From assembly GCF_003815535.1 (NCBI RefSeq), contig NZ_RPFZ01000001.1:2232001-2296000 (forward strand): DNA of 64,000 nt, read 5' to 3'. A program made the translations under genes and the position numbers. Source of the stretch: Aurantiacibacter spongiae (GTDB lineage Bacteria; Pseudomonadota; Alphaproteobacteria; Sphingomonadales; Sphingomonadaceae). The notes under the pieces are model-generated. The model was not told the DNA's origin. It searched no databases and saw only the letters and a list, made by a program, of their open reading frames with translations. This document shows, piece after piece, positions 1-64,000 of the stretch (the stretch's first letter is position 1; each line of letters begins with the position of its first letter).

Positions 1-1430
1 ATACGCACGTGACCGGTTTCGCGATCGACCATCGCAAGGTCGCCCCCGGCAACGTCTTCGGAGCCTTTCCCGGGACGAAGGTGAATGGCGAGGATTTCAT
101 CCAGGCCGCCGTCGCCAACGGCGCGGTGGCGGTCGTCGCCCGGCCGCAGGCGCAGGTGCCGGGCGCGCTGCATCTCGCCAGCGAACGTCCGCGCCGCGCC
201 TTCGCCGAACTGGCCAGCCGCTTCTTTCGCCCGACCCCGGAAACGGTGGTGGCGGTTACGGGGACCAACGGAAAGACCTCGACGGTCGAGATGACGCGCC
301 AGCTCTGGCACATGTGCGGGCTGCGCGCGGCGAGCATCGGCACGCTCGGCGTCACCACGCCCGACGAAAGCGTATCCACCGGGCTGACGACGCCCGACAT
401 CGTCACCTTCCTGTCCAACATGACCGGGCTGGCGCGCGAGGGCGTGACCCACGTCGCCTACGAAGCGAGCAGCCACGGCCTCAGCCAGTTCCGCAACGAG
501 GGACTCCCGGTGAAGGCGGGCGCGTTCACCAATCTGTCGCGCGATCATCTCGACTATCACGCCGACATGGAAGATTATTTCGCCGCCAAGATGCGCCTGT
601 TCGCAGAGGTGCTGGATGATGGCGGCACGGCGGTGATCTGGGCGGACGATGACTGGTCGCAGCGCGTCATGGACGTGGCGCGCGAGCGCGGGCTGACGCT
701 GTTCACTGTGGGGGAGCAGGGCGAGGACATCCGCATCGCCGCGCGGGAGGCGACGCAGCTGGGACAGGAACTGCGCGTCGAGCATCGCGGCGATACCCAT
801 ACGATCCGGCTGCCGCTGATCGGTGCGTACCAGGTCGCCAACGCCCTCACCGCCGCGGGTCTCGCATTGGCGAGCGGCAGCGACGCGGCGCAGGTGTTCG
901 ACGCACTGGCGCGGATGCAACCCGTGCGCGGCCGGCTCGAACGGGCGGTGATCGCGCCTTCGGGCGCGCCGGTCTATGTCGATTACGCCCATACGCCCGA
1001 CGCGCTCGCCGCGGCGATCAAGGCCCTGCGGCCGCATGTGGCGGGGCGGCTCGTCACCGTGTTCGGTGCCGGCGGGGACCGCGACAAGGGCAAGCGTGCG
1101 CCGATGGGCGAAGTCGCCTCGCGCCTGTCCGATGCGGTCGTTGTGACGGACGACAACCCGCGCGGGGAGGACCCCGCCGCCATCCGCGCCGCCGTGATGG
1201 AGGGAGCCGGGGACAACGCGCAGGACATGGGTGACCGCCGCGCCGCGATAGGCCACGCGATCCAGATGGCGGGATGCGACGATATCGTGCTGATCGCGGG
1301 CAAGGGGCACGAGACCGGGCAGGTCGTCGGCAGCGGCGACGATGCGCGTACCCTGCCTTTCGATGATGTCGAAGTCGCGCGCGAATGCGCCGCGAAGATC
1401 AACGCCAACGACCGGGATACGGACAGATGA
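1..1430 (+). CDS. murE: UDP-N-acetylmuramoyl-tripeptide synthetase MurE (5'-partial)
   Basis: ATP-dependent ligase that adds meso-diaminopimelate to UDP-MurNAc-L-Ala-D-Glu in the cytoplasm. The frame is open to the left edge (first full codon at 3), and the residues after GTG 9 (VTGFAIDHRKV) match the interior N-terminal domain of MurE. The true start therefore lies upstream, and probably only some 20 residues are missing. About 475 codons are visible. They include the ATP-binding loop TGTNGKTST (near residue 85), the carbamylated-lysine region, and DNPRGEDP near the C-terminus, the signature for meso-DAP rather than lysine specificity. The stop overlaps murF as ATGA (1427-1430). First visible gene of the dcw cluster. 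Confidence 0.96.
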   Translation, partial: THVTGFAIDHRKVAPGNVFGAFPGTKVNGEDFIQAAVANGAVAVVARPQAQVPGALHLASERPRRAFAELASRFFRPTPETVVAVTGTNGKTSTVEMTRQLWHMCGLRAASIGTLGVTTPDESVSTGLTTPDIVTFLSNMTGLAREGVTHVAYEASSHGLSQFRNEGLPVKAGAFTNLSRDHLDYHADMEDYFAAKMRLFAEVLDDGGTAVIWADDDWSQRVMDVARERGLTLFTVGEQGEDIRIAAREATQLGQELRVEHRGDTHTIRLPLIGAYQVANALTAAGLALASGSDAAQVFDALARMQPVRGRLERAVIAPSGAPVYVDYAHTPDALAAAIKALRPHVAGRLVTVFGAGGDRDKGKRAPMGEVASRLSDAVVVTDDNPRGEDPAAIRAAVMEGAGDNAQDMGDRRAAIGHAIQMAGCDDIVLIAGKGHETGQVVGSGDDARTLPFDDVEVARECAAKINANDRDTDR

Positions 1431-2896
1431 GTGCAGCGCTGAAACGCCATCCCGCCCTGCGCGCATGGCCGCGAAACGTCCCCACGCGCGCGCCGCTCTC
1501 CCTGTGGAATGCGGCCGGGATCGCGACCGCCACAGGCGGATCCGCTTATGGTGAATTTGAGGTTAGCGGCGTCGAGATGGACTCGCGCGACGTGCAGCGC
1601 GGCGACCTGTTCGTGGCGCTGAAGGGAGAGGCGATGGACGGCCATCGCTTCATCGACGCCGCCTTCCGCAACGGCGCCGCCGCCGCGCTGGTCGACCGGC
1701 CGGTGGATTATCCGCACGTGCTGGTCGGCGATACGACCGTGGCGCTGAAGGCGCTCGCCGCCGCCGCGCGCGAGCGGGTCGAGGCGAAGATCGTCGGCGT
1801 CACCGGATCGGTCGGCAAGACCGGCGTGAAGGAGGCGATCTTCACCGCGCTCGAACGATCCGGGCGCGGGCCTGCGCATCGCTCGGTGCGAAGCTACAAC
1901 AACCATGTGGGCGTGCCACTCTCGCTGGCGCGGATGCCGGCGCCCAGCCGTTTCGGCGTGTTCGAGATGGGGATGAACCATGCTGGCGAAATCGCCCGTC
2001 TGACCGACCACGTTCGCCCGCACGTCGCCGTGATCACCACCATCGCGCCCGCACATATCGAGAACCTGGGCAGCGAGGAGGCCATCGCCGATGCCAAGGC
2101 GGAAATCTTCGCGGGACTGGAAAAGGGCGGCACCGCCGTCATCCCCGCCGACAGCCCCCATTTCGACCGGTTGCGCGACGCCGCGATCAGGGCCGGGGCG
2201 CGGATCATCGCCTTCGGGCGCGGGGAGAGGGCGGACATGCGCCTGCTCGACGCCGTGCCCGATGCCAGCGGCGGGGCGCTGGTCACGGCGGCGATGGGGC
2301 CGATCCGCATCTGCTATTGCGTGGCCGAGCCGGGCGAGCACTGGATCGACAATTCGCTGTGCGTCATGGCCGCCGTCCACGCCGCCGGGGGCGATCTGGG
2401 CGCGGCGGGACTGGCGCTCGCGGAGATGGGCGGGCTCAAGGGTCGCGGAGCGCGGGTACGGGTCAAGGTGCCGGGCGGCCACGCGCTGCTGATCGACGAG
2501 AGCTACAACGCCAATCCGGCCTCGATGCGCGCCACTCTGGCGCAACTCGGCCACACCCCCGCCACCCGCCGCGTCGCGGTGCTCGGCGCGATGAAGGAAC
2601 TGGGCGATTTCGGCCCCTCCTTCCATGCCCAGCTCGCCGAACCCGTGGCGAAGGCACATATCGACTTCGCCGTGCTGGTGGGCGAGGAAATGGCCCCTCT
2701 TGCGCGCGAGATGGGGAAAGACCGGTCCGCACAGCTTGGCAATCCGATTCCGTTTGCGCATTGCGAGAATGCGGGCGAAGCCATAGCCGCGTTGCAGGAA
2801 TTCGGCCTTGCCGGCGGAGACGCCGTGCTGGTCAAGGGTTCCAACTCGGTCGGCCTCGCCCGCGTCGTGGATCACTTCGCCGCCCGGGAAGGCTGA
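1427..2896 (+). CDS. murF: UDP-N-acetylmuramoyl-tripeptide--D-alanyl-D-alanine ligase MurF
   Basis: Adds D-Ala-D-Ala to the UDP-MurNAc tripeptide, the last cytoplasmic step before lipid I. 489 aa from ATG 1427, which overlaps the murE stop. An in-frame upstream ATG at 1385 is unlikely because it lies inside murE. The N-terminal substrate domain has [18 protein letters not shown]. The P-loop is [12 protein letters not shown], with Ser-Val in place of the Thr-Asn usual in Mur ligases, as is normal for MurF. The central domain has [11 protein letters not shown], and the C-terminal domain has [13 protein letters not shown]. Thirteen bases separate it from mraY. Confidence 0.97.
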
Positions 2897-2909
2897 CGCG
2901 CAACGGATC

Positions 2910-3980
2910 ATGTTCTACTTTCTTGCCCAGCTGCTTGATTTCGACGGGATCCTGAACCTCGTCCGCTACCAGACCTTTCGTGCCGGCTCCGCCATGATGA
3001 CGGCGCTGCTGATCGGTCTGGTCATCGGTCCGCGCTTCATCCGCCTGCTGCGCGTGCGGCAGGGCAAGGGGCAGCCGATCCGCGAGGATGGCCCGCAATC
3101 GCACCAGGCGAAGGTCGGCACGCCGACGATGGGCGGGCTGATGATCCTGACCTCGCTTTCCGTCGCCATGCTGTTGTGGATGGACCTTGCCAGCCCCTTC
3201 GTATGGGCGTGCCTCGCGGTCACGATGGGCTTTGGCATCATCGGCTTCATGGACGATTACGACAAGGTCACGAAAAGCAGCCACAAGGGGGTGCCGGGCA
3301 AGGTCCGCCTGCTTCTGGAATTCCTCGTGGCGGGCATCGCCAGCTGGCTGATCGTGGGCGAGATCAACACCGTCCTCTACGTGCCGTTCATGGTGGAAAC
3401 GGGCGTGCAGCTCGGCTGGTTCTACTACGTCTTCGCGGCCTTCGTGATCGTGGGTGCGGGCAATGCCGTCAATCTGACCGACGGGCTGGACGGCCTCGCC
3501 ACGATGCCCGTCGTCATCGCGGCGGGTGCCTTCCTCGTCATCTGCTATCTCGTCGGCCGTGTCGACTTTTCCGACTATCTGGGTATCCCGCACGTTCCGC
3601 TGGCGGGCGAGCTGGCGATCATGTGCGCGGCCATCATGGGGGCGGGCCTCGCCTTCCTGTGGTTCAACGCGCCGCCCGCCGCCGTCTTCATGGGCGATAC
3701 CGGCAGCCTCGCCCTGGGCGGCGCGCTGGGCGCCATCGCCGTCGCCAGCCATCACGAGATCGTGCTGGGCGTGATCGGCGGCCTGTTCGTGCTGGAAGCG
3801 CTTTCGGTCATCATCCAGGTGTTCTGGTTCAAGCGAACGGGCCGGCGCATCTTCCGCATGGCCCCCATCCATCACCATTTCGAGCAGCTCGGCTGGAAGG
3901 AATCGACGGTGGTGATCCGCTTCTGGATCATCGCCATCGTGCTCGCGGTGATGGGTCTCGCGACGTTGAAGCTGCGGTGA
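2910..3980 (+). CDS. mraY: Phospho-N-acetylmuramoyl-pentapeptide transferase MraY
   Basis: Integral membrane enzyme that transfers phospho-MurNAc-pentapeptide to undecaprenyl phosphate, forming lipid I. 356 aa, the usual length, with about ten hydrophobic segments. Conserved cytoplasmic-loop motifs are present: FMDDYDK with the paired Asp residues, [25 protein letters not shown] and the histidine cluster in PIHHHFE. ATG 2910 gives MFYFLAQLL, the standard N-terminus; the longer open frame from 2808 lies within murF. The stop overlaps the murD GTG. Confidence 0.97.
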
Positions 3981-5353
3981 TTACCGCGCGTGCCTTTGCC
4001 GGTCGGCGCTACTGCGTGCTGGGGCTCGCCCGGTCGGGCATGGCGTCGGCGGAAGCACTGCTGGCGAGCGGGGCGCAGGTAACCGCCTGGGATCGCCGGA
4101 ACGAGCCGAAGGAGCGGCTTCGCGGGCGCGCGACCATCGCCGATCCGCTGGAAATCGATCTTCGCGGGTTCGACGGCATCGTCGCTTCGCCCGGCGTTCC
4201 GCTCAACACCCATCCCCTGCGCGACAAGGCGGCGCGCGCGGGCGTGCCGGTGATCGGGGATATCGAACTGTTCGCGCAGGCGCGCGCCGAGCTTCCCCCG
4301 CACAAGGTGATCGGCGTTACCGGCACCAACGGCAAGTCGACCACCGTCGCGCTGGTCCACCACCTGTTGCAGGCAGCCGGCATCCCCGCGCGGCTCGGCG
4401 GCAATATCGGCGTGCCCATACTGGCGGAGGATCCGCTCGAGCCGGCCGGTGACGTGCCGGGCGTCTATGTGCTGGAACTGTCCAGCTTCCAGATCGACCT
4501 CACCCGATCGCTCGCCTGCGAGGCGGCGGCGCTCATCAACATCACCCCGGACCACCTGGATCGCTACGACGATTTCGCCGCCTACGCCTTCGCCAAGGGG
4601 CGGCTGCTGGCGATGCAGGGCGCGGGACAGTTCGCCGTCTTCGGCTGCGAGGACGCGCCGACCAGCGCGGTGCAGCAGGCGGAGGCGGCGCGCCGGGCCG
4701 AGGGGCGCGCCGATTGCGTCGACGCCTGGGCGTGGTCGGCCTATCAGAAGGACTGGCCGAGCCTGCAGGGTCCGCACAACCTCCAGAACGCCGCGATTGC
4801 CGCCGCGCTGGTGCGCGAAATGGGCGTGACGCGCGCGCAGATCATGGACGGGCTGGCCAGCTTCGCCGGACTGCCGCACCGGATGGAACGGATCGGGACA
4901 TGCAAGGGCGTCCTGTTCGTGAACGACAGCAAGGCGACCAACCCCGCCTCCACCGCCCCTGCCCTGGCGGCCTTCGCGCCCGAGGGCGGGCGGCCCCGCA
5001 TCCACTGGATTTGCGGCGGTCTGCCCAAGGAAGACAATCTGCGCGATTGTGCGCCCTATTATCCGAACGTCGCCCGCGCCTACACGATCGGCGATGCCGG
5101 GCCGCTCTTCGCGCAGCTGCTGGACGGTCACGTTCCGGTCGAACGCTGCGAAATGCTCAGCGAGGCGGTGCGCCGCGCCAAGGAAATGGCGCAGGACGGG
5201 GACGTGGTCATGCTCAGCCCGGCCTGCGCCAGCTTCGATCAGTTCCGCGATTACGAGGCGCGCGGACAGGCCTTTCGCGAACTCGCGGTGGAGATGGGTT
5301 GTACCGACGAACGTTCCCCCGGCGGGACGATGACGGCGAGGTCGATAGCATGA
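3977..5353 (+). CDS. murD: UDP-N-acetylmuramoylalanine--D-glutamate ligase MurD
   Basis: Adds D-glutamate to UDP-MurNAc-L-Ala. 458 aa from GTG 3977, which overlaps the mraY stop (GTGA). This start is preferred over the open frame reaching back to 3176 because the Rossmann-like N-terminal domain ([18 protein letters not shown]) begins about 10 residues later. The ATP loop is [13 protein letters not shown]. The central motif is ELSSFQ, followed by [10 protein letters not shown]. The C-terminal domain has NDSKATNP and [11 protein letters not shown]. The stop overlaps ftsW (ATGA). Confidence 0.97.
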
Positions 5354-6597
5354 GTGCGGAGATCTACATTCCCCGCAGCGGCGAAGAAGGACCAGTCCGG
5401 TCTCCACGGCTGCCACGCGACCGCAAGCGGGAACTGCGCATCTGGTGGCGGGAGATCGATCGCTGGTTGCTCGCCTTCATCCTCATGCTGATGGCGGTCG
5501 GTACGCTGTCGGTTGCCGCAGCCTCTCCGGCCAGCGCGCGGCGGCTGTCGACCGAGGCGGTGCAGCTGCCCGACCTCTATTTCTTCTGGGCGCATATCCG
5601 CTGGCAGATGCTCGGCCTGATGGTCATGCTGGGAACGTCCATGCTGCCGCGCGAGCCGGTGCGCCGGATGTGCATCGTGCTGGCCGGCATCATGCTGTTC
5701 GCGCTGCTGCTGGTGCCCTTCGTCGGGACCGAGGTGAACGGGGCCAAGCGGTGGCTTACCGTGGGCATCCAGTTCCAGCCGAGCGAGTTCCTGAAGCCTG
5801 TCTGCATCGTGTCGCTCGCCTGGGTGCTGTCGTGGAAGGTCCGCGACCCGGAGCTGCCCGTCATCGCCATATCGGGCGCGGTGGTCGGGTTCGTGACCTT
5901 GCTGCTGCTTGCCCAGCCGAACCTGGGTGCGGCGATCCTGTTCATCGCCGTATGGTTCGTGATGGTCATGCTGGCCGGCCTGCCGCTCCAGCGTATCGGA
6001 ATGCTGGGGGGCGCGGGGGCGGCGCTGATGCTGGGCGCCTACCTGTTCTACGACAACGCCCGCAACCGGATCGACAGCTTCCTCGGCGGTCCCAGCGCCT
6101 ACGATCATGTCGACCTTGCCAACCGCACGCTGACCGCCGGTGGCTGGACCGGCAGCGGCTTCTGGCTCGGTACCAACAAGATGCGCCTGCCCGAAGCGCA
6201 TACCGACTACATCTTTTCCGTGATCGGAGAGGAGCTGGGCCTTATCGTGTGCGTGGTCGTCGTGCTGCTCTACCTCGCCATAATCCTGCGTGTGCTGATC
6301 CGCCTGGTGGAGGAGGACCGGCTGTTCATCATCCTCGCCGCGAGCGGTCTGGTGGCGCTGTTCGGCGGGCAGGCGTTCATCAACATCCTCGTCAACCTGC
6401 AACTGTTCCCCAGCAAGGGCATGACGCTGCCGCTGGTGAGCTATGGCGGATCGTCGACGATCGCGCTGTGCTTTACCATCGGGCTGCTGCTGGCGATCAT
6501 GCGGCGCAACCCGTTCCTGGCTCGCGAGCCGCTGGATTTCCGCGGTGCGCTGGACAGGGACGCGGGCCGCGATAGCGACAGGGAGGATCGCCGATGA
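5350..6597 (+). CDS. ftsW: SEDS-family peptidoglycan polymerase FtsW
   Basis: Divisome glycosyltransferase that polymerises lipid II at the septum with its cognate class B PBP. 415 aa from ATG 5350. It has a 30-40-residue basic cytoplasmic N-terminus, then ten hydrophobic segments. SEDS signatures are [31 protein letters not shown] and, near the end, [17 protein letters not shown]. It lies between murD and murG as in other dcw clusters, with 4-base overlaps on both sides. The RodA paralogue can be excluded by this context. Confidence 0.96.
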
Positions 6598-7787
6598 GCG
6601 GCAACACGCCCGGCATCTCGCGCCATTTCGTGCTCGCGGCAGGCGGCACCGGCGGGCATCTGACGCCGGCCTTCGCGCTCGCGCACGAGCTGGAGCGGCG
6701 CGGGCATCACGTCGCACTCATCACCGACGAGCGCGGCGCTGCCATTCCCGGCAAGCCCGATTTCCTGCCCGCCCATGTCCTGCCGGCCGGTCGGTTCGGC
6801 AAGAACCCGCTCGGCTGGGTCAAGGGCGCGGCCGCGGTGATGAAGGGGCGGGGCATGGCGCGGCGCCTGTTCGAAACGTTCCAGCCCGCCGCGGTCATCG
6901 GTTTCGGCGGCTATCCCGCGCTGCCTGCCCTGCTGGCCGCGAATGCGGACCGGGTGCCGAGCGTCATTCACGAACAGAACGCGGTGCTGGGCCGCGTCAA
7001 CCGGCTTCTGGCGGGCCGGGTGGACGCGATAGCGACATCCTACGAGGAGGTCGACCGGCTCGACGGCAAGCATCGCGAGAAGGTCCATGTCGTCGGCAAC
7101 CCGGTACGACCGGGCGTGCTGTCCCTGCGCGAAGAGCCGTTTCCCGCCTTCACGCAGGACAGCCTGTTCCGGGTGCTGGTAACGGGCGGCAGCCAGGGCG
7201 CGCGCGTGCTGTCCGAGGTGGTGCCGGACGGGCTTTCCATGCTCGCCCCGGCCCTGCGTTCACGGCTGCAGGTTACGCAGCAATGCCGGCCGGAAGATCT
7301 GGAGGCGGTGCGTGCGCGCTATGCCAGTCACGACATTCCGGCCGAGCTGGCGACCTATTTCGAGGACATGGCGAGCCGGCTCGCCGACGCACATCTCTTC
7401 ATCGGCAGGGCCGGGGCCTCGACCATCGCCGAACTGACGGCGGTGGGGCGGCCCGCCATTCTTGTCCCGTTGCCGATCGCGACCGACGATCATCAGGCCG
7501 CCAATGCGCGGGAGGTTGCAAGGTCCGGCGGGGCGCGGTCGATCAGACAGGCGAGATTCACCGCCTCCGAGCTTGCCAAGCAGATCAACGCGATGGCGCA
7601 GCATCCCGAAACGCTCGCCAACGCCGCCCATGCTTCGTGGAATTGCGGACGGCCCGACGCCGCATCGGATCTCGCCGACCTGGTGGAAAGCCTGGGCGGC
7701 GATACCTTGCAGGACGTCATTCGCGTCGGTGGCAACAATGCGCGCGGAGCGACGCAGGGCCAGGTCGCCGGGCAGGGTGCGGCATGA
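6594..7787 (+). CDS. murG: UDP-GlcNAc:undecaprenyl-PP-MurNAc-pentapeptide GlcNAc transferase MurG
   Basis: Peripheral inner-membrane GT28 enzyme that converts lipid I to lipid II. 397 aa, slightly longer than usual through a polar C-terminal tail. N-terminal loop [12 protein letters not shown], second glycine loop [13 protein letters not shown], third [13 protein letters not shown]. The C-terminal UDP-GlcNAc site includes [23 protein letters not shown] and the DHQAANA motif. ATG 6594 overlaps the ftsW stop; the gene ends in ATGA with murC. Confidence 0.97.
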
Positions 7788-9223
7788 AGGGTGTCGGCAC
7801 GGAGATCGGCACGATCCATTTCGTCGGCATCGGCGGCATCGGCATGTCGGGCATTGCCGAGGTCATGCACAATCTCGGCTACCGGGTTCAGGGCAGCGAC
7901 CTTGCCGACAGCGCCCGCGTCGATGCGCTGCGCGATGCCGGTATTCCGGTCAGCATCGGACACGACGAGGGTAATCTCGGCGATGCCGCGGTGGTCGTTA
8001 CCTCCACCGCGGTCAGGCGCACCAATCCCGAGGTTGCCGCCGCCCTCAATGCGCGTATCCCGGTGGTGCGCCGGGCCGAAATGCTGGCCGAGCTGATGCG
8101 GCTGAAGAGCACGGTCGCGGTCGCCGGTACGCACGGCAAGACCACGACAACCAGCATGATCGCCGCGCTGCTCGACGCCGGCGGGGTGGATCCGACTGTC
8201 ATCAATGGCGGTATCATCGAAAGCTACGGGTCGAACGCGCGACTGGGCGACAGCGAGTGGATGGTGGTCGAGGCGGACGAGAGCGACGGCAGCTTCCTGC
8301 GGCTCGACGGCACCATCGCGGTCGTTACCAATATCGATCCGGAACACCTCGATCATTACGGCGATTTCGACGCGGTCAAGGCGGCCTTCGCGCAGTTCAT
8401 CGAGAACGTGCCCTTCTACGGCGCGGCGGTGCTGTGCATCGACCACGCCGAGGTTCAGAACGTCATCGCCCGCGTGCAGGATCGCCGCGTCATCACCTAC
8501 GGCTTCTCGCCACACGCCGACGTGAGGGCGGAAAACGTGACGCCCGATGGCGCCGTCACCCGGTTCGATGCGGTGCAGACCGCGCGCGACGGGGCGGTCA
8601 TGCGGATCGATGCGATCGAGCTTCCCATGCCGGGACGCCACAACGTGCAGAATGCCTGCGCGGCGATTGCCGTGGCTCTGGAAATGGGGTGCCGGGCCGA
8701 AGCGATCCGCGACGGCTTCGCCCGCTTCGGCGGCGTGCGGCGGCGCTTCAGCCATGTCGGCGATATCGACCTGGGGGGCGAGATCGGGGTCAAGGTGATC
8801 GACGACTACGCGCATCACCCGGTCGAGATCCGCGCCGTCCTGTCCGCCGCGCGCGACGCCGCCGGGGGGCGGGTCGTCGCCGTCATGCAGCCCCATCGCT
8901 ATACCCGCCTGCGCGACCTGATGGAGGATTTCCAGGGGGCCTTCGCCGACGCGGACCTGGTCTATGCAACGCCCGTATATCCGGCGGGGGAGGAACCCAT
9001 CGAAGGCGTCGACGAGCACGAACTGGTATCCGGCCTGAAGGCGCGGGGGCACCGCCTGGCCGAGGCGGTGGCCGGCCCCTCCGATCTCGCCGAGCGGCTG
9101 GCGCATGTTCTCGAGCCGGGCGACATGGTCGTGTGCCTGGGGGCGGGAGACATCACGAAATGGGCGGCGGGCCTGGCGAAGGACGTCGCCACGTTCCGCG
9201 TTCGCGAGGGGATCGAGCAATGA
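7784..9223 (+). CDS. murC: UDP-N-acetylmuramate--L-alanine ligase MurC
   Basis: First Mur ligase, joining L-Ala to UDP-MurNAc. 479 aa from ATG 7784 (ATGA with murG). The N-terminal nucleotide-sugar domain carries [15 protein letters not shown]. The ATP loop is [12 protein letters not shown], the catalytic region is EADESDGSF, and [11 protein letters not shown] follows. The C-terminal domain has [14 protein letters not shown] and FQPHRYTR-like residues (MQPHRYTRL). Full length for the family. The stop overlaps the murB start. Confidence 0.97.
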
Positions 9224-10176
9224 TGCAGATCGGCGAAGACGACTGGGCCGAAACCGCGCCCGACGCGCACGAACATCCCGGCTTCGGGGTCGACGTACCC
9301 AAGGGTACGCGCGGCGACCTGACGCCCGACGCGCCGCTTGCCAAGCTGGTCTGGTTCAAGAGCGGCGGCGCGGCGGACTGGCTGTTCGAACCGGCCGATA
9401 CCGAAGACCTGATCCATTTCCTGTCCGGGCTGGAGCCGGGCACACCGGTCATGGCGCTGGGGCTGGGCAGCAATCTGATCGTGCGCGACGGCGGCATTCC
9501 CGGCGTCGTGGTGCGACTGGGCAAACCGTTTTCGAGCGTAGAGGTGCTGCGCGACAACATGCTCGAATGCGGTGGCGGCGCACCGGGCATTCTTGTCGCC
9601 TCGAAGGCGCGCGATGCCGGTATCGCCGGGCTGGAATTCCTGCGCGGCATACCCGGCACGGTCGGCGGGTTCGTGCGGATGAACGGCGGGGCCTACGGGC
9701 GCGAGGTCGCGGATATCCTCGTCGATTGCGACGTCGTCATCTCCGATGGCAACCTCGTGACCCTGCCGGTCGAAGACCTCGATTACACCTATCGCCATTC
9801 GCGCCTGACCGACGATGCCATCGTCGTCGCAGCCCGCTTTCGCGGTGCGAAGGGCGATCCCGAGGTCATCGGCGCGGAGATGGACCGGATTGCCGACGAA
9901 CGCGAGAACTCGCAGCCTTTGCGCACCAAGACCGGCGGCTCCACGTTCAAGAATCCCGAGGGCGCGAAGGCCTGGAAGCTTGTCGACGAAGCCGGCTGCC
10001 GCGGACTCGCCAAGGGCGGGGCCAGGGTAAGCGAGAAACACGCCAACTTCCTCATCAATACCGGTGAGGCGACCAGCGCCGATATCGAGGGGCTGGGTGA
10101 GGAAATCCGCCGCCGCGTGGCGGAAAGGACCGGCTACAACCTCGAGTGGGAAATCCGCAGGGTAGGGCGCCCGTGA
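9220..10176 (+). CDS. murB: UDP-N-acetylenolpyruvoylglucosamine reductase MurB
   Basis: FAD-dependent reductase that yields UDP-MurNAc, the substrate of MurC. 318 aa. Two ATG codons stand in tandem (9220 and 9223); the first overlaps the murC stop. FAD-binding motifs are [13 protein letters not shown] and [18 protein letters not shown]. The substrate and catalytic region is [11 protein letters not shown], with the proton-donor serine, followed by [12 protein letters not shown]. The layout is that of the short MurB type common in alphaproteobacteria. The stop overlaps the ddl GTG. Confidence 0.97.
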
Positions 10177-11132
10177 CGATTCCCGCCGATCTTCACATCC
10201 TCGTGCTGATGGGTGGCTGGGCCAATGAGCGCGAGGTTTCGCTCATGTCCGGCAACGGCGTTGCCGATGCGCTGGAAGGTGCCGGCCACCGGGTCACGCG
10301 GCTCGACATGGGGCGCGACGTTGCGGCGCGCATCGCCGAGGCGGCGCCCGACGTGGTGTTCAATGCGCTGCACGGGGTGCCGGGAGAGGACGGCACGGTG
10401 CAGGGGATGCTCGATCTGATGCAGGTGCCCTACACGCATTCGGGGCTGGCCACGTCCGTCGTCGCCATCGACAAGGAGCTGACCAAGCAGGCGCTCGTGC
10501 CTCATGGCATTCCGATGCCGGGTGGGCGGATCGTGAAATCGGCGGAGCTGTTCGATGCCGATCCCATCGCCAGGCCCTACGTCCTCAAACCCGTCAACGA
10601 AGGCAGCAGCGTCGGCGTGGCGATCGTCACCGACGAGAGCAATTGCGGCAATCCCATCGCGCGCGACGCGAAGGGGCCGTGGCAGGATTTCGAGCGCCTG
10701 CTGTGCGAGCCGTTCATCCGCGGGCGCGAACTGACCACCGCGGTCATCGATACCGGAGACGGACCGCGCGCGCTGGGCGTGACCGAACTCGTCATCGACA
10801 GCGGTTTCTACGATTTCGAGCACAAGTACACGGAGGGTCGCACGACCCACGTCTTTCCCGCCGAAATCCCGCACCACATCGCCCGGTTGTGCAGCGATTA
10901 CGCGGTACGCGCGCACCGGGTTCTCGGCTGCCACGGCACCAGCCGCACCGATTTCCGGTGGGACGACGAGCGCGGGGAGGACGGCCTGTTCGTGCTCGAA
11001 ACGAACACCCAGCCGGGCATGACCCCGCTCAGCCTGGTGCCCGAACAGGCCAGGCATTCGGGCATCGGCTATCCCGAACTGTGCGAACTGATCGTCGAGG
11101 ACGCGCTTCGCCGCGCCGGAAAACTGTCCTGA
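10173..11132 (+). CDS. ddl: D-alanine--D-alanine ligase Ddl
   Basis: ATP-grasp ligase that makes D-Ala-D-Ala for MurF. 319 aa from GTG 10173, which overlaps the murB stop (GTGA). The open frame from ATG 10146 would add only 9 residues and lies inside murB. Motifs: MGGWANEREVSL at the N-terminus, ALHGVPGEDGTVQGML, the ATP-grasp loop KPVNEGSSVGV and the metal/product site VLETNTQPGMTPLS. It ends in TGATG with ftsQ, so translation is probably coupled. Confidence 0.96.
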   Translation: MTIPADLHILVLMGGWANEREVSLMSGNGVADALEGAGHRVTRLDMGRDVAARIAEAAPDVVFNALHGVPGEDGTVQGMLDLMQVPYTHSGLATSVVAIDKELTKQALVPHGIPMPGGRIVKSAELFDADPIARPYVLKPVNEGSSVGVAIVTDESNCGNPIARDAKGPWQDFERLLCEPFIRGRELTTAVIDTGDGPRALGVTELVIDSGFYDFEHKYTEGRTTHVFPAEIPHHIARLCSDYAVRAHRVLGCHGTSRTDFRWDDERGEDGLFVLETNTQPGMTPLSLVPEQARHSGIGYPELCELIVEDALRRAGKLS

Positions 11133-12043
11133 TGGCGCGCACCGCGACCCGCAAGACCAGGGGCGTTCGGCGGCAGGCGCGGGCGGAGGGCAACCGCACC
11201 CGCGTGCGCAAGGCGCGCAGGCACGGCCAGTCGGCGCTCGGCAAGGCGCTGGCGCTGCTGCCCTTCACCGAAGAGCAGCTGCAAAGGGCGTTCACCATCC
11301 TCATCATCGCCGGCGCGGCCGCGCTGGCGCTGTTCATAGCCCAGGTTTCCGGCGCGACGGCGCTGGCGGCGGACCGGATGGCGCACATCGCGTCCAATGC
11401 CGGGTTCAAGGTCCGCCATATCGAACCGCACGGGGTCGAGCGGATGAACGTGCAGACCGTCTACGAGAAGGCGCTCGGGCAGAACGATCTGGCGATGACG
11501 CGGGTCGATCTCGCCGGGCTGCGCGACGATCTGCTGACGCTGCCGTGGGTCAAGGATGCGCGCGTCTCGCGGCAGTTGCCCGATGCGCTGGTGATCGACA
11601 TCGTCGAGCGCACGCCGCACGCGGTCCTGCGCAAGCCCGACCGGCTGGTGCTGATCGACCCTGAAGGCAACGAGCTCGAACCCATCGGGGCGCGTGAGGC
11701 GAGCGACTACATGCTGATCGAGGGGCCGGGCGCCCAATCGCAGGTCGCGGCGCTCGACGGGTTGCTCGATGCCGCGCCCGCGCTGCGTCCGAAGGTGACG
11801 GGGGCCGAATGGGTCGGCAATCGTCGCTGGAACCTCACTTTCGATACCGACCAGCAGCTCGCTTTGCCGGAAGGCGACGAGGCGAGCGCGGCGGCGCTCA
11901 TCAGTTTCGCGCAGGCCGACGGCGTCCACCGCCTGATCGGCGGCAAGGCCGTGGCGTTCGACATGCGCAACCCGCCGCGCATGTACATGCGCGTTCCGGG
12001 GCGGGCGGAAAGCCAGGAACTGGCAGTGGGGCAGAGCAGCTAG
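11132..12043 (+). CDS. ftsQ: Cell division protein FtsQ
   Basis: Bitopic divisome scaffold protein. 303 aa from ATG 11132. It has a strongly basic cytoplasmic N-terminus (about 45 residues rich in Arg/Lys), one membrane helix around residues 50-70, then a POTRA domain (from roughly residue 85, FKVRHIEPHGVERM) and the FtsQ beta domain (WVKDARVSRQLPDALVIDIVERTPHAVLR). Placement between ddl and ftsA is canonical. Four bases separate its stop from ftsA. Confidence 0.94.
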   Translation: MARTATRKTRGVRRQARAEGNRTRVRKARRHGQSALGKALALLPFTEEQLQRAFTILIIAGAAALALFIAQVSGATALAADRMAHIASNAGFKVRHIEPHGVERMNVQTVYEKALGQNDLAMTRVDLAGLRDDLLTLPWVKDARVSRQLPDALVIDIVERTPHAVLRKPDRLVLIDPEGNELEPIGAREASDYMLIEGPGAQSQVAALDGLLDAAPALRPKVTGAEWVGNRRWNLTFDTDQQLALPEGDEASAAALISFAQADGVHRLIGGKAVAFDMRNPPRMYMRVPGRAESQELAVGQSS

Positions 12044-12047
12044 AACG

Positions 12048-13355
12048 ATGAGCACACCCAGACCGACAGGGCCGCGCATCGCGCGGGTGATCGGGGCGAT
12101 CAATATCGGATCCTTCCGGATCTCGGCGATGATCGCCGGACTGACCGAAAACGGCGAGATGCAGGTGCTAGGCAGCGGCCACCGCGCCGCGCAGGGCATC
12201 AAGCGGGGCTACGTCATCGACATGGCAGCGGCGACCTATGCCGTGCGCGATGCGCTGGAGCGGGCGGAGAAGCTCGCGGGCACGAGTGTCGACCAGGTCT
12301 GGATCGGCTGTTCGGGGGCAGGGCTGGCAAGCCAGATCCGCCCCGTGGAAATCGCCATTGGCGGTCGCCGGATCGAGGAAGAGGATATCGAGGCGCTGCT
12401 AGTCGCGGCGCGGGGCAGCCTGGAGCCCGACGGGCGCACGGTGCTGCATGCACAACCGGCCTGCTATTTTCTCGACGGTGCGCACGGCGTCGCCAATCCC
12501 AAGGGCCTGCATGCCGACCGGCTGGGTGTCGACATCCACGTCATGCTCGCCGACGGCGCACCGGTGCGCAACGTCACCGAGGCGGTGCAGAGCGCACATC
12601 TCGACGTGGAAGGCATCGTCGCCTCCCCGCTCGCCACCGGTCTCGCCTGCCTGACGGCGGAAGAGCGCGACCTCGGCGTCGCGATGGTCGAACTGGGGGG
12701 CGAGGTCACCAACGTGTCCGTCTATGCGGGCGGCATGCTGGTCGGCCTGCATTCGATTGCCAAGGGTTCGGCAGACATAACCGATGCCATCGCGTCCGCC
12801 TTCTCCATCCGCCGGTTCCAGGCGGAACGGCTGAAATGCGTGTCCGGCTCGGCCATCGCCAGTCCCACCGATCACCGGGAGCTGATTCCCGTCACCGCGC
12901 CGGGAGAGGACAAGCGCGGTCCCGTCGCGCGCGGCGCCGACGATCGCAACCAGGTGCCGCGCGCCGAACTGATCGCGGTCATCACCGGCGAACTCGACAC
13001 GCTGATGAGCGAGGTCGCCAAGTCGCTAGACCGCATGGGCTTTACCGGCGGCAAACCCGGATCGCGCGCGCGGCAGGTGGTCATCACCGGCGGCGGGGCC
13101 GAACTTTCGGGGCTGGCGGACTACGCGCAAAGCGTGCTCGGCGTGCCGGTGCGGATCGGTCGTCCGGTGGCGCTCAAGGGACTGCCCGAGGCGCATTCCG
13201 CCCCCGGTTTCGCCACGCTGGCCGGTCTCGTCCTCTACGCCGCCGAGGATCCGGTGGACATTCGCGCCGCAGGCTCGCGGTTCACCCGCACCTCGTCATA
13301 CGGACCCGTAGCCACGCTGGTTCGGGTGTGGGGCGCGATGAAGGAGTATTTCTGA
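12048..13355 (+). CDS. ftsA: Cell division protein FtsA
   Basis: Actin-like ATPase that tethers FtsZ filaments to the inner membrane. 435 aa. The phosphate-1 region is IGAINIGSFRISAMIA, and the 1C subdomain follows (about residues 85-165). The second nucleotide loop is MVELGGEVTNVSVYAGG and the adenosine loop is VITGGGAELSGL. The last 15 residues (LVRVWGAMKEYF) form the amphipathic membrane-targeting helix. Between about residues 285 and 310 is a charged insert (EDKRGPVARGADDRN), common in alphaproteobacterial FtsA. Confidence 0.96.
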   Translation: MSTPRPTGPRIARVIGAINIGSFRISAMIAGLTENGEMQVLGSGHRAAQGIKRGYVIDMAAATYAVRDALERAEKLAGTSVDQVWIGCSGAGLASQIRPVEIAIGGRRIEEEDIEALLVAARGSLEPDGRTVLHAQPACYFLDGAHGVANPKGLHADRLGVDIHVMLADGAPVRNVTEAVQSAHLDVEGIVASPLATGLACLTAEERDLGVAMVELGGEVTNVSVYAGGMLVGLHSIAKGSADITDAIASAFSIRRFQAERLKCVSGSAIASPTDHRELIPVTAPGEDKRGPVARGADDRNQVPRAELIAVITGELDTLMSEVAKSLDRMGFTGGKPGSRARQVVITGGGAELSGLADYAQSVLGVPVRIGRPVALKGLPEAHSAPGFATLAGLVLYAAEDPVDIRAAGSRFTRTSSYGPVATLVRVWGAMKEYF

Positions 13356-13474
13356 CCGGTTTTCGTTTAACGCGTAGCTGTGGATACGCTATCGCCACGG
13401 TTCACGCCGGAACAGGCTTTATGGCAAGGTAGGGTCCGACACGAAGTCTTCGGGCTCCCCAGGAGTAGAATGGT
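13356..13474 (+). promoter_or_regulatory. ftsA-ftsZ spacer and ftsZ leader
   Basis: This 119-base gap is the only sizeable break in the otherwise overlapping cluster, so it is the likely site of a dedicated ftsZ promoter. A clear AGGAG ribosome-binding site lies about 9 bases before ATG 13475. I could not assign convincing -35/-10 boxes and saw no full CtrA-type TTAA-N7-TTAA site, only a single TTAA half-site near 13368. Confidence 0.35.
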
Positions 13475-15181
13475 ATGAGCATCAATATCGGTCCGCCCTC
13501 GGTCGAGGAACTGCGTCCCCGCATCACCGTGATCGGCGTCGGCGGCGCGGGCGGCAACGCCATCGCGAACATGATCGATGGCGATATCGAGGGGGTCGAT
13601 TTCATCGTCGCCAACACCGATGCGCAGGCGCTCAATTCCTCGACCGCCGAGCATCGCATCCAGCTGGGACCGGACATCACGCAAGGCCTCGGCGCAGGCT
13701 CCCGGCCCGAGGTCGGGCGCGCAGCAGCCGAAGAGACGGTGGAGGAGATCGAACGCGCCCTGGAAGGCGTGAACATGGTCTTCATCGCCGCTGGCATGGG
13801 TGGCGGCACCGGCACCGGCGCGGCGCCCGTCATGGCCAAGATCGCCCGCGACAAGGGTATCCTGACCGTGGGCGTCGTGACCAAGCCGTTCCTGTTCGAG
13901 GGGACGCGCCGCATGCGGGAGGCGGAATCGGGTATCGAGGAACTGCAGAAGTGCGTCGATACGCTGATCGTCATCCCCAACCAGAACCTGTTCCTGGTGG
14001 CCAAGGCGGACACCACCTTCAAGGAAGCCTTCGCGCTGGCGGACGAGGTGTTGCAGCAGGGCGTGCGGTCCATCACCGACCTGATGGTGATGCCTGGCCT
14101 CATCAATCTCGACTTCGCCGACGTGCGCTCAGTGATGGGCGAGATGGGCAAGGCGATGATGGGTACCGGCGAAGGCGAGGGCGACAACCGCGCCCTGGAG
14201 GCCGCCGAGCGCGCCATTGCCAACCCGCTGCTCGACGGCGTGAGCATGCAGGGCGCCAAGGGCGTCATCATCTCCATCATCGGCGGCGAGGACATGAAGC
14301 TGCTGGAGGTGGACGAAGCCGCCAACCACATCCGCGAACTGGTCGATCCCGAAGCGAACATCATCTGGGGCAGCGCGTTCAATCCCGAACTCGACGGCAA
14401 GATCCGCGTATCGGTTGTCGCCACCGGTATCGAGCAGACCGCGCAGCAGGCGGAAACCGCCTCGCGCCCGCTCGACCTGTCGGCAGCACGCGGTCCGCGC
14501 AAGCCGAGCATCCCGGCGGCGGAGGACAACTTTGCCGCGATCGACGAGGCTGACGACTTCGACGACGATACGCTGGAACTGGGTGCAGGGGACGAGGACG
14601 TTCCGGGCGAGAGCCATTCCGAAGCGGTATCGGCGAGCGATGACGAAGGCGCTCCGCGAACTCCGGATGGCGCCGCTTCGTCCGAAGGCGAAGCGGGCGA
14701 GGGCGAGGACGCCTACCTCGCTTCCCCTGCGGACGACGACGCATACGGAAGCGATCGCGGCAGCGGATACGCCGACGCGCAGGACGACGACCAGGATGCC
14801 GATGACACCGCCTTCGACCTGACCGACGAGGCGGACGAGGCCGCCGGAACGCCGGGGCAGGACGAATTGCTGCTCGACGCCAGCCGGCTGGCGCAGGGCG
14901 GTGGCGACGTGCAACCCGCCGGCGGACGCCGCGCGCGGATGCTGGGGGGCGGCGGAGCGGGCGATACCGGGCCGGGTGACGGCGCAGGCAATGTGGGGGC
15001 GGGTACGCCGACCGCGCCGACGCCGGCGCCATCTTCGGGCGGCAGCACCCTGTTCGAGCGCATGGCCAACCTTTCCCGCCAGTCGCCCGGCAATTCCGCG
15101 GACGAAGATGACGACGAGGATGACGACGAGGGCTCGGCCATGCGCATTCCGCGCTTTCTCGGCCGGCAGAGCAACCAGTAG
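13475..15181 (+). CDS. ftsZ: Cell division protein FtsZ
   Basis: Tubulin-like GTPase that forms the Z ring. 568 aa, well above the 380-500 usual in bacteria. The GTPase core (residues 1 to about 325) has [14 protein letters not shown], the tubulin signature [15 protein letters not shown] and the T7 loop NLDFADV. From about residue 330 to 550 comes a long low-complexity linker, first acidic (Asp/Glu rich, 365-470) and then Gly/Pro/Ala rich. The protein ends with the conserved C-terminal peptide [11 protein letters not shown] that binds FtsA and other partners. Confidence 0.97.
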
Positions 15182-15278
15182 GCATTTCGCGACCGGCGGA
15201 CGCGTTCGCGCGGCAGGCCGGTCGCAACGCCGAATGTCGTTCTAGCCGTATTCAGTCCTTCGCGTGTAGACGGCACGC

Positions 15279-17123
15279 ATGACGCCACCGCGCCCGATGA
15301 CCCGAACCCCCCGCCCGCCACGCTCCGCCTTCGCGCTTGCCGCGCTGCTGGCCGCGACCAGCGTGCCGCTATCCGCAACGCAGGCGCAGGAGGTGGTGCA
15401 GCAGCTTCCCAACCCGGCGCAGGAAGATCTGGCGGACGCCATGCGTCGGCTGGGTAGCAACCCGGAATCGGTGCCCGCCCTGGTCGCCGCGGGACGGGCC
15501 TCGCTCGAACTGGGCGACGCCGACGCGGCGCAGGGATTCTTCAACCGCGCGCTCTCGATCGCGCCCGAGGATGGCCGGGTGCTGTCCGGACTTGCCCTGA
15601 TCGCCGTGCGACAGGGCGACGCCGTAACCGCGGTGCGCCTGTTCGACGACGCCGAGGCTGCCGGCGAATCGCTTGCTCCCTATGCCGCCGATCGAGGCCT
15701 GGCCTACGATCTGACCGGCCAGAACGCACAGGCGCAGCGGTATTACCGTGAAGCCCTGTCGCGCGGCGAGACGGCGGAGACGGTGCGCCGGCTGGCTCTC
15801 AGCTACGCCATTGCCGGTGACGCCGACGCGTCCGAGACGACCCTGCTCCCGCTGTTGCAGCGGCAGGATCGCGCGGCCTTCCGCACGCGCGCCTTCGTTC
15901 TCGCAATCCTGGGCCAGGGGGAGGAGGCGGTGTCGATCGCGTCCACCATGCTGCCGCAACGGCTCGCAAACCAGATGGAACCGTTCCTGCGCGACATGGA
16001 CCGGCTGACGGCGGCGCAGCAGGCGGCGGCGGCCAATCTCGGGCGTTTCCCCACGCCCGCGCAGATCGGTCGCGATACCCCGGAGATCGCGGCGTTGTCC
16101 CGCGTCGCTTCACAGAACGCTCCGCCGCGTTCGCAGGCGCGTGCCGCCGACCGCCTCGTGCCCGGCGGCGAACCGCTGGGACCGGCTGCGAGGTCCGCCA
16201 CGCCCTCCGCACCCGCGAGCGGCGAACTACCGGCGCGCCAGGCTGCGGTGCAACCGGTCGCTCCGCCGCCCGCAACCGCCGCCGCTCCCGCGCAGCGGCG
16301 GCTTGCGGACGCGTCCGATGCGCGCTCGCAACCTGCGAGCGATACGCGGACGCGCGGGTTCCAGTCACGGCCGGTGCAGCAGGCCCGTGAATTGCCGGGA
16401 ATACGCGAAAGCGTTCGCGGCACGGTAACGGTCCAGCCGGCCGAAGAAGACCCCGCCCCAGCCGGACTGGCGCTTCCGACGCCATCGGCGTCTCCCGCTC
16501 CCAGCCCGGCTCTTTCCGCCTCTGACCCGGCTACGGCAGTCGATTCCAGCGGCGAATTGCCGGCGATCGACCCGTCTGCGGCAAGCCGCGAAGCTACGGT
16601 CGTCGCGAGCCTCGCTGACGAACCGGCCACGCGGAACGAGCGTCGCGATGCACGTCCGTCCTTCTCGATTTCCGAACGCGGCGAAGACTCCGCCGAAGAA
16701 GCCGAACGCGTCGATCTCGCCAGTGCGTTCGCCGATTTCGATCTGGCGGCCTCGCCCGCATCCTCCTCGGCGCGAGCGGGGGCGGTCGATATCACCGCGA
16801 TCCAGCCGCGCCGCGAGGCGCCGCCTTCCGCAGCCGCTCCCGCTCCGCCGGTCAGCCCGGCGCGGCACTGGGTGCAGGTCGCAACCGGGCAGGACGTCGA
16901 CGCTTTCCGTTTCGATTGGCGGCGTATCGTGCGCGCCAGCGACGGCCTGCTCGACAATTACGACGCCTTCACCGCGCCCTGGGGGCAGACCAATCGGCTG
17001 CTCACCGGTCCCTTCGCCAGCGCCGCCGACGCAAATGCCTTCGTGCGCGAACTGGGTGAGGCGGGTGTCGACGCGTTCCGCTTTTCAAGCTCGGCGGGTG
17101 AGGAAATATCGCCGCTGGATTAG
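15279..17123 (+). CDS. TPR and SPOR domain envelope protein
   Basis: 614 aa with an N-terminal signal peptide (hydrophobic stretch ending TQAQEV, near residue 36). ATG 15279 or 15297 could start it; both leave the signal intact. Residues 45-240 look like tetratricopeptide repeats (SLELGDADAAQGFFNRALSI, then GRVLSGLALIAVRQGD). A long Pro/Ala/Ser-rich linker follows (about 260-525), then a C-terminal SPOR-like domain (HWVQVATGQDVDAFRFDWRR to AFRFSSSAG). SPOR domains bind denuded septal peptidoglycan, and the position after ftsZ fits a role in division or septal wall remodelling. The exact function is not known. Confidence 0.8.
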   Translation: MTPPRPMTRTPRPPRSAFALAALLAATSVPLSATQAQEVVQQLPNPAQEDLADAMRRLGSNPESVPALVAAGRASLELGDADAAQGFFNRALSIAPEDGRVLSGLALIAVRQGDAVTAVRLFDDAEAAGESLAPYAADRGLAYDLTGQNAQAQRYYREALSRGETAETVRRLALSYAIAGDADASETTLLPLLQRQDRAAFRTRAFVLAILGQGEEAVSIASTMLPQRLANQMEPFLRDMDRLTAAQQAAAANLGRFPTPAQIGRDTPEIAALSRVASQNAPPRSQARAADRLVPGGEPLGPAARSATPSAPASGELPARQAAVQPVAPPPATAAAPAQRRLADASDARSQPASDTRTRGFQSRPVQQARELPGIRESVRGTVTVQPAEEDPAPAGLALPTPSASPAPSPALSASDPATAVDSSGELPAIDPSAASREATVVASLADEPATRNERRDARPSFSISERGEDSAEEAERVDLASAFADFDLAASPASSSARAGAVDITAIQPRREAPPSAAAPAPPVSPARHWVQVATGQDVDAFRFDWRRIVRASDGLLDNYDAFTAPWGQTNRLLTGPFASAADANAFVRELGEAGVDAFRFSSSAGEEISPLD

Positions 17124-17280
17124 GCGGTTAGAGGGCGCCGCGCGTTATCCCCGGAAGCTTGTTCACAAGTCTCCAACAGCCGAAACAAGTTTTGCCCGAC
17201 ACAATGCCGGCCCGCGATTGCGCGTATCATGCCTGCCGACGCATTAAGCATCGCATGACAGGACGACGGGTAGCAGACGC

Positions 17281-17790
17281 ATGACCATGGAACGCGAACG
17301 AATCGAGGAGGTGGTCGAGGATGCCGCCCCGGTCGAGATGCTGTCCGCCCTCTTCGCCGCGCGCGGATGGGCGCACGAACAGGTCGGCGAGGACGAGATC
17401 TCCGGCGAAATTCCCGGCAGCTGGACGACCTATCAGGTGCGCGCGATCTGGCGCACCGAGGACAATGTGCTGCAAATTCTGTGCATGCCCGATACCCGCG
17501 TGCCCGACGGCAAACGCCGCGACGCGGTGGAATTGCTGGCCCTGGTCAACGAACAGTTGTGGCTCGGCCATTTCGATATCTGGTCGCAGGGCGGCATGCT
17601 GCTCTATCGCCACGGCCTCATGCTGGGAGACGAGGGGCTGCTGTCGGTGGACATGGCACAGCTGGCGATCGAAAGCGCCGTGGCCGAATGCGACCGGTTC
17701 TATCCCGCCTTCCAGTTCGTCCTGTGGGGCGACAAATCCCCGCGCAGCGCACTGGACGCAGCACTCGTGGATGCCGCCGGAGAAGCGTGA
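17281..17790 (+). CDS. YbjN domain-containing protein
   Basis: 169 aa, no signal peptide or membrane segment, acidic. The body matches the YbjN/type III chaperone-like fold found widely in alphaproteobacteria: LLSALFAARGW-type opening (MLSALFAARGWAHEQ), an internal RVPDGKRRDAVELLALVNEQLWLGHF helix region, and the MLLYRHGLML strand. Function is uncertain; members behave as small chaperone-like or sensory proteins. Start 17281 or 17287 (second Met). It stands alone between the SPOR gene and the BI-1 gene. Confidence 0.75.
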   Translation: MTMERERIEEVVEDAAPVEMLSALFAARGWAHEQVGEDEISGEIPGSWTTYQVRAIWRTEDNVLQILCMPDTRVPDGKRRDAVELLALVNEQLWLGHFDIWSQGGMLLYRHGLMLGDEGLLSVDMAQLAIESAVAECDRFYPAFQFVLWGDKSPRSALDAALVDAAGEA

Positions 17791-17934
17791 CATCGGCCAT
17801 GCTGGCGGGGTTCGAAGGTTAATGTCGCAAGCTGTCGCGCAGGCCCGGTTTTCCTTGAAAAACGCAGGCGGAATGGCGATATTGCTGGCTGACCCGGCCC
17901 GCGAGTGAGGCCGGACATAGGAGTTTGGATTACG

Positions 17935-18708
17935 ATGGCAAACTGGAACGACAACCGCGCCCGCCAGGGTTTCGGCGTGTCGCCGAGCCAGACGGGTGAT
18001 GTCGCTGGCCGCACGACATTCGATGCGGGCCTGAGGGAGCATATGCTCTCCATCTACAATTACATGGCATCGGGCGTGCTGCTGACCGGTATCGTCGCGC
18101 TGCTGACTGCGCGGTCGGGGCTGGCGGTGCAGTTCGCGCAGGGTCCGCTGATGTGGATCGTCGCGCTTTCGCCGCTCGCCATCGTGTTCGCGATGAGCTT
18201 CGGTCGCAACAAGTTTTCAACCACGACTTTGCAGGCGATGTTCTGGGGCTTCGCCGTCCTGATGGGGCTGTCGCTGTCGACGCTCTTCCTCGTCTACACC
18301 GGTGGATCGATCGCGGCGACGTTCTTCGCCACCGCGGGCGCCTTTGCCGGCCTCAGCCTTTGGGGTTACACGACCAAGAAGGATATCTCGGCCTGGGGAA
18401 GCTTCCTCATCATGGGCGTCATCGGCCTTCTGGTGGCGATGGTTGTCAACATGTTCATCGGCTCGCAGACACTCGATCTGGTGGTCAGCTTCATCGGCGT
18501 GCTGATCTTCGCGGGCCTCACCGCCTACGATACGCAGCGACTGAAGCAGGAATATCTCGCCGTCCAGCAGGCGCGGATGACCAACCCCTCCGTCGCCGCG
18601 GCCTATCCTGCCGGCAAGATGGTCGTGATGGGCGCGCTGTCGCTCTACCTCGATTTCATCAACATGTTCCTGTTCCTGCTGCGGTTCATGGGCGTCGCCC
18701 GCGACTGA
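17935..18708 (+). CDS. Bax inhibitor-1/YccA family membrane protein
   Basis: 257 aa with seven hydrophobic segments, typical of the BI-1/TMBIM family of pH-gated ion-leak proteins in the inner membrane. The N-terminus FDAGLREHMLSIYNYMASGVLL is the usual bacterial BI-1 opening, and the conserved acidic motif appears in GLTAYDTQRLKQEYL. ATG 17935 is chosen because it sits right after the leader and gives MANWNDNRARQGF; an in-frame ATG at 17905 would add ten atypical residues. A strong terminator follows. Confidence 0.9.
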   Translation: MANWNDNRARQGFGVSPSQTGDVAGRTTFDAGLREHMLSIYNYMASGVLLTGIVALLTARSGLAVQFAQGPLMWIVALSPLAIVFAMSFGRNKFSTTTLQAMFWGFAVLMGLSLSTLFLVYTGGSIAATFFATAGAFAGLSLWGYTTKKDISAWGSFLIMGVIGLLVAMVVNMFIGSQTLDLVVSFIGVLIFAGLTAYDTQRLKQEYLAVQQARMTNPSVAAAYPAGKMVVMGALSLYLDFINMFLFLLRFMGVARD

Positions 18709-18731
18709 TCGCACGACGGATTCGAGAAAAG

Positions 18732-18770
18732 ATGCCCGGGACGCGGATTTCGCATCCCGGGCATTTTCTT
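18732..18770 (+). terminator. Rho-independent terminator after the BI-1 gene
   Basis: Perfect 10-bp stem, ATGCCCGGGA (18732-18741) with TCCCGGGCAT (18755-18764), a 13-base loop and TTTTCTT just downstream. It lies 24 bases after the BI-1 stop. Confidence 0.9.
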
Positions 18771-18870
18771 ATGTTCACGTGGCATGTAGGAAGCGCCGCG
18801 TAACAATCGGTTACGCGCAATTCGACGCGCATCGCGCCCTGTTGTCCGGAAGAGAGGAAGCCTGCCCGAC

Positions 18871-19809
18871 ATGACCCGTGCCCCGCTTACCATACGCACG
18901 ATCGCCACTGTCGGCGTCTGTGCCGCGCTGGCCGCCTGCGCGACCCCCGAACCGCCGCCCCCGCCGCCCCCGCCGCCCCCGCCGCCCGCGCCGGTGGTGG
19001 AGGCTGTTCCCTATCGTCCGCTGCCGCCGCCCCAGGCGGCCTATGACATGGCGCTGCCCGCCAAGGACGCGCTCGGCAACCGGACGACCATCAACACCGC
19101 GCTCGAAACCGACGAGGCGGTGTGGCATTTCCGCTCGGGCTGGAACGTGGCCGCCCTCAACTGCACCCGTCCGCAGGACCAACCGATCCTCGACGCCTAC
19201 GGCCAGATGCTGCAGGACCATGCCAGCCGGCTGAGCGAGGCGAACAGCGCGCTCGAAGCGCGTTTCCGCAGCCAGGCGGAAGAGGACCGGCGCGAGGCTG
19301 GCCTGGCGCGCAGCGCGAACGAGGCGCGGCGTGCCGCGATCCGTCTGCGCGAGGCTCATTCGACGGAGATGTACAACTATTTCGCCACCCCCGGCGCGCG
19401 CACCGCGTTCTGCGAGGCTGCCCTGGCTGTCGCGAACGATTACCTTGCAACGCCGCCGGAGGATTTCGGCACCTTCGCGATGGCCGGACTTCAGCGCTAC
19501 GAGATGGCGTTCGACCAGTTCTGGTCCAGATACGAGGAGTACAAGACCGCCTCGGACGCCTGGGATCGGCAATACGGCGCCCGTTACGGCGCGTCGCAAC
19601 CCGGCTGGGTGGCGCTTTACGGCACGGAGGCGCAGAAGATCGCCGCCGGTATGCTCGCCGCGCCGGAGCCGGAGATGGTCGGCGAGGTTCGCGATCCCGA
19701 TACGGGCGCGGCCATCCCCGTCGTCCCGGTGCGCGAGGACGCCAGCAGCCAGCCGGTCGTCCAGCCTGTCCCGAGCGGGGAGGGCGACGAGGCGGCATCG
19801 GGGGAATAG
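18871..19809 (+). CDS. Proline-rich lipoprotein, unknown function
   Basis: 312 aa. A type II signal peptide with lipobox LAAC places Cys near residue 23, so it should be lipidated and exported. Right after it comes a run of twelve prolines (about residues 28-39), then PAPVVEAVPYRPLPPPQAAYDM. The body is alpha-helical and charged (LSEANSALEARFRSQAEEDRREAGLARSAN region) with two further cysteines that could pair. The C-terminal 50 residues are acidic and low-complexity. The proline run could act as a stiff spacer through the envelope. No family is recognised beyond similarity in style to sphingomonad lipoproteins. Confidence 0.7.
   Translation: MTRAPLTIRTIATVGVCAALAACATPEPPPPPPPPPPPPAPVVEAVPYRPLPPPQAAYDMALPAKDALGNRTTINTALETDEAVWHFRSGWNVAALNCTRPQDQPILDAYGQMLQDHASRLSEANSALEARFRSQAEEDRREAGLARSANEARRAAIRLREAHSTEMYNYFATPGARTAFCEAALAVANDYLATPPEDFGTFAMAGLQRYEMAFDQFWSRYEEYKTASDAWDRQYGARYGASQPGWVALYGTEAQKIAAGMLAAPEPEMVGEVRDPDTGAAIPVVPVREDASSQPVVQPVPSGEGDEAASGE
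18952..18987 (+). repeat. Nine-base tandem repeat coding polyproline
   Basis: Four exact copies of CCGCCGCCC in frame within the lipoprotein gene. The unit is a multiple of three, so gain or loss of copies would change spacer length without a frameshift. Confidence 0.9.
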
Positions 19810-19862
19810 GCCGCCCGGAGCCGAAAAGTCCTTGCCTTGCGAGGGGGCGGTAAAATTCCCCT

Positions 19863-19890
19863 TTGCAAGCGCGTGCATTGCCCGCTAAAG
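19863..19890 (+). promoter_or_regulatory. Possible promoter of tRNA-Ala
   Basis: TTGCAA (19863-19868) and CTAAAG (19885-19890) are 16 bases apart and about 60 bases upstream of the tRNA. The -10 box is weak, so this is tentative. Confidence 0.3.
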
Positions 19891-19950
19891 CCCCCGCCTC
19901 TCGCGGGGATTGCCGGTTCTGGCGCTTCTTCGCGGGGATGAAACTGGAAC

Positions 19951-20026
<76 letters not shown>

Positions 20027-20200
20027 GTTGTCTTTCCGTGTTTCCCCGGGTGCCGGCCAGCCGACCGCCCCCTTAGCCTTTCCCGTGGCCGCTCTGCCCG
20101 GATCGCCGAGGGATCCCGCCTGCGTTGGCAGTGCGGCCGGCGCGCGCCGACACGTCCTATCCTGGACAGTTCGTGCCGAACCGCTCGGCGACCGGGATGA

Positions 20201-21331
<1,131 letters not shown>

Positions 21332-21349
21332 CGCGCTAGTCGGGTCGCG

Positions 21350-22495
21350 ATGACCGCAACAGGTTCGATAACCGGACTGTCCGACCTCGCCGATCCGGCG
21401 CTGGCGCCGCTGGTCGTACTGAAGGTCGGCTCGGCCCTTCTGGTGGAAGGCGACGGTGCGCCGCGACGCGAATGGCTGACCGGATTCGTCGCTGAAATCG
21501 CCGAGGCGCGCGGGCGGGGGCAGCGTGTGGTCGTCGTCAGTTCGGGCGCGATCGCGCTCGGCGCACGTCGACTGGGCTTCGCCAGAGGCGGGCGCGCCAC
21601 CCTCGCGCAGGCGCAGGCCGCCGCCGCCGTCGGGCAGATCGCGCTCGGCGGACTGTGGGCGGAACTGCTCGGCCAGGCCGGGATCGCGGCGGCGCAGTTG
21701 CTGCTGACGCTGGACGATCTCGATGATCGCCGCCGCTACCTGAACGCCGCCGCCACGATCGGCGAATTGCTCGGTGCCGGCGCGGTGCCTGTCATCAACG
21801 AGAACGATTCGGTCGCCACCGAGGAAATCCGGTTCGGCGACAACGACCGGCTGGCGGCACGCGTCGCGCAGGCCGCCGGAGCCGACGCGGTGCTGCTGCT
21901 GTCCGACGTGGACGGGCTTTACGACCGCGATCCGCGCGATCCGGACGCGGTATTGCTACCACTGGTGGACGGCGTCAGCGACACTGTGCGTGCGATGGCC
22001 AGCGGCGCATCTGGTTCGGGCATGGGGTCGGGCGGAATGGCGAGCAAGTTGCAGGCGGCCGAGATCGCCGAACGAGCCGGAATCGCGCTCGCCATCGTCA
22101 ACGGGACGCATGACCGGGCGCTGACCCGCGCCATCGGGCAGGAAATCGGCACGCTGTTCCTGCCCCGCCGGCACGACCGGGCGCGCAAGGTCTGGCTCGG
22201 AGGACGCCAGCGCATGATGGGCACGCTGACGGTCGACGATGGCTGTGTGGTGGCCCTGAAAGACAGGGGCAGCCTGCTGGCGACAGGTATCGTCGGCCTC
22301 GAGGGAGCCTTCGAACGCGGAGCGCCGGTCGCCGTGGCGGACACGCGCGGGCGTATCCTGGGCCAAGGTCTGACGGAATATTCGTCCGGGCAGGTGCGCG
22401 CGATCATGGGGCGGCGGAACGAGGACCATGCTGCGCTGCTCGGCCACGCGCCGCGTTCCGCCGTCATCCACCGCGATCATCTGGTGCTGTTGTGA
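21350..22495 (+). CDS. proB: Glutamate 5-kinase ProB
   Basis: First step of proline synthesis, phosphorylating glutamate. 381 aa in two domains: an amino-acid kinase (residues about 18-270: LKVGSALLV, VVVVSSGAIALG, VINENDSVATEEIRFGDND, SDVDGLYDRDPR, GSGGMASKLQAAEIA) and a C-terminal PUA domain (about 285-365). Starts 18 bases after obgE and overlaps the next gene at GTGA, so obgE-proB-epimerase form one transcript. proA is not in the window. Confidence 0.96.
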   Translation: MTATGSITGLSDLADPALAPLVVLKVGSALLVEGDGAPRREWLTGFVAEIAEARGRGQRVVVVSSGAIALGARRLGFARGGRATLAQAQAAAAVGQIALGGLWAELLGQAGIAAAQLLLTLDDLDDRRRYLNAAATIGELLGAGAVPVINENDSVATEEIRFGDNDRLAARVAQAAGADAVLLLSDVDGLYDRDPRDPDAVLLPLVDGVSDTVRAMASGASGSGMGSGGMASKLQAAEIAERAGIALAIVNGTHDRALTRAIGQEIGTLFLPRRHDRARKVWLGGRQRMMGTLTVDDGCVVALKDRGSLLATGIVGLEGAFERGAPVAVADTRGRILGQGLTEYSSGQVRAIMGRRNEDHAALLGHAPRSAVIHRDHLVLL

Positions 22496-23400
22496 GCGTA
22501 GCGGTCACGGGAGGAACGGGCTTTGTGGGCCAGGCAGTGCTCGATGAAGCGGCGCGACGCGGCGTTTCCGTGCGCGCCCTGACCCGGCGGGATCAGCCTT
22601 TGCGTGAAGGTGTCACCTGGATCCGCGGCGATCTGGCCGATGCCGACGCGCTGGTCCGGCTGGCGCGAGGGTCAACCGCCGTCCTTCATATCGCCGGAGT
22701 GGTCAATGCGCCCGATCGGGTGGGCTTCCACACCGGCAATGTCGAGGGTACGCAGGCCATCGTGCAGGCCGCGCGCGAAGCCGGCGTCAGCCGCTTCGTC
22801 CATGTCTCGAGCCTCGCCGCGCGCGAACCGGGCCTGTCCGAATACGGCCATTCGAAGCGGCTCGCGGAGGAGGTCGTGCAGGTCAGCGGTCTCGACTGGA
22901 CGATCGTGCGCCCCCCGGCGATCTACGGCCCGCGCGACACCGAGATGCTCGACCTTTACCGCGCGGCGCGCTGGCGGGTGGTGCCGATGCCCCCGCCCGG
23001 GCGCGCTTCCATGCTGCATTCCGAGGATCTGGCCCGCCTTCTGCTCGACCTCGTCCGCGCCGGCGATCTGGCGGCGGAGCGGATTTTCGAACCCGACGAT
23101 GGCCGCGCAGGGGGCTGGTCACACCGCGAGCTTGCCCGCGCAATTGGCCACGCGGTGGGGAGAACGGTCTGGTCGCCGAACATGCCAGCATCATGGCTGA
23201 TGGCGGCGGCGCGGATCGACAGGCGGCTTCGCGGCGAGGACGCGAAACTCACCCCCGACCGTGCCGGCTATATGTGTCATCCCGACTGGGTGAGCGATCC
23301 GGACAGGCGCGTGCCCGGCGATGTCTGGCAACCCGCCATCGGGACACCGGCAGGCCTCGCCGCGACGGTTGCCTGGTATCGCGAGAAAGGCTGGCTCTAG
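22492..23400 (+). CDS. NAD-dependent epimerase/dehydratase family protein
   Basis: 302 aa, GTG start overlapping the proB stop. Extended-SDR Rossmann opening VAVTGGTGFVGQAVLDEAA. The active-site region FVHVSSLAAREPGLSEYGHSKRLAEE carries Tyr and Lys spaced as YGHSK (YxxxK). A PPAIYGPRDTEMLDLY segment follows. This layout resembles the NDUFA9/complex-I-associated SDR group in alphaproteobacteria, but the substrate cannot be read from sequence. It converges with cysH, with only one base between the stops. Confidence 0.8.
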   Translation: MSVAVTGGTGFVGQAVLDEAARRGVSVRALTRRDQPLREGVTWIRGDLADADALVRLARGSTAVLHIAGVVNAPDRVGFHTGNVEGTQAIVQAAREAGVSRFVHVSSLAAREPGLSEYGHSKRLAEEVVQVSGLDWTIVRPPAIYGPRDTEMLDLYRAARWRVVPMPPPGRASMLHSEDLARLLLDLVRAGDLAAERIFEPDDGRAGGWSHRELARAIGHAVGRTVWSPNMPASWLMAAARIDRRLRGEDAKLTPDRAGYMCHPDWVSDPDRRVPGDVWQPAIGTPAGLAATVAWYREKGWL

Positions 23401-23401
23401 C

Positions 23402-24208
23402 CTACAGAAAAGGTTCGTATCCAGCCGGCAGATCGCCGTCCCGCTCGGCCTGGTCGGTCTGGTCGGCCTGCGGATTGCTCGGCGAATGGATACCGCATTC
23501 GGTCTTGTCCCAGCCGCGCCAGCGCCCGGCGCGCGGATCCTCTCCCGGCGCGACCTTGCTGGTGCACGGCGCACAGCCTACCGAGAGATAGCCTTGCGCC
23601 TCCAGCGGGTGCCGCGGCAGGTCGTGGGCCGCGAAATAGGTTTCCAGGTCGGCTTTCGTCCAGTCGCCGAGCGGGTTGATCTTGAGCCGTCCATCCTCGA
23701 CCTCGAAGCGCGGAATGTCCTGCCGGGTGACGGACTGGAACGCCTTGCGTCCCGAAATCCAGCTGTCGAGCCCCCGCTTGGCCCGCGCCAGCGGCTCGAC
23801 CTTTCGAATGGCGCAGCAACCGTCGGGATCGTAGGACCAGCGAAGCCCGCTTTCGTCCTTCTGCGCGAGCGCGACCGGATCGGGCCGAACGACCTCCGCG
23901 TGGCGGATGCCGAGCGTTTCGATCAGCGTGTCGCGATAGGCCAGCGTCTCGTCGAACATCTTGAGCGTATCGACGAAGATGACCGGAACGTCCCGGTCTG
24001 CCTCGGCTACCAGATGCAGCAGGACGGCGCTTTCGGTGCCGAAGCTGGAGACGACGGCGACGCGCCCGGGCGTTCCCTCGGCAAACAGCGTCCGCAGCAT
24101 CCGTCCTGCGTCGACGCCAGCGAACCGCGCGTTCAGCCTGTCGGCGTCCACCTGCGCGAAGGCAGGAGCGGTGTCGATCCGGTCGATGCGGCGGGCGAGC
24201 TCACCCAT
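23402..24208 (-). CDS. cysH: Phosphoadenylyl/adenylyl-sulfate reductase CysH
   Basis: Reduces activated sulfate (APS or PAPS) to sulfite. 268 aa from ATG 24208; longer open-frame starts lie inside the neighbouring gene. The PP-loop region is VAVVSSFGTESAVLLHLV. It has both cysteine pairs of the [4Fe-4S] class (DGCCAIRK and VGCAPCTSK) and the catalytic tail KTECGIH. The presence of the iron-sulfur cysteines suggests APS rather than PAPS as substrate, though mixed specificity occurs. Last gene of a five-gene minus-strand operon. Confidence 0.94.
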   Translation of the reverse strand: MGELARRIDRIDTAPAFAQVDADRLNARFAGVDAGRMLRTLFAEGTPGRVAVVSSFGTESAVLLHLVAEADRDVPVIFVDTLKMFDETLAYRDTLIETLGIRHAEVVRPDPVALAQKDESGLRWSYDPDGCCAIRKVEPLARAKRGLDSWISGRKAFQSVTRQDIPRFEVEDGRLKINPLGDWTKADLETYFAAHDLPRHPLEAQGYLSVGCAPCTSKVAPGEDPRAGRWRGWDKTECGIHSPSNPQADQTDQAERDGDLPAGYEPFL

Positions 24209-24692
24209 CGCGCCTGCCCCCGTGGCGCAGCGACCAGATCGGCGTACGGGCGTCGGCAGCGGGCTGGTAGACATGCGGCCAGCGCTCGAAAGCGGCCCGT
24301 GCGTCACCCTCGTCCAGCGCGCGATCGGGTGCGAAGGAATCGAAGCCGCAGCGACGCATGTTGGGCAACTGATCGACCAGAACGTCGCCCACCGCGCGCA
24401 ATTCGCCGGCGTAGCCATTCTCTCGCAGTGTCCGGGCGGCGGAATAGCCGCGCCCGTCGCCGAAGCCGGGAAAGTTGACCTCGACCAGCTGGATGCGGTC
24501 CAGATGGGGGACAAGGTCCTGAACGTCGTCGCCCGGCTCGATGCGAACCGCGCTGGCATTGGACTGGGCGAGGAAGGAATCGACCGTCACCGCGGCGTGG
24601 TCGACCATATCGTCTTCGCGAAACCGGAACTGCACCTCGTCGCGGCCCGTGCCAAGGCCGCCGCCCGCAGGCGACTGGGTGGGCTCAGCCAT
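24201..24692 (-). CDS. DUF934 protein of the sulfite-reduction operon
   Basis: 163 aa soluble protein matching DUF934, a family nearly always beside cysI and cysH in proteobacteria. Characteristic segments are VEVNFPGFGDGRGYSAARTLRE and LRAVGDVLVDQLPNMRRCGFDSF, followed by a short C-terminal region. The family may help deliver electrons or assemble sulfite reductase, but this is unproven. It overlaps both neighbours by 8 bases, so translation is coupled. Confidence 0.9.
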   Translation of the reverse strand: MAEPTQSPAGGGLGTGRDEVQFRFREDDMVDHAAVTVDSFLAQSNASAVRIEPGDDVQDLVPHLDRIQLVEVNFPGFGDGRGYSAARTLRENGYAGELRAVGDVLVDQLPNMRRCGFDSFAPDRALDEGDARAAFERWPHVYQPAADARTPIWSLRHGGRRDG

Positions 24693-26349
24693 AAAGCGCC
24701 TCCTTGAACGGTTCCATGCCGAGACGGCGATAGGTGTCGAGGAAACGCTCGCCCTCCTCGCGCCGGTCGAGATAGAGGTCGGCCACGGTCTCGACGGCGT
24801 CGACGATGCCCGCCTCGTCGAAGCCGGGGCCGGTGATCTTGCCGAGCGATACGTCCTCCGCCTCGCTGCCGCCGAGCAGAAGCTGGTAGTTCTCTGTACC
24901 TTTGCGATCGACGCCGAGGATACCGATATGGCCGGCGTGGTGATGCCCGCAGGCGTTGATGCAGCCCGAGATCTTCAGCTTCAGTTCGCCCAGCGCATCG
25001 CCCTTGCCAGTGGCGGCGAAGCGTTCGGACAGCTTCTGCGCCACCGGGATGGATCGCGCATTGGCGAGGCTGCAATAATCGAGCCCGGGGCAGGCGATGA
25101 TGTCGTCCACCTGATCGAGATTGGGTGTGCCCAGGCCGGCCTCTGCAAGCGTCGCGTAAAGCGCGTGCAGGCGCGCGATCTCCACATGCGGCAGAACGAT
25201 ATTCTGCGTGTGCATCACGCGGCATTCGTCGAAACTGTATTCGCTTGCGAGATCGCCCATCAGGCGCATCTGGGCGGCGCTGGCGTCGCCGGGAATGCCG
25301 CCCACGGGCTTCAGGCTGATGACCGCCGAAACGTAGCCGCGCGCCTTGTGCGGGTGGGTGTTGCGACGAACCCAGCGGGCGAAGCCATCATCCCCGCTCG
25401 CCTCGATCGCGCCCGACAGGTCTTGCGCGTCGGGCGTTTCGCCATCGTTGTCGACGAAAGCGGGATCGGCGAAGAAGCCGCGGATGCGTTCGAGTTCGGC
25501 GAACGGCGGTTCGATGCCCTGTTCGAGAAGGTGAGCGAATTCCTCCTCTACCTGCCGCGCGTATTCTTCCGCGCCCAGTTCGTGAACGAGGATCTTGATG
25601 CGCGCCTTGTACTTGTTGTCGCGGCGACCGTGGCGGTTGTACACCCGCAGGCACGCCTCGGCATAGGTAACGAGCTGATCGAGCGGCACGAAGTCCCGAA
25701 TGCACGGGGCAATCATCGGGGTGCGGCCCATGCCGCCGCCGACGTAGAACGCCGCGCCGAGCTCACCGGACTCGTCGCGGATGATAGAGATGCCGATATC
25801 GTGCAGCCGCATGGCCGCGCGGTCCTTCGGGGAAGCGATCACGGCGATCTTGAACTTGCGCGGCAGGTACATGAATTCCGGATGGAAGCTCGACCACTGC
25901 CGCAGCAATTCGGCGTAGGGTCGCGGATCGGTCACCTCGTCGGCGGCGGCGCCGGCGAAGTGGTCGGAACTGATGTTGCGGATGCAGTTCCCGCTGGTCT
26001 GGATCGCGTGCATCTCGACCTTCGCGAGGTCCGCCAGGATGTCCCCCGCATCCTCCAGCCGGATCCAGTTGTACTGGATGTTCTGCCGCGTCGTGAAATG
26101 CCCGTATCCGCGATCGTACCTGTCGGCGATATCGGCCAGCGCGTGCATCTGGGCGCCCGAAAGCGTGCCATAGGGGATCGCCACCCGCAGCATGTAGGCA
26201 TGCAGCTGCAGGTAGAGGCCGTTCATCAGCCGCAGCGGCTTGAACTGGTCCTCGCTCAGGCTGCCGTCGAGACGGCGCGCGCATTGATCGCGGAACTCCT
26301 CCACGCGCGCGTCCACCATCGCCTGGTCGTACTGGTCGTATCTATACAT
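24685..26349 (-). CDS. cysI: Ferredoxin/nitrite-sulfite-type assimilatory sulfite reductase
   Basis: Siroheme and [4Fe-4S] enzyme that reduces sulfite to sulfide. 554 aa from ATG 26349, which overlaps the upstream stop as TGATG; ATG 26361 (four more residues) is also possible. N-terminal ferrodoxin-like domain with RVAIPYGTLSGAQ and GHFTTRQNIQYNWI. The cluster and siroheme ligands are CPGLDYCSLANARS (CX5C) and ISGCINACGHHHAGH (CX3C). The siroheme precursor enzyme CobA is in the same operon. A cysJ flavoprotein partner is absent, pointing to ferredoxin or another donor. Confidence 0.94.
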   Translation of the reverse strand: MYRYDQYDQAMVDARVEEFRDQCARRLDGSLSEDQFKPLRLMNGLYLQLHAYMLRVAIPYGTLSGAQMHALADIADRYDRGYGHFTTRQNIQYNWIRLEDAGDILADLAKVEMHAIQTSGNCIRNISSDHFAGAAADEVTDPRPYAELLRQWSSFHPEFMYLPRKFKIAVIASPKDRAAMRLHDIGISIIRDESGELGAAFYVGGGMGRTPMIAPCIRDFVPLDQLVTYAEACLRVYNRHGRRDNKYKARIKILVHELGAEEYARQVEEEFAHLLEQGIEPPFAELERIRGFFADPAFVDNDGETPDAQDLSGAIEASGDDGFARWVRRNTHPHKARGYVSAVISLKPVGGIPGDASAAQMRLMGDLASEYSFDECRVMHTQNIVLPHVEIARLHALYATLAEAGLGTPNLDQVDDIIACPGLDYCSLANARSIPVAQKLSERFAATGKGDALGELKLKISGCINACGHHHAGHIGILGVDRKGTENYQLLLGGSEAEDVSLGKITGPGFDEAGIVDAVETVADLYLDRREEGERFLDTYRRLGMEPFKEALYG

Positions 26350-26645
26350 CAGATCACCCAATCCAGCGCCGCGGGGTCTTTCGGTTTCAGCGTAAGGTCG
26401 GGCCTTACGGTCGGCCCGAGCGCACGGACGCGGTCCTTGATATGGGCCGGCCGGGGGCCGTCCGCGGTCAACTCGGCGGCGATGGCGTAGGGTACATTCA
26501 CGCGGCGCGCGGCTTCCTCGCGGGCCATGATCGCTTCACCCTCGTCGCCCGCGTCCACCGCGTCGGCGAGATGGACCGACCAGCCTTCGCCATCCCACCA
26601 GACGACTGCGCCTGATTTGAGGTCGTTTCCGGTGAGGATCTTCAT
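26349..26645 (-). CDS. DUF2849 protein
   Basis: 98 aa, soluble. It begins MKILTGNDLKSGAVVWWDGEGW, the standard DUF2849 opening, and has VNVPYAIAAELTADGPRPAHIKDRVRA. Family members are found between the siroheme methyltransferase gene and cysI in alphaproteobacteria, so a supporting role in sulfite reductase maturation or regulation is likely but unproven. It is joined by ATGA to cobA upstream and TGATG to cysI downstream. Confidence 0.9.
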   Translation of the reverse strand: MKILTGNDLKSGAVVWWDGEGWSVHLADAVDAGDEGEAIMAREEAARRVNVPYAIAAELTADGPRPAHIKDRVRALGPTVRPDLTLKPKDPAALDWVI

Positions 26646-27400
26646 GACGCGCGGGCCTCTTCCAGCAGGGTGGCAAGGGCGGCGTCCTCACGCGCGGTGA
26701 CATCGCCGATGATGATGAGTGCGGGGCTGCGAACCGCCTCGTCCGCGATGAGATCGGGCAGGCCGGCCAGCGGACCGCGCAATACGCGCATCGCGGGGCG
26801 GCAGGCATTCTCGATGACGGCGATCGGCATGTCCGGGGCAAGACCGTCGGCCATCAGCTTTTCGGCGATCTGCGGCGCGGTCTTGACGCCCATGTAAATC
26901 ACCAGCGTTCGGCCCCTGCCGGCGAGCCCGGCCCAGTCCTGTTCCGACAGGCCCTTGCACTGGCCAGCGACGAAGCTGACGATGCTGGCATCATCGCGGT
27001 GGGTGAGGGCGATCTGCGCGGCCGCGGCGGCCCCGTTGGCGGCGGAAATGCCGGGCACGATCTCCACGCGGATCCCGGCGGCGCGGGCTGCCTCGGCTTC
27101 TTCGCCGCCGCGACCGAACACGAACGGATCGCCGCCCTTCAGACGCACCACGTCGACGCCGCGGCGCGCCTCGCGTACCAGCAGGGCATTGATGTCATCC
27201 TGCGGCAAGGTGTGCTTCGAGCGGCTCTTGGCGACCGAGACCAGCCGCGCTTCGGGGCGGGCCGTGGCGAGAATTGCGCGGTCGACCAGCCCGTCATGGA
27301 CGATCAGCTCCGCCCGTTCGATAAGCCGCGCGGCGCGCAACGTGAGCAGGTCCGGGTCGCCCGGACCGGCGCCCACCAGATAGATCGTACCGTTTTCCAT
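26642..27400 (-). CDS. cobA: Uroporphyrinogen-III C-methyltransferase (siroheme branch)
   Basis: SAM-dependent enzyme that makes precorrin-2 from uroporphyrinogen III, the branch to siroheme for the sulfite reductase downstream. 252 aa, the single methyltransferase domain (CobA/SumT type) and not the fused CysG. Motifs: YLVGAGPGDPDLLTL, VRLKGGDPFVFGRGGEE, VEIVPGISAANGAAA and YMGVKTAPQIAEKL. The dehydrogenase/chelatase half of siroheme synthesis must be encoded elsewhere. First gene of the five-gene operon; the 69 bases to the mscS stop hold a palindrome GGTAAAGCTTACC at 27464-27476, which overlaps the last codon of mscS. Confidence 0.95.
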   Translation of the reverse strand: MENGTIYLVGAGPGDPDLLTLRAARLIERAELIVHDGLVDRAILATARPEARLVSVAKSRSKHTLPQDDINALLVREARRGVDVVRLKGGDPFVFGRGGEEAEAARAAGIRVEIVPGISAANGAAAAAQIALTHRDDASIVSFVAGQCKGLSEQDWAGLAGRGRTLVIYMGVKTAPQIAEKLMADGLAPDMPIAVIENACRPAMRVLRGPLAGLPDLIADEAVRSPALIIIGDVTAREDAALATLLEEARAS

Positions 27401-27469
27401 GACAACGAAGGTGCGGTGATCGGCGGCGACATGCCAGCGAGAATGGGTTGGGCCGGCCTTAGGTAAGCT

Positions 27470-28627
27470 TTACCCGTCGTCCCGCTTGGCCTCGACCCGT
27501 TGCGAGATCGCGGCGACAAGCTGCTGGAATTGCGCATTGTCGCGCAGGTTCAGGTCGCGCTGCGGGAAGGGAATCTCGATATCGCTTTCCTGGAACAGAT
27601 TCCACAGCCGGTTCAGCACGGCGGAGCGGACGTTGCCGACGCCCATTTCCGGATCGTCGATCCAGCAATGGATGGTGAAATTGACCGAGGAATCGCCGTA
27701 TTCGGACATCCACACCGTCGGCGGCGGGTTCTTCAGGACGCGGTCGCAGTCGGCGGCGGCCTTGAGCATGAGTTCCTGCGCGATCTTCATGTCGCACCCG
27801 TAGGAGACGCCGACATTGACCTGCATCCGCACCTTCTTGGACGAATAGGACCAGTTCTCCACCTGATTGACCATCAGGTTCTCGTTCGGGATCAGATATT
27901 CGCGCTCGTCCCGCGTGGTGATGGAGACGGCGCGAATGCCGATCTTGCGGATCTGCCCGAAGGTCTCGTTCCCCGCCTGGTCGGCGATGTTGATGACGTC
28001 GCCCGGCTTGATGGAGCGGTCCATCAGCAAGATTATCCCGGCGATCAGGTTGCCGAAGGTCTTTTGCAGGCCGAAGCCGATGGCGAGGCCGAAGGCCCCG
28101 GAAAACACCGTCAACGCGGTAAGGTCGATCTCCAGCAGATCGAGACCCAGGAGGATCGCCGCCGCCCAGATCAGGATGGTGACGAGCTTCTCGCCCAGCA
28201 GGCGCTGGGTCGAATTGAGCTTGGTGAACTTGCGCAGCGCCCGGCGGGCGAGGGCGGTGCCGATGCGGGCGATGAGGATGACGCCGAGCACCACCATGAT
28301 GACGACCAGCACCGTCCACAACGAGAACCGGGTGTCGGCGATGGAGAAGCCGATCCTGTCGAGCTTCTCCACGAAGTCGGCGAAGCCCGGGGTTGCGTCG
28401 GCGACCGCGTCCTTCAGCGCATCGGCGCCGCCGACCGTGTCGCCCCCGATTTCGGGTGGAGGCGCCGCGCTGCTGCTGGAGATGTCGACCACCTGCCCCA
28501 CCGCGTCGCGCGTATCGCCCGCGACGCGCGCGATGCCGCCCGCCGCCGCCTGCCCCGCATCGGCGACTCCCGCGGGTTCGGGCGCGGCGGTGCTTTCGGT
28601 ACCGGCAAGCGGATCGGTAAAGCTCAT
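27470..28627 (-). CDS. MscS-family mechanosensitive channel
   Basis: 385 aa from ATG 28627 (overlapping the metC stop, ATGA). The N-terminal ~85 residues are Ala/Gly/Asp rich and probably cytoplasmic or disordered. Three hydrophobic segments follow (about 105-125, 145-165 and 170-195), the last one the pore-lining helix with small residues (TVFSGAFGLAIGFGLQKTFGNLIAG). The beta domain has IKPGDVINI and YLIPNENLMVNQVENWS, typical of MscS. Osmotic safety valve in the inner membrane; grouping with metC may be incidental. Confidence 0.92.
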   Translation of the reverse strand: MSFTDPLAGTESTAAPEPAGVADAGQAAAGGIARVAGDTRDAVGQVVDISSSSAAPPPEIGGDTVGGADALKDAVADATPGFADFVEKLDRIGFSIADTRFSLWTVLVVIMVVLGVILIARIGTALARRALRKFTKLNSTQRLLGEKLVTILIWAAAILLGLDLLEIDLTALTVFSGAFGLAIGFGLQKTFGNLIAGIILLMDRSIKPGDVINIADQAGNETFGQIRKIGIRAVSITTRDEREYLIPNENLMVNQVENWSYSSKKVRMQVNVGVSYGCDMKIAQELMLKAAADCDRVLKNPPPTVWMSEYGDSSVNFTIHCWIDDPEMGVGNVRSAVLNRLWNLFQESDIEIPFPQRDLNLRDNAQFQQLVAAISQRVEAKRDDG

Positions 28628-29838
28628 GGATCCCCCATCGCGGCGAACCCGCGGGCGAGGTCTTCTATCAAATCGCCGGCATCTTCCAACCCGGTCGAAA
28701 AACGGATGCCGAGGCCGCTGCCGGTATCGATTCCCGGTGGCCAGGCGCGCAGCGTGTGGACGGGGGCGGGGTCGAACGGGATGGCGAGACTTTCGAAGCC
28801 GCCCCAGGAAAAACCGATACCGAACAGGTCGAGCGCATCGATCAACCGCGCGCGGGCGGCCACGTCGGCGTGTTTCAGCACGATGCTGAACAGCCCGCAG
28901 CCGCCCGTGAAGTCGCGCTGCCACAGATCGTGACCGGGCGCCCCCGGAAGCATCGGAGACAGCGTTGCGGCGACCTCGGGACGCTCGTCAAGCCAGCGCG
29001 CCAGTTCGAGCGCGGTCGCCGTACTGCGTTCCAGTCGCACGCCCATCGTTCGCAAGCCCCTGAGGGCGAGCGCCGCGTCGTCGGGCGAGACGACCTGACC
29101 CATGAACTGAGCCTGCCGGCGAATACGGTCGATCAGGGGCCGGGCGGCGGTGACGCTCCCCATCATCACGTCCGAATGGCCGCCGACATGCTTGGTCAGA
29201 CTCATGAGGTCAATGTCGCAGCCATGCTCGAGCGCGGGAAAGCCCAGCGGACTGGCCCAGGTATTGTCGATGACGGTGACGACGCCCCGTTTGCGTGCCT
29301 CGGCGGCGAGCGCGGGGACGTCGCACACCTCCATCGTCAAACTGCCCGGACTCTCGAGCATCGCCAGCTTCGTGTTTTCGCCGATCATCGCGGCGAAGCC
29401 GGCGGGGTCGAGCGGGTCGAAGGGTCGCGCGGCGATGTCCATTCGCGCCAGCATCCCCATCGCGATGTTGCGCGTGGGTTCGTAGGCGTTGTCCGTGACC
29501 AGCACCTCGTCCCCCGGGCGCAGCAGGGCGAGCATCGTGCAGGCGAGGGCGGCAACCCCGCTGGGAAACAGTTCGGTCCCCTCGGCGGCGGGCGAGAGGG
29601 AGGTGAGCGCATCGGCAAGTGCCCACTGCGTCGGGCCGCCGCGGCGCCCGTAATAGAAATGTCCGTCCTCGTTCGGGCGGCCGCCCGCAAGATCGGCACA
29701 ATCGTCGTAGAGATGGGTGCTTGCACGCCAGACGGGCGGGCTGACGACCCCGCCTGGCTGCCCCGGAACGCCCGTCCACTCGCGCCGACGACCGAGTTCG
29801 ACGAGCCGGGTGGCGGGCCTGCGATCGCTTCTGTTCAA
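28624..29838 (-). CDS. metC: Cystathionine beta-lyase (PLP-dependent)
   Basis: 404 aa. The start is TTG 29838, which overlaps the sseA stop as TTGA; the open frame back to 29976 lies inside sseA and does not resemble the family. N-terminus PATRLVELGRR, substrate region VSPPVWRASTHLYDD, YYGRRGGPTQWALADAL, and the PLP lysine in SLTKHVGGHSDVMMG. Family knowledge gives cleavage of cystathionine to homocysteine, pyruvate and ammonia in methionine synthesis; cystathionine gamma-synthase-like members are close relatives, but the active-site context favours MetC. Co-transcribed with sseA and mscS. Confidence 0.88.
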   Translation of the reverse strand: MNRSDRRPATRLVELGRRREWTGVPGQPGGVVSPPVWRASTHLYDDCADLAGGRPNEDGHFYYGRRGGPTQWALADALTSLSPAAEGTELFPSGVAALACTMLALLRPGDEVLVTDNAYEPTRNIAMGMLARMDIAARPFDPLDPAGFAAMIGENTKLAMLESPGSLTMEVCDVPALAAEARKRGVVTVIDNTWASPLGFPALEHGCDIDLMSLTKHVGGHSDVMMGSVTAARPLIDRIRRQAQFMGQVVSPDDAALALRGLRTMGVRLERSTATALELARWLDERPEVAATLSPMLPGAPGHDLWQRDFTGGCGLFSIVLKHADVAARARLIDALDLFGIGFSWGGFESLAIPFDPAPVHTLRAWPPGIDTGSGLGIRFSTGLEDAGDLIEDLARGFAAMGDP

Positions 29839-30704
29839 GAGGGCGCGCCGATCGCCTTGGGCGTGTCCGGGTCGGCGCCCCATTCCGCCCAGCTGCCATC
29901 GTAGAGAGCGGTATCGTCGCGTCCTGTCAGGTGTAGTGCGAACAGCAGTACCGATGCGGTCATCCCGCTGCCGCATGTGGTGACTACGGGCCGGTCATCC
30001 TCGACGCCGGCGGCCGCGAGTTCGCCCCTGATGGCCTCCGGATCCCGGAAAGTGCCATCGTCATTGAGCACCTTGCGGAAGAACAGGTTTCGGGAGCGGG
30101 GTATGTGGCCCGCGGGTACGCCCGGGCGAATGTCGGGCGCCTCGCCGCGAAAGCGCGGTGCGTCGCGGGCGTCGAGAACCTGTTCGCGCCCGCTATCGAT
30201 GTTCGCGAGCATTTCCTGCTTGTCGCGGACCGCGCCCGCGCCGCCTGCGGATGCGAAGGCGGTCGGCTCGATCGCGGCCCCACCGCTTTGGGTTGCATGG
30301 CCCGCCGCCCTCCATCCGGCCAGCCCGCCATCCAGAATGGCGACGTTCTCGAGTCCGTAGAACCGGCAGATGGCCCAGGCCCGCGCCGCCGAGCGCAGAT
30401 CGCTGTCGTCGTAGAGCACGATGGCGGCATCGCCGCCTACGCCCAGCAGACCCATGCGCCTGTCGAACTGGATCCGTGTGGGAAAGGCGGACGGGACCGC
30501 ACTGCTTTCGTCGACGAGTGTCTTGAGATCGAGGTAGCGGGCACCGGGGATATGCGCCGCCTCGAACTCGGCGCGCGCATCGCGGTTGGCGTCGGGCAGG
30601 TGGGCCGAGGCGTCGAGAATTGCGATATCGGGCGTTCCCAGGCGCTCGGCCAGCCACTGCGCATCGACAAGGGGAGGGATCAAGGTTTGCTGCTGTTCGG
30701 ACAT
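29835..30704 (-). CDS. sseA: 3-mercaptopyruvate sulfurtransferase (SseA type)
   Basis: 289 aa made of two rhodanese domains. The first lacks the catalytic cysteine; the second has the active-site loop VVTTCGSGMTASVL, with CGSG at the start as in mercaptopyruvate sulfurtransferases rather than the CRxGxxR of thiosulfate rhodaneses. Conserved ARYLDLKTLVDESS and VLYDDSD are in the first domain, PGHIPRSRNLFF-like ([13 protein letters not shown]) in the second. Start ATG 30704. It begins a three-gene operon, sseA-metC-mscS, connecting cysteine breakdown and methionine synthesis. Confidence 0.9.
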   Translation of the reverse strand: MSEQQQTLIPPLVDAQWLAERLGTPDIAILDASAHLPDANRDARAEFEAAHIPGARYLDLKTLVDESSAVPSAFPTRIQFDRRMGLLGVGGDAAIVLYDDSDLRSAARAWAICRFYGLENVAILDGGLAGWRAAGHATQSGGAAIEPTAFASAGGAGAVRDKQEMLANIDSGREQVLDARDAPRFRGEAPDIRPGVPAGHIPRSRNLFFRKVLNDDGTFRDPEAIRGELAAAGVEDDRPVVTTCGSGMTASVLLFALHLTGRDDTALYDGSWAEWGADPDTPKAIGAPS

Positions 30705-30751
30705 GGAGCCTAAGGTTAGACCGCGCGTGGCCCCGCGTAAACGCCTCGGTT

Positions 30752-31276
30752 TCAGTCGAGCGCGCGCTCGATCCGGCGAGCGGCGAGTTTGCGGAACACG
30801 GTGCGGGTCGATTCGAGGTCGATGGGATGGACGCGCCCGCCTTCCTCCGCCGGCACGCCGATCAGGATGGCGATGCGCTGCGGCGCGATGCCCGCCCCGA
30901 CGATGCGCAACCGGGCGAGGGGAAGGATGGTGGCGCGTTCGGCCACGAATACCACCCGCGCTTCCGACAGCGGCAGCGTCCATTCTCCCTTGAGCGAGAC
31001 TTCCTGGCCCGGCGCCAGCAGCGAAACCGTATCGATGCGCGCGCCCGCCCCGGGGCCGCCCAGCTGTTCGCGTTCACCCAGCGTAGCGTGGGCCGCGGCA
31101 AGATCGCTGGCCACGCGCAGCCCTACGACATGCGTGTCTCCCGCATTGCGCAGCAATAGTCGCCAGTTGCAGATGGCGTTGACCATGCCCACGCTCAGCC
31201 GTTCGGGTTCGAGCGTCAGATCGAGCACCCCGGCGGGCGCATCGTAGGAACGGCGGGCGGGGGCTTCGGTCGGCAT
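30752..31276 (-). CDS. Conserved sphingomonad protein, unknown function
   Basis: 174 aa from ATG 31276; ATG 31348 or 31360 would add 24-28 residues, but 31360 overlaps the start of queF on the other strand. The body looks like an all-beta immunoglobulin-type fold: [23 protein letters not shown], then [21 protein letters not shown] and [16 protein letters not shown]. Longer sphingomonad relatives with the same core, as I recall, carry an N-terminal membrane helix that I do not see here. No catalytic motif is visible; function is unknown. Confidence 0.6.
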
Positions 31277-31358
31277 CGCGCCTGCCGGATTAGGCCAAAG
31301 GCGGGTGCGGGGGAAGCGCGGCTTGTATCCCGCGTATCGGTGGGCCATCTGGGCGCCC

Positions 31359-31823
31359 ATGAGCGACAGCGATCCCGGCGCCCCGAAACATCTCGGACGG
31401 CAAAGTGCCCTGCCTTCTTCTCCGGAAGAAGCGACACTCGATTACGTGCCCAACCCGCGCGAGGGGACGCTCTACTGCATCCGCTTCGCCGCACCCGAGT
31501 TCACCAGCCTGTGTCCGGTGACCGGTCAGCCCGATTTCGCCCATCTCGTGATCGATTACGCGCCCGGCGGAAAGATCGTCGAATCGAAAAGCCTGAAGCT
31601 GTTTCTGGGCTCGTTTCGCAACCATTGCGGATTTCACGAGGACGTGACCGTGGGCATCGGCCAGCGGCTGTTTGCGGAAATGCGCCCGCGCTGGCTCAGG
31701 ATCGGCGGCTACTGGTATCCGCGGGGCGGCATTCCCATCGACGTGTTCTGGCAGAGCGGGGAACCGCCCGCCGGGCTGTGGCTGCCCGATCAGGGCGTCG
31801 CGTCCTACCGCGGGCGTGGCTGA
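31359..31823 (+). CDS. queF: NADPH-dependent preQ0 reductase QueF
   Basis: Reduces 7-cyano-7-deazaguanine to the aminomethyl form (preQ1) for queuosine in tRNA. 154 aa, the short unimodular QueF of the T-fold superfamily. The catalytic cysteine lies in [15 protein letters not shown], with the QueF signature [15 protein letters not shown] and the histidine/glutamate pair in [12 protein letters not shown] 31359 is chosen; an in-frame ATG at 31305 would overlap the divergent gene. 129 bases separate it from the UDP-glucose dehydrogenase gene, so it may be independently transcribed. Confidence 0.95.
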
Positions 31824-31952
31824 CCCGGGGCGGGACGGGATCGGTCCCCAGCTTGCCATCGGCGACACGCTTCGACTAGGAGCGCGCCAGCAAGACCACG
31901 GTGGGCGGACGCGAAACGCGCGACGCCGCCGCTGCATGAGGATCTGTCGCAA

Positions 31953-33257
31953 ATGCGTATCGTGATGATCGGCACCGGCTATGTCGGGCTTGTTTCCGGA
32001 GCCTGCTTTTCCGATTTCGGCCATACCGTCACCTGCGTCGACAAGGACGAAGGCAAGGTGAAGGCCTTGCTCGACGGCAAGATCCCGATCTTCGAGCCGG
32101 GGCTGGACGAGCTCGTCGCCAAGAACGTCGCCAACGGGCGCTTGTCCTTTACCCTCGACATTGCAGAGGTGCTGCCCGACGCGGACGCGGTGTTCATCGC
32201 CGTGGGAACGCCGTCGCGGCGGGGCGATGGGCATGCGGACCTGTCCTACGTTTATGGCGCCGCGCGCGAGATGGCGCCGATGCTGCGCGACGGCGCGGTG
32301 GTCGTCACCAAGTCGACGGTGCCGGTCGGTACCGGCGACGAGGTCCAGCGCATCATTGCCGAGGCATGTCCGGATCTCGATTTCTCCGTCGCCTCCAACC
32401 CGGAATTCCTGCGCGAGGGCGCGGCGATCGACGATTTCAAGCATCCCGATCGCGTCGTGGTCGGCGTCAATGACGATCATGCGGAGCAGGTGCTGCAGGA
32501 GATTTATCGCCCGCTGACCCGCAACGATTCCCCGCTGCTGATCATGAGCCGTCGCGGCGCGGAACTGACGAAATACGCTGCCAACGCCTTCCTGGCGACG
32601 AAGATCAGTTTCATCAACGAGATCGCGAATCTGTGCGAGAAGGTCGGCGCCGACGTGCGCGACGTGGCGAAGGGCATCGGGCTCGATTCGCGCATCGGCA
32701 ATCGTTTCCTCCAGCCCGGCCCCGGCTATGGCGGATCGTGCTTTCCGAAGGATACGCTGGCCCTGCTCAAGACCGGGCAGGATTACGAGGCGCCCCTGCG
32801 GATCGTCGAATCGGTCGTCGCCAGCAACGACACGCGCAAGCGCGCCATGGGTCGCAAGGTGGTGAACGCGCTGGGCGGCGGGGACCAGCACGGCAAGACA
32901 GTGGCGGTGCTGGGCCTTACCTTCAAGGCCAATACCGACGACATGCGCGACAGTCCGGCGATCGCGGTCATTCAGACCTTGCAGGATGCCGGCATTGCCG
33001 TGCGCGCCTACGATCCCGAAGGCATGGATCAGGCGAAGAAGGTTCTCGACAACGTCGATTATTGCACCGGTCCCTACGAAACGCTCGAGGGCGCCGACGC
33101 GGCAGTCATCGTGACCGAATGGGACGCTTTCCGCGCGCTGGACCTGACGCGGGCGAAATCGCTTCTCAAACAGCCCCTGCTGGTCGATCTGCGCAATCTT
33201 TACAGTCGCAGCGATGTGGAGCGGCAGGGCTTCACCTATATCGGCGTCGGTCGCTGA
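31953..33257 (+). CDS. ugd: UDP-glucose 6-dehydrogenase
   Basis: Oxidises UDP-glucose to UDP-glucuronate for exopolysaccharide or glycolipid. 434 aa, full length. N-terminal NAD loop MIGTGYVGLVSGACF, central dimerisation region EFLREGAAIDDFKHPDRVVVG, catalytic cysteine in GPGYGGSCFPKDTLALL, C-terminal domain with FKANTDDMRDSPAI. UDP-glucuronate is the sugar donor for glycosphingolipids in sphingomonads, which is a plausible use here. It runs towards tRNA-Thr on the opposite strand. Confidence 0.95.
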   Translation: MRIVMIGTGYVGLVSGACFSDFGHTVTCVDKDEGKVKALLDGKIPIFEPGLDELVAKNVANGRLSFTLDIAEVLPDADAVFIAVGTPSRRGDGHADLSYVYGAAREMAPMLRDGAVVVTKSTVPVGTGDEVQRIIAEACPDLDFSVASNPEFLREGAAIDDFKHPDRVVVGVNDDHAEQVLQEIYRPLTRNDSPLLIMSRRGAELTKYAANAFLATKISFINEIANLCEKVGADVRDVAKGIGLDSRIGNRFLQPGPGYGGSCFPKDTLALLKTGQDYEAPLRIVESVVASNDTRKRAMGRKVVNALGGGDQHGKTVAVLGLTFKANTDDMRDSPAIAVIQTLQDAGIAVRAYDPEGMDQAKKVLDNVDYCTGPYETLEGADAAVIVTEWDAFRALDLTRAKSLLKQPLLVDLRNLYSRSDVERQGFTYIGVGR

Positions 33258-33278
33258 CGCCCTTTTCTCCGCGGGAAA

Positions 33279-33354
33279 TGGTGCCGGTTGCAGGAATCGA
33301 ACCCGCGACCTTCGGTTTACAAAACCGCTGCTCTACCAGCTGAGCTAAACCGGC
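33279..33354 (-). tRNA. tRNA-Thr (anticodon TGT)
   Basis: 76 nt on the minus strand with encoded CCA. Acceptor GCCGGTT pairs with AACCGGC, D arm GCTC/GAGC, anticodon loop TTTGTAA (TGT, reading ACA) and T arm GCGGG-TTCGATT-CCTGC. The TGT anticodon and cloverleaf agree. Confidence 0.96.
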
Positions 33355-33384
33355 ACCGCCTGCGCGCTATTGCGGCAGGCGGTG
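33354..33384 (-). repeat. Perfect 10-bp inverted repeat upstream of tRNA-Thr
   Basis: CACCGCCTGC (33354-33363) and GCAGGCGGTG (33375-33384) form a perfect stem with an 11-base loop. It lies between the DUF4142 stop and the first base of the tRNA on the same strand. No run of T follows on either strand, so it is not a standard terminator; a processing signal or a Rho-assisted stop is possible. Confidence 0.6.
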
Positions 33385-33416
33385 AGAAAGGTCCAGTGGT
33401 GAATTGAACTGTCGGT

Positions 33417-33947
33417 TCACGTTCGAGAGAGGGTCTTCATCCGTTCGAGATGGCCTTCGATGATCGGGCTGACCTCGCTTGCGAAACTGCGCAGCTGCGG
33501 ACAATCGCCCTCGTCCCGGAAGTGGTGCATCAGCTTGACCGCTTCCTCGTGCGCGGAAACCTGCTGGTCGAGATAGGTCTCGTCGAACTTGTCCGCCGGT
33601 GCGTCGCGCAGATGTTCGATCATCTTCTGCCGGCGGCTGTCCATCTTCGAAGGCATATCGTCCGCGGACACCTTGCCGGACTGTTCGACCGCACGCTTCA
33701 GCTTGGTGGTGCTGTCCGTATGATCTTCCACCATCTTGGCGGCGACTTCCTTGACCTGGGGCGAGGTCGCGCGCTGCTGGGCGATACGGCCGGCCTCGAT
33801 CTCGTACTGATCGCTGATCGCGGCGCTTTCGACGAAACTGTCGGCGCTGCTGGTCATCGACGCGCTCGCCTTGCCGACCATTCCACCCGCGGCATCCATG
33901 GTCTTGTCGACGGCGTGCTTGAAATCACTTTCGTTCTCGGTGCTCAT
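33417..33947 (-). CDS. DUF4142 family protein
   Basis: 176 aa from ATG 33947, preceded by an AGGAG ribosome-binding site; the longer frame from 34016 has no such site. No signal peptide, so cytoplasmic, whereas many DUF4142 proteins are exported. The ferritin-like helical core is visible: FVESAAISDQYEIEAGRIAQQRATSPQVKEVAAKMVEDH, then TYLDQQVSAHEEAVKLMHHF. Family members are often induced by general stress in alphaproteobacteria, but the biochemical role is unknown. The upstream gap (33948-34071) contains no clear sigma-EcfG promoter. Confidence 0.85.
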   Translation of the reverse strand: MSTENESDFKHAVDKTMDAAGGMVGKASASMTSSADSFVESAAISDQYEIEAGRIAQQRATSPQVKEVAAKMVEDHTDSTTKLKRAVEQSGKVSADDMPSKMDSRRQKMIEHLRDAPADKFDETYLDQQVSAHEEAVKLMHHFRDEGDCPQLRSFASEVSPIIEGHLERMKTLSRT

Positions 33948-34071
33948 GAGGTGTCTCCTGTCGGGTGTTACCTTCTCAACACGCGAAACCCGGCGAATTG
34001 CCCCGCAATGTCGCAAACCTGCCTCGATTCATCGAATGACCTCCGATCAATCCCCTGATATCTAACATTTT

Positions 34072-34953
34072 TTACATGACACCGAAGGTCCAGCCCTCGG
34101 TTCGGGCGATTTCCCGCGTCATGGAGCCCGGCGTCCAGAGCTCGCGGCGATCCGCAACGCGGCGCAGCCAGGCGGCGGATACGAGGGCGTCGGTCGCGTG
34201 ATCGTCTATCGGTCCCGCGCCCCCGATCGGCGGACTTGCGAGCGCCCGCAGCGCATTGTCCAGGCCTTCCCGGGTGCGGATCTTGCTGCGCCCCGCCCGC
34301 CTGCCAGCGGCAATCGCGGCAAGCGTGGTGTAGATCTCGACCACAACCGATCCGCGCGGGGGCAACGGGTCGACGGGCCAGACCGGCAGCCTGCCGGCCA
34401 GGCGGTTCAGCATCCGCATTCCGGTCAGGCTGGACTTGCCCACCTGCGCTGCGCCGACGAGGTTGAAGTTCGACGTGGGGCGGCACCCTTCACGCTCCTG
34501 CGCGCGCTCCGTCACCCTGAAGCGACCGCGCCCGTGGGCTGCGTCGTCGCAGCGGAACAGGGCGCCCTCGCGTCCGCCGTGGCGGCGGAAATAGGGTGCG
34601 AGATCGGGATGATCGACGAAACCGCGTGCGCCCAGATGGGGATCGTCGGCGCACAGCCGGTCGACCATCGCCCACAGCGCCCGGGCGTCGGGCGGCGAGT
34701 CCGGATGACCGGGGAAATACGCGCCGCAATCGGCAAATGGCAGGGCGATACCAAGGTCGAGACCAACGAGCGTATCGTCCGGCAGATCATCGCGCAGCAG
34801 CGCGAGGACACTGACCCGCGACCATCCCCCCTCGCTGTGCAGCAAGGCGGGCGCGCCGCCGTCCGCATCGGCGCAGGCGACAGCGATCCCGGTGTGCCGC
34901 TCGCCGGCCGCACCCGACCAGTCGATGGCGATGAAGTGGGAAAATCGGCTCAC
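34072..34953 (-). CDS. RNase H-fold protein related to DUF429
   Basis: 293 aa from GTG 34953, which overlaps the rarA stop (GTGA). The opening FIAIDWSGA is a strand carrying an acidic residue like the first catalytic Asp of RNase H-like folds. Further acidic sites occur in LVGLDLGIALPFADCG and, near the C-terminus, DDHATDALVSAAWLRRV (DD-H-D arrangement). This suggests a DUF429-type predicted nuclease. Co-transcription with rarA hints at DNA maintenance. The substrate is unknown. Confidence 0.65.
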   Translation of the reverse strand: MSRFSHFIAIDWSGAAGERHTGIAVACADADGGAPALLHSEGGWSRVSVLALLRDDLPDDTLVGLDLGIALPFADCGAYFPGHPDSPPDARALWAMVDRLCADDPHLGARGFVDHPDLAPYFRRHGGREGALFRCDDAAHGRGRFRVTERAQEREGCRPTSNFNLVGAAQVGKSSLTGMRMLNRLAGRLPVWPVDPLPPRGSVVVEIYTTLAAIAAGRRAGRSKIRTREGLDNALRALASPPIGGAGPIDDHATDALVSAAWLRRVADRRELWTPGSMTREIARTEGWTFGVM

Positions 34954-36266
34954 CCGCGTTCGCGACGCAGCTTGTCCCAATAGGCGAGGCGCTCGGCGAT
35001 CTTGCGCTCGAAACCACGCTCGACCGGAGTGTAGTAGGTCTGCGGCTCCATCTCTTCGGGCCAGCAGCTGTCCCCCGAAAAGCCCTCAACGGCATCGTGG
35101 TCGTAGGTGTAGCCCTTGCCGTAGCCGGCATCCTTCATGAGCTTGGTCGGCGCGTTGACGATGTTCATCGGCGGCATCAGGCTGCCGGTTTCCCTGGCGC
35201 TGCGCCAGGCGGCCTTCTGCGCCTTGTAGGCGGCGTTCGACTTGGGCGCGGTAGCGAGGTAGAGGCACGCCTGCGCCAGCGCCAGCTCGCCTTCCGGGCT
35301 GCCGAGGAACTGGTAGGCATCCTTCGCCGCCAGGCATTGCTGCAACGCCTGCGGATCGGCCAGTCCGATATCCTCGACCGCCATGCGCACCAGCCGCCGT
35401 GCCAGATAGAGCGGCTCTTCCCCCGCCGTCAGCATTCGCGCCAGATAATAGAGAGAGGCCTGCGGATCGGACCCGCGCACCGATTTGTGAAGGGCGGAAA
35501 TGAGATTGTAATGCCCCTCCCGGTCCTTGTCGTAAACGGCAACGCGGCGTTGCAGGAAGGCACCGAGTTCCCCCGGTCCCAACGCCTCGTCGATCCCCGC
35601 ATTATACAGCGTTTCCGCCTGGTTGAGGAGGAAACGCCCGTCGCCGTCGGCACTGGCGATCAGGGCATCGCGCGCGGCATCGGTCAGGGGCAAGGCGCCT
35701 TCGAGCTCTTCTGCACGGCATAGCAACCTGCCGAGCGCCGCCGCGTCCAGCCGATGCAGGATCAGCACCTGTGCGCGGCTGAGAAGCGCGGCGTTTAGTT
35801 CGAAGCTGGGATTTTCGGTCGTGGCGCCGACCAGCGTCACCACGCCCCGCTCCACGAACGGAAGAAAACCGTCCTGCTGGGCGCGGTTGAAGCGATGGAT
35901 CTCGTCCACGAACAACAGTGTGCGCTGACCCGCCTTCTTCGCCTGTTCGGCGGCGGCAAAGGCCTTCTTGAGATCCGCGACCCCCGAAAACACCGCGCTT
36001 ACCGCCTCGTAGCGCATCCCCACGGCGGCGGCGAGCAGGCGGGCGATGCTGGTCTTGCCCGTGCCGGGCGGACCCCACAGGATCGTGCTCGACAATTTGC
36101 CCGCGGACACCATCCTTCCGATCGCCCCTTCCGGGCCGGTGATGTGCTCCTGCCCGATCACCTCGTCCAGCGAGCGGGGCCGTAGCCGGTCGGCTAGCGG
36201 CGCATCCTCCGCCGGTCCGTGCGGAGCGAGAGGGGTGGGGGGATCGTCGGAAAACAGGTCGGCCAT
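34950..36266 (-). CDS. rarA: Replication-associated recombination ATPase RarA
   Basis: AAA+ clamp-loader-like protein that acts at stalled replication forks (MgsA/Mgs1/WRNIP1 family). 438 aa from ATG 36266. Domains: Walker A ILWGPPGTGKTSIARLLA near residue 57, Walker B LLFVDEIHRFNRAQQDGFLP, sensor 1 GATTENPSFELNAALLSRA and the family-specific C-terminal tetramerisation domain (SLYYLARMLTAGEEPLYLARRLVRMAVEDIG). Start choice follows the RLRPRSLDEVIGQEH motif about 30 residues in. Confidence 0.94.
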   Translation of the reverse strand: MADLFSDDPPTPLAPHGPAEDAPLADRLRPRSLDEVIGQEHITGPEGAIGRMVSAGKLSSTILWGPPGTGKTSIARLLAAAVGMRYEAVSAVFSGVADLKKAFAAAEQAKKAGQRTLLFVDEIHRFNRAQQDGFLPFVERGVVTLVGATTENPSFELNAALLSRAQVLILHRLDAAALGRLLCRAEELEGALPLTDAARDALIASADGDGRFLLNQAETLYNAGIDEALGPGELGAFLQRRVAVYDKDREGHYNLISALHKSVRGSDPQASLYYLARMLTAGEEPLYLARRLVRMAVEDIGLADPQALQQCLAAKDAYQFLGSPEGELALAQACLYLATAPKSNAAYKAQKAAWRSARETGSLMPPMNIVNAPTKLMKDAGYGKGYTYDHDAVEGFSGDSCWPEEMEPQTYYTPVERGFERKIAERLAYWDKLRRERG

Positions 36267-36350
36267 GCTGTGCGCGAGATAGGTAGAGCAAGCCGGATTT
36301 GCCAATCGCGCGGGGGCGGGGCATATCTTTCATCGAGAGGAGAGGGAACG

Positions 36351-36812
36351 ATGGCTACTCGTTTCGCCGATCGCGTCACGCGCGGACGCTTTTCGCGGGC
36401 ACCCTGGCACCTGTGGGTCGTCGGCGTGCTGGCGCTGATCTGGAATGGCTTTTCCGCTTACGACTATCTGATGACGCAGACGCAGAACGCCAGCTACATG
36501 GCGGCGTTTACCCCCGCGCAGCTCGACTATTTCTACGGCTTTCCCGCCTGGATGATCGCGTTCTGGGCGCTCGGGGTCTGGAGCGCGACCGCCGGCGCAG
36601 TGCTGTTACTGGCGCGCAGTCGCTTTGCCCTGACGGCCTTCGTGCTGGGAGTCGTCGGACTGATTGGCGCCAGCGTCTATCACCTTACCAATCCGGCACC
36701 CCCGGGCGTCATGGACGGGGCCGGTCTCGTCATCACGATCGTCATCTTCATCAGCCAGATCGCGCTGATCTGGTATGCAAGGAGGATGCGCGATCGCGGC
36801 GTGCTGCGCTAG
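36351..36812 (+). CDS. Small four-helix membrane protein
   Basis: 153 aa from ATG 36351, with a strong GAGAGGAGAG ribosome-binding site 5-8 bases upstream; the in-frame ATG at 36219 lies in the divergent rarA. Four hydrophobic segments: WHLWVVGVLALIWNGF, then AWMIAFWALGVWSATAGAVLLL, FVLGVVGLIGASVY and VITIVIFISQIALIWY. Similar proteins are common in sphingomonads as unnamed inner-membrane proteins. Function unknown. It converges on the glycosyltransferase gene, 6 bases away. Confidence 0.7.
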   Translation: MATRFADRVTRGRFSRAPWHLWVVGVLALIWNGFSAYDYLMTQTQNASYMAAFTPAQLDYFYGFPAWMIAFWALGVWSATAGAVLLLARSRFALTAFVLGVVGLIGASVYHLTNPAPPGVMDGAGLVITIVIFISQIALIWYARRMRDRGVLR

Positions 36813-36818
36813 GCTGGG

Positions 36819-38000
36819 CTAGGCCGATATCCGCGCTGATTCGTCGACCGAGCGAGGCGCGTGCCGGGAGACGAGGCGCAGATAGGCGTCGGCCACCGCC
36901 TTGTTGATGGCGTCCCACGAAAAGTCGCGCGCACGCCGCTCTCCCGCTGCGCCATGCGCCTCCCGCGTGGCGGGATCGCGGATGTAGGCGGCAACGGCAT
37001 CGGCGAAGGCTTCGGTGTCGCCGGGTTCGACCAGGCGCCCGGTGACGCGGTCCTCTACCAGGCTGGTGCTGCCCGTTGCGCGGGCCGCGACAACGGGAAT
37101 GCCGCAGGCCATCGCCTCCAGAGTGACGTTGCCGAAGGTCTCGGTAACCGACGGGTTGAGCAGCATGTCCATGCTCGCCACCGCACGGCCCAGGTCCGCT
37201 CCGCCCTTGAAGCCGGTAAAGATCGCATCGGGTACGGCCTGCGCGAAGAAATCGCGCGCCGGCCCTTCCCCGACCACGAGCACCTTGTGCGGTACGCCGC
37301 GCTGCTTCAGCAGGCCGACCGTTTCGGCGAAGACGTCCAGTCCCTTCTCCAGAACCAGCCGACCGAGGAAGCCGACGGCGACGTCGTCTCCGTCGATGTT
37401 GTGCCGGCGGCGCCAGTCTTCGTCACGGCTTGCGGGCGAGAAGATGTCGCGATCCACCCCGCGCGCCCAGATGGCGATGTCGTCGTTCATGCCCTGCTCG
37501 CGCAGCACCGCTGCCATGCTCTCGGACGGAACGACCAGCGCGTCGCACCGACGGTAGAAGCGGCGCAGCATCCGCACCATCAGCGGTTCGAGAAAACCCA
37601 TCCTGTAATAGCGCGGATAGGTTTCGAACCGGGTATGGACCGATCCTAGCACCGGAATGTTGCGCTCTCGCGCCCAGCCGACCGCGCGGTGACCGGCGAT
37701 GTCCGGGCTGGAAACATGCAGGACGTTGGGCGCAAAACCTTCCAGGTCGCGTTTCGCCGCCGCACCCAGGGCGAGCGACATGCGGTATTCGCTGCGACCG
37801 GGGATGGGCATGTTGGGCAGTCCCACGAGATCGCCCGCCGGCTCGAAGGCGGGGTTGTCGACCTTGGGCGAATAGACGCGGACCGTCGCGCCCTGTCGCA
37901 GCAGGTAGTCGACCAGGCGGTTGAGCGCCTGGTTCGCGCCATCGCGGACATAGTTGTAGTTGCCGCTGAACAGCGCGACGCGAAGATCGGCCGGTGTCAT
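36819..38000 (-). CDS. GT4-family glycosyltransferase
   Basis: 393 aa from ATG 38000; the open frame to 38108 extends into a promoter region. Two Rossmann-type domains: N-terminal VALFSGNYNYVRDGANQALNRLVDYLL and SPDIAGHRAVGWARERNIPVLGSVHTRFE; C-terminal VGFLGRLVLEKGLDVF, VVGEGPARDFF and the EX7E-type donor motif NPSVTETFGNVTLEAMACGIPVVA. This is the pattern of retaining GT-B mannosyl- or glucosyltransferases (MgtA/PimB-like). It probably glycosylates a lipid or builds a polysaccharide; the acceptor is unknown. Confidence 0.88.
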   Translation of the reverse strand: MTPADLRVALFSGNYNYVRDGANQALNRLVDYLLRQGATVRVYSPKVDNPAFEPAGDLVGLPNMPIPGRSEYRMSLALGAAAKRDLEGFAPNVLHVSSPDIAGHRAVGWARERNIPVLGSVHTRFETYPRYYRMGFLEPLMVRMLRRFYRRCDALVVPSESMAAVLREQGMNDDIAIWARGVDRDIFSPASRDEDWRRRHNIDGDDVAVGFLGRLVLEKGLDVFAETVGLLKQRGVPHKVLVVGEGPARDFFAQAVPDAIFTGFKGGADLGRAVASMDMLLNPSVTETFGNVTLEAMACGIPVVAARATGSTSLVEDRVTGRLVEPGDTEAFADAVAAYIRDPATREAHGAAGERRARDFSWDAINKAVADAYLRLVSRHAPRSVDESARISA

Positions 38001-38157
38001 TTCCTTGTCTCTAGGGAAGCGCGGATGGCTTGGCGAGGGGCAGCGGGAGCCTGTGCCGGCAATTCGCGGCCGTGTGACGGATTTGCGACCGCCCGCGGGT
38101 GAAGACACCGCCGGCCGGCTCTGCTAGGCGCGCGCTTCGCCATCGCGAGGGGGGACA

Positions 38158-38913
38158 ATGTCGACCGCAGAAACGCTCGTTACCGGAGCGATGGTGCTGG
38201 TTTTCGCGGCCATCCACCTGTTCACGAAGCGCTTGCGCTTCCTCGATTCGACTCCGCGAAGCAAGTGGCTGTCATTCGCCGGCGGCGTGGCGGTTTCCTA
38301 CGTCTTCCTGCACGTCCTGCCCGAGATCGGCGCGCACCAGCGTACCTTCGCTGCCGAAATGGGTGTGCCGGCGCTGGTGGCGGAAAGCACGGTCTATTCG
38401 CTCGCGCTCGCCGGGCTCGCTGTCTTTTACGGGCTGGAGAGGGCGGTAAAGGTCAGCCGGGCACGCTCGCGCGCAAAGGGGGCGGGCGACCGGCTGGAAC
38501 GCCGCGTGCTCTACCTGCACCTTGCCACATACGGCGCGTTCAACATGCTCGTGGGATATCTGCTGGTCCACCGGGAGGAGGGCGGTGCGGGTGCGCTGGC
38601 GCTGTATTTCGTCGCCCTCGCGCTGCACTTCGTCACCGCCGATTTCGGCATGCGCAACGATCACAGCGCGGCTTACGACAGGATCGGCCGCTGGGTCATC
38701 GCCGCCGCCGTGATCGCCGGCTGGGGGCTGGGCCTTGCGACGCAGCTGTCGGGCGTCCTGATCGGCTGCCTGTTCGCGCTGCTGGCGGGCAGCATCGTGC
38801 TGACCGTGCTGAAGGAGGAACTGCCCGAGGAGCGGGAAAGCTACTTCCGCCCCTTCGCGCTCGGACTCGTGATCTATGCCGGGCTGGTGCTGGCGGAGCG
38901 GCATCTGGTGTAG
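38158..38913 (+). CDS. Multispan membrane protein with ZIP-like features
   Basis: 251 aa, seven or eight hydrophobic segments. The second segment has YVFLHVLPEIGAHQ, resembling the HxLPE motif of ZIP metal transporters. Later helices carry LYLHLATYGAFNMLVGYLL, ALALHFVTADFGMRNDH and TVLKEELPEERESYF, giving several His and Glu residues in or near the membrane. The classic HNxPEG signature of bacterial ZIP helix IV is not obvious, so transport of a divalent metal is only a possibility. It stands alone between divergent and convergent genes. A run of nine C follows its stop (38917-38925). Confidence 0.6.
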   Translation: MSTAETLVTGAMVLVFAAIHLFTKRLRFLDSTPRSKWLSFAGGVAVSYVFLHVLPEIGAHQRTFAAEMGVPALVAESTVYSLALAGLAVFYGLERAVKVSRARSRAKGAGDRLERRVLYLHLATYGAFNMLVGYLLVHREEGGAGALALYFVALALHFVTADFGMRNDHSAAYDRIGRWVIAAAVIAGWGLGLATQLSGVLIGCLFALLAGSIVLTVLKEELPEERESYFRPFALGLVIYAGLVLAERHLV

Positions 38914-38944
38914 CCACCCCCCCCCAACTTCTTCGGGCGGCCGA

Positions 38945-40786
38945 TCAGGCGTCGGCCTTGCGCTTGGCGCGCTTGCGCTCGTGCGGATCGAGATGCAGCT
39001 TGCGCAGACGGATGTTCTGCGGCGTCACCTCCACGATCTCGTCGTCGCCGATATAGGCGATGGCCTGTTCCAGCGTCATCCGGCGCGGCGGGGTCAGGCG
39101 AATGCCCTCGTCCTTCCCGCTGGCGCGGAAATTGGTGAGCTGCTTGGACTTGAGGGGATTGACCTCCAGATCGTCGGGCTTCGCGTTCTCGCCGATGATC
39201 ATGCCCTCGTAGAGCTTCTCCCCCGGCTTCACGAACAGCTCGCCGCGATCTTCCAGCGCGTTGAGCGCGTAGGCCTGCGCCTCACCCATTTCCATGGAGA
39301 TCAGCACGCCGTTCTGCCGCCCCTCGATCTTGCCCTTGTAGGGGCCGTAGCTGTCGAACAGTCGGTTCATGATCCCCGTGCCGCGCGTGTCGGACAGGAA
39401 TTCGCCGTGATAGCCGATAAGGCCGCGGCTGGGCGCCAGGAAGGTCAGGCGCGTCTTGCCGCCGCCGCTCGGGCGCATGTCGGTCATCTCCGCCTTGCGC
39501 TGCGCCATCTTCTCGACGACCGTGCCGGAAAACTCCTCGTCCACGTCGACCACCACGGTTTCGTAGGGTTCCATGCGCTGCCCGTCTTCCTCGCGATAGA
39601 GAACGCGCGGACGGCTGATCGACAGTTCGAAGCCCTCGCGCCGCATCGTCTCGATCAGCACGCCGAGCTGCAATTCTCCGCGGCCGGCAACCTCGAAGGC
39701 GTCCTTGCCCGCGGCTTCGGTGATGCGGATGGCGACGTTGCCCTCGGCCTCGCGCTCCAGCCGCTCGCGGATGACACGGCTCTGCACCTTGTCGCCCTCG
39801 CGTCCGGCATAGGGGCTGTCGTTGACGGCAAAGGTCATGGACAGCGTGGGCGGGTCGATCGGCTGGGCATGGATCGGCGCGGTGACGTGCGGCGCGGCGA
39901 GCGTGTTGGACACGGTCGCGTCGGTCAGGCCGGCGATGGCGACGATATCGCCCGCCTTGGCATGCAGCACCGGCTCGCGCTCGAGCCCGTTATAGGCGAA
40001 GACCTTGGTGGCGCGGCCGGTTTCGACGACATTGCCGTTCACGTCGAGCGCGCGGATCGGCATGCCGGTTTCCAGCCTGCCGCTCTCTATCCGGCCGGTC
40101 AGGATACGGCCCAGGAAGGCGTCGCGGTCCAGCAGCGTCGCCAGCATGGCGAAATCGCCGTCGGGATCGAGATCGGGCGCGGGAACGTGGTTCACGATCA
40201 GCTCGAACAGGGCAGCAAGGTCGCCTTCGCGCGCTTCGGGATCCTCGCTGGCATAGCCGGAGCGGCCGCTGGCGTACAGGACCGGAAAGTCGAGCTGTTC
40301 GTCATTGGCATCGAGATTGACGAACAGGTCGAATACCTCGTCCAGCACCTCGCTCGCGCGCGCATCCGAGCGGTCGATCTTGTTGACGACGACGATGGGC
40401 CTGAGGCCGAGACCCAGCGCCTTGCCGGTCACGAACTTGGTCTGCGGCATCGGCCCTTCGGCGGCGTCGACGAGCAGGATGACGCCGTCGACCATGGACA
40501 GGATGCGTTCCACTTCCGCCCCGAAATCGGCGTGGCCCGGCGTATCGACGATGTTGATGCGATAGGATTGCTGGCCGCCCTCGGGCTTCCACTCGATACT
40601 GGTCGGCTTGGCGAGAATCGTGATCCCGCGTTCCTTTTCCAGCTCGTTGGAATCCATCGCGCGTTCTTCCACCCGCTCGTTCTCGCGGAACGTGCCGGAC
40701 TGACGGAAAAGCTGATCGACGAGCGTGGTCTTGCCGTGATCGACGTGGGCGATGATCGCCACGTTGCGTAGGGGCGCGGAGGACAT
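38945..40786 (-). CDS. typA: Translational GTPase TypA/BipA
   Basis: 613 aa ribosome-binding GTPase of the EF-G family, required for growth under stress or cold. Start ATG 40786 ([22 protein letters not shown]); the in-frame ATG at 40870 adds atypical sequence. G1 AHVDHGKT, G2 RGITI, G3 [10 protein letters not shown]4 NKIDRSDA. The TypA-specific C-terminal part has [22 protein letters not shown] and [26 protein letters not shown]. Full length, intact. Confidence 0.96.
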
Positions 40787-41132
40787 GCGGGTTTTCCTGG
40801 TTTCTCGGGTCGCTAGGCGATGCGGCGGGGGTGATGCTGCACCTGCGAATGCGCGCGCCCCTAGCTGCAATGCGCGCTAGGAGCAAGCTGCGTCATCGCA
40901 TGATCGGACGCCGGACCGCCGCATTCTGCCTGTGACGTATAGGTGAAGAGGCTGACTGTGGCGTGAATGTTACACCGGAAACCGCTTTCACGACGCGGGA
41001 ATCCGCGCCGATTGTGCCACGGCGGGCCGCGCCTTATCAGGTCGCGGACTTTTCGGGTCGCTCGGGCCCCTTGTGCATGGACCGGGAAAACGGCGGCGCG
41101 ATGATGTCCGAGGGAGAGAGATGGAGATTTCA
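40787..41132. promoter_or_regulatory. Divergent intergenic region, typA / TonB receptor
   Basis: 346 bases with no gene that I can support on either strand. It must hold the promoters for typA (leftward) and the TonB-dependent receptor (rightward). A GGAG at 41123-41126 serves as ribosome-binding site for the receptor start at 41133. I found no obvious Fur box (no 19-base AT-rich palindrome). Confidence 0.5.
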
Positions 41133-43853
41133 ATGACCAGCTTTGCTGCCGGCAGCGCCGGCTTTTCGCGCAAGTTCCTGTGCGGCGTCGCCGCGCTCGC
41201 CCTGATGACGCCCGCCGCCGCCTTCGCCCAGGACGAGGCGGAAACCGGTCAGGACATCTATCCGCCGGAAGAGGAAGAGGCGATCGGCAATGCCATCGTC
41301 GTGACCGCCACCAAGCGCGAGCAGACGCTTCAGGAAGTACCGGTTGCCGTCTCCGTGACCACGGCCGAGACGCTGGAACGCGACCAGATCCGTGATCTGA
41401 AGGACTTGCAGACCGTCGTGCCCTCGCTCTCGGTCGGTCAACGACAGTCGAGCGCGAATACCGGTTTCTTCATCCGGGGCTTCGGCAACGGTGCGAACAA
41501 TGCCGGGATCGAGCCTTCGGTCGGCGTCTTCGTCGATGGCGTCTATCGCAGCCGCACCGCCAGCCAGCTGTTCGATCTGCCCAACGTCCAGCGGATCGAG
41601 ATCCTGCGGGGACCGCAATCGACGCTGTTCGGCAAGAACGCGTCGGCGGGCGTGATCTCGGTCACCACGCAGGAGCCGCAATTCGATCTCGGCGGATCGG
41701 CCGAAGCGACCTACGGCAATCACGACCAGTTCGTGACCAAGGGCTACATCACCGGACCGCTCGGCGAGAACATGGCCGCGAGCCTGGCCGCCGGCTACAA
41801 CCGGCGCGACGGCTTCTTCGAGGATCTCGGAACCGGAGAAGACAGCAACAACCGCAACCGCTGGTTCGCGCGCGGGCAGTTCCTGCTCGACAATTTCGAC
41901 AACCTCTCGGTCCGTTTCATCGCCGACTACGATTCCATCGACGAGCGGTGCTGCGGTGTCGTGAACGTCCAGTCCGGCCCCTCGACCGCCGCCATCCTGG
42001 CGCTGGGCGGGCAGGTGACGGACCCGAACGATCCGTTCGCGGATGTCATCTACAACAACTTCCCCTCCACCAATGAGATCGACAACTGGGGCCTGTCGGC
42101 GCAGGCCGACTGGGATGTCGGCGCGTTCACGCTGACCTCGATCACCGCCTATCGCGATACCGAGGCGGTAACGGTGCAGGATTCCGACTTCTCCAGCGCG
42201 GATCTCATCTATCCCAATTCGCAGGATCTGGGCATCGGCACCTTCACGCAGGAATTCCGCGTGACCGGAGAGCTGTTTCCCGGCCTCGATGCGCTGCTGG
42301 GCGTGTTCTACATCAACGAGAACGTGGAGCAGGCGAACCAGCTTCTCTACGGTTCGGACTTCCGCAACTACGCCAACCTGCTGGTCACGCAGGCGTCGGG
42401 CGGGGCGTTCACCGTGCCCGCGCTGGAACAGGTGTTCAGCGCTGCCTACGGCCAGGACTTCACCAACCAGTTCTTCCAGGACGGGCAGGGCTTCACGGAA
42501 GCCTACACGCTCGATTCGGAAGCCTACTCGATCTTCGGCCAGGTCGATTTCGAGATCGTCCCCGGCCTCGTGCTGACGCTTGGCGGCAACTATACCGACG
42601 ACAGCAAGCAGTTCACCCAGAACGCCAATTCGACCGACGTGTTCTCCGCGATCGATTTCGACAGCGCGCAGCTCGCTCCGTTCCGGGGGCAGGTGCTCAC
42701 GCAGGGCGCTCTCGCGCAGACGGTGGGGGCGCAACTCGGGCTCGGCCGCCCGGCGACGGCGGCCGAGGTGCAGGCCTTCGCCACCGGGATGAGCCCGGCG
42801 GGCGCCGCGGGTGCCGCCGCGTTCCCGACGATCCTGGCAGGGGCGCAGCAATTCGCCGCGGCGAACGTCAACAATCCGCTGGCCAACCCGCTCAATCCGC
42901 TGCGCGCGCTGCAATTCCTGCCGCCCTTCCTCAATGTTCCGAACGCGGTGGAAGACGGCAAGATCAGCGACGACAATTTCAGCTACACGATCCGGCTCGC
43001 CTATGACGTGACGCCCGACGTGAACGTCTACGCAAGCTACGCCACCGGCTTCAAGGCGAGCAGCGTGAACCTGTCGCGCGATGCGCGCCCCTCACTGGCG
43101 GACCGGCAGGCGATCATCGCCGCCGGGCTGGCGCAGCCCAACCAGACCTACGGCTCGCGTTTCGCCGGGCCGGAGGATTCTGAGGTTCTCGAAGCGGGCG
43201 TGAAAGCCAATTTCGACTATGTCTCGGCGGCGCTGACCGTGTTCGACCAGACCATCGACGGGTTCCAGTCCAACATCTTCAACGGGTCGGGCTTCGTCCT
43301 CGCCAATGCCGGGCGCCAGAGCACGTTCGGTGTCGAGTTCGAAAGCACCGTCTTCCCGACTTCCGACCTGACTCTGAATGCCGCGGTCACCTATCTCGAT
43401 CCGCTCTACGACAGCTTCGTGCAGTCGGCGCAGGGTGATATTTCGGGCACGCGGCCCGCGGGCATTCCCGAGTGGACCGTGATCGTGGGCGGCCAGTACG
43501 AGTTCGATCTGGGCGGCGCCTTGCTGATCCCGCGGGTCAATTACCTGTGGTCATCGGACACCCAGCTGGTCGAGGGTCTGCCCGCCTTTGCCGTGCGCGG
43601 CCCTGACGGCTCCTTCGTCGACGCACAGCCTGCGCTCGACGCCGCCGCGCCGTTCAGCCGGGAGGTGAACGACCTGACGGCGTCCATCACCTACGAAAGC
43701 GATGCCGGCTACGCGATCTCGCTGTGGGGCCGCAACCTGCTCGACGATCGTTACCTCGGCACGGTGTTCGACACCCCCGCGCAACCGCGCAGCGTATCGG
43801 GCTACCCGAACGATCCGCGCACCTACGGCATCACGGCGCGTTACCGCTTCTGA
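41133..43853 (+). CDS. TonB-dependent outer membrane receptor
   Basis: 906 aa from ATG 41133 (GGAG 6 bases upstream); ATG 41121 is nearly as good. Signal peptide to about residue 32 (ALALMTPAAAFAQ). TonB-box-like IVVTATKREQTLQEVPVAV, plug domain with TGFFIRGFGNG, SVGVFVDGVYRSR and RIEILRGPQSTLFGKNASAGVI, then a 22-strand barrel ending in ITARYRF with the terminal Phe. This is the IroN/pesticin-type group abundant in sphingomonads, where ligands are often oligosaccharides, aromatics or siderophores. The substrate is not known, and no TonB/ExbBD or substrate-specific neighbours are present. Confidence 0.9.
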   Translation: MTSFAAGSAGFSRKFLCGVAALALMTPAAAFAQDEAETGQDIYPPEEEEAIGNAIVVTATKREQTLQEVPVAVSVTTAETLERDQIRDLKDLQTVVPSLSVGQRQSSANTGFFIRGFGNGANNAGIEPSVGVFVDGVYRSRTASQLFDLPNVQRIEILRGPQSTLFGKNASAGVISVTTQEPQFDLGGSAEATYGNHDQFVTKGYITGPLGENMAASLAAGYNRRDGFFEDLGTGEDSNNRNRWFARGQFLLDNFDNLSVRFIADYDSIDERCCGVVNVQSGPSTAAILALGGQVTDPNDPFADVIYNNFPSTNEIDNWGLSAQADWDVGAFTLTSITAYRDTEAVTVQDSDFSSADLIYPNSQDLGIGTFTQEFRVTGELFPGLDALLGVFYINENVEQANQLLYGSDFRNYANLLVTQASGGAFTVPALEQVFSAAYGQDFTNQFFQDGQGFTEAYTLDSEAYSIFGQVDFEIVPGLVLTLGGNYTDDSKQFTQNANSTDVFSAIDFDSAQLAPFRGQVLTQGALAQTVGAQLGLGRPATAAEVQAFATGMSPAGAAGAAAFPTILAGAQQFAAANVNNPLANPLNPLRALQFLPPFLNVPNAVEDGKISDDNFSYTIRLAYDVTPDVNVYASYATGFKASSVNLSRDARPSLADRQAIIAAGLAQPNQTYGSRFAGPEDSEVLEAGVKANFDYVSAALTVFDQTIDGFQSNIFNGSGFVLANAGRQSTFGVEFESTVFPTSDLTLNAAVTYLDPLYDSFVQSAQGDISGTRPAGIPEWTVIVGGQYEFDLGGALLIPRVNYLWSSDTQLVEGLPAFAVRGPDGSFVDAQPALDAAAPFSREVNDLTASITYESDAGYAISLWGRNLLDDRYLGTVFDTPAQPRSVSGYPNDPRTYGITARYRF

Positions 43854-43879
43854 TTGCGGCCGGGTCCGCCATGCTACGC

Positions 43880-43908
43880 AAAAGGGGGCTTCGCGGCCCC
43901 CTTTTTCG
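43880..43908 (+). terminator. Rho-independent terminator after the TonB receptor
   Basis: AAAAGGGGGC (43880-43889), loop TTCGCG, GCCCCCTTTT (43896-43905) then TTTCG. A perfect 10-bp stem with T run. Because the left arm begins with AAAA it would also work on the minus strand. Confidence 0.93.
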
Positions 43909-43971
43909 TTTGCGCCTTCCGTGCGATTGTGTTCACCCTTCGATCAGGGAGCGAAACAGGGGAGTTTCCAC

Positions 43972-44421
43972 ATGAACTGGATGATTCTGCCGCTCAAGCG
44001 GTATGCCGAATTCACCGGGCGCTCGCGGCGCAAGGAATACTGGATGTTCGTGCTGTTGAACGTCATCGTCGTCGTCGTCCTCAGCTTCATTGCCGGTATC
44101 GTGGGAACGGGCATAAACACCGTCGCGAACGGCGATCCGACTTCGGTGTTGGGGTTCTTCACCGGCGGTGTCGGCCTGCTGCTGGGCCTGTATTTCCTCG
44201 CCATACTCATTCCCAGCATAGCTGTCTCGGTTCGCCGTCTGCACGACCGGAACATGTCGGGCTGGTGGTATCTCGGCTTCGTGGTTCTCAGTCTCGTGCC
44301 GTTCGTCGGTTTCATCGCCAGTATCGCGATGCTGGTGATCTTCGCCCTGCCGGGAACCGACGGACCGAACAGGTACGGCCCCGATCCGAAGGATCCCTCG
44401 CAGGTCGAGGCGTTTACCTGA
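43972..44421 (+). CDS. DUF805 inner-membrane protein (first of a tandem pair)
   Basis: 149 aa from ATG 43972. DUF805 layout: short cytoplasmic N-terminus with FTGRSRRKEYWMF, four hydrophobic segments, the signature SVRRLHDRNMSGWW and the C-terminal tail ALPGTDGPNRYGPDPKDP. Function of the family is unknown. Paralogue of the next gene (13 bases apart); both signatures and the GPNRxGPDPKDP tail are shared. Confidence 0.92.
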   Translation: MNWMILPLKRYAEFTGRSRRKEYWMFVLLNVIVVVVLSFIAGIVGTGINTVANGDPTSVLGFFTGGVGLLLGLYFLAILIPSIAVSVRRLHDRNMSGWWYLGFVVLSLVPFVGFIASIAMLVIFALPGTDGPNRYGPDPKDPSQVEAFT

Positions 44422-44434
44422 AAGCGTCGATCCG

Positions 44435-44926
44435 ATGTCCCCCTTCGACTGGATGCTCCAGCCCCTGAAGCGCTACGGCCAGTTTCGCGGCCGGGCGCAA
44501 CGAGCCGAATTCTGGTGGTTCATGCTGTTCTATTACGGCGTGAGCGCGGTGCTCTTCGCGATCATCTTCGCCGGTTTTCCCTGGGTTGAAATGCTTGGCG
44601 CCAGCCGCGATCCCCAATCGCTCGCCCCGATGGGGCTGGACATGAATTTCTGGCTGATGGGAACCGGCGGCGTGCTCTACGCCCTGTTCTACATCGCCAT
44701 GTTCGTGCCCTACCTGGCGGTGACGGTGCGCCGGCTGCACGACCGCGAGATGTCGGGATGGTGGTATGGCGGCCTGCTGATCGCCAGCTTCGTTCCGTTC
44801 GTGAACATGGTCGCCTGGCTCGGCTTCCTCGCCCTGATCGTGGTATGTGCCCTGCCGGGAACGGCCGGTCCGAACCGCCATGGCCCGGATCCGAAGGATC
44901 CGCACCAGGTCGAGGTCTTCGCCTAG
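44435..44926 (+). CDS. DUF805 inner-membrane protein (second of a tandem pair)
   Basis: 163 aa. Same architecture as its upstream neighbour: [13 protein letters not shown], four hydrophobic segments, [17 protein letters not shown], and tail [25 protein letters not shown]. The loop between helices 1 and 2 is longer ([15 protein letters not shown]). The two products are diverged enough that this is an old duplication, and co-transcription suggests they may act together. Its stop codon overlaps the convergent permease gene. Confidence 0.92.
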
Positions 44927-47433
44927 AGCGAACGGAGTGTGCGCGCCGGGCGTGCCCGCAGCAGCGGCAGCGAGGCGGCGAGCGCGAAGCCCAGCACCAT
45001 CGCCAGCCCCGCCGCCAGCACGGCAAGGATGCGTGGCCAGTCGGGCAGCCAGTCGAATTCGAACATCTGCGTGACGATCAGCCAGGCGAGGCCCGTTCCC
45101 AGCATGAGAGCCACCCCGGCCAGCACCGCGGCCAGCAGGCCGAACTCGGCAAATTGCAGCGCCAGCAACTGCCGCCGGCTCGCGCCCAGCACCCGCAGGA
45201 TCACGGTGTCGTAGATCCGCGCCGCCCGCGCCGTGGCAATGGCGCCAAGCAGGACCGCGATGCCCGCCAGCACCGCGACCGACGCGGCGGCGAGAATGGC
45301 TACGGACACCTGATCGAGAATGGCGCGCGCCTCGGTCAGCAACGGGCCGACCTCGATCACGCTGGCGGAGGGGAAGGCCTGCACCAGCTGCCGCAGCAGT
45401 CCGCCGGTGTCGGTGCCGGGCGGCAGGCTGATCGTCGCCGCGAGATTGTGCGGCGCGTCGCGAAGGGCGTTGGGCGAAAAGACGAGGACGTTGTTGAAGC
45501 CAAGGCTGTCCCAGTCGATCCGTCGCAGCGACGCGACCCGTGCCGTGCGCTGCACGCCCAGCAGTTCGACCGTCAGGTAGTCGCCGACGGCGATGTTCGC
45601 AGCTTGTGCCAGATCCTCGTCCACCGAGACGAGCGGTTCGCCATCATACCTCGCCGGCCACCATTGGCCCTGCGTCAGGACGTTGCCCTCCGGCACCGTA
45701 TCGGCATAGGTCAGTCCGCGTTCGCCGCGCAGCGCCCACGCGCCTTCGGGAAGTTCGTCCAGATCGGCCACCACCGTCTGATCGTTCCGGGGACCGTAGG
45801 AGATGACCGCACCGCGCAATGTCGGCACCGTCTCGATCTGCGCTTGCGGGCTGATGCCCCGCGCGATGGAGCGGAAACGGGCCACGCCGTCCTGCGGCAG
45901 GTCCAGCACGAAATAGTCGGGCGCGCGTTCGGGAACGGATCGCCGGATGTTGCCGTCCAGGCTCGTCTGCACCGCCGCCAGAAGGACGAAGGCGGACAGC
46001 CCGAAGCCGAGCGCCGTCACCAGCGATCCGGTCGCGGCGCCGGGCCGGTTCAGGTTCGCCAGCGCGGCACGCGTGATCGGATTGGCGGGGCGCGGCAGGC
46101 GAGCGGAACCGGTGCGGATTGCCCGGCCGATCAGCGCCAGCAGGCCCAGGATCGCCGCCGCTCCCGCCAGGAACATCGCCGACAGGCCCGGATGGGGCGA
46201 CCCGGCGATCGCAAGAGCGGCGATGCCCAGCAGGCCAAGCGCCACGGGCCGGACGGCGCCGCGCCAGCCCCGCGCCAGCGGCGAAACCCGCGCCCGCATC
46301 AGCGCCATCGCCGGAAAGTCGCGCGCGCGGGCAAGCGGCGGCGCGGCGAATACCAGCGCGACCAGCAGCCCGAAGGCCAGCGCCCGGAACAGCGCCAGCG
46401 GATCGAACACCAGGCCCGTCTCGACCGGCAGGAGCGAGCCAAGGGCGTTCGCCAGCAGGGGCGTCACAAGAAAGCCCGCCAGCAGCCCGGCGAGCGATCC
46501 GGCAAGCGCCGCCGCGCCGATCTCCAGCGCGTAGATGCGGGCGATGTCCCGCGACGTCGCCCCGAGGATCTTCAGCGTGGCGATGGCGTTGCGCCGCGTC
46601 TCCAGATAGGAGTTGACCCCGCCGCCGATACCGATCCCGGCGATCACCAGCGTGGCCAGGCCCACCAGCGTCAGGAACTCGCCCATCCGGCTGACGAAGC
46701 GATCCGCGCCGGGGGAGGCGCGCTCGCGGGTGCGGATGTCGAAGCCGGCGCCGGGGAAGGCGTCCTCGATCGCCTCCGCCACCTTTCCCGCATCGCGCGG
46801 ACCGGCAAAGGCGAGGCGCGTCTTGCTCTGGAACATGGACCCCGGCGCCATGAGCCCGGCGCTTTCTGGAAAGTCGAGCGGCACGATGACGGTCTGGCCG
46901 AGCGCGAAGCCTTCGGACAGGCGATCGGGTTCGTCCGCGATGATCCCGCCCACGCGCAGACTGGCGGTGCCCACGGTGAAGCTGTCACCGACCTCGACGC
47001 CCAGCCGCTCCGCCGCGCCGGGGGCGAGATAGGCGGTATGTCCCGCAGGCGCGCGCGCCACCCGGCCGCCCTCCAGCCTCAACGTGCCGTAGAGCGGGTA
47101 GTTGTCATCGACCGCCTTCAGTTCGACTGGCACGGCGACCTCGCCGTCGCTCGCCATCGCCTGCAAACGGAAGCCGCGCGACAGGGTGCCGTATCGCGAG
47201 AGAAATGCCTGTTCCTTCGTGTCCAGCGGGCGCTGCCACACCTCGACCTCGACATCCCCGCCCAGCAGCACCCGGCCCTGCGTATCGAGTTCGCCCCGGA
47301 TAGCCGAGGTCAGGCTTCCGATCGCAGCCAGCGCGCCGACACCCAGGAACAGGCAGACCAGCAGGAGACGCAGGCCGCGAAACCCGCTGGCCAGATCGCG
47401 CCTGGCGATGATCCATGCCGTGCGCAGGCTCAC
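44923..47433 (-). CDS. ybbP: FtsX-like ABC transporter permease (YbbP type)
   Basis: 836 aa from GTG 47433, which overlaps the ATPase stop (GTGA). Ten or so hydrophobic segments in two FtsX-like halves separated by large periplasmic domains; the first helix is near residue 18-40 and the second FtsX block around 245-400 ([41 protein letters not shown]). The C-terminal FtsX block has [29 protein letters not shown]. This is the YbbP/LolCE-like class moving lipids or lipophilic compounds out of the membrane. The divergent tesA matches the ybbAP-tesA arrangement of enterobacteria. Confidence 0.9.
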
Positions 47434-48122
47434 CGGTCCTCGGCCACCCGTCCGTCGGCCAGCGTCACCACCCGGTCGCAACGCCGCGCGAGCGCTGCGT
47501 CATGCGTGATGATGACGAGCGTTGCGCCCATCTCCTCGCGTCTGCGGAACAGCACGTCGATGACGCTTTCCCCGGTGGCTGCATCGAGGTTGCCCGTCGG
47601 TTCGTCGGCGAAGATCAGCGGCGGGGCGGGCGCGATGGCGCGGGCGATGGCGACGCGCTGCTGTTCCCCGCCCGAAAGCTGCGCCGGGTAGTGCGCCAGC
47701 CGGTGGCCGAGGCCCACCGCCTCCAGTTCCGCCGCCGCGCGATCCCAGGCATCCGCCGCGCCCGCCAGTTCGAGCGGGGTGGCGACGTTTTCCTGCGCCG
47801 TCATGGTGGGCAGCAGATGAAATGCCTGCAACACGATGCCGATGCGGCCCCGGCGCGCAAGGGCCAGCGCGTCCTCCCCCAGGGCGGCGAAGTCCTTGCC
47901 CGCGACACTCAGCGATCCCGACGTTGCACGTTCCAGTCCCGCGAGCACCGCCATCAGCGAGCTCTTGCCGCTTCCCGACGGGCCGAGCAGCGCCAGCGTC
48001 TCGCCGCCCGTCACGGTCAGGTCGATGCCCTTCAGGATTTCGACCGCAGCGGCGCCGTCGCCCAGCGTCAGGCGAAGGTCGCGGGCGGCGATGACGGGTT
48101 CTGCGATGTGGGGACTTGTCAC
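47430..48122 (-). CDS. ybbA: ABC transporter ATP-binding protein (YbbA type)
   Basis: 230 aa, GTG start at 48122. Walker [15 protein letters not shown] loop [20 protein letters not shown] signature [15 protein letters not shown], Walker [13 protein letters not shown] and H loop VIITHD. MacB/LolD-group ATPase that works with the following permease. Divergent from tesA, with 27 bases between the start codons, so the two promoters overlap. Confidence 0.93.
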
Positions 48123-48149
48123 GCCCGTGCGATGGCATAGCTATACCGC

Positions 48150-48866
48150 ATGAGCAAGGTTGCGAAACTCGCCGTGGCGCTGCTGCCTGTCGCCATTCTG
48201 ACCGGTTGCGACGGCGATGCCCCGGCGGCTACGCAAGCCGCCGGAACCGCTGCGCCGACCGCGCCGGCGGAGCCGATGCCGGTCATGGGCGACCCTGTCA
48301 CCATTCTCGCCTTCGGCGACAGCCTTTTCGCCGGCTACAATCTCGGCGAGGAGGAAGGCTATCCCGAGGTGCTGGAGCGAACCCTTCGGGCGCGCGGCAT
48401 CAATGCAAGGGTGATCGATGCGGGCGTGTCGGGAGACACCACCGCGGCCGGACGCCAGCGCATCGGCTTCGTGCTCGACAACGCACCTGCGCGCCCCGAC
48501 CTCGCGCTCGTCGAACTGGGCGGCAACGACCTGCTGCGCGGCATCGACCCGGCCCGGACGCGGGCCAATCTCGAGGGCATCCTCCAGCAATTGCAGCAAC
48601 GCGAGATTCCCGTGGTCCTCATGGGCATGCGCGCGCCGCCGAACCTCGGCGCACAGTATCAGCAGGACTTCGATGGCCTCTACACCGAACTCGCGCGCCA
48701 GTACGATACCGGGCTTGTGCCGTTCTTCATGGAACCGATGGCGAACGACGCCCGGCTGATCCAGCAGGACCGCGTTCATCCCACTGCCGAAGGGGTGGAG
48801 GAACTGGTACGGAACTCGCTCGGCGAGGTGGTGGACGCGCTGCCGGATGGCGAACCCGCTTCCTGA
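48150..48866 (+). CDS. tesA: GDSL arylesterase/thioesterase TesA-like lipoprotein
   Basis: 238 aa. The signal peptide ends in lipobox LTGC (Cys near residue 19), so it is probably a lipoprotein, followed by a 25-residue Ala/Pro spacer. SGNH-hydrolase blocks: I FGDSLFAGY (Ser nucleophile), II AGVSGDTTAAG, III LGGNDLLRG, V DRVHPTAEG (Asp and His). Cleaves acyl esters or thioesters in the periplasm. Divergent from ybbAP, as in E. coli. Confidence 0.92.
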   Translation: MSKVAKLAVALLPVAILTGCDGDAPAATQAAGTAAPTAPAEPMPVMGDPVTILAFGDSLFAGYNLGEEEGYPEVLERTLRARGINARVIDAGVSGDTTAAGRQRIGFVLDNAPARPDLALVELGGNDLLRGIDPARTRANLEGILQQLQQREIPVVLMGMRAPPNLGAQYQQDFDGLYTELARQYDTGLVPFFMEPMANDARLIQQDRVHPTAEGVEELVRNSLGEVVDALPDGEPAS

Positions 48867-48870
48867 CCGC

Positions 48871-49956
48871 CTAGTCGCGCCTCACGGCGCCGCCAGCCAC
48901 CTGCCAGACCGCGGCCTCCGCCATGATCCCCGCGAAGGGCGCGCGTTCCGTCCCGGTCAGCCAGACCTGCGTTCCGCTGCCACGCAGGCGGTCGAACAGC
49001 GCCTCGCGCCGCACGGGATCGAGATGCGCGGCGACTTCGTCGAGCAGCAACAGGCCGGGCCGCCCGCGCGCGGCGAGCGCCGCATGGGCGAGGGTGATGG
49101 CAATCAGCATCGCCTTCTGCTCGCCGGTGGAACAGTCCGCCGCCGGCATGTCCTTTCCCGCCATCCGGACGCCCAGTTCGTCGCGATGCGGACCGACGAG
49201 GGTCCGCCCGGCGGCCCGTTCGCGGGGGCGCGATTGCCTGAACGAGGCCGCCAGCGCGTCCTCCGTCAGGTCGCCGCCCGGCTGGTAGGACAGGGCGGGG
49301 CGGGCGAAGGGCTCGTCCGGCACCGCTTCCAGCTCTGCCGCCAGCGCGCCAACCAGCCGCGCGCGGCCCTGCGCCAGCCCCGCGCCCACCGCCGCCATCT
49401 GCGCCTCTATCGACTCGAGCCAGGCGGGATCGGGTGCCGTATCGTCGGACAGCAACCTGTTGCGCTCGCGCAGGGCTGCCTCGTAGCGCGAGGCGTAGCG
49501 CGCGTGGAGCGGATCGAGCGCGACGGCGAGCCGGTCGACATAGCGCCGCCGCGCCCCGGCGCTGTCGGCGAACAGGCGGTCCATCGCCGGGGTCAGCCAG
49601 TTGACCGAAAGCCATTCGCCAAGGCCGATCGCGGTCGCTTCCGCGCCGTTCACCTGCACGATGCGCCGCCCGGGTCGCACCGCCTGCACCCCGGTGCCTA
49701 GTCGTACCGGCTCTCCCGCGTCGCGCGTCAGCAGGCTTGCGCTGACCGCGAAGCCGCCATCGCCCGACTGCGATCCCATGTCGGCGAGCGCCGCGCGCCT
49801 GAGGCCGCGCCCCGGTGCGAACAGCGACAGCGCCTCGAGCACGTTGGTCTTGCCGGCGCCGTTCTCGCCTACCAGCAGATTGAGCGCGCGGGTGTCGTCC
49901 AGCCGCGTGCCGGCATGGTTGCGAAAGGTCGAGAGGGTGATGCGATCGAGCGCCAT
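48871..49956 (-). CDS. recF: DNA replication and repair protein RecF
   Basis: 361 aa SMC-like ATPase that loads RecA at gaps with RecOR. ATG 49956 gives MALDRITLSTFRNH, the usual opening; the in-frame ATG at 49983 is further from the conserved start. Walker A LLVGENGAGKTNVLEALS, signature and Walker B region CSTGEQKAMLIAITLAHA, GLLLLDEVAAHLD. dnaA, dnaN and gyrB are not adjacent. Its promoter region is shared with the divergent small-peptide operon at 50.2 kb. Confidence 0.94.
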   Translation of the reverse strand: MALDRITLSTFRNHAGTRLDDTRALNLLVGENGAGKTNVLEALSLFAPGRGLRRAALADMGSQSGDGGFAVSASLLTRDAGEPVRLGTGVQAVRPGRRIVQVNGAEATAIGLGEWLSVNWLTPAMDRLFADSAGARRRYVDRLAVALDPLHARYASRYEAALRERNRLLSDDTAPDPAWLESIEAQMAAVGAGLAQGRARLVGALAAELEAVPDEPFARPALSYQPGGDLTEDALAASFRQSRPRERAAGRTLVGPHRDELGVRMAGKDMPAADCSTGEQKAMLIAITLAHAALAARGRPGLLLLDEVAAHLDPVRREALFDRLRGSGTQVWLTGTERAPFAGIMAEAAVWQVAGGAVRRD

Positions 49957-50011
49957 GCGAGTGGCAACCGGCCTATGCGACACACGCTTTGCGCGCTAGC
50001 CGAAACGGCGC

Positions 50012-50030
50012 TTGCCAAAGGTTGGGAAAT
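50012..50030 (+). promoter_or_regulatory. Predicted PspF-type upstream activating site
   Basis: TTGCCAAAGGTTGGGAAAT matches 63350-63368 in the pspF-pspA intergenic region at 16 of 19 positions (all three differences are in the central spacer). It overlaps a palindrome TGGGAAA-T-TTTCCCA (50023-50037). The site lies about 85-100 bases before the sigma-54 element, a normal enhancer distance. Confidence 0.6.
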
Positions 50031-50111
50031 TTTCCCACATGGCGGGTTCCCCTTCGGCCCGACATGACTGCCTGGTGAACGAGAATCGCAGAAATGCGCG
50101 GTTCTGCAAGT

Positions 50112-50128
50112 TTGGCACAGGGCCTGCA
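50112..50128 (+). promoter_or_regulatory. Predicted sigma-54 promoter of the small-peptide/PspC operon
   Basis: TTGGCACAGGGCCTGCA: -24 box TGGCAC and -12 box CTGCA, with GG and GC exactly 10 bases apart as the holoenzyme requires. Only the first T of the consensus TTGCA is changed. Expected transcript start near 50139, about 45 bases before the first ATG. Confidence 0.6.
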
Positions 50129-50182
50129 AAGCATGGGATACGAACCAATCACGGTTCGCATTCTGAGGGAAAGATACAGATC

Positions 50183-50311
50183 ATGACCACCACTTCGAAC
50201 TTCTCCGCCCGCCTGATGGCCGCCCTCGCCGCCGTCGCCATGACCGCCAGCCTGTTCGCCGCGAGCTTCTCCACGCCGCAGGCCAGCGTCTTCACCACCA
50301 TCCTGGCCTGA
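50183..50311 (+). CDS. 42-aa membrane peptide, first of a paralogous pair
   Basis: 42 aa from ATG 50183 (a longer in-frame reading from 50012 crosses the promoter). A basic N-terminus up to Arg10 precedes one predicted membrane helix (about residues 11-29), then a short tail STPQASVFTTILA. It aligns without gaps to the next gene with 18 of 42 identical residues. Translation signal GGGA is rather far (about 11 bases). Inferred to be an inner-membrane stress peptide because of the predicted sigma-54/PspF control and the PspC gene downstream; no known family recognised. Confidence 0.65.
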   Translation: MTTTSNFSARLMAALAAVAMTASLFAASFSTPQASVFTTILA

Positions 50312-50349
50312 GGCCGGAACCGCAACCGAACACCGAAAGGACTTTCAAG

Positions 50350-50478
50350 ATGACCAACTTCAACGCCGTTTCCACCCGCATCCTAGCCGGCCTGGGTGCC
50401 GTCACCATGACGCTGACGCTGATCGTCAGTAGCTTTGCCAATCCGCATGCGACCACCGTCGTGGGGATTCTGGCATGA
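50350..50478 (+). CDS. 42-aa membrane peptide, second of a paralogous pair
   Basis: 42 aa, ATG 50350 with AAAGGA 8 bases before it. Same length and plan as the preceding peptide: Ser8/Arg10, one hydrophobic helix (about 11-29), then FANPHATTVVGILA; both end in Ile-Leu-Ala. Too short for most gene finders. Its TGA overlaps the ATG of the PspC-domain gene (ATGA), so the three genes are one operon. Conservation between the copies at identical length, with synonymous and conservative changes, supports it being translated. Confidence 0.65.
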   Translation: MTNFNAVSTRILAGLGAVTMTLTLIVSSFANPHATTVVGILA

Positions 50479-50684
50479 GCCAGCTCGACAGGAAGCCCGG
50501 CAAATCCCCGGCGAAATTCCGTCTCGACAAACAGGACGGCAAGATCGCCGGGGTCTGCGCCGGTCTCGCCAATTATTTCGGCTTCGATATTACGATCGTG
50601 CGCGTCGTCTTCGTGCTTGGCGCCCTGCTGGGCTTTGGCAGCTTCGTGCTCATCTATCTGGCGATCTGGCTGCTGGCGAACTGA
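50475..50684 (+). CDS. Stand-alone PspC-domain membrane protein
   Basis: 69 aa. PspC core: FRLDKQDGKIAGVCAGLANYFGFDITIVRVVFVLG, then a second hydrophobic part LLGFGSFVLIYLAIWLL. A 17-residue basic N-terminus precedes it, and the C-terminal regulatory region of full PspC (125 aa at 61.6 kb) is missing. It resembles the minimal PspC/YthC-like module. Coupled to the 42-aa peptide gene by ATGA. A supporting role in envelope stress is inferred. Confidence 0.88.
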   Translation: MSQLDRKPGKSPAKFRLDKQDGKIAGVCAGLANYFGFDITIVRVVFVLGALLGFGSFVLIYLAIWLLAN

Positions 50685-50766
50685 TACCGCCAGCCGCCGA
50701 TCGTTTCACCCCAACGCTCCAGACCCGATTTGCGCCGCGCGCAATCCCCGCTATGGCAACGCCCAC

Positions 50767-50843
50767 GCGCCCATAGCTCAGCTGGATAGAGCACGGGACT
50801 TCTAATCCTGAGGCCGCAGGTTCGACTCCTGCTGGGCGCGCCA
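50767..50843 (+). tRNA. tRNA-Arg (anticodon TCT)
   Basis: 77 nt with encoded CCA. Acceptor GCGCCCA pairs with TGGGCGC, D arm GCTC/GAGC, anticodon stem CGGGA/TCCTG with loop CTTCTAA (TCT, reading AGA), T arm GCAGG-TTCGACT-CCTGC. It abuts the stop codon of the convergent CDF transporter gene with no gap. Confidence 0.96.
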
Positions 50844-51803
50844 TCATTCGTTTTTCTGTTCCGGCAGCGTCTTGGCATCCGCCGCCTTTTCCGGACGGAT
50901 GTAGATCGAGGTGATCTCCGGCAGCGCCTCCTTCAGTTCCCGCTCCAGATCCTCGACCAGGCTTTCCGCATCTCCCATCGACAGATCGTCGGCGAAGTCC
51001 GCGCTGATCGCGGTGAACACCTGCGAGGGCGAGGTATGGATGGTGCGGATGTGGTTGACCCCCGTTACCCAGTCGCGCTTACCCACGGTTTCGCGGATCC
51101 TGGCGATGAGTTCGGGGCTGGCAGGCTCGCCGATCAGCAGCCCCTTGGTCTCGCGCGCCAGGAATATCGCCACCGTTGCCAGGATCGCGCCGATGACGAG
51201 GGACGCCGCCCCGTCGAGGCGCGGTTCGTTGAAATAGCGGCTCGACCAGATGCCGAGCGCCGCGACGACGAGGCCGGAAAGCGCTGCTGAGTCCTCGAAC
51301 AGGACGATGAATACGGAAGGATCCTTCGAATGGCGGATGGCTTCCCAGAAGCCGCGGTCCCCCCGCTGCCGGGAAAATTCGCGCATGGCGATGGTCCACG
51401 ATGTCCCTTCCAGCAGCATGGCTACGCCGAGCACGATGTAGGCGATGGTCGGATCGCCCAGTTCCTCCGGATTGGTGATGTGGATGTAGCCTTCGTAGAG
51501 GCTGAGGCCCGAGCCGAGCGAGAATATCAGGATCGCGACGAGAAACGCCCAGAAATACAGTTCGCGCCCGTAACCGAACGGGCGGCGCTTGTCGGGTGGC
51601 CGCGTGGCGCGGTGTTCGCCCAGCAGCATGAGCACCTGGTTCATGCTGTCGACGACCGAGTGAAACCCTTCCGACAGCATGGAGGAGGAGCCGGTGATCC
51701 CGGCGGCGACGAACTTGGCGATGGCGATGCCCAGATTGGCGGTGAGCGCGCCGATCAGGACGACGTTCTCCGTCAGCCAGGACATCGAAAAGGGCTTGCT
51801 CAC
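50844..51803 (-). CDS. Cation diffusion facilitator family transporter
   Basis: 319 aa. Six membrane helices; the metal-site motif is in SSSMLSEGFHSVVDSMNQVL (His and Asp, HSVVD) and a second acidic pair is in FEDSAALSGLVVAALG. The C-terminal cytoplasmic domain (about residues 215-319) has the alpha/beta metal-sensing fold. Exports divalent cations such as Zn or Mn/Fe by proton antiport; the ion cannot be read from sequence. The gap upstream (51804-52021) holds an orphan sigma-54-like element and an 11-bp hairpin. Confidence 0.9.
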   Translation of the reverse strand: MSKPFSMSWLTENVVLIGALTANLGIAIAKFVAAGITGSSSMLSEGFHSVVDSMNQVLMLLGEHRATRPPDKRRPFGYGRELYFWAFLVAILIFSLGSGLSLYEGYIHITNPEELGDPTIAYIVLGVAMLLEGTSWTIAMREFSRQRGDRGFWEAIRHSKDPSVFIVLFEDSAALSGLVVAALGIWSSRYFNEPRLDGAASLVIGAILATVAIFLARETKGLLIGEPASPELIARIRETVGKRDWVTGVNHIRTIHTSPSQVFTAISADFADDLSMGDAESLVEDLERELKEALPEITSIYIRPEKAADAKTLPEQKNE

Positions 51804-51895
51804 GCGGCGGTTCTGTCGGGAAAGTTTACACTGCCCTGTCTCATCAATCTTTCGCTAACCATCGTGTTGCGCGGAAATGCGATCGTGGACCAAAC

Positions 51896-51911
51896 TGGCA
51901 TGGCGGTTGCA
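51896..51911 (+). promoter_or_regulatory. Orphan sigma-54-like element
   Basis: TGGCATGGCGGTTGCA fits TGGCAY-N5-TTGCA exactly with correct GG/GC spacing, pointing to a transcript starting near 51923 on the plus strand. Downstream is only a GAGGCGGGG/CCGCCTC hairpin (about 51941-51999) and antisense sequence to the yedK gene. Either a chance match or the promoter of a small RNA. Confidence 0.3.
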
Positions 51912-52021
51912 ATGTTCCGGATGTACCTGAAGTTCTTCGAACGAGGCGGGGCTGCCAAACGGTCCCCTAACCGGTCTCCCGGCTCCGCCTCCCCGAAGAC
52001 TTGCTCCCGGCAGACAGACAT

Positions 52022-52639
52022 TCAACGACCGCCCGCCCAGGGTTCGTCGGTGCGCGTCACCTGCATGTCGCCGGGCCACGGCCGGCACAGCAGGCTCGCG
52101 GCGTCGGGCGCGCCGTCCAGCCAGTCGACCCAGTCGGCCTGCGCCAGGATGACAGGCATCCGGTCGTGAACGCCCCGGACGTGCCGGCACGCCTCGGTCA
52201 TCACCATCGTATAGGCTGGCCCCCACTCGGCGCTGTCGCGCCACAGCCCGGCAACGGCGAACAGCGCTTCGCCGGACATGGCGAACCAGGTTCGCGTCTT
52301 GCCGCCCCTTGGTCCCTCTGCCTCGGCGAAGGCACTTACCGGAATGAGACAGCGACGTTCGCGATAGCTGGACGACCAGAACGGGCTGGAAAGCTTGTCG
52401 GCACGGGCGTTGTTGACCGGTTTGGGTTTCAGGGGCTGGCCCTTCGCACCCTTGCGTTGCAGCGGGAAGCCCCAGGTCATCTGCGCCAGCCTGCCATCGG
52501 CAAGCACCAGTCCCGGGTATCCGGGATAGATTTCCGCCGGAGCGTTGCCCTGGGGGGCAACGGCCATGTCCTGCGCGATGGCATCGAAAAAATGCGCGAC
52601 CTCGTCCTGCGACTTGCTCATGCGGTAGAGGTTGCACAT
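52022..52639 (-). CDS. yedK: SOS response-associated peptidase YedK/HMCES
   Basis: 205 aa SRAP-domain protein that forms a covalent link to abasic sites in single-stranded DNA. N-terminal MCNLYR leaves Cys2 as the nucleophile after Met removal. PVNNARADKL carries the conserved Asn/Arg, CLIPVSAFAEAEG the acidic residue (the usual Glu of GFYEW is shifted in this branch), and VHDRMPVIL the histidine. A 12-base gap separates it from the upstream secreted-protein gene; both are on the minus strand. Confidence 0.92.
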   Translation of the reverse strand: MCNLYRMSKSQDEVAHFFDAIAQDMAVAPQGNAPAEIYPGYPGLVLADGRLAQMTWGFPLQRKGAKGQPLKPKPVNNARADKLSSPFWSSSYRERRCLIPVSAFAEAEGPRGGKTRTWFAMSGEALFAVAGLWRDSAEWGPAYTMVMTEACRHVRGVHDRMPVILAQADWVDWLDGAPDAASLLCRPWPGDMQVTRTDEPWAGGR

Positions 52640-52651
52640 CGACGGGGCCTG

Positions 52652-53542
52652 CTACTGCGATCCGTAACCGGCTTCGGCGGCGGGGACGGGCGGGGCGATC
52701 GCGCCGCCCGCCATCGGCCAGATTATCTCGCCCGTCACCACGCCGAGGCTCATGGGCAACTGGCCGGAAAGGAAGGCGTGGACCTCGTTCGGCCATGCGC
52801 CCCCGGGATAGTCGGTGACATAGACGCTCATGGCCAGATCGGGATCGGCGGCGTTCCACGTCACTACTTCGCAGCCGCTCGTCATGCGCTCCACCTCGCC
52901 CGAAACCCCCTCGGCGTAGAAGGGAACGCGGAAGTGCTGGCCGAGCGGGATGCTGCCTTCCTCGAACGGTCCGTTGAGGACATAGGCCATTGCCACCCCT
53001 TGCGCATCGGGCGGCAGGACGATGGTCGTGAGCGCGATGGAGGGGGCGGCGGTATCGCCAGCGTCATTCTCCCCACCGACGCAAAAGCTTTCCGGATCGG
53101 AATCGAACACCTTGCGCGCCGCCATCGCCTGCGCGAGAGCCATCTGGTGCGCCGGCCCCGTCAGCGGCGGCGGGTTGTCCCGGTGGATCGTCTCGGCAAG
53201 GATTTCGCCGTGAGACGTCTCGTAATCGGCGAGCGAGACGATTTCGCCCGCTCGCTCCGCGATGACATGGACCGTCCAGACCTCGGGCGTATCGGAAGGC
53301 AGGGCGACCGCGCCCATCAACCCCTCGTCGCCCGCCCCCGTCATGCCGAGATACTGGGTCAGGGCAGAGGCCGTCGCGGCCTGCACCGCCGTCATCTGCC
53401 GGCCGATGTCTTCGGAATGGCGCGCGCCTGCCGTGCGGGCCGCCATGTCGCCTTGCACGGCCGGCTCCTGCGCGGTGGCGACGGACGGGGCGGTCAGCAC
53501 GGCGGAAAGGATAAGGGCGGCACAAGCGAGAGAACGGGACAT
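52652..53542 (-). CDS. Exported protein, unknown function
   Basis: 296 aa from ATG 53542, with a cleavable signal peptide (SLACAALILSAVLTAPSVATA, about residues 3-24). Mature region: helical start ending GMTGAGDEG, two cysteine-bearing stretches (SFCVGGENDAGD and TSGCEVVTWNA, possibly a disulfide), and a Pro/Ala-rich end. No catalytic motif or family recognised. Apparent sphingomonad-restricted envelope protein, co-oriented with yedK. Confidence 0.65.
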   Translation of the reverse strand: MSRSLACAALILSAVLTAPSVATAQEPAVQGDMAARTAGARHSEDIGRQMTAVQAATASALTQYLGMTGAGDEGLMGAVALPSDTPEVWTVHVIAERAGEIVSLADYETSHGEILAETIHRDNPPPLTGPAHQMALAQAMAARKVFDSDPESFCVGGENDAGDTAAPSIALTTIVLPPDAQGVAMAYVLNGPFEEGSIPLGQHFRVPFYAEGVSGEVERMTSGCEVVTWNAADPDLAMSVYVTDYPGGAWPNEVHAFLSGQLPMSLGVVTGEIIWPMAGGAIAPPVPAAEAGYGSQ

Positions 53543-53634
53543 CGGCGATCCTGAACTGACTGAACGCAAGCGCCCTGGCATGACGAGCCTGAACGAATAC
53601 GGACCCACCGAGGCGAGCCGCGGTGGAAGCCGAC

Positions 53635-53970
53635 CTATTCGCTTTCGGCCTTGGCGACCTGCTTCTCGTTCATGAGCGTCTGCAATTCGCCGGCCTCGAA
53701 CATTTCCATCATGATGTCGCTGCCACCCACGAATTCGCCCTTGACGTAAAGCTGGGGGATCGTCGGCCAGTCGGAATAGGCCTTGATCCCCTGGCGGATT
53801 TCCATGTCCTGAAGCACGTCGACGCTGTCGAAGGCGACCCCGCAATGGTCGAGGATCGACACCGCGCGATTGGAAAAGCCGCATTGCGGAAACAGCGGCG
53901 TGCCCTTCATGAACAATACCACGTCGGCGTCGTTCACGATCTTGGAAATGCGTTCGTTCGTCTCGGACAT
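53635..53970 (-). CDS. grxD: Monothiol glutaredoxin Grx4/GrxD
   Basis: 111 aa from ATG 53970. Active site KGTPLFPQCGFSNRAV with the CGFS monothiol motif that ligates a [2Fe-2S] cluster with glutathione. WPTIPQLYVKGEFVGGSDIMMEMF is the typical Grx4 C-terminal part. With BolA, 34 bases upstream on the same strand, it forms the known Grx4-BolA pair used in iron-sulfur trafficking and iron sensing. Confidence 0.95.
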   Translation of the reverse strand: MSETNERISKIVNDADVVLFMKGTPLFPQCGFSNRAVSILDHCGVAFDSVDVLQDMEIRQGIKAYSDWPTIPQLYVKGEFVGGSDIMMEMFEAGELQTLMNEKQVAKAESE

Positions 53971-54004
53971 CGGTCCCACCTGAATTGCGAATTATGTTGG
54001 CAGG

Positions 54005-54238
54005 TCAGTTGGGAACGGCGGTGTGGAGTTGCAAGGCGTGCAGTTCGCCGCCCATTCTCTCTCCCAGTGCGGCAAACACCATCTTGTGCTGCTGCACCCG
54101 GCTCTTGCCGGCGAACTGCGCGGAGGTCACGCGGGCGAGCCAGTGATCGTTGTCGTCGACCAGCGGTTCCATCTCGACGGTGGCATCGGGCAAAGCCTCC
54201 TTGATGAGCGCTTCGATCCGGGCGGCGGCCATGGGCAT
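54005..54238 (-). CDS. bolA: BolA-family protein
   Basis: 77 aa (ATG 54238, or 54232 two codons on). BolA-like fold: IEALIKEALPDATVEMEPLVDDNDHWLARVTSAQFAGKSRVQQHKMVFAALGERM, with the conserved SRVQQHKMV region and the histidine that ligates the shared iron-sulfur cluster with Grx4. Small BolA2/IbaG-type. It follows the DUF1476 gene by 4 bases. Confidence 0.93.
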   Translation of the reverse strand: MPMAAARIEALIKEALPDATVEMEPLVDDNDHWLARVTSAQFAGKSRVQQHKMVFAALGERMGGELHALQLHTAVPN

Positions 54239-54242
54239 CGTA

Positions 54243-54566
54243 TCAGGACTCGCTCATCAGTTGCCGGCGCGCCTCGACGGACTTTTCGGCAAGCTGGGCA
54301 CGCACGGTCGCCTCGTCCACGTCGCAATCGGCCTGGGTCAGATCGCCCAGCAGCTTGCGGATCACGTCCTCGTCACCCGCCTCCTCGAAATCGGCCTGCA
54401 CGACCGCCTTCTTGTAGGCTTCGGTTTCCTCGGGCGTGAGGTTCATCAACCCCGCCGCCCATTCGCCCAGCAACCGGTTGCGCCGGGCCGCGACGCGAAA
54501 GGCGGTATCCTCGTCCATCGCGTACTTGGCTTCCTCGCCCTTCCGGCGGTCGGTGAAGTCGGTCAT
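54243..54566 (-). CDS. DUF1476 protein (F1-ATPase zeta-like)
   Basis: 107 aa from ATG 54566; the frame upstream runs into leuD and has no family match. Signature MTDFTDRRKGEEAKYAMDED, then RVAARRNRLLGEWAAGLMNLT, entirely helical. DUF1476 includes the zeta subunit that inhibits F1F0-ATP synthase in Paracoccus; in many other alphaproteobacteria the inhibitory N-terminus is lost, and function then is uncertain. Here the N-terminal stretch is short and basic. Sits between leuD and bolA. Confidence 0.88.
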   Translation of the reverse strand: MTDFTDRRKGEEAKYAMDEDTAFRVAARRNRLLGEWAAGLMNLTPEETEAYKKAVVQADFEEAGDEDVIRKLLGDLTQADCDVDEATVRAQLAEKSVEARRQLMSES

Positions 54567-54619
54567 GTCTCGTGCAGCTCCCAGCGAAATCGTCCCCACG
54601 GCGAATAGGCACATGGCGG

Positions 54620-55225
54620 TCAGGCCGCAATCCCCGTTCCGCGCGCGAGCCAGGGCCTGTCCGCGGCGAGCCGGCCTTCGTAATCGGCGATGGCCACTGC
54701 GCGCGAAAGCGTCAGGCCGACCTCGTCCAGCCCCTCCAGCAGGCATTGCTTGCGAAACGCATCGATGGCGAAGCGAAAGCGATCCTGGAACGGGGTCGTC
54801 ACCGTCTGGTTTTCCAGATCGACGGTCAGCGGATCGGTCGCCGCGACTTCCAGCAGCCGGTCGACCTGCTCCTGCGGCAGTTCCACCGTCAGTATGCCGT
54901 TCTTGAACGCATTGCCGGCAAAGATGTCGGAGAAGCCTGGCGCGATGACGGCGCGTACGCCCATGTCGAGAAGCGCCCAGGCGGCGTGTTCCCGGCTCGA
55001 CCCGCAACCGAAATTGTCGCCCGCGATCAGGATCGGCGCGCCCGCGAATTCGGGGCGGTCGAAGACATTGTCGGCATCCTTCGCCCGCACCGCTTCGAAC
55101 GCGCCTTCGCCAAGCCCTTCGCGGCTGACCGTCTTGAGCCAGCGGGCGGGAATGATCAGATCGGTATCGACGTTCTTGCGACCGAAGGGAATGGCGCGTC
55201 CCTCCACGCGGGCGATGGCGTCCAT
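54620..55225 (-). CDS. leuD: 3-isopropylmalate dehydratase small subunit
   Basis: 201 aa swivel-domain subunit that works with LeuC to isomerise 2- to 3-isopropylmalate in leucine synthesis. Motifs [55 protein letters not shown] and [26 protein letters not shown] 55225 directly follows the stop of the 53-aa gene (55226). Three genes separate it from leuC. Confidence 0.95.
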
Positions 55226-55387
55226 TCAGTCTGTCTCCGGGTTCTCTCCGTTGGGGACGCGGTTGATCTGCGCGGATCGGTCCTTACCCCGGCGCTGCCG
55301 CGTGGTGTAGAGCATCGCCGCGGCGACGGCCGAGCCGATGGCGGCGGTCGCGATGGCGGCTTTCGAACTGGGAATTCGCTGTGTCAT
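55226..55387 (-). CDS. 53-aa single-pass membrane protein
   Basis: 53 aa from ATG 55387. One hydrophobic helix (residues about 9-27, AAIATAAIGSAVAAAMLYTT), then a basic stretch RQRRGK and a polar tail. The basic tail after the helix suggests N-out or N-in topology depending on the first residues (positive-inside would place the tail in the cytoplasm). Its stop and the leuD start are adjacent, with no spacer, which supports translation. No family recognised. Confidence 0.55.
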   Translation of the reverse strand: MTQRIPSSKAAIATAAIGSAVAAAMLYTTRQRRGKDRSAQINRVPNGENPETD

Positions 55388-55429
55388 ACCCGGTCCAATG
55401 CGTCGGACCCGCCCATGTTTCAAGAAAAC

Positions 55430-55924
55430 TCACAGGTAATCGCGCAGCGCCATCCAGCGGTCCTGTTTCTCGGACAACGGCATGGCGGCGTAGGCCGGGC
55501 TGGAGGAGGGCAGGGCGATCAGCTTCGGGTCGCTCGCGTCCAGCAACCTCCCTCCGATCCGCGCCGCTGCCGCGCCGTTGAAGGCCACGCATGTCAGGTC
55601 CGGCAGGGTCGCCACAAGGTCCGCGAGCGGGTTGTGTTCGGCCTTGCGGATCGCCGCGTCGAGCGAGCCTTCGCGCATGGCCGAGGCGATCGTGTCCCAC
55701 AGTCCGACGCGGTGGCCGAGCAGCGTTTCGAGCCGGGTTTCGTACGCCATTGCCGGCAGGTCTTCGTCGATGACGCGCCCGACCAGCTGCCAGAACCGGT
55801 TTTGCGGATGCGCGTAGTACCGCCCCCGCTCGAGCGACTTCGCACCCGGCAGGCTGCCGAGGATGAGCACCCGCGTATCGGGCCCGATGACGGGCGGGAA
55901 GGACGAATGGCGCGGGGAGGTCAG
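55430..55924 (-). CDS. DNA-deoxyinosine/uracil glycosylase, Mug-like, probable CTG start
   Basis: The visible ATG/GTG-initiated frame begins only at GTG 55870 (VLILGSLPG), which removes the start of the family's first strand and the residues before it. The frame is open further, and CTG 55924 overlaps the stop of the upstream gene (CTGA) with GGAGG 7 bases before it. Start there gives 164 aa with the expected N-terminus (SSFPPVIGPDTRVLILGSLPG). Core: GAKSLERGRYYAHPQNRFWQLV with the acidic and Asn residues, and NGAAAARIGGRLL. Base-excision repair of deaminated bases. The glycosylase call is firm; the start is inferred. Confidence 0.75.
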   Translation of the reverse strand: MTSPRHSSFPPVIGPDTRVLILGSLPGAKSLERGRYYAHPQNRFWQLVGRVIDEDLPAMAYETRLETLLGHRVGLWDTIASAMREGSLDAAIRKAEHNPLADLVATLPDLTCVAFNGAAAARIGGRLLDASDPKLIALPSSSPAYAAMPLSEKQDRWMALRDYL

Positions 55925-56742
55925 CGCGCGGCCTCCGGGAAGGCGGGAAGCAGGCCGACATCGGCAGGTTCGTGCTGGATCACCACCGTCGCGTGATAAT
56001 TGGCGGCCATGCGCTTGAACCTGTCGAAGGATGCGAGCGTATCGGCGCGGTCATCGTTGAAGGTGGGAACGCCCTCCTTCTCGTAATTCTCGGTATAGTG
56101 CGCCAGGTCGCCCGTCAGCATGACCGGCCCCGTTCCGGCCAGCCGCACCAGCAACGCATGGTGGCCATTGGTATGTCCGGGCATCGCGAGCAGGCGCACC
56201 GTTCCATCTCCGAACAGGTCCAGATCGCCGGATATCTTGCGGACCGACCCGCCACCGTCCAGCCACGGGGCGAACAGCGACCGGTCGATGAAGGGTGCGC
56301 CGTTCTCGATGACCTCCCAGTCCTGCGCGCCGATCAGCAGGGTCACCTGCGGGAAATCGCGCGCCTGCCCGGTATGGTCGTAGTGATAGTGGCTGATGCC
56401 CACGTAATCGACATCGGCCGGCGCGATGCCGAGTGCGGCGAGTTCGTCCACCAGCGTGGCGGTCATGGTGAAGCCGCCATCGGGATCTCCGCTTGTGGCC
56501 GGGTCGATGCCGGTATCCCAGATCAGCAGATCGTCGCCATGTCGCACGAGATAGCAGCTGACCACGAGCGCGCGTGCCATGGCGTCGGACGCGCCGGTAT
56601 CGTCGAAAGCGGCAAGCGGCATCGGTTCGCTCGCCCGTCCGCAATCGATCCGGGTCAGCGTGACCTCGGCCGACTGCATCTGGGCGATCGCGGGCTGCGA
56701 CAGCGCCGCGAACATTATCGCCGGCAGGATTCTAGGATACAT
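55921..56742 (-). CDS. Exported metallo-beta-lactamase-fold hydrolase, AHL-lactonase type
   Basis: 273 aa from ATG 56742 (11-base overlap with the leuC stop). Signal peptide [17 protein letters not shown]. Metal-binding HXHXDH in [12 protein letters not shown], then [13 protein letters not shown] (His), [12 protein letters not shown] (bridging Asp) and IQHEPAD (His). This set matches N-acyl-homoserine lactonases of the AttM/AiiA kind, but with an export signal, so a periplasmic quorum-quenching or general lactonase role is inferred. Substrate not proven by sequence. Confidence 0.82.
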
Positions 56743-58165
56743 CGCCCAGCTCGCGCACATCGGTCAGCCGTCCCGTAACCGCCGCTGCCGCCGCCATTGC
56801 CGGGCTGACAAGGTGGGTGCGACTTCCCGGTCCCTGGCGACCAACGAAATTGCGGTTGCTGGTGGACGCGCAGCGTTCGCCCGGCGGTACCTTGTCGGGG
56901 TTCATGCCGAGGCACGCCGAACAGCCCGGTTCGCGCCATTCGAGACCCGCCTGCGTGAACACGCGGTCCAGCCCCTCGGCCTCGGCCTGCGCCTTCACCA
57001 GGCCGGAGCCGGGCACGACGATCGCCCATTTCACGCTGTCCGCCTTGTGCCGCCCGCGCAGCACGCCGGCCGCAGCGCGCAGATCCTCGATCCGGCTGTT
57101 GGTGCACGACCCGATGAAGACGTTCTCGACCGCCACCTCGCACATGGGGGTGCCGGGGGCGAGGCCCATGTATTCGAGGCTGGCGCGGGCCGCCTCCTGC
57201 CTCGCAGGATCGGCGAAGCTTTCGGGAGAGGGGACGGTGCCGCCGATGGCGACGGTATCTTCGGGACTGGTGCCCCAGGTTACGGTCGGTTCCACGTCGG
57301 CGGCATCGATCGTGACCGACCTGTCGAACCGGGCGCCCTCGTCGGTGTGCAGCGTGCGCCAGTAATCCACCGCCGCGTCCCACCCGGCCCCGCCGGGCGC
57401 GAAGGGGCGGCCCTTCAGATAGGCGAAGGTCGTCTCGTCGGGCGCGATCAGGCCGGCGCGCGCCCCGGCCTCTATGCTCATGTTGCACACGGTCAGGCGC
57501 GCTTCGACGCTCATCGCCTCGAACACGGGGCCGCGATATTCGATGACGTGGCCGGTCCCGCCCGCCGTGCCGATCCGGCCGATGATGTGCAGGATCAGGT
57601 CCTTGGCGGTTACGCCGGGGCCGAGTTCTCCCGCGACCCGTATCTCCATCATCTTCGATGGCTTGAGCAGCAGTGTCTGCGTCGCCAGCACATGCTCGAC
57701 CTCGCTCGTCCCGATGCCGAAGGCGAGCGCGCCGACCCCGCCATGCGCGGCGGTATGCGAATCGCCGCAGACGATGGTGGTGCCCGGCAGCGAGAAGCCC
57801 TGTTCGGGACCGACGACATGGACGATCCCCTGCTCGCGCGCGGTCGCCTCGAAATAGCGGATGCCGAAATCGGCGACGTTGCGCTCCAGCGCGGCAAGTT
57901 GAAGGGCGCTTTGCGGATCGGCGATGGGCAGGCGCACGCCGTCGCCGTCGACCCGCGCCGTGGTGGGCACGTTGTGATCGGGCACGGCCAGCGTGAGTTC
58001 GGGTCGGCGGACCTCCCGCCCGGCGATCCGCAGCGCCTCGAACGCCTGCGGGCTGGTGACTTCGTGGACCAGGTGGCGGTCGATGAAGACCAGGCAGGTG
58101 CCATCCTCCCGCCGCTCGATCACGTGTTCGGCCCAGATCTTCTCGTACAATGTGCGCGCCGTCAT
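56732..58165 (-). CDS. leuC: 3-isopropylmalate dehydratase large subunit
   Basis: 477 aa aconitase-family enzyme of leucine synthesis. Start ATG 58165 ([19 protein letters not shown]); the frame continues upstream without family match. Motifs: [34 protein letters not shown], cluster cysteine in [16 protein letters not shown] and the CX2C in [34 protein letters not shown]. Begins a long minus-strand operon that continues through the lactonase, glycosylase, 53-aa gene, leuD, DUF1476, bolA and grxD. Confidence 0.96.
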
Positions 58166-58264
58166 GCGGCCTCGAATAGCGCGCCATGTCACACTCGCCA
58201 AGCAATCGGGGGCAAGGGGGGCGATTGTAATTGAAAGTTCACGGCTCGGCGCTAATTTACACCC

Positions 58265-58675
58265 ATGTCAACGAGAGCCTTCGCCATGCCCATCCGCATC
58301 GTGCCCGCGGATATCGATTTCATGGGCCATGTGAACAACGCCCGCTATCTGGGCTGGGTGCAGGACGTGGTGCTCGAACACTGGCGCAAGCTCGCCCCGG
58401 CGGAAGAGGTGGCGAGCAAGGCGTGGGTCGCGATCAAGCACGAGATCACCTACCGCCGACCGGCCTTTCTCGACGACGACGTGATCGCCGAAACGGTCCT
58501 GGAAAAGATCAAGGGGGCGCGCAGCTTCTACAACACGGTGATTCGCCGCGGGGAGGAGGTGCTGGCCGAGGTGCAATCCATGTGGTGCTGCATCGACAGC
58601 GAGACGCACCGCCCCGCGCGCATCGACCGCGACGTGGCGGAGCGGCATTTCGGGCTTCCCGGCAAGGCCGGCTGA
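58265..58675 (+). CDS. Acyl-CoA thioesterase, 4HBT/YbgC-like
   Basis: 136 aa (ATG 58265; [11 protein letters not shown] at 58286 is the conserved opening and an alternative start). Hot-dog fold: [28 protein letters not shown] contains the catalytic Asp and His-Asn region of 4-hydroxybenzoyl-CoA-type thioesterases, [13 protein letters not shown] and [16 protein letters not shown] follow. Precise acyl-CoA substrate unknown. Divergent from leuC with 99 bases between. Confidence 0.88.
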
Positions 58676-58734
58676 GCCGGGCGGCATGTCCGGCTTTGCG
58701 TGATGCGGCGGGCGGGCCTATATTGTTTTCTGTC

Positions 58735-59253
58735 ATGACCGTCCTCGCGCCCATCCTGATCGTGATCGCCACCGTGCTGGCGATGGAATGGGTCGCCTGG
58801 GCGAGCCACAAATACATCATGCACGGGTTCGGCTGGGCCTGGCACCGCGACCATCACGAACCGCATGACAACCTGCTGGAGAGGAACGACCTGTACGCCG
58901 TGGTCGGAGCCGCGCTGAGCATATCCATGTTCGCGCTCGGCAGTCCGCTGGTGCTGGGGGAGGCGGCGTGGTGGCCGGCGACCTGGATCGGCGTCGGCGT
59001 GCTGTGCTACGGCATCATCTACACGCTGATCCACGATGGGCTGGTGCACCAGCGCTATTTCCGCTGGGTGCCGCGTTCCGGCTACGCCAAGCGGCTGGTG
59101 CAGGCGCACAAGCTGCATCACGCCACGGTGGGCAAGGAGGGCGGCGTCAGCTTCGGTTTCGTGTTCGCAGCCGACCCGGCGAAGCTGAAGGCCGAATTGC
59201 GGCGTCAGCGGCAGGCGGGCGTGGCCGTGGTGCGGGACAGCGCGGGCGCCTGA
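58735..59253 (+). CDS. crtZ: Beta-carotene hydroxylase CrtZ
   Basis: 172 aa from ATG 58735. Membrane di-iron hydroxylase that converts beta-carotene to zeaxanthin through cryptoxanthin. Histidine motifs: HKYIMH, HRDHHEPH (HX2HH), IHDGLVHQRYF and QAHKLHHATV (HX2HH). Four hydrophobic segments. Supports a yellow-orange pigmented sphingomonad; other crt genes are not in the window. Confidence 0.94.
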   Translation: MTVLAPILIVIATVLAMEWVAWASHKYIMHGFGWAWHRDHHEPHDNLLERNDLYAVVGAALSISMFALGSPLVLGEAAWWPATWIGVGVLCYGIIYTLIHDGLVHQRYFRWVPRSGYAKRLVQAHKLHHATVGKEGGVSFGFVFAADPAKLKAELRRQRQAGVAVVRDSAGA

Positions 59254-59275
59254 GGGGCCGCGCCGGGCACTACGC

Positions 59276-59671
59276 ATGGCGGCCATGCCCGAAGATCTGA
59301 CCGGCATCTGGGACGGGGTATTCACCTATCCGGGAAAGCGTCTGCCCGACACCCCCTTTCGCGCCGAACTCGTCCAGCGCGGCGGCAGCTTCACGGGCGA
59401 AATCGCCGAACCGGACCTGTACGCGCGCGGTCGGAGCGCGGTGGCGACGGTGGTGGGAGTGGTTTCGGGCGGCAGCGTGGATTTCACCAAGACCTATCGC
59501 CGTGCGGCGATGGGTTACGAGAACCCGGTCGATTACGTCGGCCAGCTTTCGCCGGACGGCGATACCGTTACGGGCGTGTGGAGCCTTTGCGACATGAACG
59601 GCCTGTTCGAGATGACCCGCCGCCGCCGCGCCGCCACCGGCGAAACCTGGCAGGCAAGCGTCGAGGCCTAG
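59276..59671 (+). CDS. Hypothetical protein, small beta-rich
   Basis: 131 aa (ATG 59276 or MPEDLTGIWDG at 59285). No signal or membrane segment. Opening LTGIWDGVFTYPGKRLPDTPFRAELVQRGGSFTGEI and YVGQLSPDGDTVTGVWSL are typical of small beta-barrel proteins that recur in alphaproteobacteria without assigned function. 22 bases after crtZ, so probably co-transcribed; possible ligand-binding role only by fold style. Confidence 0.65.
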   Translation: MAAMPEDLTGIWDGVFTYPGKRLPDTPFRAELVQRGGSFTGEIAEPDLYARGRSAVATVVGVVSGGSVDFTKTYRRAAMGYENPVDYVGQLSPDGDTVTGVWSLCDMNGLFEMTRRRRAATGETWQASVEA

Positions 59672-59722
59672 TGCGGACCGTGGAAAACCGGAAAGGATGG
59701 TCGGTAAGGCTTGCGGCCCGGC

Positions 59723-59984
59723 CTACTCGCCCCTGCGTTCTTCCCCCTTGCGCAAGTGGTAGCTGTCGTCGAACCCGCCGGCATGGGCCAGTGCCTCCAC
59801 GTCCGGAATGAACAGCGACCGCGATTTCAGTTCGATCAATCCGTCGGCGCGCAGGTTCTGTATCACCCGGTTGACGTGAACCGGCGTCAGTCCGGTCGCA
59901 TTCGCGGGTTGATCACCCATTGCCGCAGAATCGCCTCGTCCACCAGTGTCATCCGCCGCAACGCACCGTGACATCTGGTATTTA
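59723..59984 (-). pseudogene. Remnant of a Crp/Fnr-family regulator
   Basis: Two pieces of one regulator lie in different frames. MTLVDEAILRQWVIN (59952-59908) is the end of the central helix, and ATGLTPVHVNRVIQNLRADG (frame ending 59725) is the recognition helix and wing of the Crp/Fnr helix-turn-helix. Between them a full-length relative has about 45 residues (IGRR... to ...ELAD), missing here, and the frame is shifted at the join. The cyclic-nucleotide domain upstream is absent. The C-terminal end SLFIPDVEALAHAGGFDDSY is still readable. A regulator lost by internal deletion. The rest of 59672-60004 has no gene I can support. Confidence 0.72.
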
Positions 59985-60004
59985 CTGCCGTCCGCGTGGA
60001 TTAC

Positions 60005-60436
60005 TCAGGGGTCGTCGGCCGGCCCGCCCGCGATCCGGGCCGCGTGTTCGCGCACGAGCGCGATCATGTTGGGAACACCCTGCGTGCGGTTGGAACTGAG
60101 CTGGTTCTTGAGGTCGAAGGGTTCGAGCCGTTCCGCCACGTCCATCTTCGCCACCTCGCCCGCCGGCCTGTCCTGCACGGCGGCGATCACCAGCGCGACT
60201 ATGCCCTTGGTTATCGCGGCATTGCTGTCGGCCAGGAAGTGCAGCCGCTCGGCCTCTCCGGTCGGATAGACCCAGACCTGTGCGGAACAGCCGCGCACCA
60301 GCGTGGCATCGGTCTTGAGTTCGGGCGGCATGGGTTCCAGTTCCCGCCCCAGCTCGATCAGCAGGCGGTAGCGTTCGTCGCCCTCGAGAAAATCGTATTC
60401 TTCATGAATGTCGCCAAGTGATCGCATCCCCGCCAT
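60005..60436 (-). CDS. sufE: Cysteine desulfuration protein SufE
   Basis: 143 aa (ATG 60436 or MRSLGD at 60427). Sulfur acceptor for the SufS cysteine desulfurase. Catalytic Cys in LVRGCSAQVWVYP, with the conserved LGRELEPMP and GIVALVIAAVQDRPAGEV segments and the tail LSSNRTQGVPNMIALVREHA. 14 bases after the last PspB-like gene, so it may ride on the Psp transcript. sufBCDS is not in the window. Confidence 0.93.
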   Translation of the reverse strand: MAGMRSLGDIHEEYDFLEGDERYRLLIELGRELEPMPPELKTDATLVRGCSAQVWVYPTGEAERLHFLADSNAAITKGIVALVIAAVQDRPAGEVAKMDVAERLEPFDLKNQLSSNRTQGVPNMIALVREHAARIAGGPADDP

Positions 60437-60450
60437 CTAGCGGCTCGGCG

Positions 60451-60693
60451 CTACAGGTCCACCCCGCTGGCGATGGCCTCCAGCTTGCGGATGCGTTCCT
60501 TGAGGTCGGCTATCTCGATCCTCGCCATGCCCTCGCGCGATCCGTTCTCGAATTCGGGGAGGGGGCGGCGCAGGTCCAGCTCGCGGCGCTTGAGCGCCAG
60601 CCACTGGGTCCAGCCATACAGGGCCGCGCCCGCCAGGATGACCAGCGCGACGAGGCCGCTGGCAGCGATCAACAGGTCCACTTGCGTCATCAT
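60451..60693 (-). CDS. PspB-like small membrane protein 4
   Basis: 80 aa. One hydrophobic segment (about 7-30, [28 protein letters not shown]) then a charged helix ADLKERIRKLEAIASG, the shortest and most diverged member of the four-gene PspB-like chain. ATG 60693 overlaps the preceding gene stop (ATGA); a second ATG follows at 60690. Probably N-out membrane protein with a cytoplasmic coiled coil. Confidence 0.75.
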   Translation of the reverse strand: MMTQVDLLIAASGLVALVILAGAALYGWTQWLALKRRELDLRRPLPEFENGSREGMARIEIADLKERIRKLEAIASGVDL

Positions 60694-60962
60694 CGGTTCC
60701 TTTCGGATTGACTGTCGTCACGCAGTTTCTCGATCTCGTCGGCGGTGCGGCGGGCCGGGTCGGTGGCGATGCGTTCCAGCACCGCGACGCGGTCGCGCAG
60801 CTCGTCGATCTCCTCGCGGTCGCGCCGGCGTTCCTCCAGCAACGCCTCGTTTTCCTGCGCCAGCCGGTTGTCGCCGGGTCCGGAAAACTTGTTCCGCTCC
60901 TTCAGGTAGCCGAAGATGGAGGCGATCAGGACGATGAGCACGATGGCCGGCCAGAAGCTCAT
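60690..60962 (-). CDS. PspB-like small membrane protein 3
   Basis: 90 aa from ATG 60962. Membrane helix residues about 4-19 (WPAIVLIVLIASIFGYL), then a coiled coil with the shared DELRDRVAVLERIATDPARRTADEIEKLRD. It overlaps both neighbours by 4 bases. Architecture matches PspB (short N-terminus, helix, acidic-basic coiled coil), but the sequence is not the canonical PspB at 61961-62254. Confidence 0.82.
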   Translation of the reverse strand: MSFWPAIVLIVLIASIFGYLKERNKFSGPGDNRLAQENEALLEERRRDREEIDELRDRVAVLERIATDPARRTADEIEKLRDDSQSERNR

Positions 60963-61255
60963 CGCGCGCGCTCCTTGTCCACCGCGCCCTCGATCCTGCG
61001 CAGATCCTCTATCTGCCGGGCAAGATCCTGTCCGCGATCGGTGACGATGCGTTCGAGCACGCGAACCCGCTCCTCCAGCTTGCGACCGGCGGGATCGGTG
61101 CCGCGCTCCGCCTCGGCCCGCCGCGCTTCCAGTTCCAGCTTGCGCTCCTCGTGCTCGTTCTGCCGCCTGCTCACGATGTAGGCGAAGGGCAGCGCGATCA
61201 TCAGGATGGCGATGATGAAGCCGAAGATCAGCATCAGGTCGGGATCGGGGCCCAT
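60959..61255 (-). CDS. PspB-like small membrane protein 2
   Basis: 98 aa. Membrane helix about 7-28 (LMLIFGFIIAILMIALPFAYIV), then the shared motif RKLEERVRVLERIVTDRGQDLARQIEDLRR, nearly identical to the same stretch of the preceding gene. TGATG overlap with the gene before and ATGA with the one after. Inferred inner-membrane partner of the Psp system. Confidence 0.85.
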   Translation of the reverse strand: MGPDPDLMLIFGFIIAILMIALPFAYIVSRRQNEHEERKLELEARRAEAERGTDPAGRKLEERVRVLERIVTDRGQDLARQIEDLRRIEGAVDKERAR

Positions 61256-61563
61256 CAGGCGCGTTCCTTCCTGCCGAAGTCCATCGGCACGCCGCTGTCT
61301 GCGTCCTCGACCCTGCGGCTGTCGCGCAACGCCTCGATCTGGGTGGCGACGTCGTAACCGCGATCGGTGACGATGCGTTCGAGCACCTGCACCCGGTCCT
61401 CCAGCTGCTGCACGCGACTGGCATATTGCGCGGCCTTCTCGGCGCTGTTCTCGGCGGTGGAGTGCAGATGCATTTCCGCCAGCTTCTGCTGATGCTTCGT
61501 CCAGATCGCCACGATCGGTATCATCAAGGCGATGATCGGTATGAATACGCCGATTTCCCCCAT
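61255..61563 (-). CDS. PspB-like small membrane protein 1
   Basis: 102 aa, first of the chain, ATG 61563 with AGGAG 7 bases upstream (23 bases after pspC). Helix about 3-21 (IGVFIPIIALMIPIVAIWT), then a longer coiled coil ending in QQLEDRVQVLERIVTDRGYDVATQIEALRD. Conserved RVxVLERIVTDRG is shared with the two genes after it. Role inferred from operon and fold. Confidence 0.85.
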   Translation of the reverse strand: MGEIGVFIPIIALMIPIVAIWTKHQQKLAEMHLHSTAENSAEKAAQYASRVQQLEDRVQVLERIVTDRGYDVATQIEALRDSRRVEDADSGVPMDFGRKERA

Positions 61564-61586
61564 GGTCGTTCTCCTCGGTTAAGGTT

Positions 61587-61964
61587 TCAGCGCAGCCGTT
61601 CGATTTCGGCGGTCAGGCGCGGATTGCTGCTGACGTAGTAGTTCTCGACATCCGCCAGGCGGCGATCGACGTCCTTCATCCGGGCGCGGATCTCGCGGGC
61701 GGTGCGCTTCGGGTTCTGCCGCACGCCCTGCCAGTACTGCTGCTCGTCGTCGTCGCGGTAGAGGTGCGGCGGCTTCTTGTTCAGCAACAGTCCGGCGACG
61801 AAGTAGACCGGCAGGACCATGCCCATCCCGGCGAACAGGAGGACGACGAAGGCGATGCGTATCCAGAAGGCGTTGATGCCGGAATAGTCGGCGATGCCCG
61901 AGCACACGCCCATCAGCTTCGCATTCTGCTTGTCGCGATAGAGAGTGGTGCGGGGCGTGTTCAT
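61587..61964 (-). CDS. pspC: Phage shock protein PspC
   Basis: 125 aa from ATG 61964 (overlaps the pspB stop, ATGA). PspC domain: TLYRDKQNAKLMGVCSGIADYSGINAFWIRIAFVVLLFAGMGMVLPVYFVAGLLL, followed by a cytoplasmic coiled coil (about 80-120, RTAREIRARMKDVDRRLADVENYYV). Integral membrane sensor that binds PspA with PspB on envelope stress. The 69-aa version at 50.5 kb lacks the C-terminal part. Confidence 0.95.
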   Translation of the reverse strand: MNTPRTTLYRDKQNAKLMGVCSGIADYSGINAFWIRIAFVVLLFAGMGMVLPVYFVAGLLLNKKPPHLYRDDDEQQYWQGVRQNPKRTAREIRARMKDVDRRLADVENYYVSSNPRLTAEIERLR

Positions 61965-62254
61965 TTGCGGGCGTCCTTCTTCTCGGCGAGCAGTTCCTCG
62001 AGCTCGCGCAGCGGTGCATTGTCGATGGCCTTGTCGTGCTGGATGCGCGCCGGGCGGAAATCGGGATTGTCCTGCCCGACCAGCCGCTCGACCGTATCCA
62101 TGCGCTCGTCGAGGCGCTTGGCGAGGTTGTAGAGTTCCTCCAGCAACGCCTCGTCGTCGGTCGTGATGCTGGCAGAGGTCTTCCACTTCGTGATGTAGTG
62201 GAAGATGATCCAGGGAATGGCGATGAAGCACGCGGCTAACAGGAATTCTTCCAT
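61961..62254 (-). CDS. pspB: Phage shock protein PspB
   Basis: 97 aa. Membrane helix about 4-22 (FLLAACFIAIPWIIFHYITKW), then the PspB coiled coil LLEELYNLAKRLDERMDTVERLVGQDNPDFR. Three bases after the pspA stop. With PspC it recruits PspA away from PspF when the inner membrane is damaged. Confidence 0.94.
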   Translation of the reverse strand: MEEFLLAACFIAIPWIIFHYITKWKTSASITTDDEALLEELYNLAKRLDERMDTVERLVGQDNPDFRPARIQHDKAIDNAPLRELEELLAEKKDARK

Positions 62255-62257
62255 CGT

Positions 62258-62941
62258 CTATTCTCCCTTCTCGCCGTCGCCCTTGCCGAGCGCGCGCTTC
62301 ATTTCCTCGAGCTCGTCCTCGACCTTGTCGTTGCCTTCCAGCGCCGCGAATTCGTCGGCCAGGGTCTGCCGGTTCGATTCCATCCCCAGGGCATCGGCGC
62401 GCCCTTCCGCGTAATCGACGCGGCGTTCGAGCTGGTCGAAGCGGGTCAGCGCCTCGTCCACGCGCTCGTTGGTCATCAGGCTGCGCAGCTTCACGCGATT
62501 TTCTGCGCTTTCCAGCCGTGCGGCGATCTGGCTCTGGCGGCTGCGGGCCTCGTGCAGGCGGTGCTGCAGCTTGGCGATGTCCTGTTCGTAGGCGCGCAGC
62601 GCGTCGTCGAGCACCTCGATCTCCTGCTTGAGCTGGTCGGCCATGTCGCCGGCCTTGCGCTTCTCGACCAGCGCCGCGCGGGCGAGGTCTTCGCGATCCT
62701 TGGACAGGGCCAGCTGCGCCTTCTCGCCCCAGTCGGCCTGGAGCCGGTCGAGCTTCACCGTGTGGCGGTGCATTTCCTTCTGGTCGGCGATCGTGCGCGC
62801 GGCACTGGCGCGTACCTCGACCAGCGTTTCCTCCATTTCCATGATGATCATGCGGATCATCTTGGCCGGATCGTCGGCCTGATCGAGCAGTTCGTTGAAA
62901 TTGGCCGCGAAGATGTCGCGGGCGCGGTTGAATATTCCCAT
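62258..62941 (-). CDS. pspA: Phage shock protein PspA
   Basis: 227 aa from ATG 62941 (MGIFNRARDIFAANF), with GGAG 8 bases upstream, the standard N-terminal amphipathic helix of PspA/IM30. Family coiled coils follow: MIIMEMEETLVEVRASAARTIADQK and LARAALVEKRKAGDMADQLKQEIEVLD. ESCRT-III-like membrane repair protein and PspF inhibitor. The same frame is open to ATG 63091, which overlaps the stop of the 50-aa gene; that start adds 50 Pro/Ser/Arg-rich residues. Confidence 0.95.
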   Translation of the reverse strand: MGIFNRARDIFAANFNELLDQADDPAKMIRMIIMEMEETLVEVRASAARTIADQKEMHRHTVKLDRLQADWGEKAQLALSKDREDLARAALVEKRKAGDMADQLKQEIEVLDDALRAYEQDIAKLQHRLHEARSRQSQIAARLESAENRVKLRSLMTNERVDEALTRFDQLERRVDYAEGRADALGMESNRQTLADEFAALEGNDKVEDELEEMKRALGKGDGEKGE

Positions 62942-63087
62942 CAATGGGGCTCCTTGGTTGAACGCGCGGCCGGAAGAGGCGGTCGGGGTGGGGCTGGTGC
63001 GCAGCCGTTCGATCTCGCGATCGATGCGCGCGCCGTCGCTGGCCTTGCCGCCGCCGATCGGCATCAGCGGATTGCGCGGTTCGTTGG

Positions 63088-63240
63088 TCATGCCAGCTCC
63101 ACCATCTCGACGCCGGCGAGCACCGTCGTGCCGGCCTGATCCGGCTGGATACCGGCAAACACGGCGAAGGTCACCATTGCGGCGATGCTCACCAGGGCGG
63201 CATGGCCCAGCGGAGAGGAGAAGAAGCGGCTGTCGAACAT
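63088..63240 (-). CDS. 50-aa single-pass membrane peptide leading the psp operon
   Basis: 50 aa from ATG 63240, first gene downstream of the sigma-54 promoter. Short polar N-terminus, a hydrophobic helix (about 13-30, HAALVSIAAMVTFAVFAG), then GIQPDQAGTTVLAGVEMVELA. Same plan as the 42-aa peptides at 50.2 kb: helix, Pro, short tail ending Leu-Ala. Ribosome-binding site AAGGAAAA region close upstream. The stop overlaps the long pspA start (ATGA). No known family recognised. Confidence 0.7.
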   Translation of the reverse strand: MFDSRFFSSPLGHAALVSIAAMVTFAVFAGIQPDQAGTTVLAGVEMVELA

Positions 63241-63269
63241 TGTCGGATTTTCCTTTCTGTCCGAAGCGT

Positions 63270-63286
63270 TGCAAACTGCGTGCCAG
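63270..63286 (-). promoter_or_regulatory. Sigma-54 promoter of the psp operon
   Basis: On the minus strand CTGGCACGCAGTTTGCA: consensus YTGGCACG and TTGCA with exact 10-base GG/GC spacing. Expected start near 63259, 20 bases before the 50-aa gene ATG. One of the best matches possible. Confidence 0.9.
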
Positions 63287-63333
63287 TTGCGAATATCGGG
63301 AGAAAGACGCGCATTTTCCGCCACTTCCGCGAA

Positions 63334-63368
63334 TGGCAATTGGTTCCAGTTGCCAAGACTTGGGAAAT
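63334..63368. promoter_or_regulatory. Predicted PspF upstream activating sites
   Basis: Inverted repeat TGGCAA-N10-TTGCCA (63334-63355) overlapping TTGCCAAGACTTGGGAAAT (63350-63368), the latter repeated 16/19 at 50012. Centred about 85-100 bases upstream of the predicted psp transcript start, as bacterial enhancers are, and overlapping the pspF promoter. Confidence 0.65.
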
Positions 63369-63379
63369 CTCGCTAATAT
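63350..63379 (+). promoter_or_regulatory. Predicted pspF promoter
   Basis: TTGCCA (63350-63355) and TAATAT (63374-63379), 18 bases apart. Overlap with the activating sites implies autorepression by PspF, as known in E. coli. The expected start near 63386 touches the ATG, so the message may be leaderless. Confidence 0.5.
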
Positions 63380-63386
63380 CCGGGGA

Positions 63387-64000
63387 ATGGAGCGTGAAAC
63401 CCAGTTCATCGGCCAGTCCGGTGCCTTTCTCGATGCGGTCGAGCGGGCCAGCCGTGCGGCGACGCTGTCCAGGCCCGTGCTGGTAATCGGGGAACGCGGG
63501 ACCGGTAAAGAACTGATCGCCGAACGACTTCACCGCCTGTCCAACCGCTGGGGGGAACCGCTCGTCACCATGAATTGCGCGGCGCTCCCCGAAACGCTGA
63601 TCGAGGCGGAACTGTTCGGGCACGAACAGGGCGCGTTCACCGGCGCCACCAGGGCCAGGGAAGGGCGGTTCGAGGAGGCGGACAAGGGCACGCTGTTTCT
63701 CGACGAGCTGGGCACGCTCAGCATGGGGGCGCAGGAACGGCTGCTGCGCGCGGTCGAATACGGCGAGGTTACGCGCATCGGATCCTCGCGCCCGGTGCGG
63801 GTCGATGTCCGCATCGTCGCCGCCACCAACGAGGATCTGCCCGCCCGCGCGCACGACGGCACCTTCCGTCCCGACCTGCTCGACCGGTTGAGCTTCGAGG
63901 TCATCACCCTGCCGCCCCTGCGCGTGCGCGAGGGCGATATCGAGGTGCTGGCCGCGCATTTCGCCCGGCGCATGGCGGCGGAACTGGGATGGGAGGAATG
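63387..64000 (+). CDS. pspF: Sigma-54 activator PspF (3'-partial)
   Basis: 204 codons visible; the gene runs off the window end. AAA+ bacterial enhancer-binding protein without an N-terminal receiver domain: Walker A VLVIGERGTGKELIAERLH, GAFTGA loop (GHEQGAFTGATRA, contacting sigma-54), Walker B GTLFLDELGTLS, then VRIVAATNEDL and the arginine-finger region DLLDRLSFEVITLPPLR. The lack of a regulatory domain and the divergent psp operon identify PspF. It is held inactive by PspA. The C-terminal Fis-type DNA-binding domain lies beyond the window. Confidence 0.95.
   Translation, partial: MERETQFIGQSGAFLDAVERASRAATLSRPVLVIGERGTGKELIAERLHRLSNRWGEPLVTMNCAALPETLIEAELFGHEQGAFTGATRAREGRFEEADKGTLFLDELGTLSMGAQERLLRAVEYGEVTRIGSSRPVRVDVRIVAATNEDLPARAHDGTFRPDLLDRLSFEVITLPPLRVREGDIEVLAAHFARRMAAELGWEE

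Follow-up and report, generated by a model that had tools for sequence, protein, structure and literature searches.

The phage-shock response already holds a precedent for a second transcription unit under PspF: pspG is reported as an unlinked PspF target in Yersinia (PMC5596341), and a second PspF/sigma-54 unit that encodes a small membrane protein is known in E. coli and Yersinia. The contacts of PspC have been described in both organisms. In Yersinia, the C-terminal domain of PspC is reported to bind PspA and to free PspF (PMC5596341). In E. coli, the leucine zipper of PspC (residues 77-98) is required for PspA binding, the fragment PspC1-68 binds PspB (strongly) and not PspA, residues 40-68 bind PspG, and G48 is required for contact with both PspA and PspG, as given in the report on these interactions (PMC3068692). 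A 2024 survey of phage-shock systems reports PspB duplicates and Toastrack replacements; in its main text, "sphingomon" and "small membrane" each occur 0 times (PMC11237479). No description of an operon such as the one presented here was found in those parts of the openly licensed literature that our search covered.

Here, we describe a locus of Aurantiacibacter spongiae, termed operon 2, that we think likely to be a second PspF/sigma-54 phage-shock unit whose peptides and PspC-domain protein (mini-PspC) would serve as a PspG-like membrane effector or scaffold. It lies in the window, by which we mean the whole 64-kb stretch of DNA analyzed. Between positions 50013 and 50684, a PspF-type operator, a palindrome-like element, a sigma-54 element, two 42-codon open reading frames (ORFs) and a 69-codon PspC-domain ORF follow one another:

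50013..50040, + strand: putative PspF-type operator (UAS) of operon 2, the top matrix match in the 64-kb window (score 27.5)
50084..50103, + strand: palindrome-like element just 5' of the -24 element of operon 2; family consensus AATGGCGGAATTCCGCCATT, degenerate in A. spongiae
50113..50128, + strand: sigma-54 -24/-12 element TGGCACAGGGCCTGCA of operon 2, its pattern kept in 100/110 related loci
50183..50311, + strand: predicted small membrane peptide A (42 aa and a stop codon), of a peptide family under purifying selection
50350..50478, + strand: predicted small membrane peptide B (42 aa and a stop codon), similar to A
50475..50684, + strand: mini-PspC, 69 aa, PspC domain only (Pfam), ATGA-coupled to peptide B

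The divergent neighbor of the operon encodes a RecF/RecN/SMC Pfam domain, and a tRNA-Arg gene comes after the operon. An earlier note, made from the letters of this stretch, had described two paralogous 42-codon ORFs followed by an ATGA-coupled PspC-domain ORF, and we find the same: peptides A and B share 18/42 identities in an ungapped alignment, and the start of mini-PspC overlaps the stop of the peptide B ORF. That note had also called the operon unlinked. It is indeed a separate locus, yet it lies only about 13 kb from pspF; this distance is about 11 to 28 kb in the 10 same-genus genomes compared and about 840 kb in genome G437. The pspF-pspA region of the same genome contains the following features:

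63387..64000, + strand: pspF, truncated at the end of the window; in the genome, its match spans the family (E 4.6e-140)
63358..63385, - strand: putative PspF-type operator of the pspA operon, placed by matrix in the pspF-pspA interval
63270..63285, - strand: sigma-54 element TGGCACGCAGTTTGCA of the pspA operon
63088..63240, - strand: predicted small membrane peptide of 50 aa at the head of the pspA operon, in a layout like that of operon 2
62258..63091, - strand: pspA; usual MGIF start at 62941, extended in frame at the N terminus to the ATGA at 63091
61961..62254, - strand: pspB, by Pfam/NCBIfam
61587..61964, - strand: pspC, 125 aa, including the C-terminal region absent from mini-PspC

Several side observations concern this region. 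A short hydrophobic ORF leads the pspA operon in 30/32 loci (L177-L208; L183 was not scanned, and L178 has a different ORF). In the window, the PspA N-terminal extension (62941-63091, - strand) starts at an ATGA that overlaps the stop of the leader peptide and carries a motif like SRLDREIERLRTSPTPT; an in-frame ATGA or GTGA start is found in 30/32 of the same loci, L184 and L196 having a SRLDREIERLRTSPTPT-like motif without such a start and L178 a start without the motif. In PspA loci of other families, a stop mostly comes shortly before MGIF. In seven loci from other families of the order (L150, L152, L154, L156, L157, L174 and L176), an ORF of about 55 aa, beginning with MNIL or similar and mostly ending Arg-rich, lies between the pspA promoter and pspA in place of the membrane peptide. 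Four more short ORFs after pspC (60451-61563, - strand) have a hydrophobic start and a charged tail, a PspB-like layout, and none has a Pfam match at E 0.01. The leader peptide of the window was also considered as a third A/B paralogue and rejected (hhalign probability 0.2%, a comparison of low power given such short profiles).

The case for PspF control begins with a 19-base repeat, 50012-50030 against 63350-63368, to which the earlier note had drawn attention. The identity of 16/19 stands, but the aligned strands oppose the orientation of the promoters, the match using the strand that points to pspF. In the 64-kb window, sites of the 50012 type number just two at up to 3 mismatches, with 0.00 expected from shuffles. 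Genome-wide, TTGCCAA-N3-TTGGGAAAT is matched exactly only at operon 2 and the pspF-pspA interval, with 8 other places at 3 mismatches; at that level, the real pattern has 10 matches and its reversed control 7. When the two operators are read toward their own promoters, each begins 98 bp before TGGCAC. The same-orientation alignment of the two in A. spongiae is only 18/36 identical and falls below the reversed match, owing to the dyads of which the operator consists. The claim of a shared register rests on matrices drawn from the family, by which the pspA operator of the window reaches 15.2 at the register (shuffles: mean -30.0, sd 10.4).

For these, we compared the 150 bp upstream in 93 operon-2 promoters (82 nonredundant, from which the operator consensus was taken) and 57 usable pspA promoters out of 60 (54 nonredundant). 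The family pspA-promoter matrix finds its best match in operon-2 promoters at the same distance from the -24 element in 54/81 cases and within 2 nt of that register in 74/81, out of 113 possible offsets. In the reverse test, the operon-2 matrix falls exactly in register in 17/41 family pspA promoters and within 2 nt in 27/41 (123 offsets); on pspA promoters of other families of the order, its performance is weak (0/13 exact, 3/13 within 2 nt). A sphingomonad matrix built from 119 promoters, with the window's own excluded for the window scan, places operon 2 first and the pspF-pspA interval second in the 64 kb. In related genomes, the operator thus recurs ahead of these genes as well as between pspF and pspA, as the earlier note had proposed to look for. 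Tests with simple operator patterns gave partial recall only.

The same matrix was applied to E. coli K-12. Upstream of pspG it scores 19.2, the best place in 5 kb (next, 7.4), a convincing resemblance at the level of sequence. Upstream of pspA it scores 10.8, the best in 4.5 kb (next, 10.6), with 95% of shuffled intervals under 8.8; this match is marginal and would not convince by itself. Both places presumably coincide with the mapped PspF sites. The comparison suggests that the PspF operator is recognizable from Alpha- to Gammaproteobacteria.

The sigma-54 element was also as previously described: TGGCACAGGGCCTGCA lies at 50113-50128 with the spacing that had been given. As a motif by itself it was rejected as evidence, TGGCA-N7-TGC having 133 matches in the genome and 131 in the reversed control; its weight comes instead from conservation in 100/110 loci. 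These 110 loci, found with a mini-PspC profile, are the best 80 of 530 confirmed candidates from named genomes plus 30 from whole genomes, and the set is partly redundant by genome (e.g., L039 = L121). Among them, TGGCA[CT]-N6-TGC[ACT] occurs 100 to 600 bp upstream in 100 loci, with 0.5 expected from shuffles. Of the remaining ten, L042 has, by eye, the pattern with a final G; L125, scoring identically, probably represents that genome too; L063 offers too little sequence, and seven are without the pattern.

A sigma-54 -24/-12 promoter and, upstream of it, an operator of PspF type are thus both found at operon 2, and we consider PspF control of the operon, as the earlier note had proposed, to be well supported by this comparison. 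Co-occurrence of operon 2 with pspF adds nothing as a test, because pspF is near-universal in the order (381/396 genomes); it is also present in 30/30 operon-2-bearing genomes checked. It could be argued that some other sigma-54 activator controls the operon-2 promoter. First-look searches returned several PspF-like candidates per genome, of which one passed, so other sigma-54 activators are likely to be present; however, the operator shares its register with that of the pspF-pspA interval and is similar to the region upstream of E. coli pspG, and we regard control by another activator as very improbable.

The AATGGCGGAATTCCGCCATT element adjoins the -24 element in operon 2, where it averages 6.2/10 symmetric pairs, against a median of 2.6 elsewhere. 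The operon-2 matrix for this element falls in register in 23/41 family pspA promoters, where the element is not the strongest dyad. The A. spongiae genome has no match to AATGGCGGAATTCCGCCATT at up to 2 mismatches, its own copy being degenerate. A hairpin (covarying stem) was considered and rejected: pairing is slightly above shuffles (663/1148, against a shuffle mean of 624 and maximum of 660), and double changes are not above them (81, against a maximum of 83), so that there is little covariation. At up to 2 mismatches, AATGGCGGAATTCCGCCATT occurs at 11 places in 8 genomes, 4 of them operon 2 by position. The other 7 (L262-L268) have no sigma-54-like element within 1 kb and best operator scores of 4.4 to 9.7, and the palindrome was rejected as a marker of further regulon members; one of the places (L265) seems, by its sequence, to lie near a 16S rRNA gene.

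The layout of operon 2 recurs in many genera of the GTDB family Sphingomonadaceae: promoter, short ORF(s) and mini-PspC are found together in Alteraurantiacibacter, Croceibacterium, Qipengyuania, Erythrobacter, Novosphingobium and others, with a RecF-like motif divergent within 2.2 kb in 62/76 loci. Twenty further stretches from other genomes comprised 9 with promoter, short ORF and mini-PspC, 1 ambiguous, 5 with PspC-type ORFs and no sigma-54 site, and 5 without a PspC motif (one of these mis-aimed). A search of 289 genomes drawn from the class gave 3 matches at 1e-15, all in the same family and one of them the window's own. As an aside, L244, L245, L246 and L253 each have two adjacent PspC-domain ORFs and no sigma-54 site close by.

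Are the short ORFs genes? The earlier note had let its proposal hang on their conservation in frame, and they do recur in relatives. Peptides were picked in 93 distinct pattern-bearing loci (from the best 80 of 530 plus the 30) as ATG ORFs of 34 to 62 codons, with a hydrophobic stretch and few charges, between promoter and mini-PspC; one such ORF was found in 42 loci, two in 49 and three in 2. For the last peptide, pooled Nei-Gojobori dN/dS is 0.24 (121 pairs), and for the preceding one 0.30 (117 pairs), beside 0.22 for mini-PspC (109 pairs). These values are a summary and not a test, because pairs have genomes in common and so lack independence; in addition, the ORFs had been filtered by length and hydropathy. 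In shifted frames of the peptide ORFs, pN/pS is 1.1 to 2.2. On this comparison, the short ORFs are coding and under purifying selection on their amino acid sequence.

The alternative that they are leader ORFs, coupling or tuning downstream expression while the peptides have no function of their own, draws on the coupling geometry (in 60/93 loci, the stop of the last peptide reaches 4 bases into the start of the mini-PspC profile, the overlap expected of ATGA coupling) and on the short ORF that leads the pspA operon too. A pure leader would need neither purifying selection on amino acids nor the tandem copies that are kept, however, and we consider this alternative unlikely.

The 146 picked peptides are 37 to 50 aa long; 125 end in Ala and 106 in [ILV]A, 139 are free of Lys and Arg beyond residue 14, and 141 contain a Pro among their last 18 residues. 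Neither A nor B has a Pfam or NCBIfam match over the cut-off (B has Pfam matches below it only), and a search of 149 family genomes with a single peptide gave matches in 33 at E <= 1, many of them evidently by chance, inside long frames. AlphaFold2 predicts a helix at residues 3-28 of peptide A (mean pLDDT, 73.7). Among the first 15 peptides, Ser-Phe is conserved close to where the hydrophobic stretch ends, which might point to export, with cleavage after SF[AS]. A related thought is that the peptides depolarize the membrane, as does TisB, a stress-induced toxic micropeptide. In this regard, premature expression of YohP is reported to lower the proton-motive force and to raise PspA/PspC in E. 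coli (PMC12719787). However, other genera have a different sequence in place of SFA (e.g., AIVPASP), and both export and depolarization strike us as distinctly improbable.

Mini-PspC has the PspC domain (PF04024; E 3.3e-19, 68.9 bits against a cut-off of 25) and falls short of the full-length equivalog TIGR02978 (64.2 bits against a cut-off of 104). It aligns to the first part of PspC only and ends after the membrane segment, so that the C-terminal region is missing. The Gly aligned with E. coli PspC G48 is kept and is invariant in 5/5 and 11/11 sequences; the AlphaFold2 model is of low confidence (mean pLDDT, 62.8), with helices at 23-35 and 39-68. In this alignment, mini-PspC resembles E. 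coli PspC1-68. It may be seen as the natural counterpart of that laboratory fragment and offers a way to study the role of the PspC membrane segment without PspA contact. As it has no C-terminal leucine-zipper region, mini-PspC should not relay the inducing signal to PspF.

The main alternative starts from this same resemblance. Given the strong binding of E. coli PspC1-68 to PspB and not to PspA, mini-PspC could, within the same PspF regulon, compete with full-length PspC for PspB and so dampen or reset the response; made only after induction, it would yield negative feedback. Such a brake does not itself explain the conserved peptides (1 to 3 copies picked), and we hold it to be a doubtful, if reasonable, reading.

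We therefore favor operon 2 as a nonsignaling, PspG-like effector module, a reading that follows from the segment contacts known for E. coli PspC and from mini-PspC ending after the membrane segment. Membrane stress would free PspF from PspA; PspF would bind the conserved operator, some 98 bp ahead of the -24 element, and drive sigma-54 polymerase at the operon-2 promoter as well as at the pspA promoter. The resulting mRNA would give one to three membrane peptides of 37 to 50 aa and, through translational coupling, a protein consisting of the PspC domain only. The latter would retain the membrane segment through which E. coli PspC contacts PspB and PspG; lacking the leucine-zipper region, it would be unable to bind PspA, and no signal would pass to PspF. 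A PspG-like membrane effector or scaffold formed by mini-PspC and the peptides is the most likely role. As to function, our reasoned guess is that operon 2 probably helps cells withstand membrane damage.

One more speculative possibility goes further. A lineage-wide family of PspF-switched micropeptides, retained in one to three copies, and a naturally truncated, PspA-blind PspC might form a dedicated complex for membrane repair or the sealing of proton leaks, with the pspA leader as another, convergent micropeptide of this response. The [ILV]A tails (106/146 peptides) resemble degradation tags and, if they act as such, could clear the module once stress ends. We offer this extended version tentatively and would not expect all of it to hold.

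The proposal of a two-locus Psp regulon with small membrane peptides thus holds at the level of sequence, with pspG as an existing precedent for such a second unit. Operon 2 would add micropeptides that belong to no curated family to the phage-shock regulon of a large family of bacteria, and it offers for them a defined promoter, a candidate for a defined activator and an obvious partner. Stress-induced small membrane proteins of the YohP type, described as typically <50 aa with one membrane domain (PMC12719787), are like the operon-2 peptides in these respects; the latter differ in lying in an operon that has a PspF-type promoter and encodes a PspC partner. Compared with PspC (PF04024; TIGR02978), mini-PspC has the same domain and the conserved glycine and lacks the C-terminal region with the leucine zipper that E. 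coli PspC has. The peptides have no detectable homology to PspG, PspB or PspD, the peptide profile scoring -1.0 against E. coli PspG. PspG of E. coli and Yersinia is nevertheless the closest parallel: like operon 2 as read from its DNA, it combines a separate PspF-controlled sigma-54 promoter with a small inner-membrane protein. However, while pspG is a single gene for an 80-aa protein with two predicted membrane spans, operon 2 encodes one to three peptides of 37 to 50 aa together with a PspC-domain protein.
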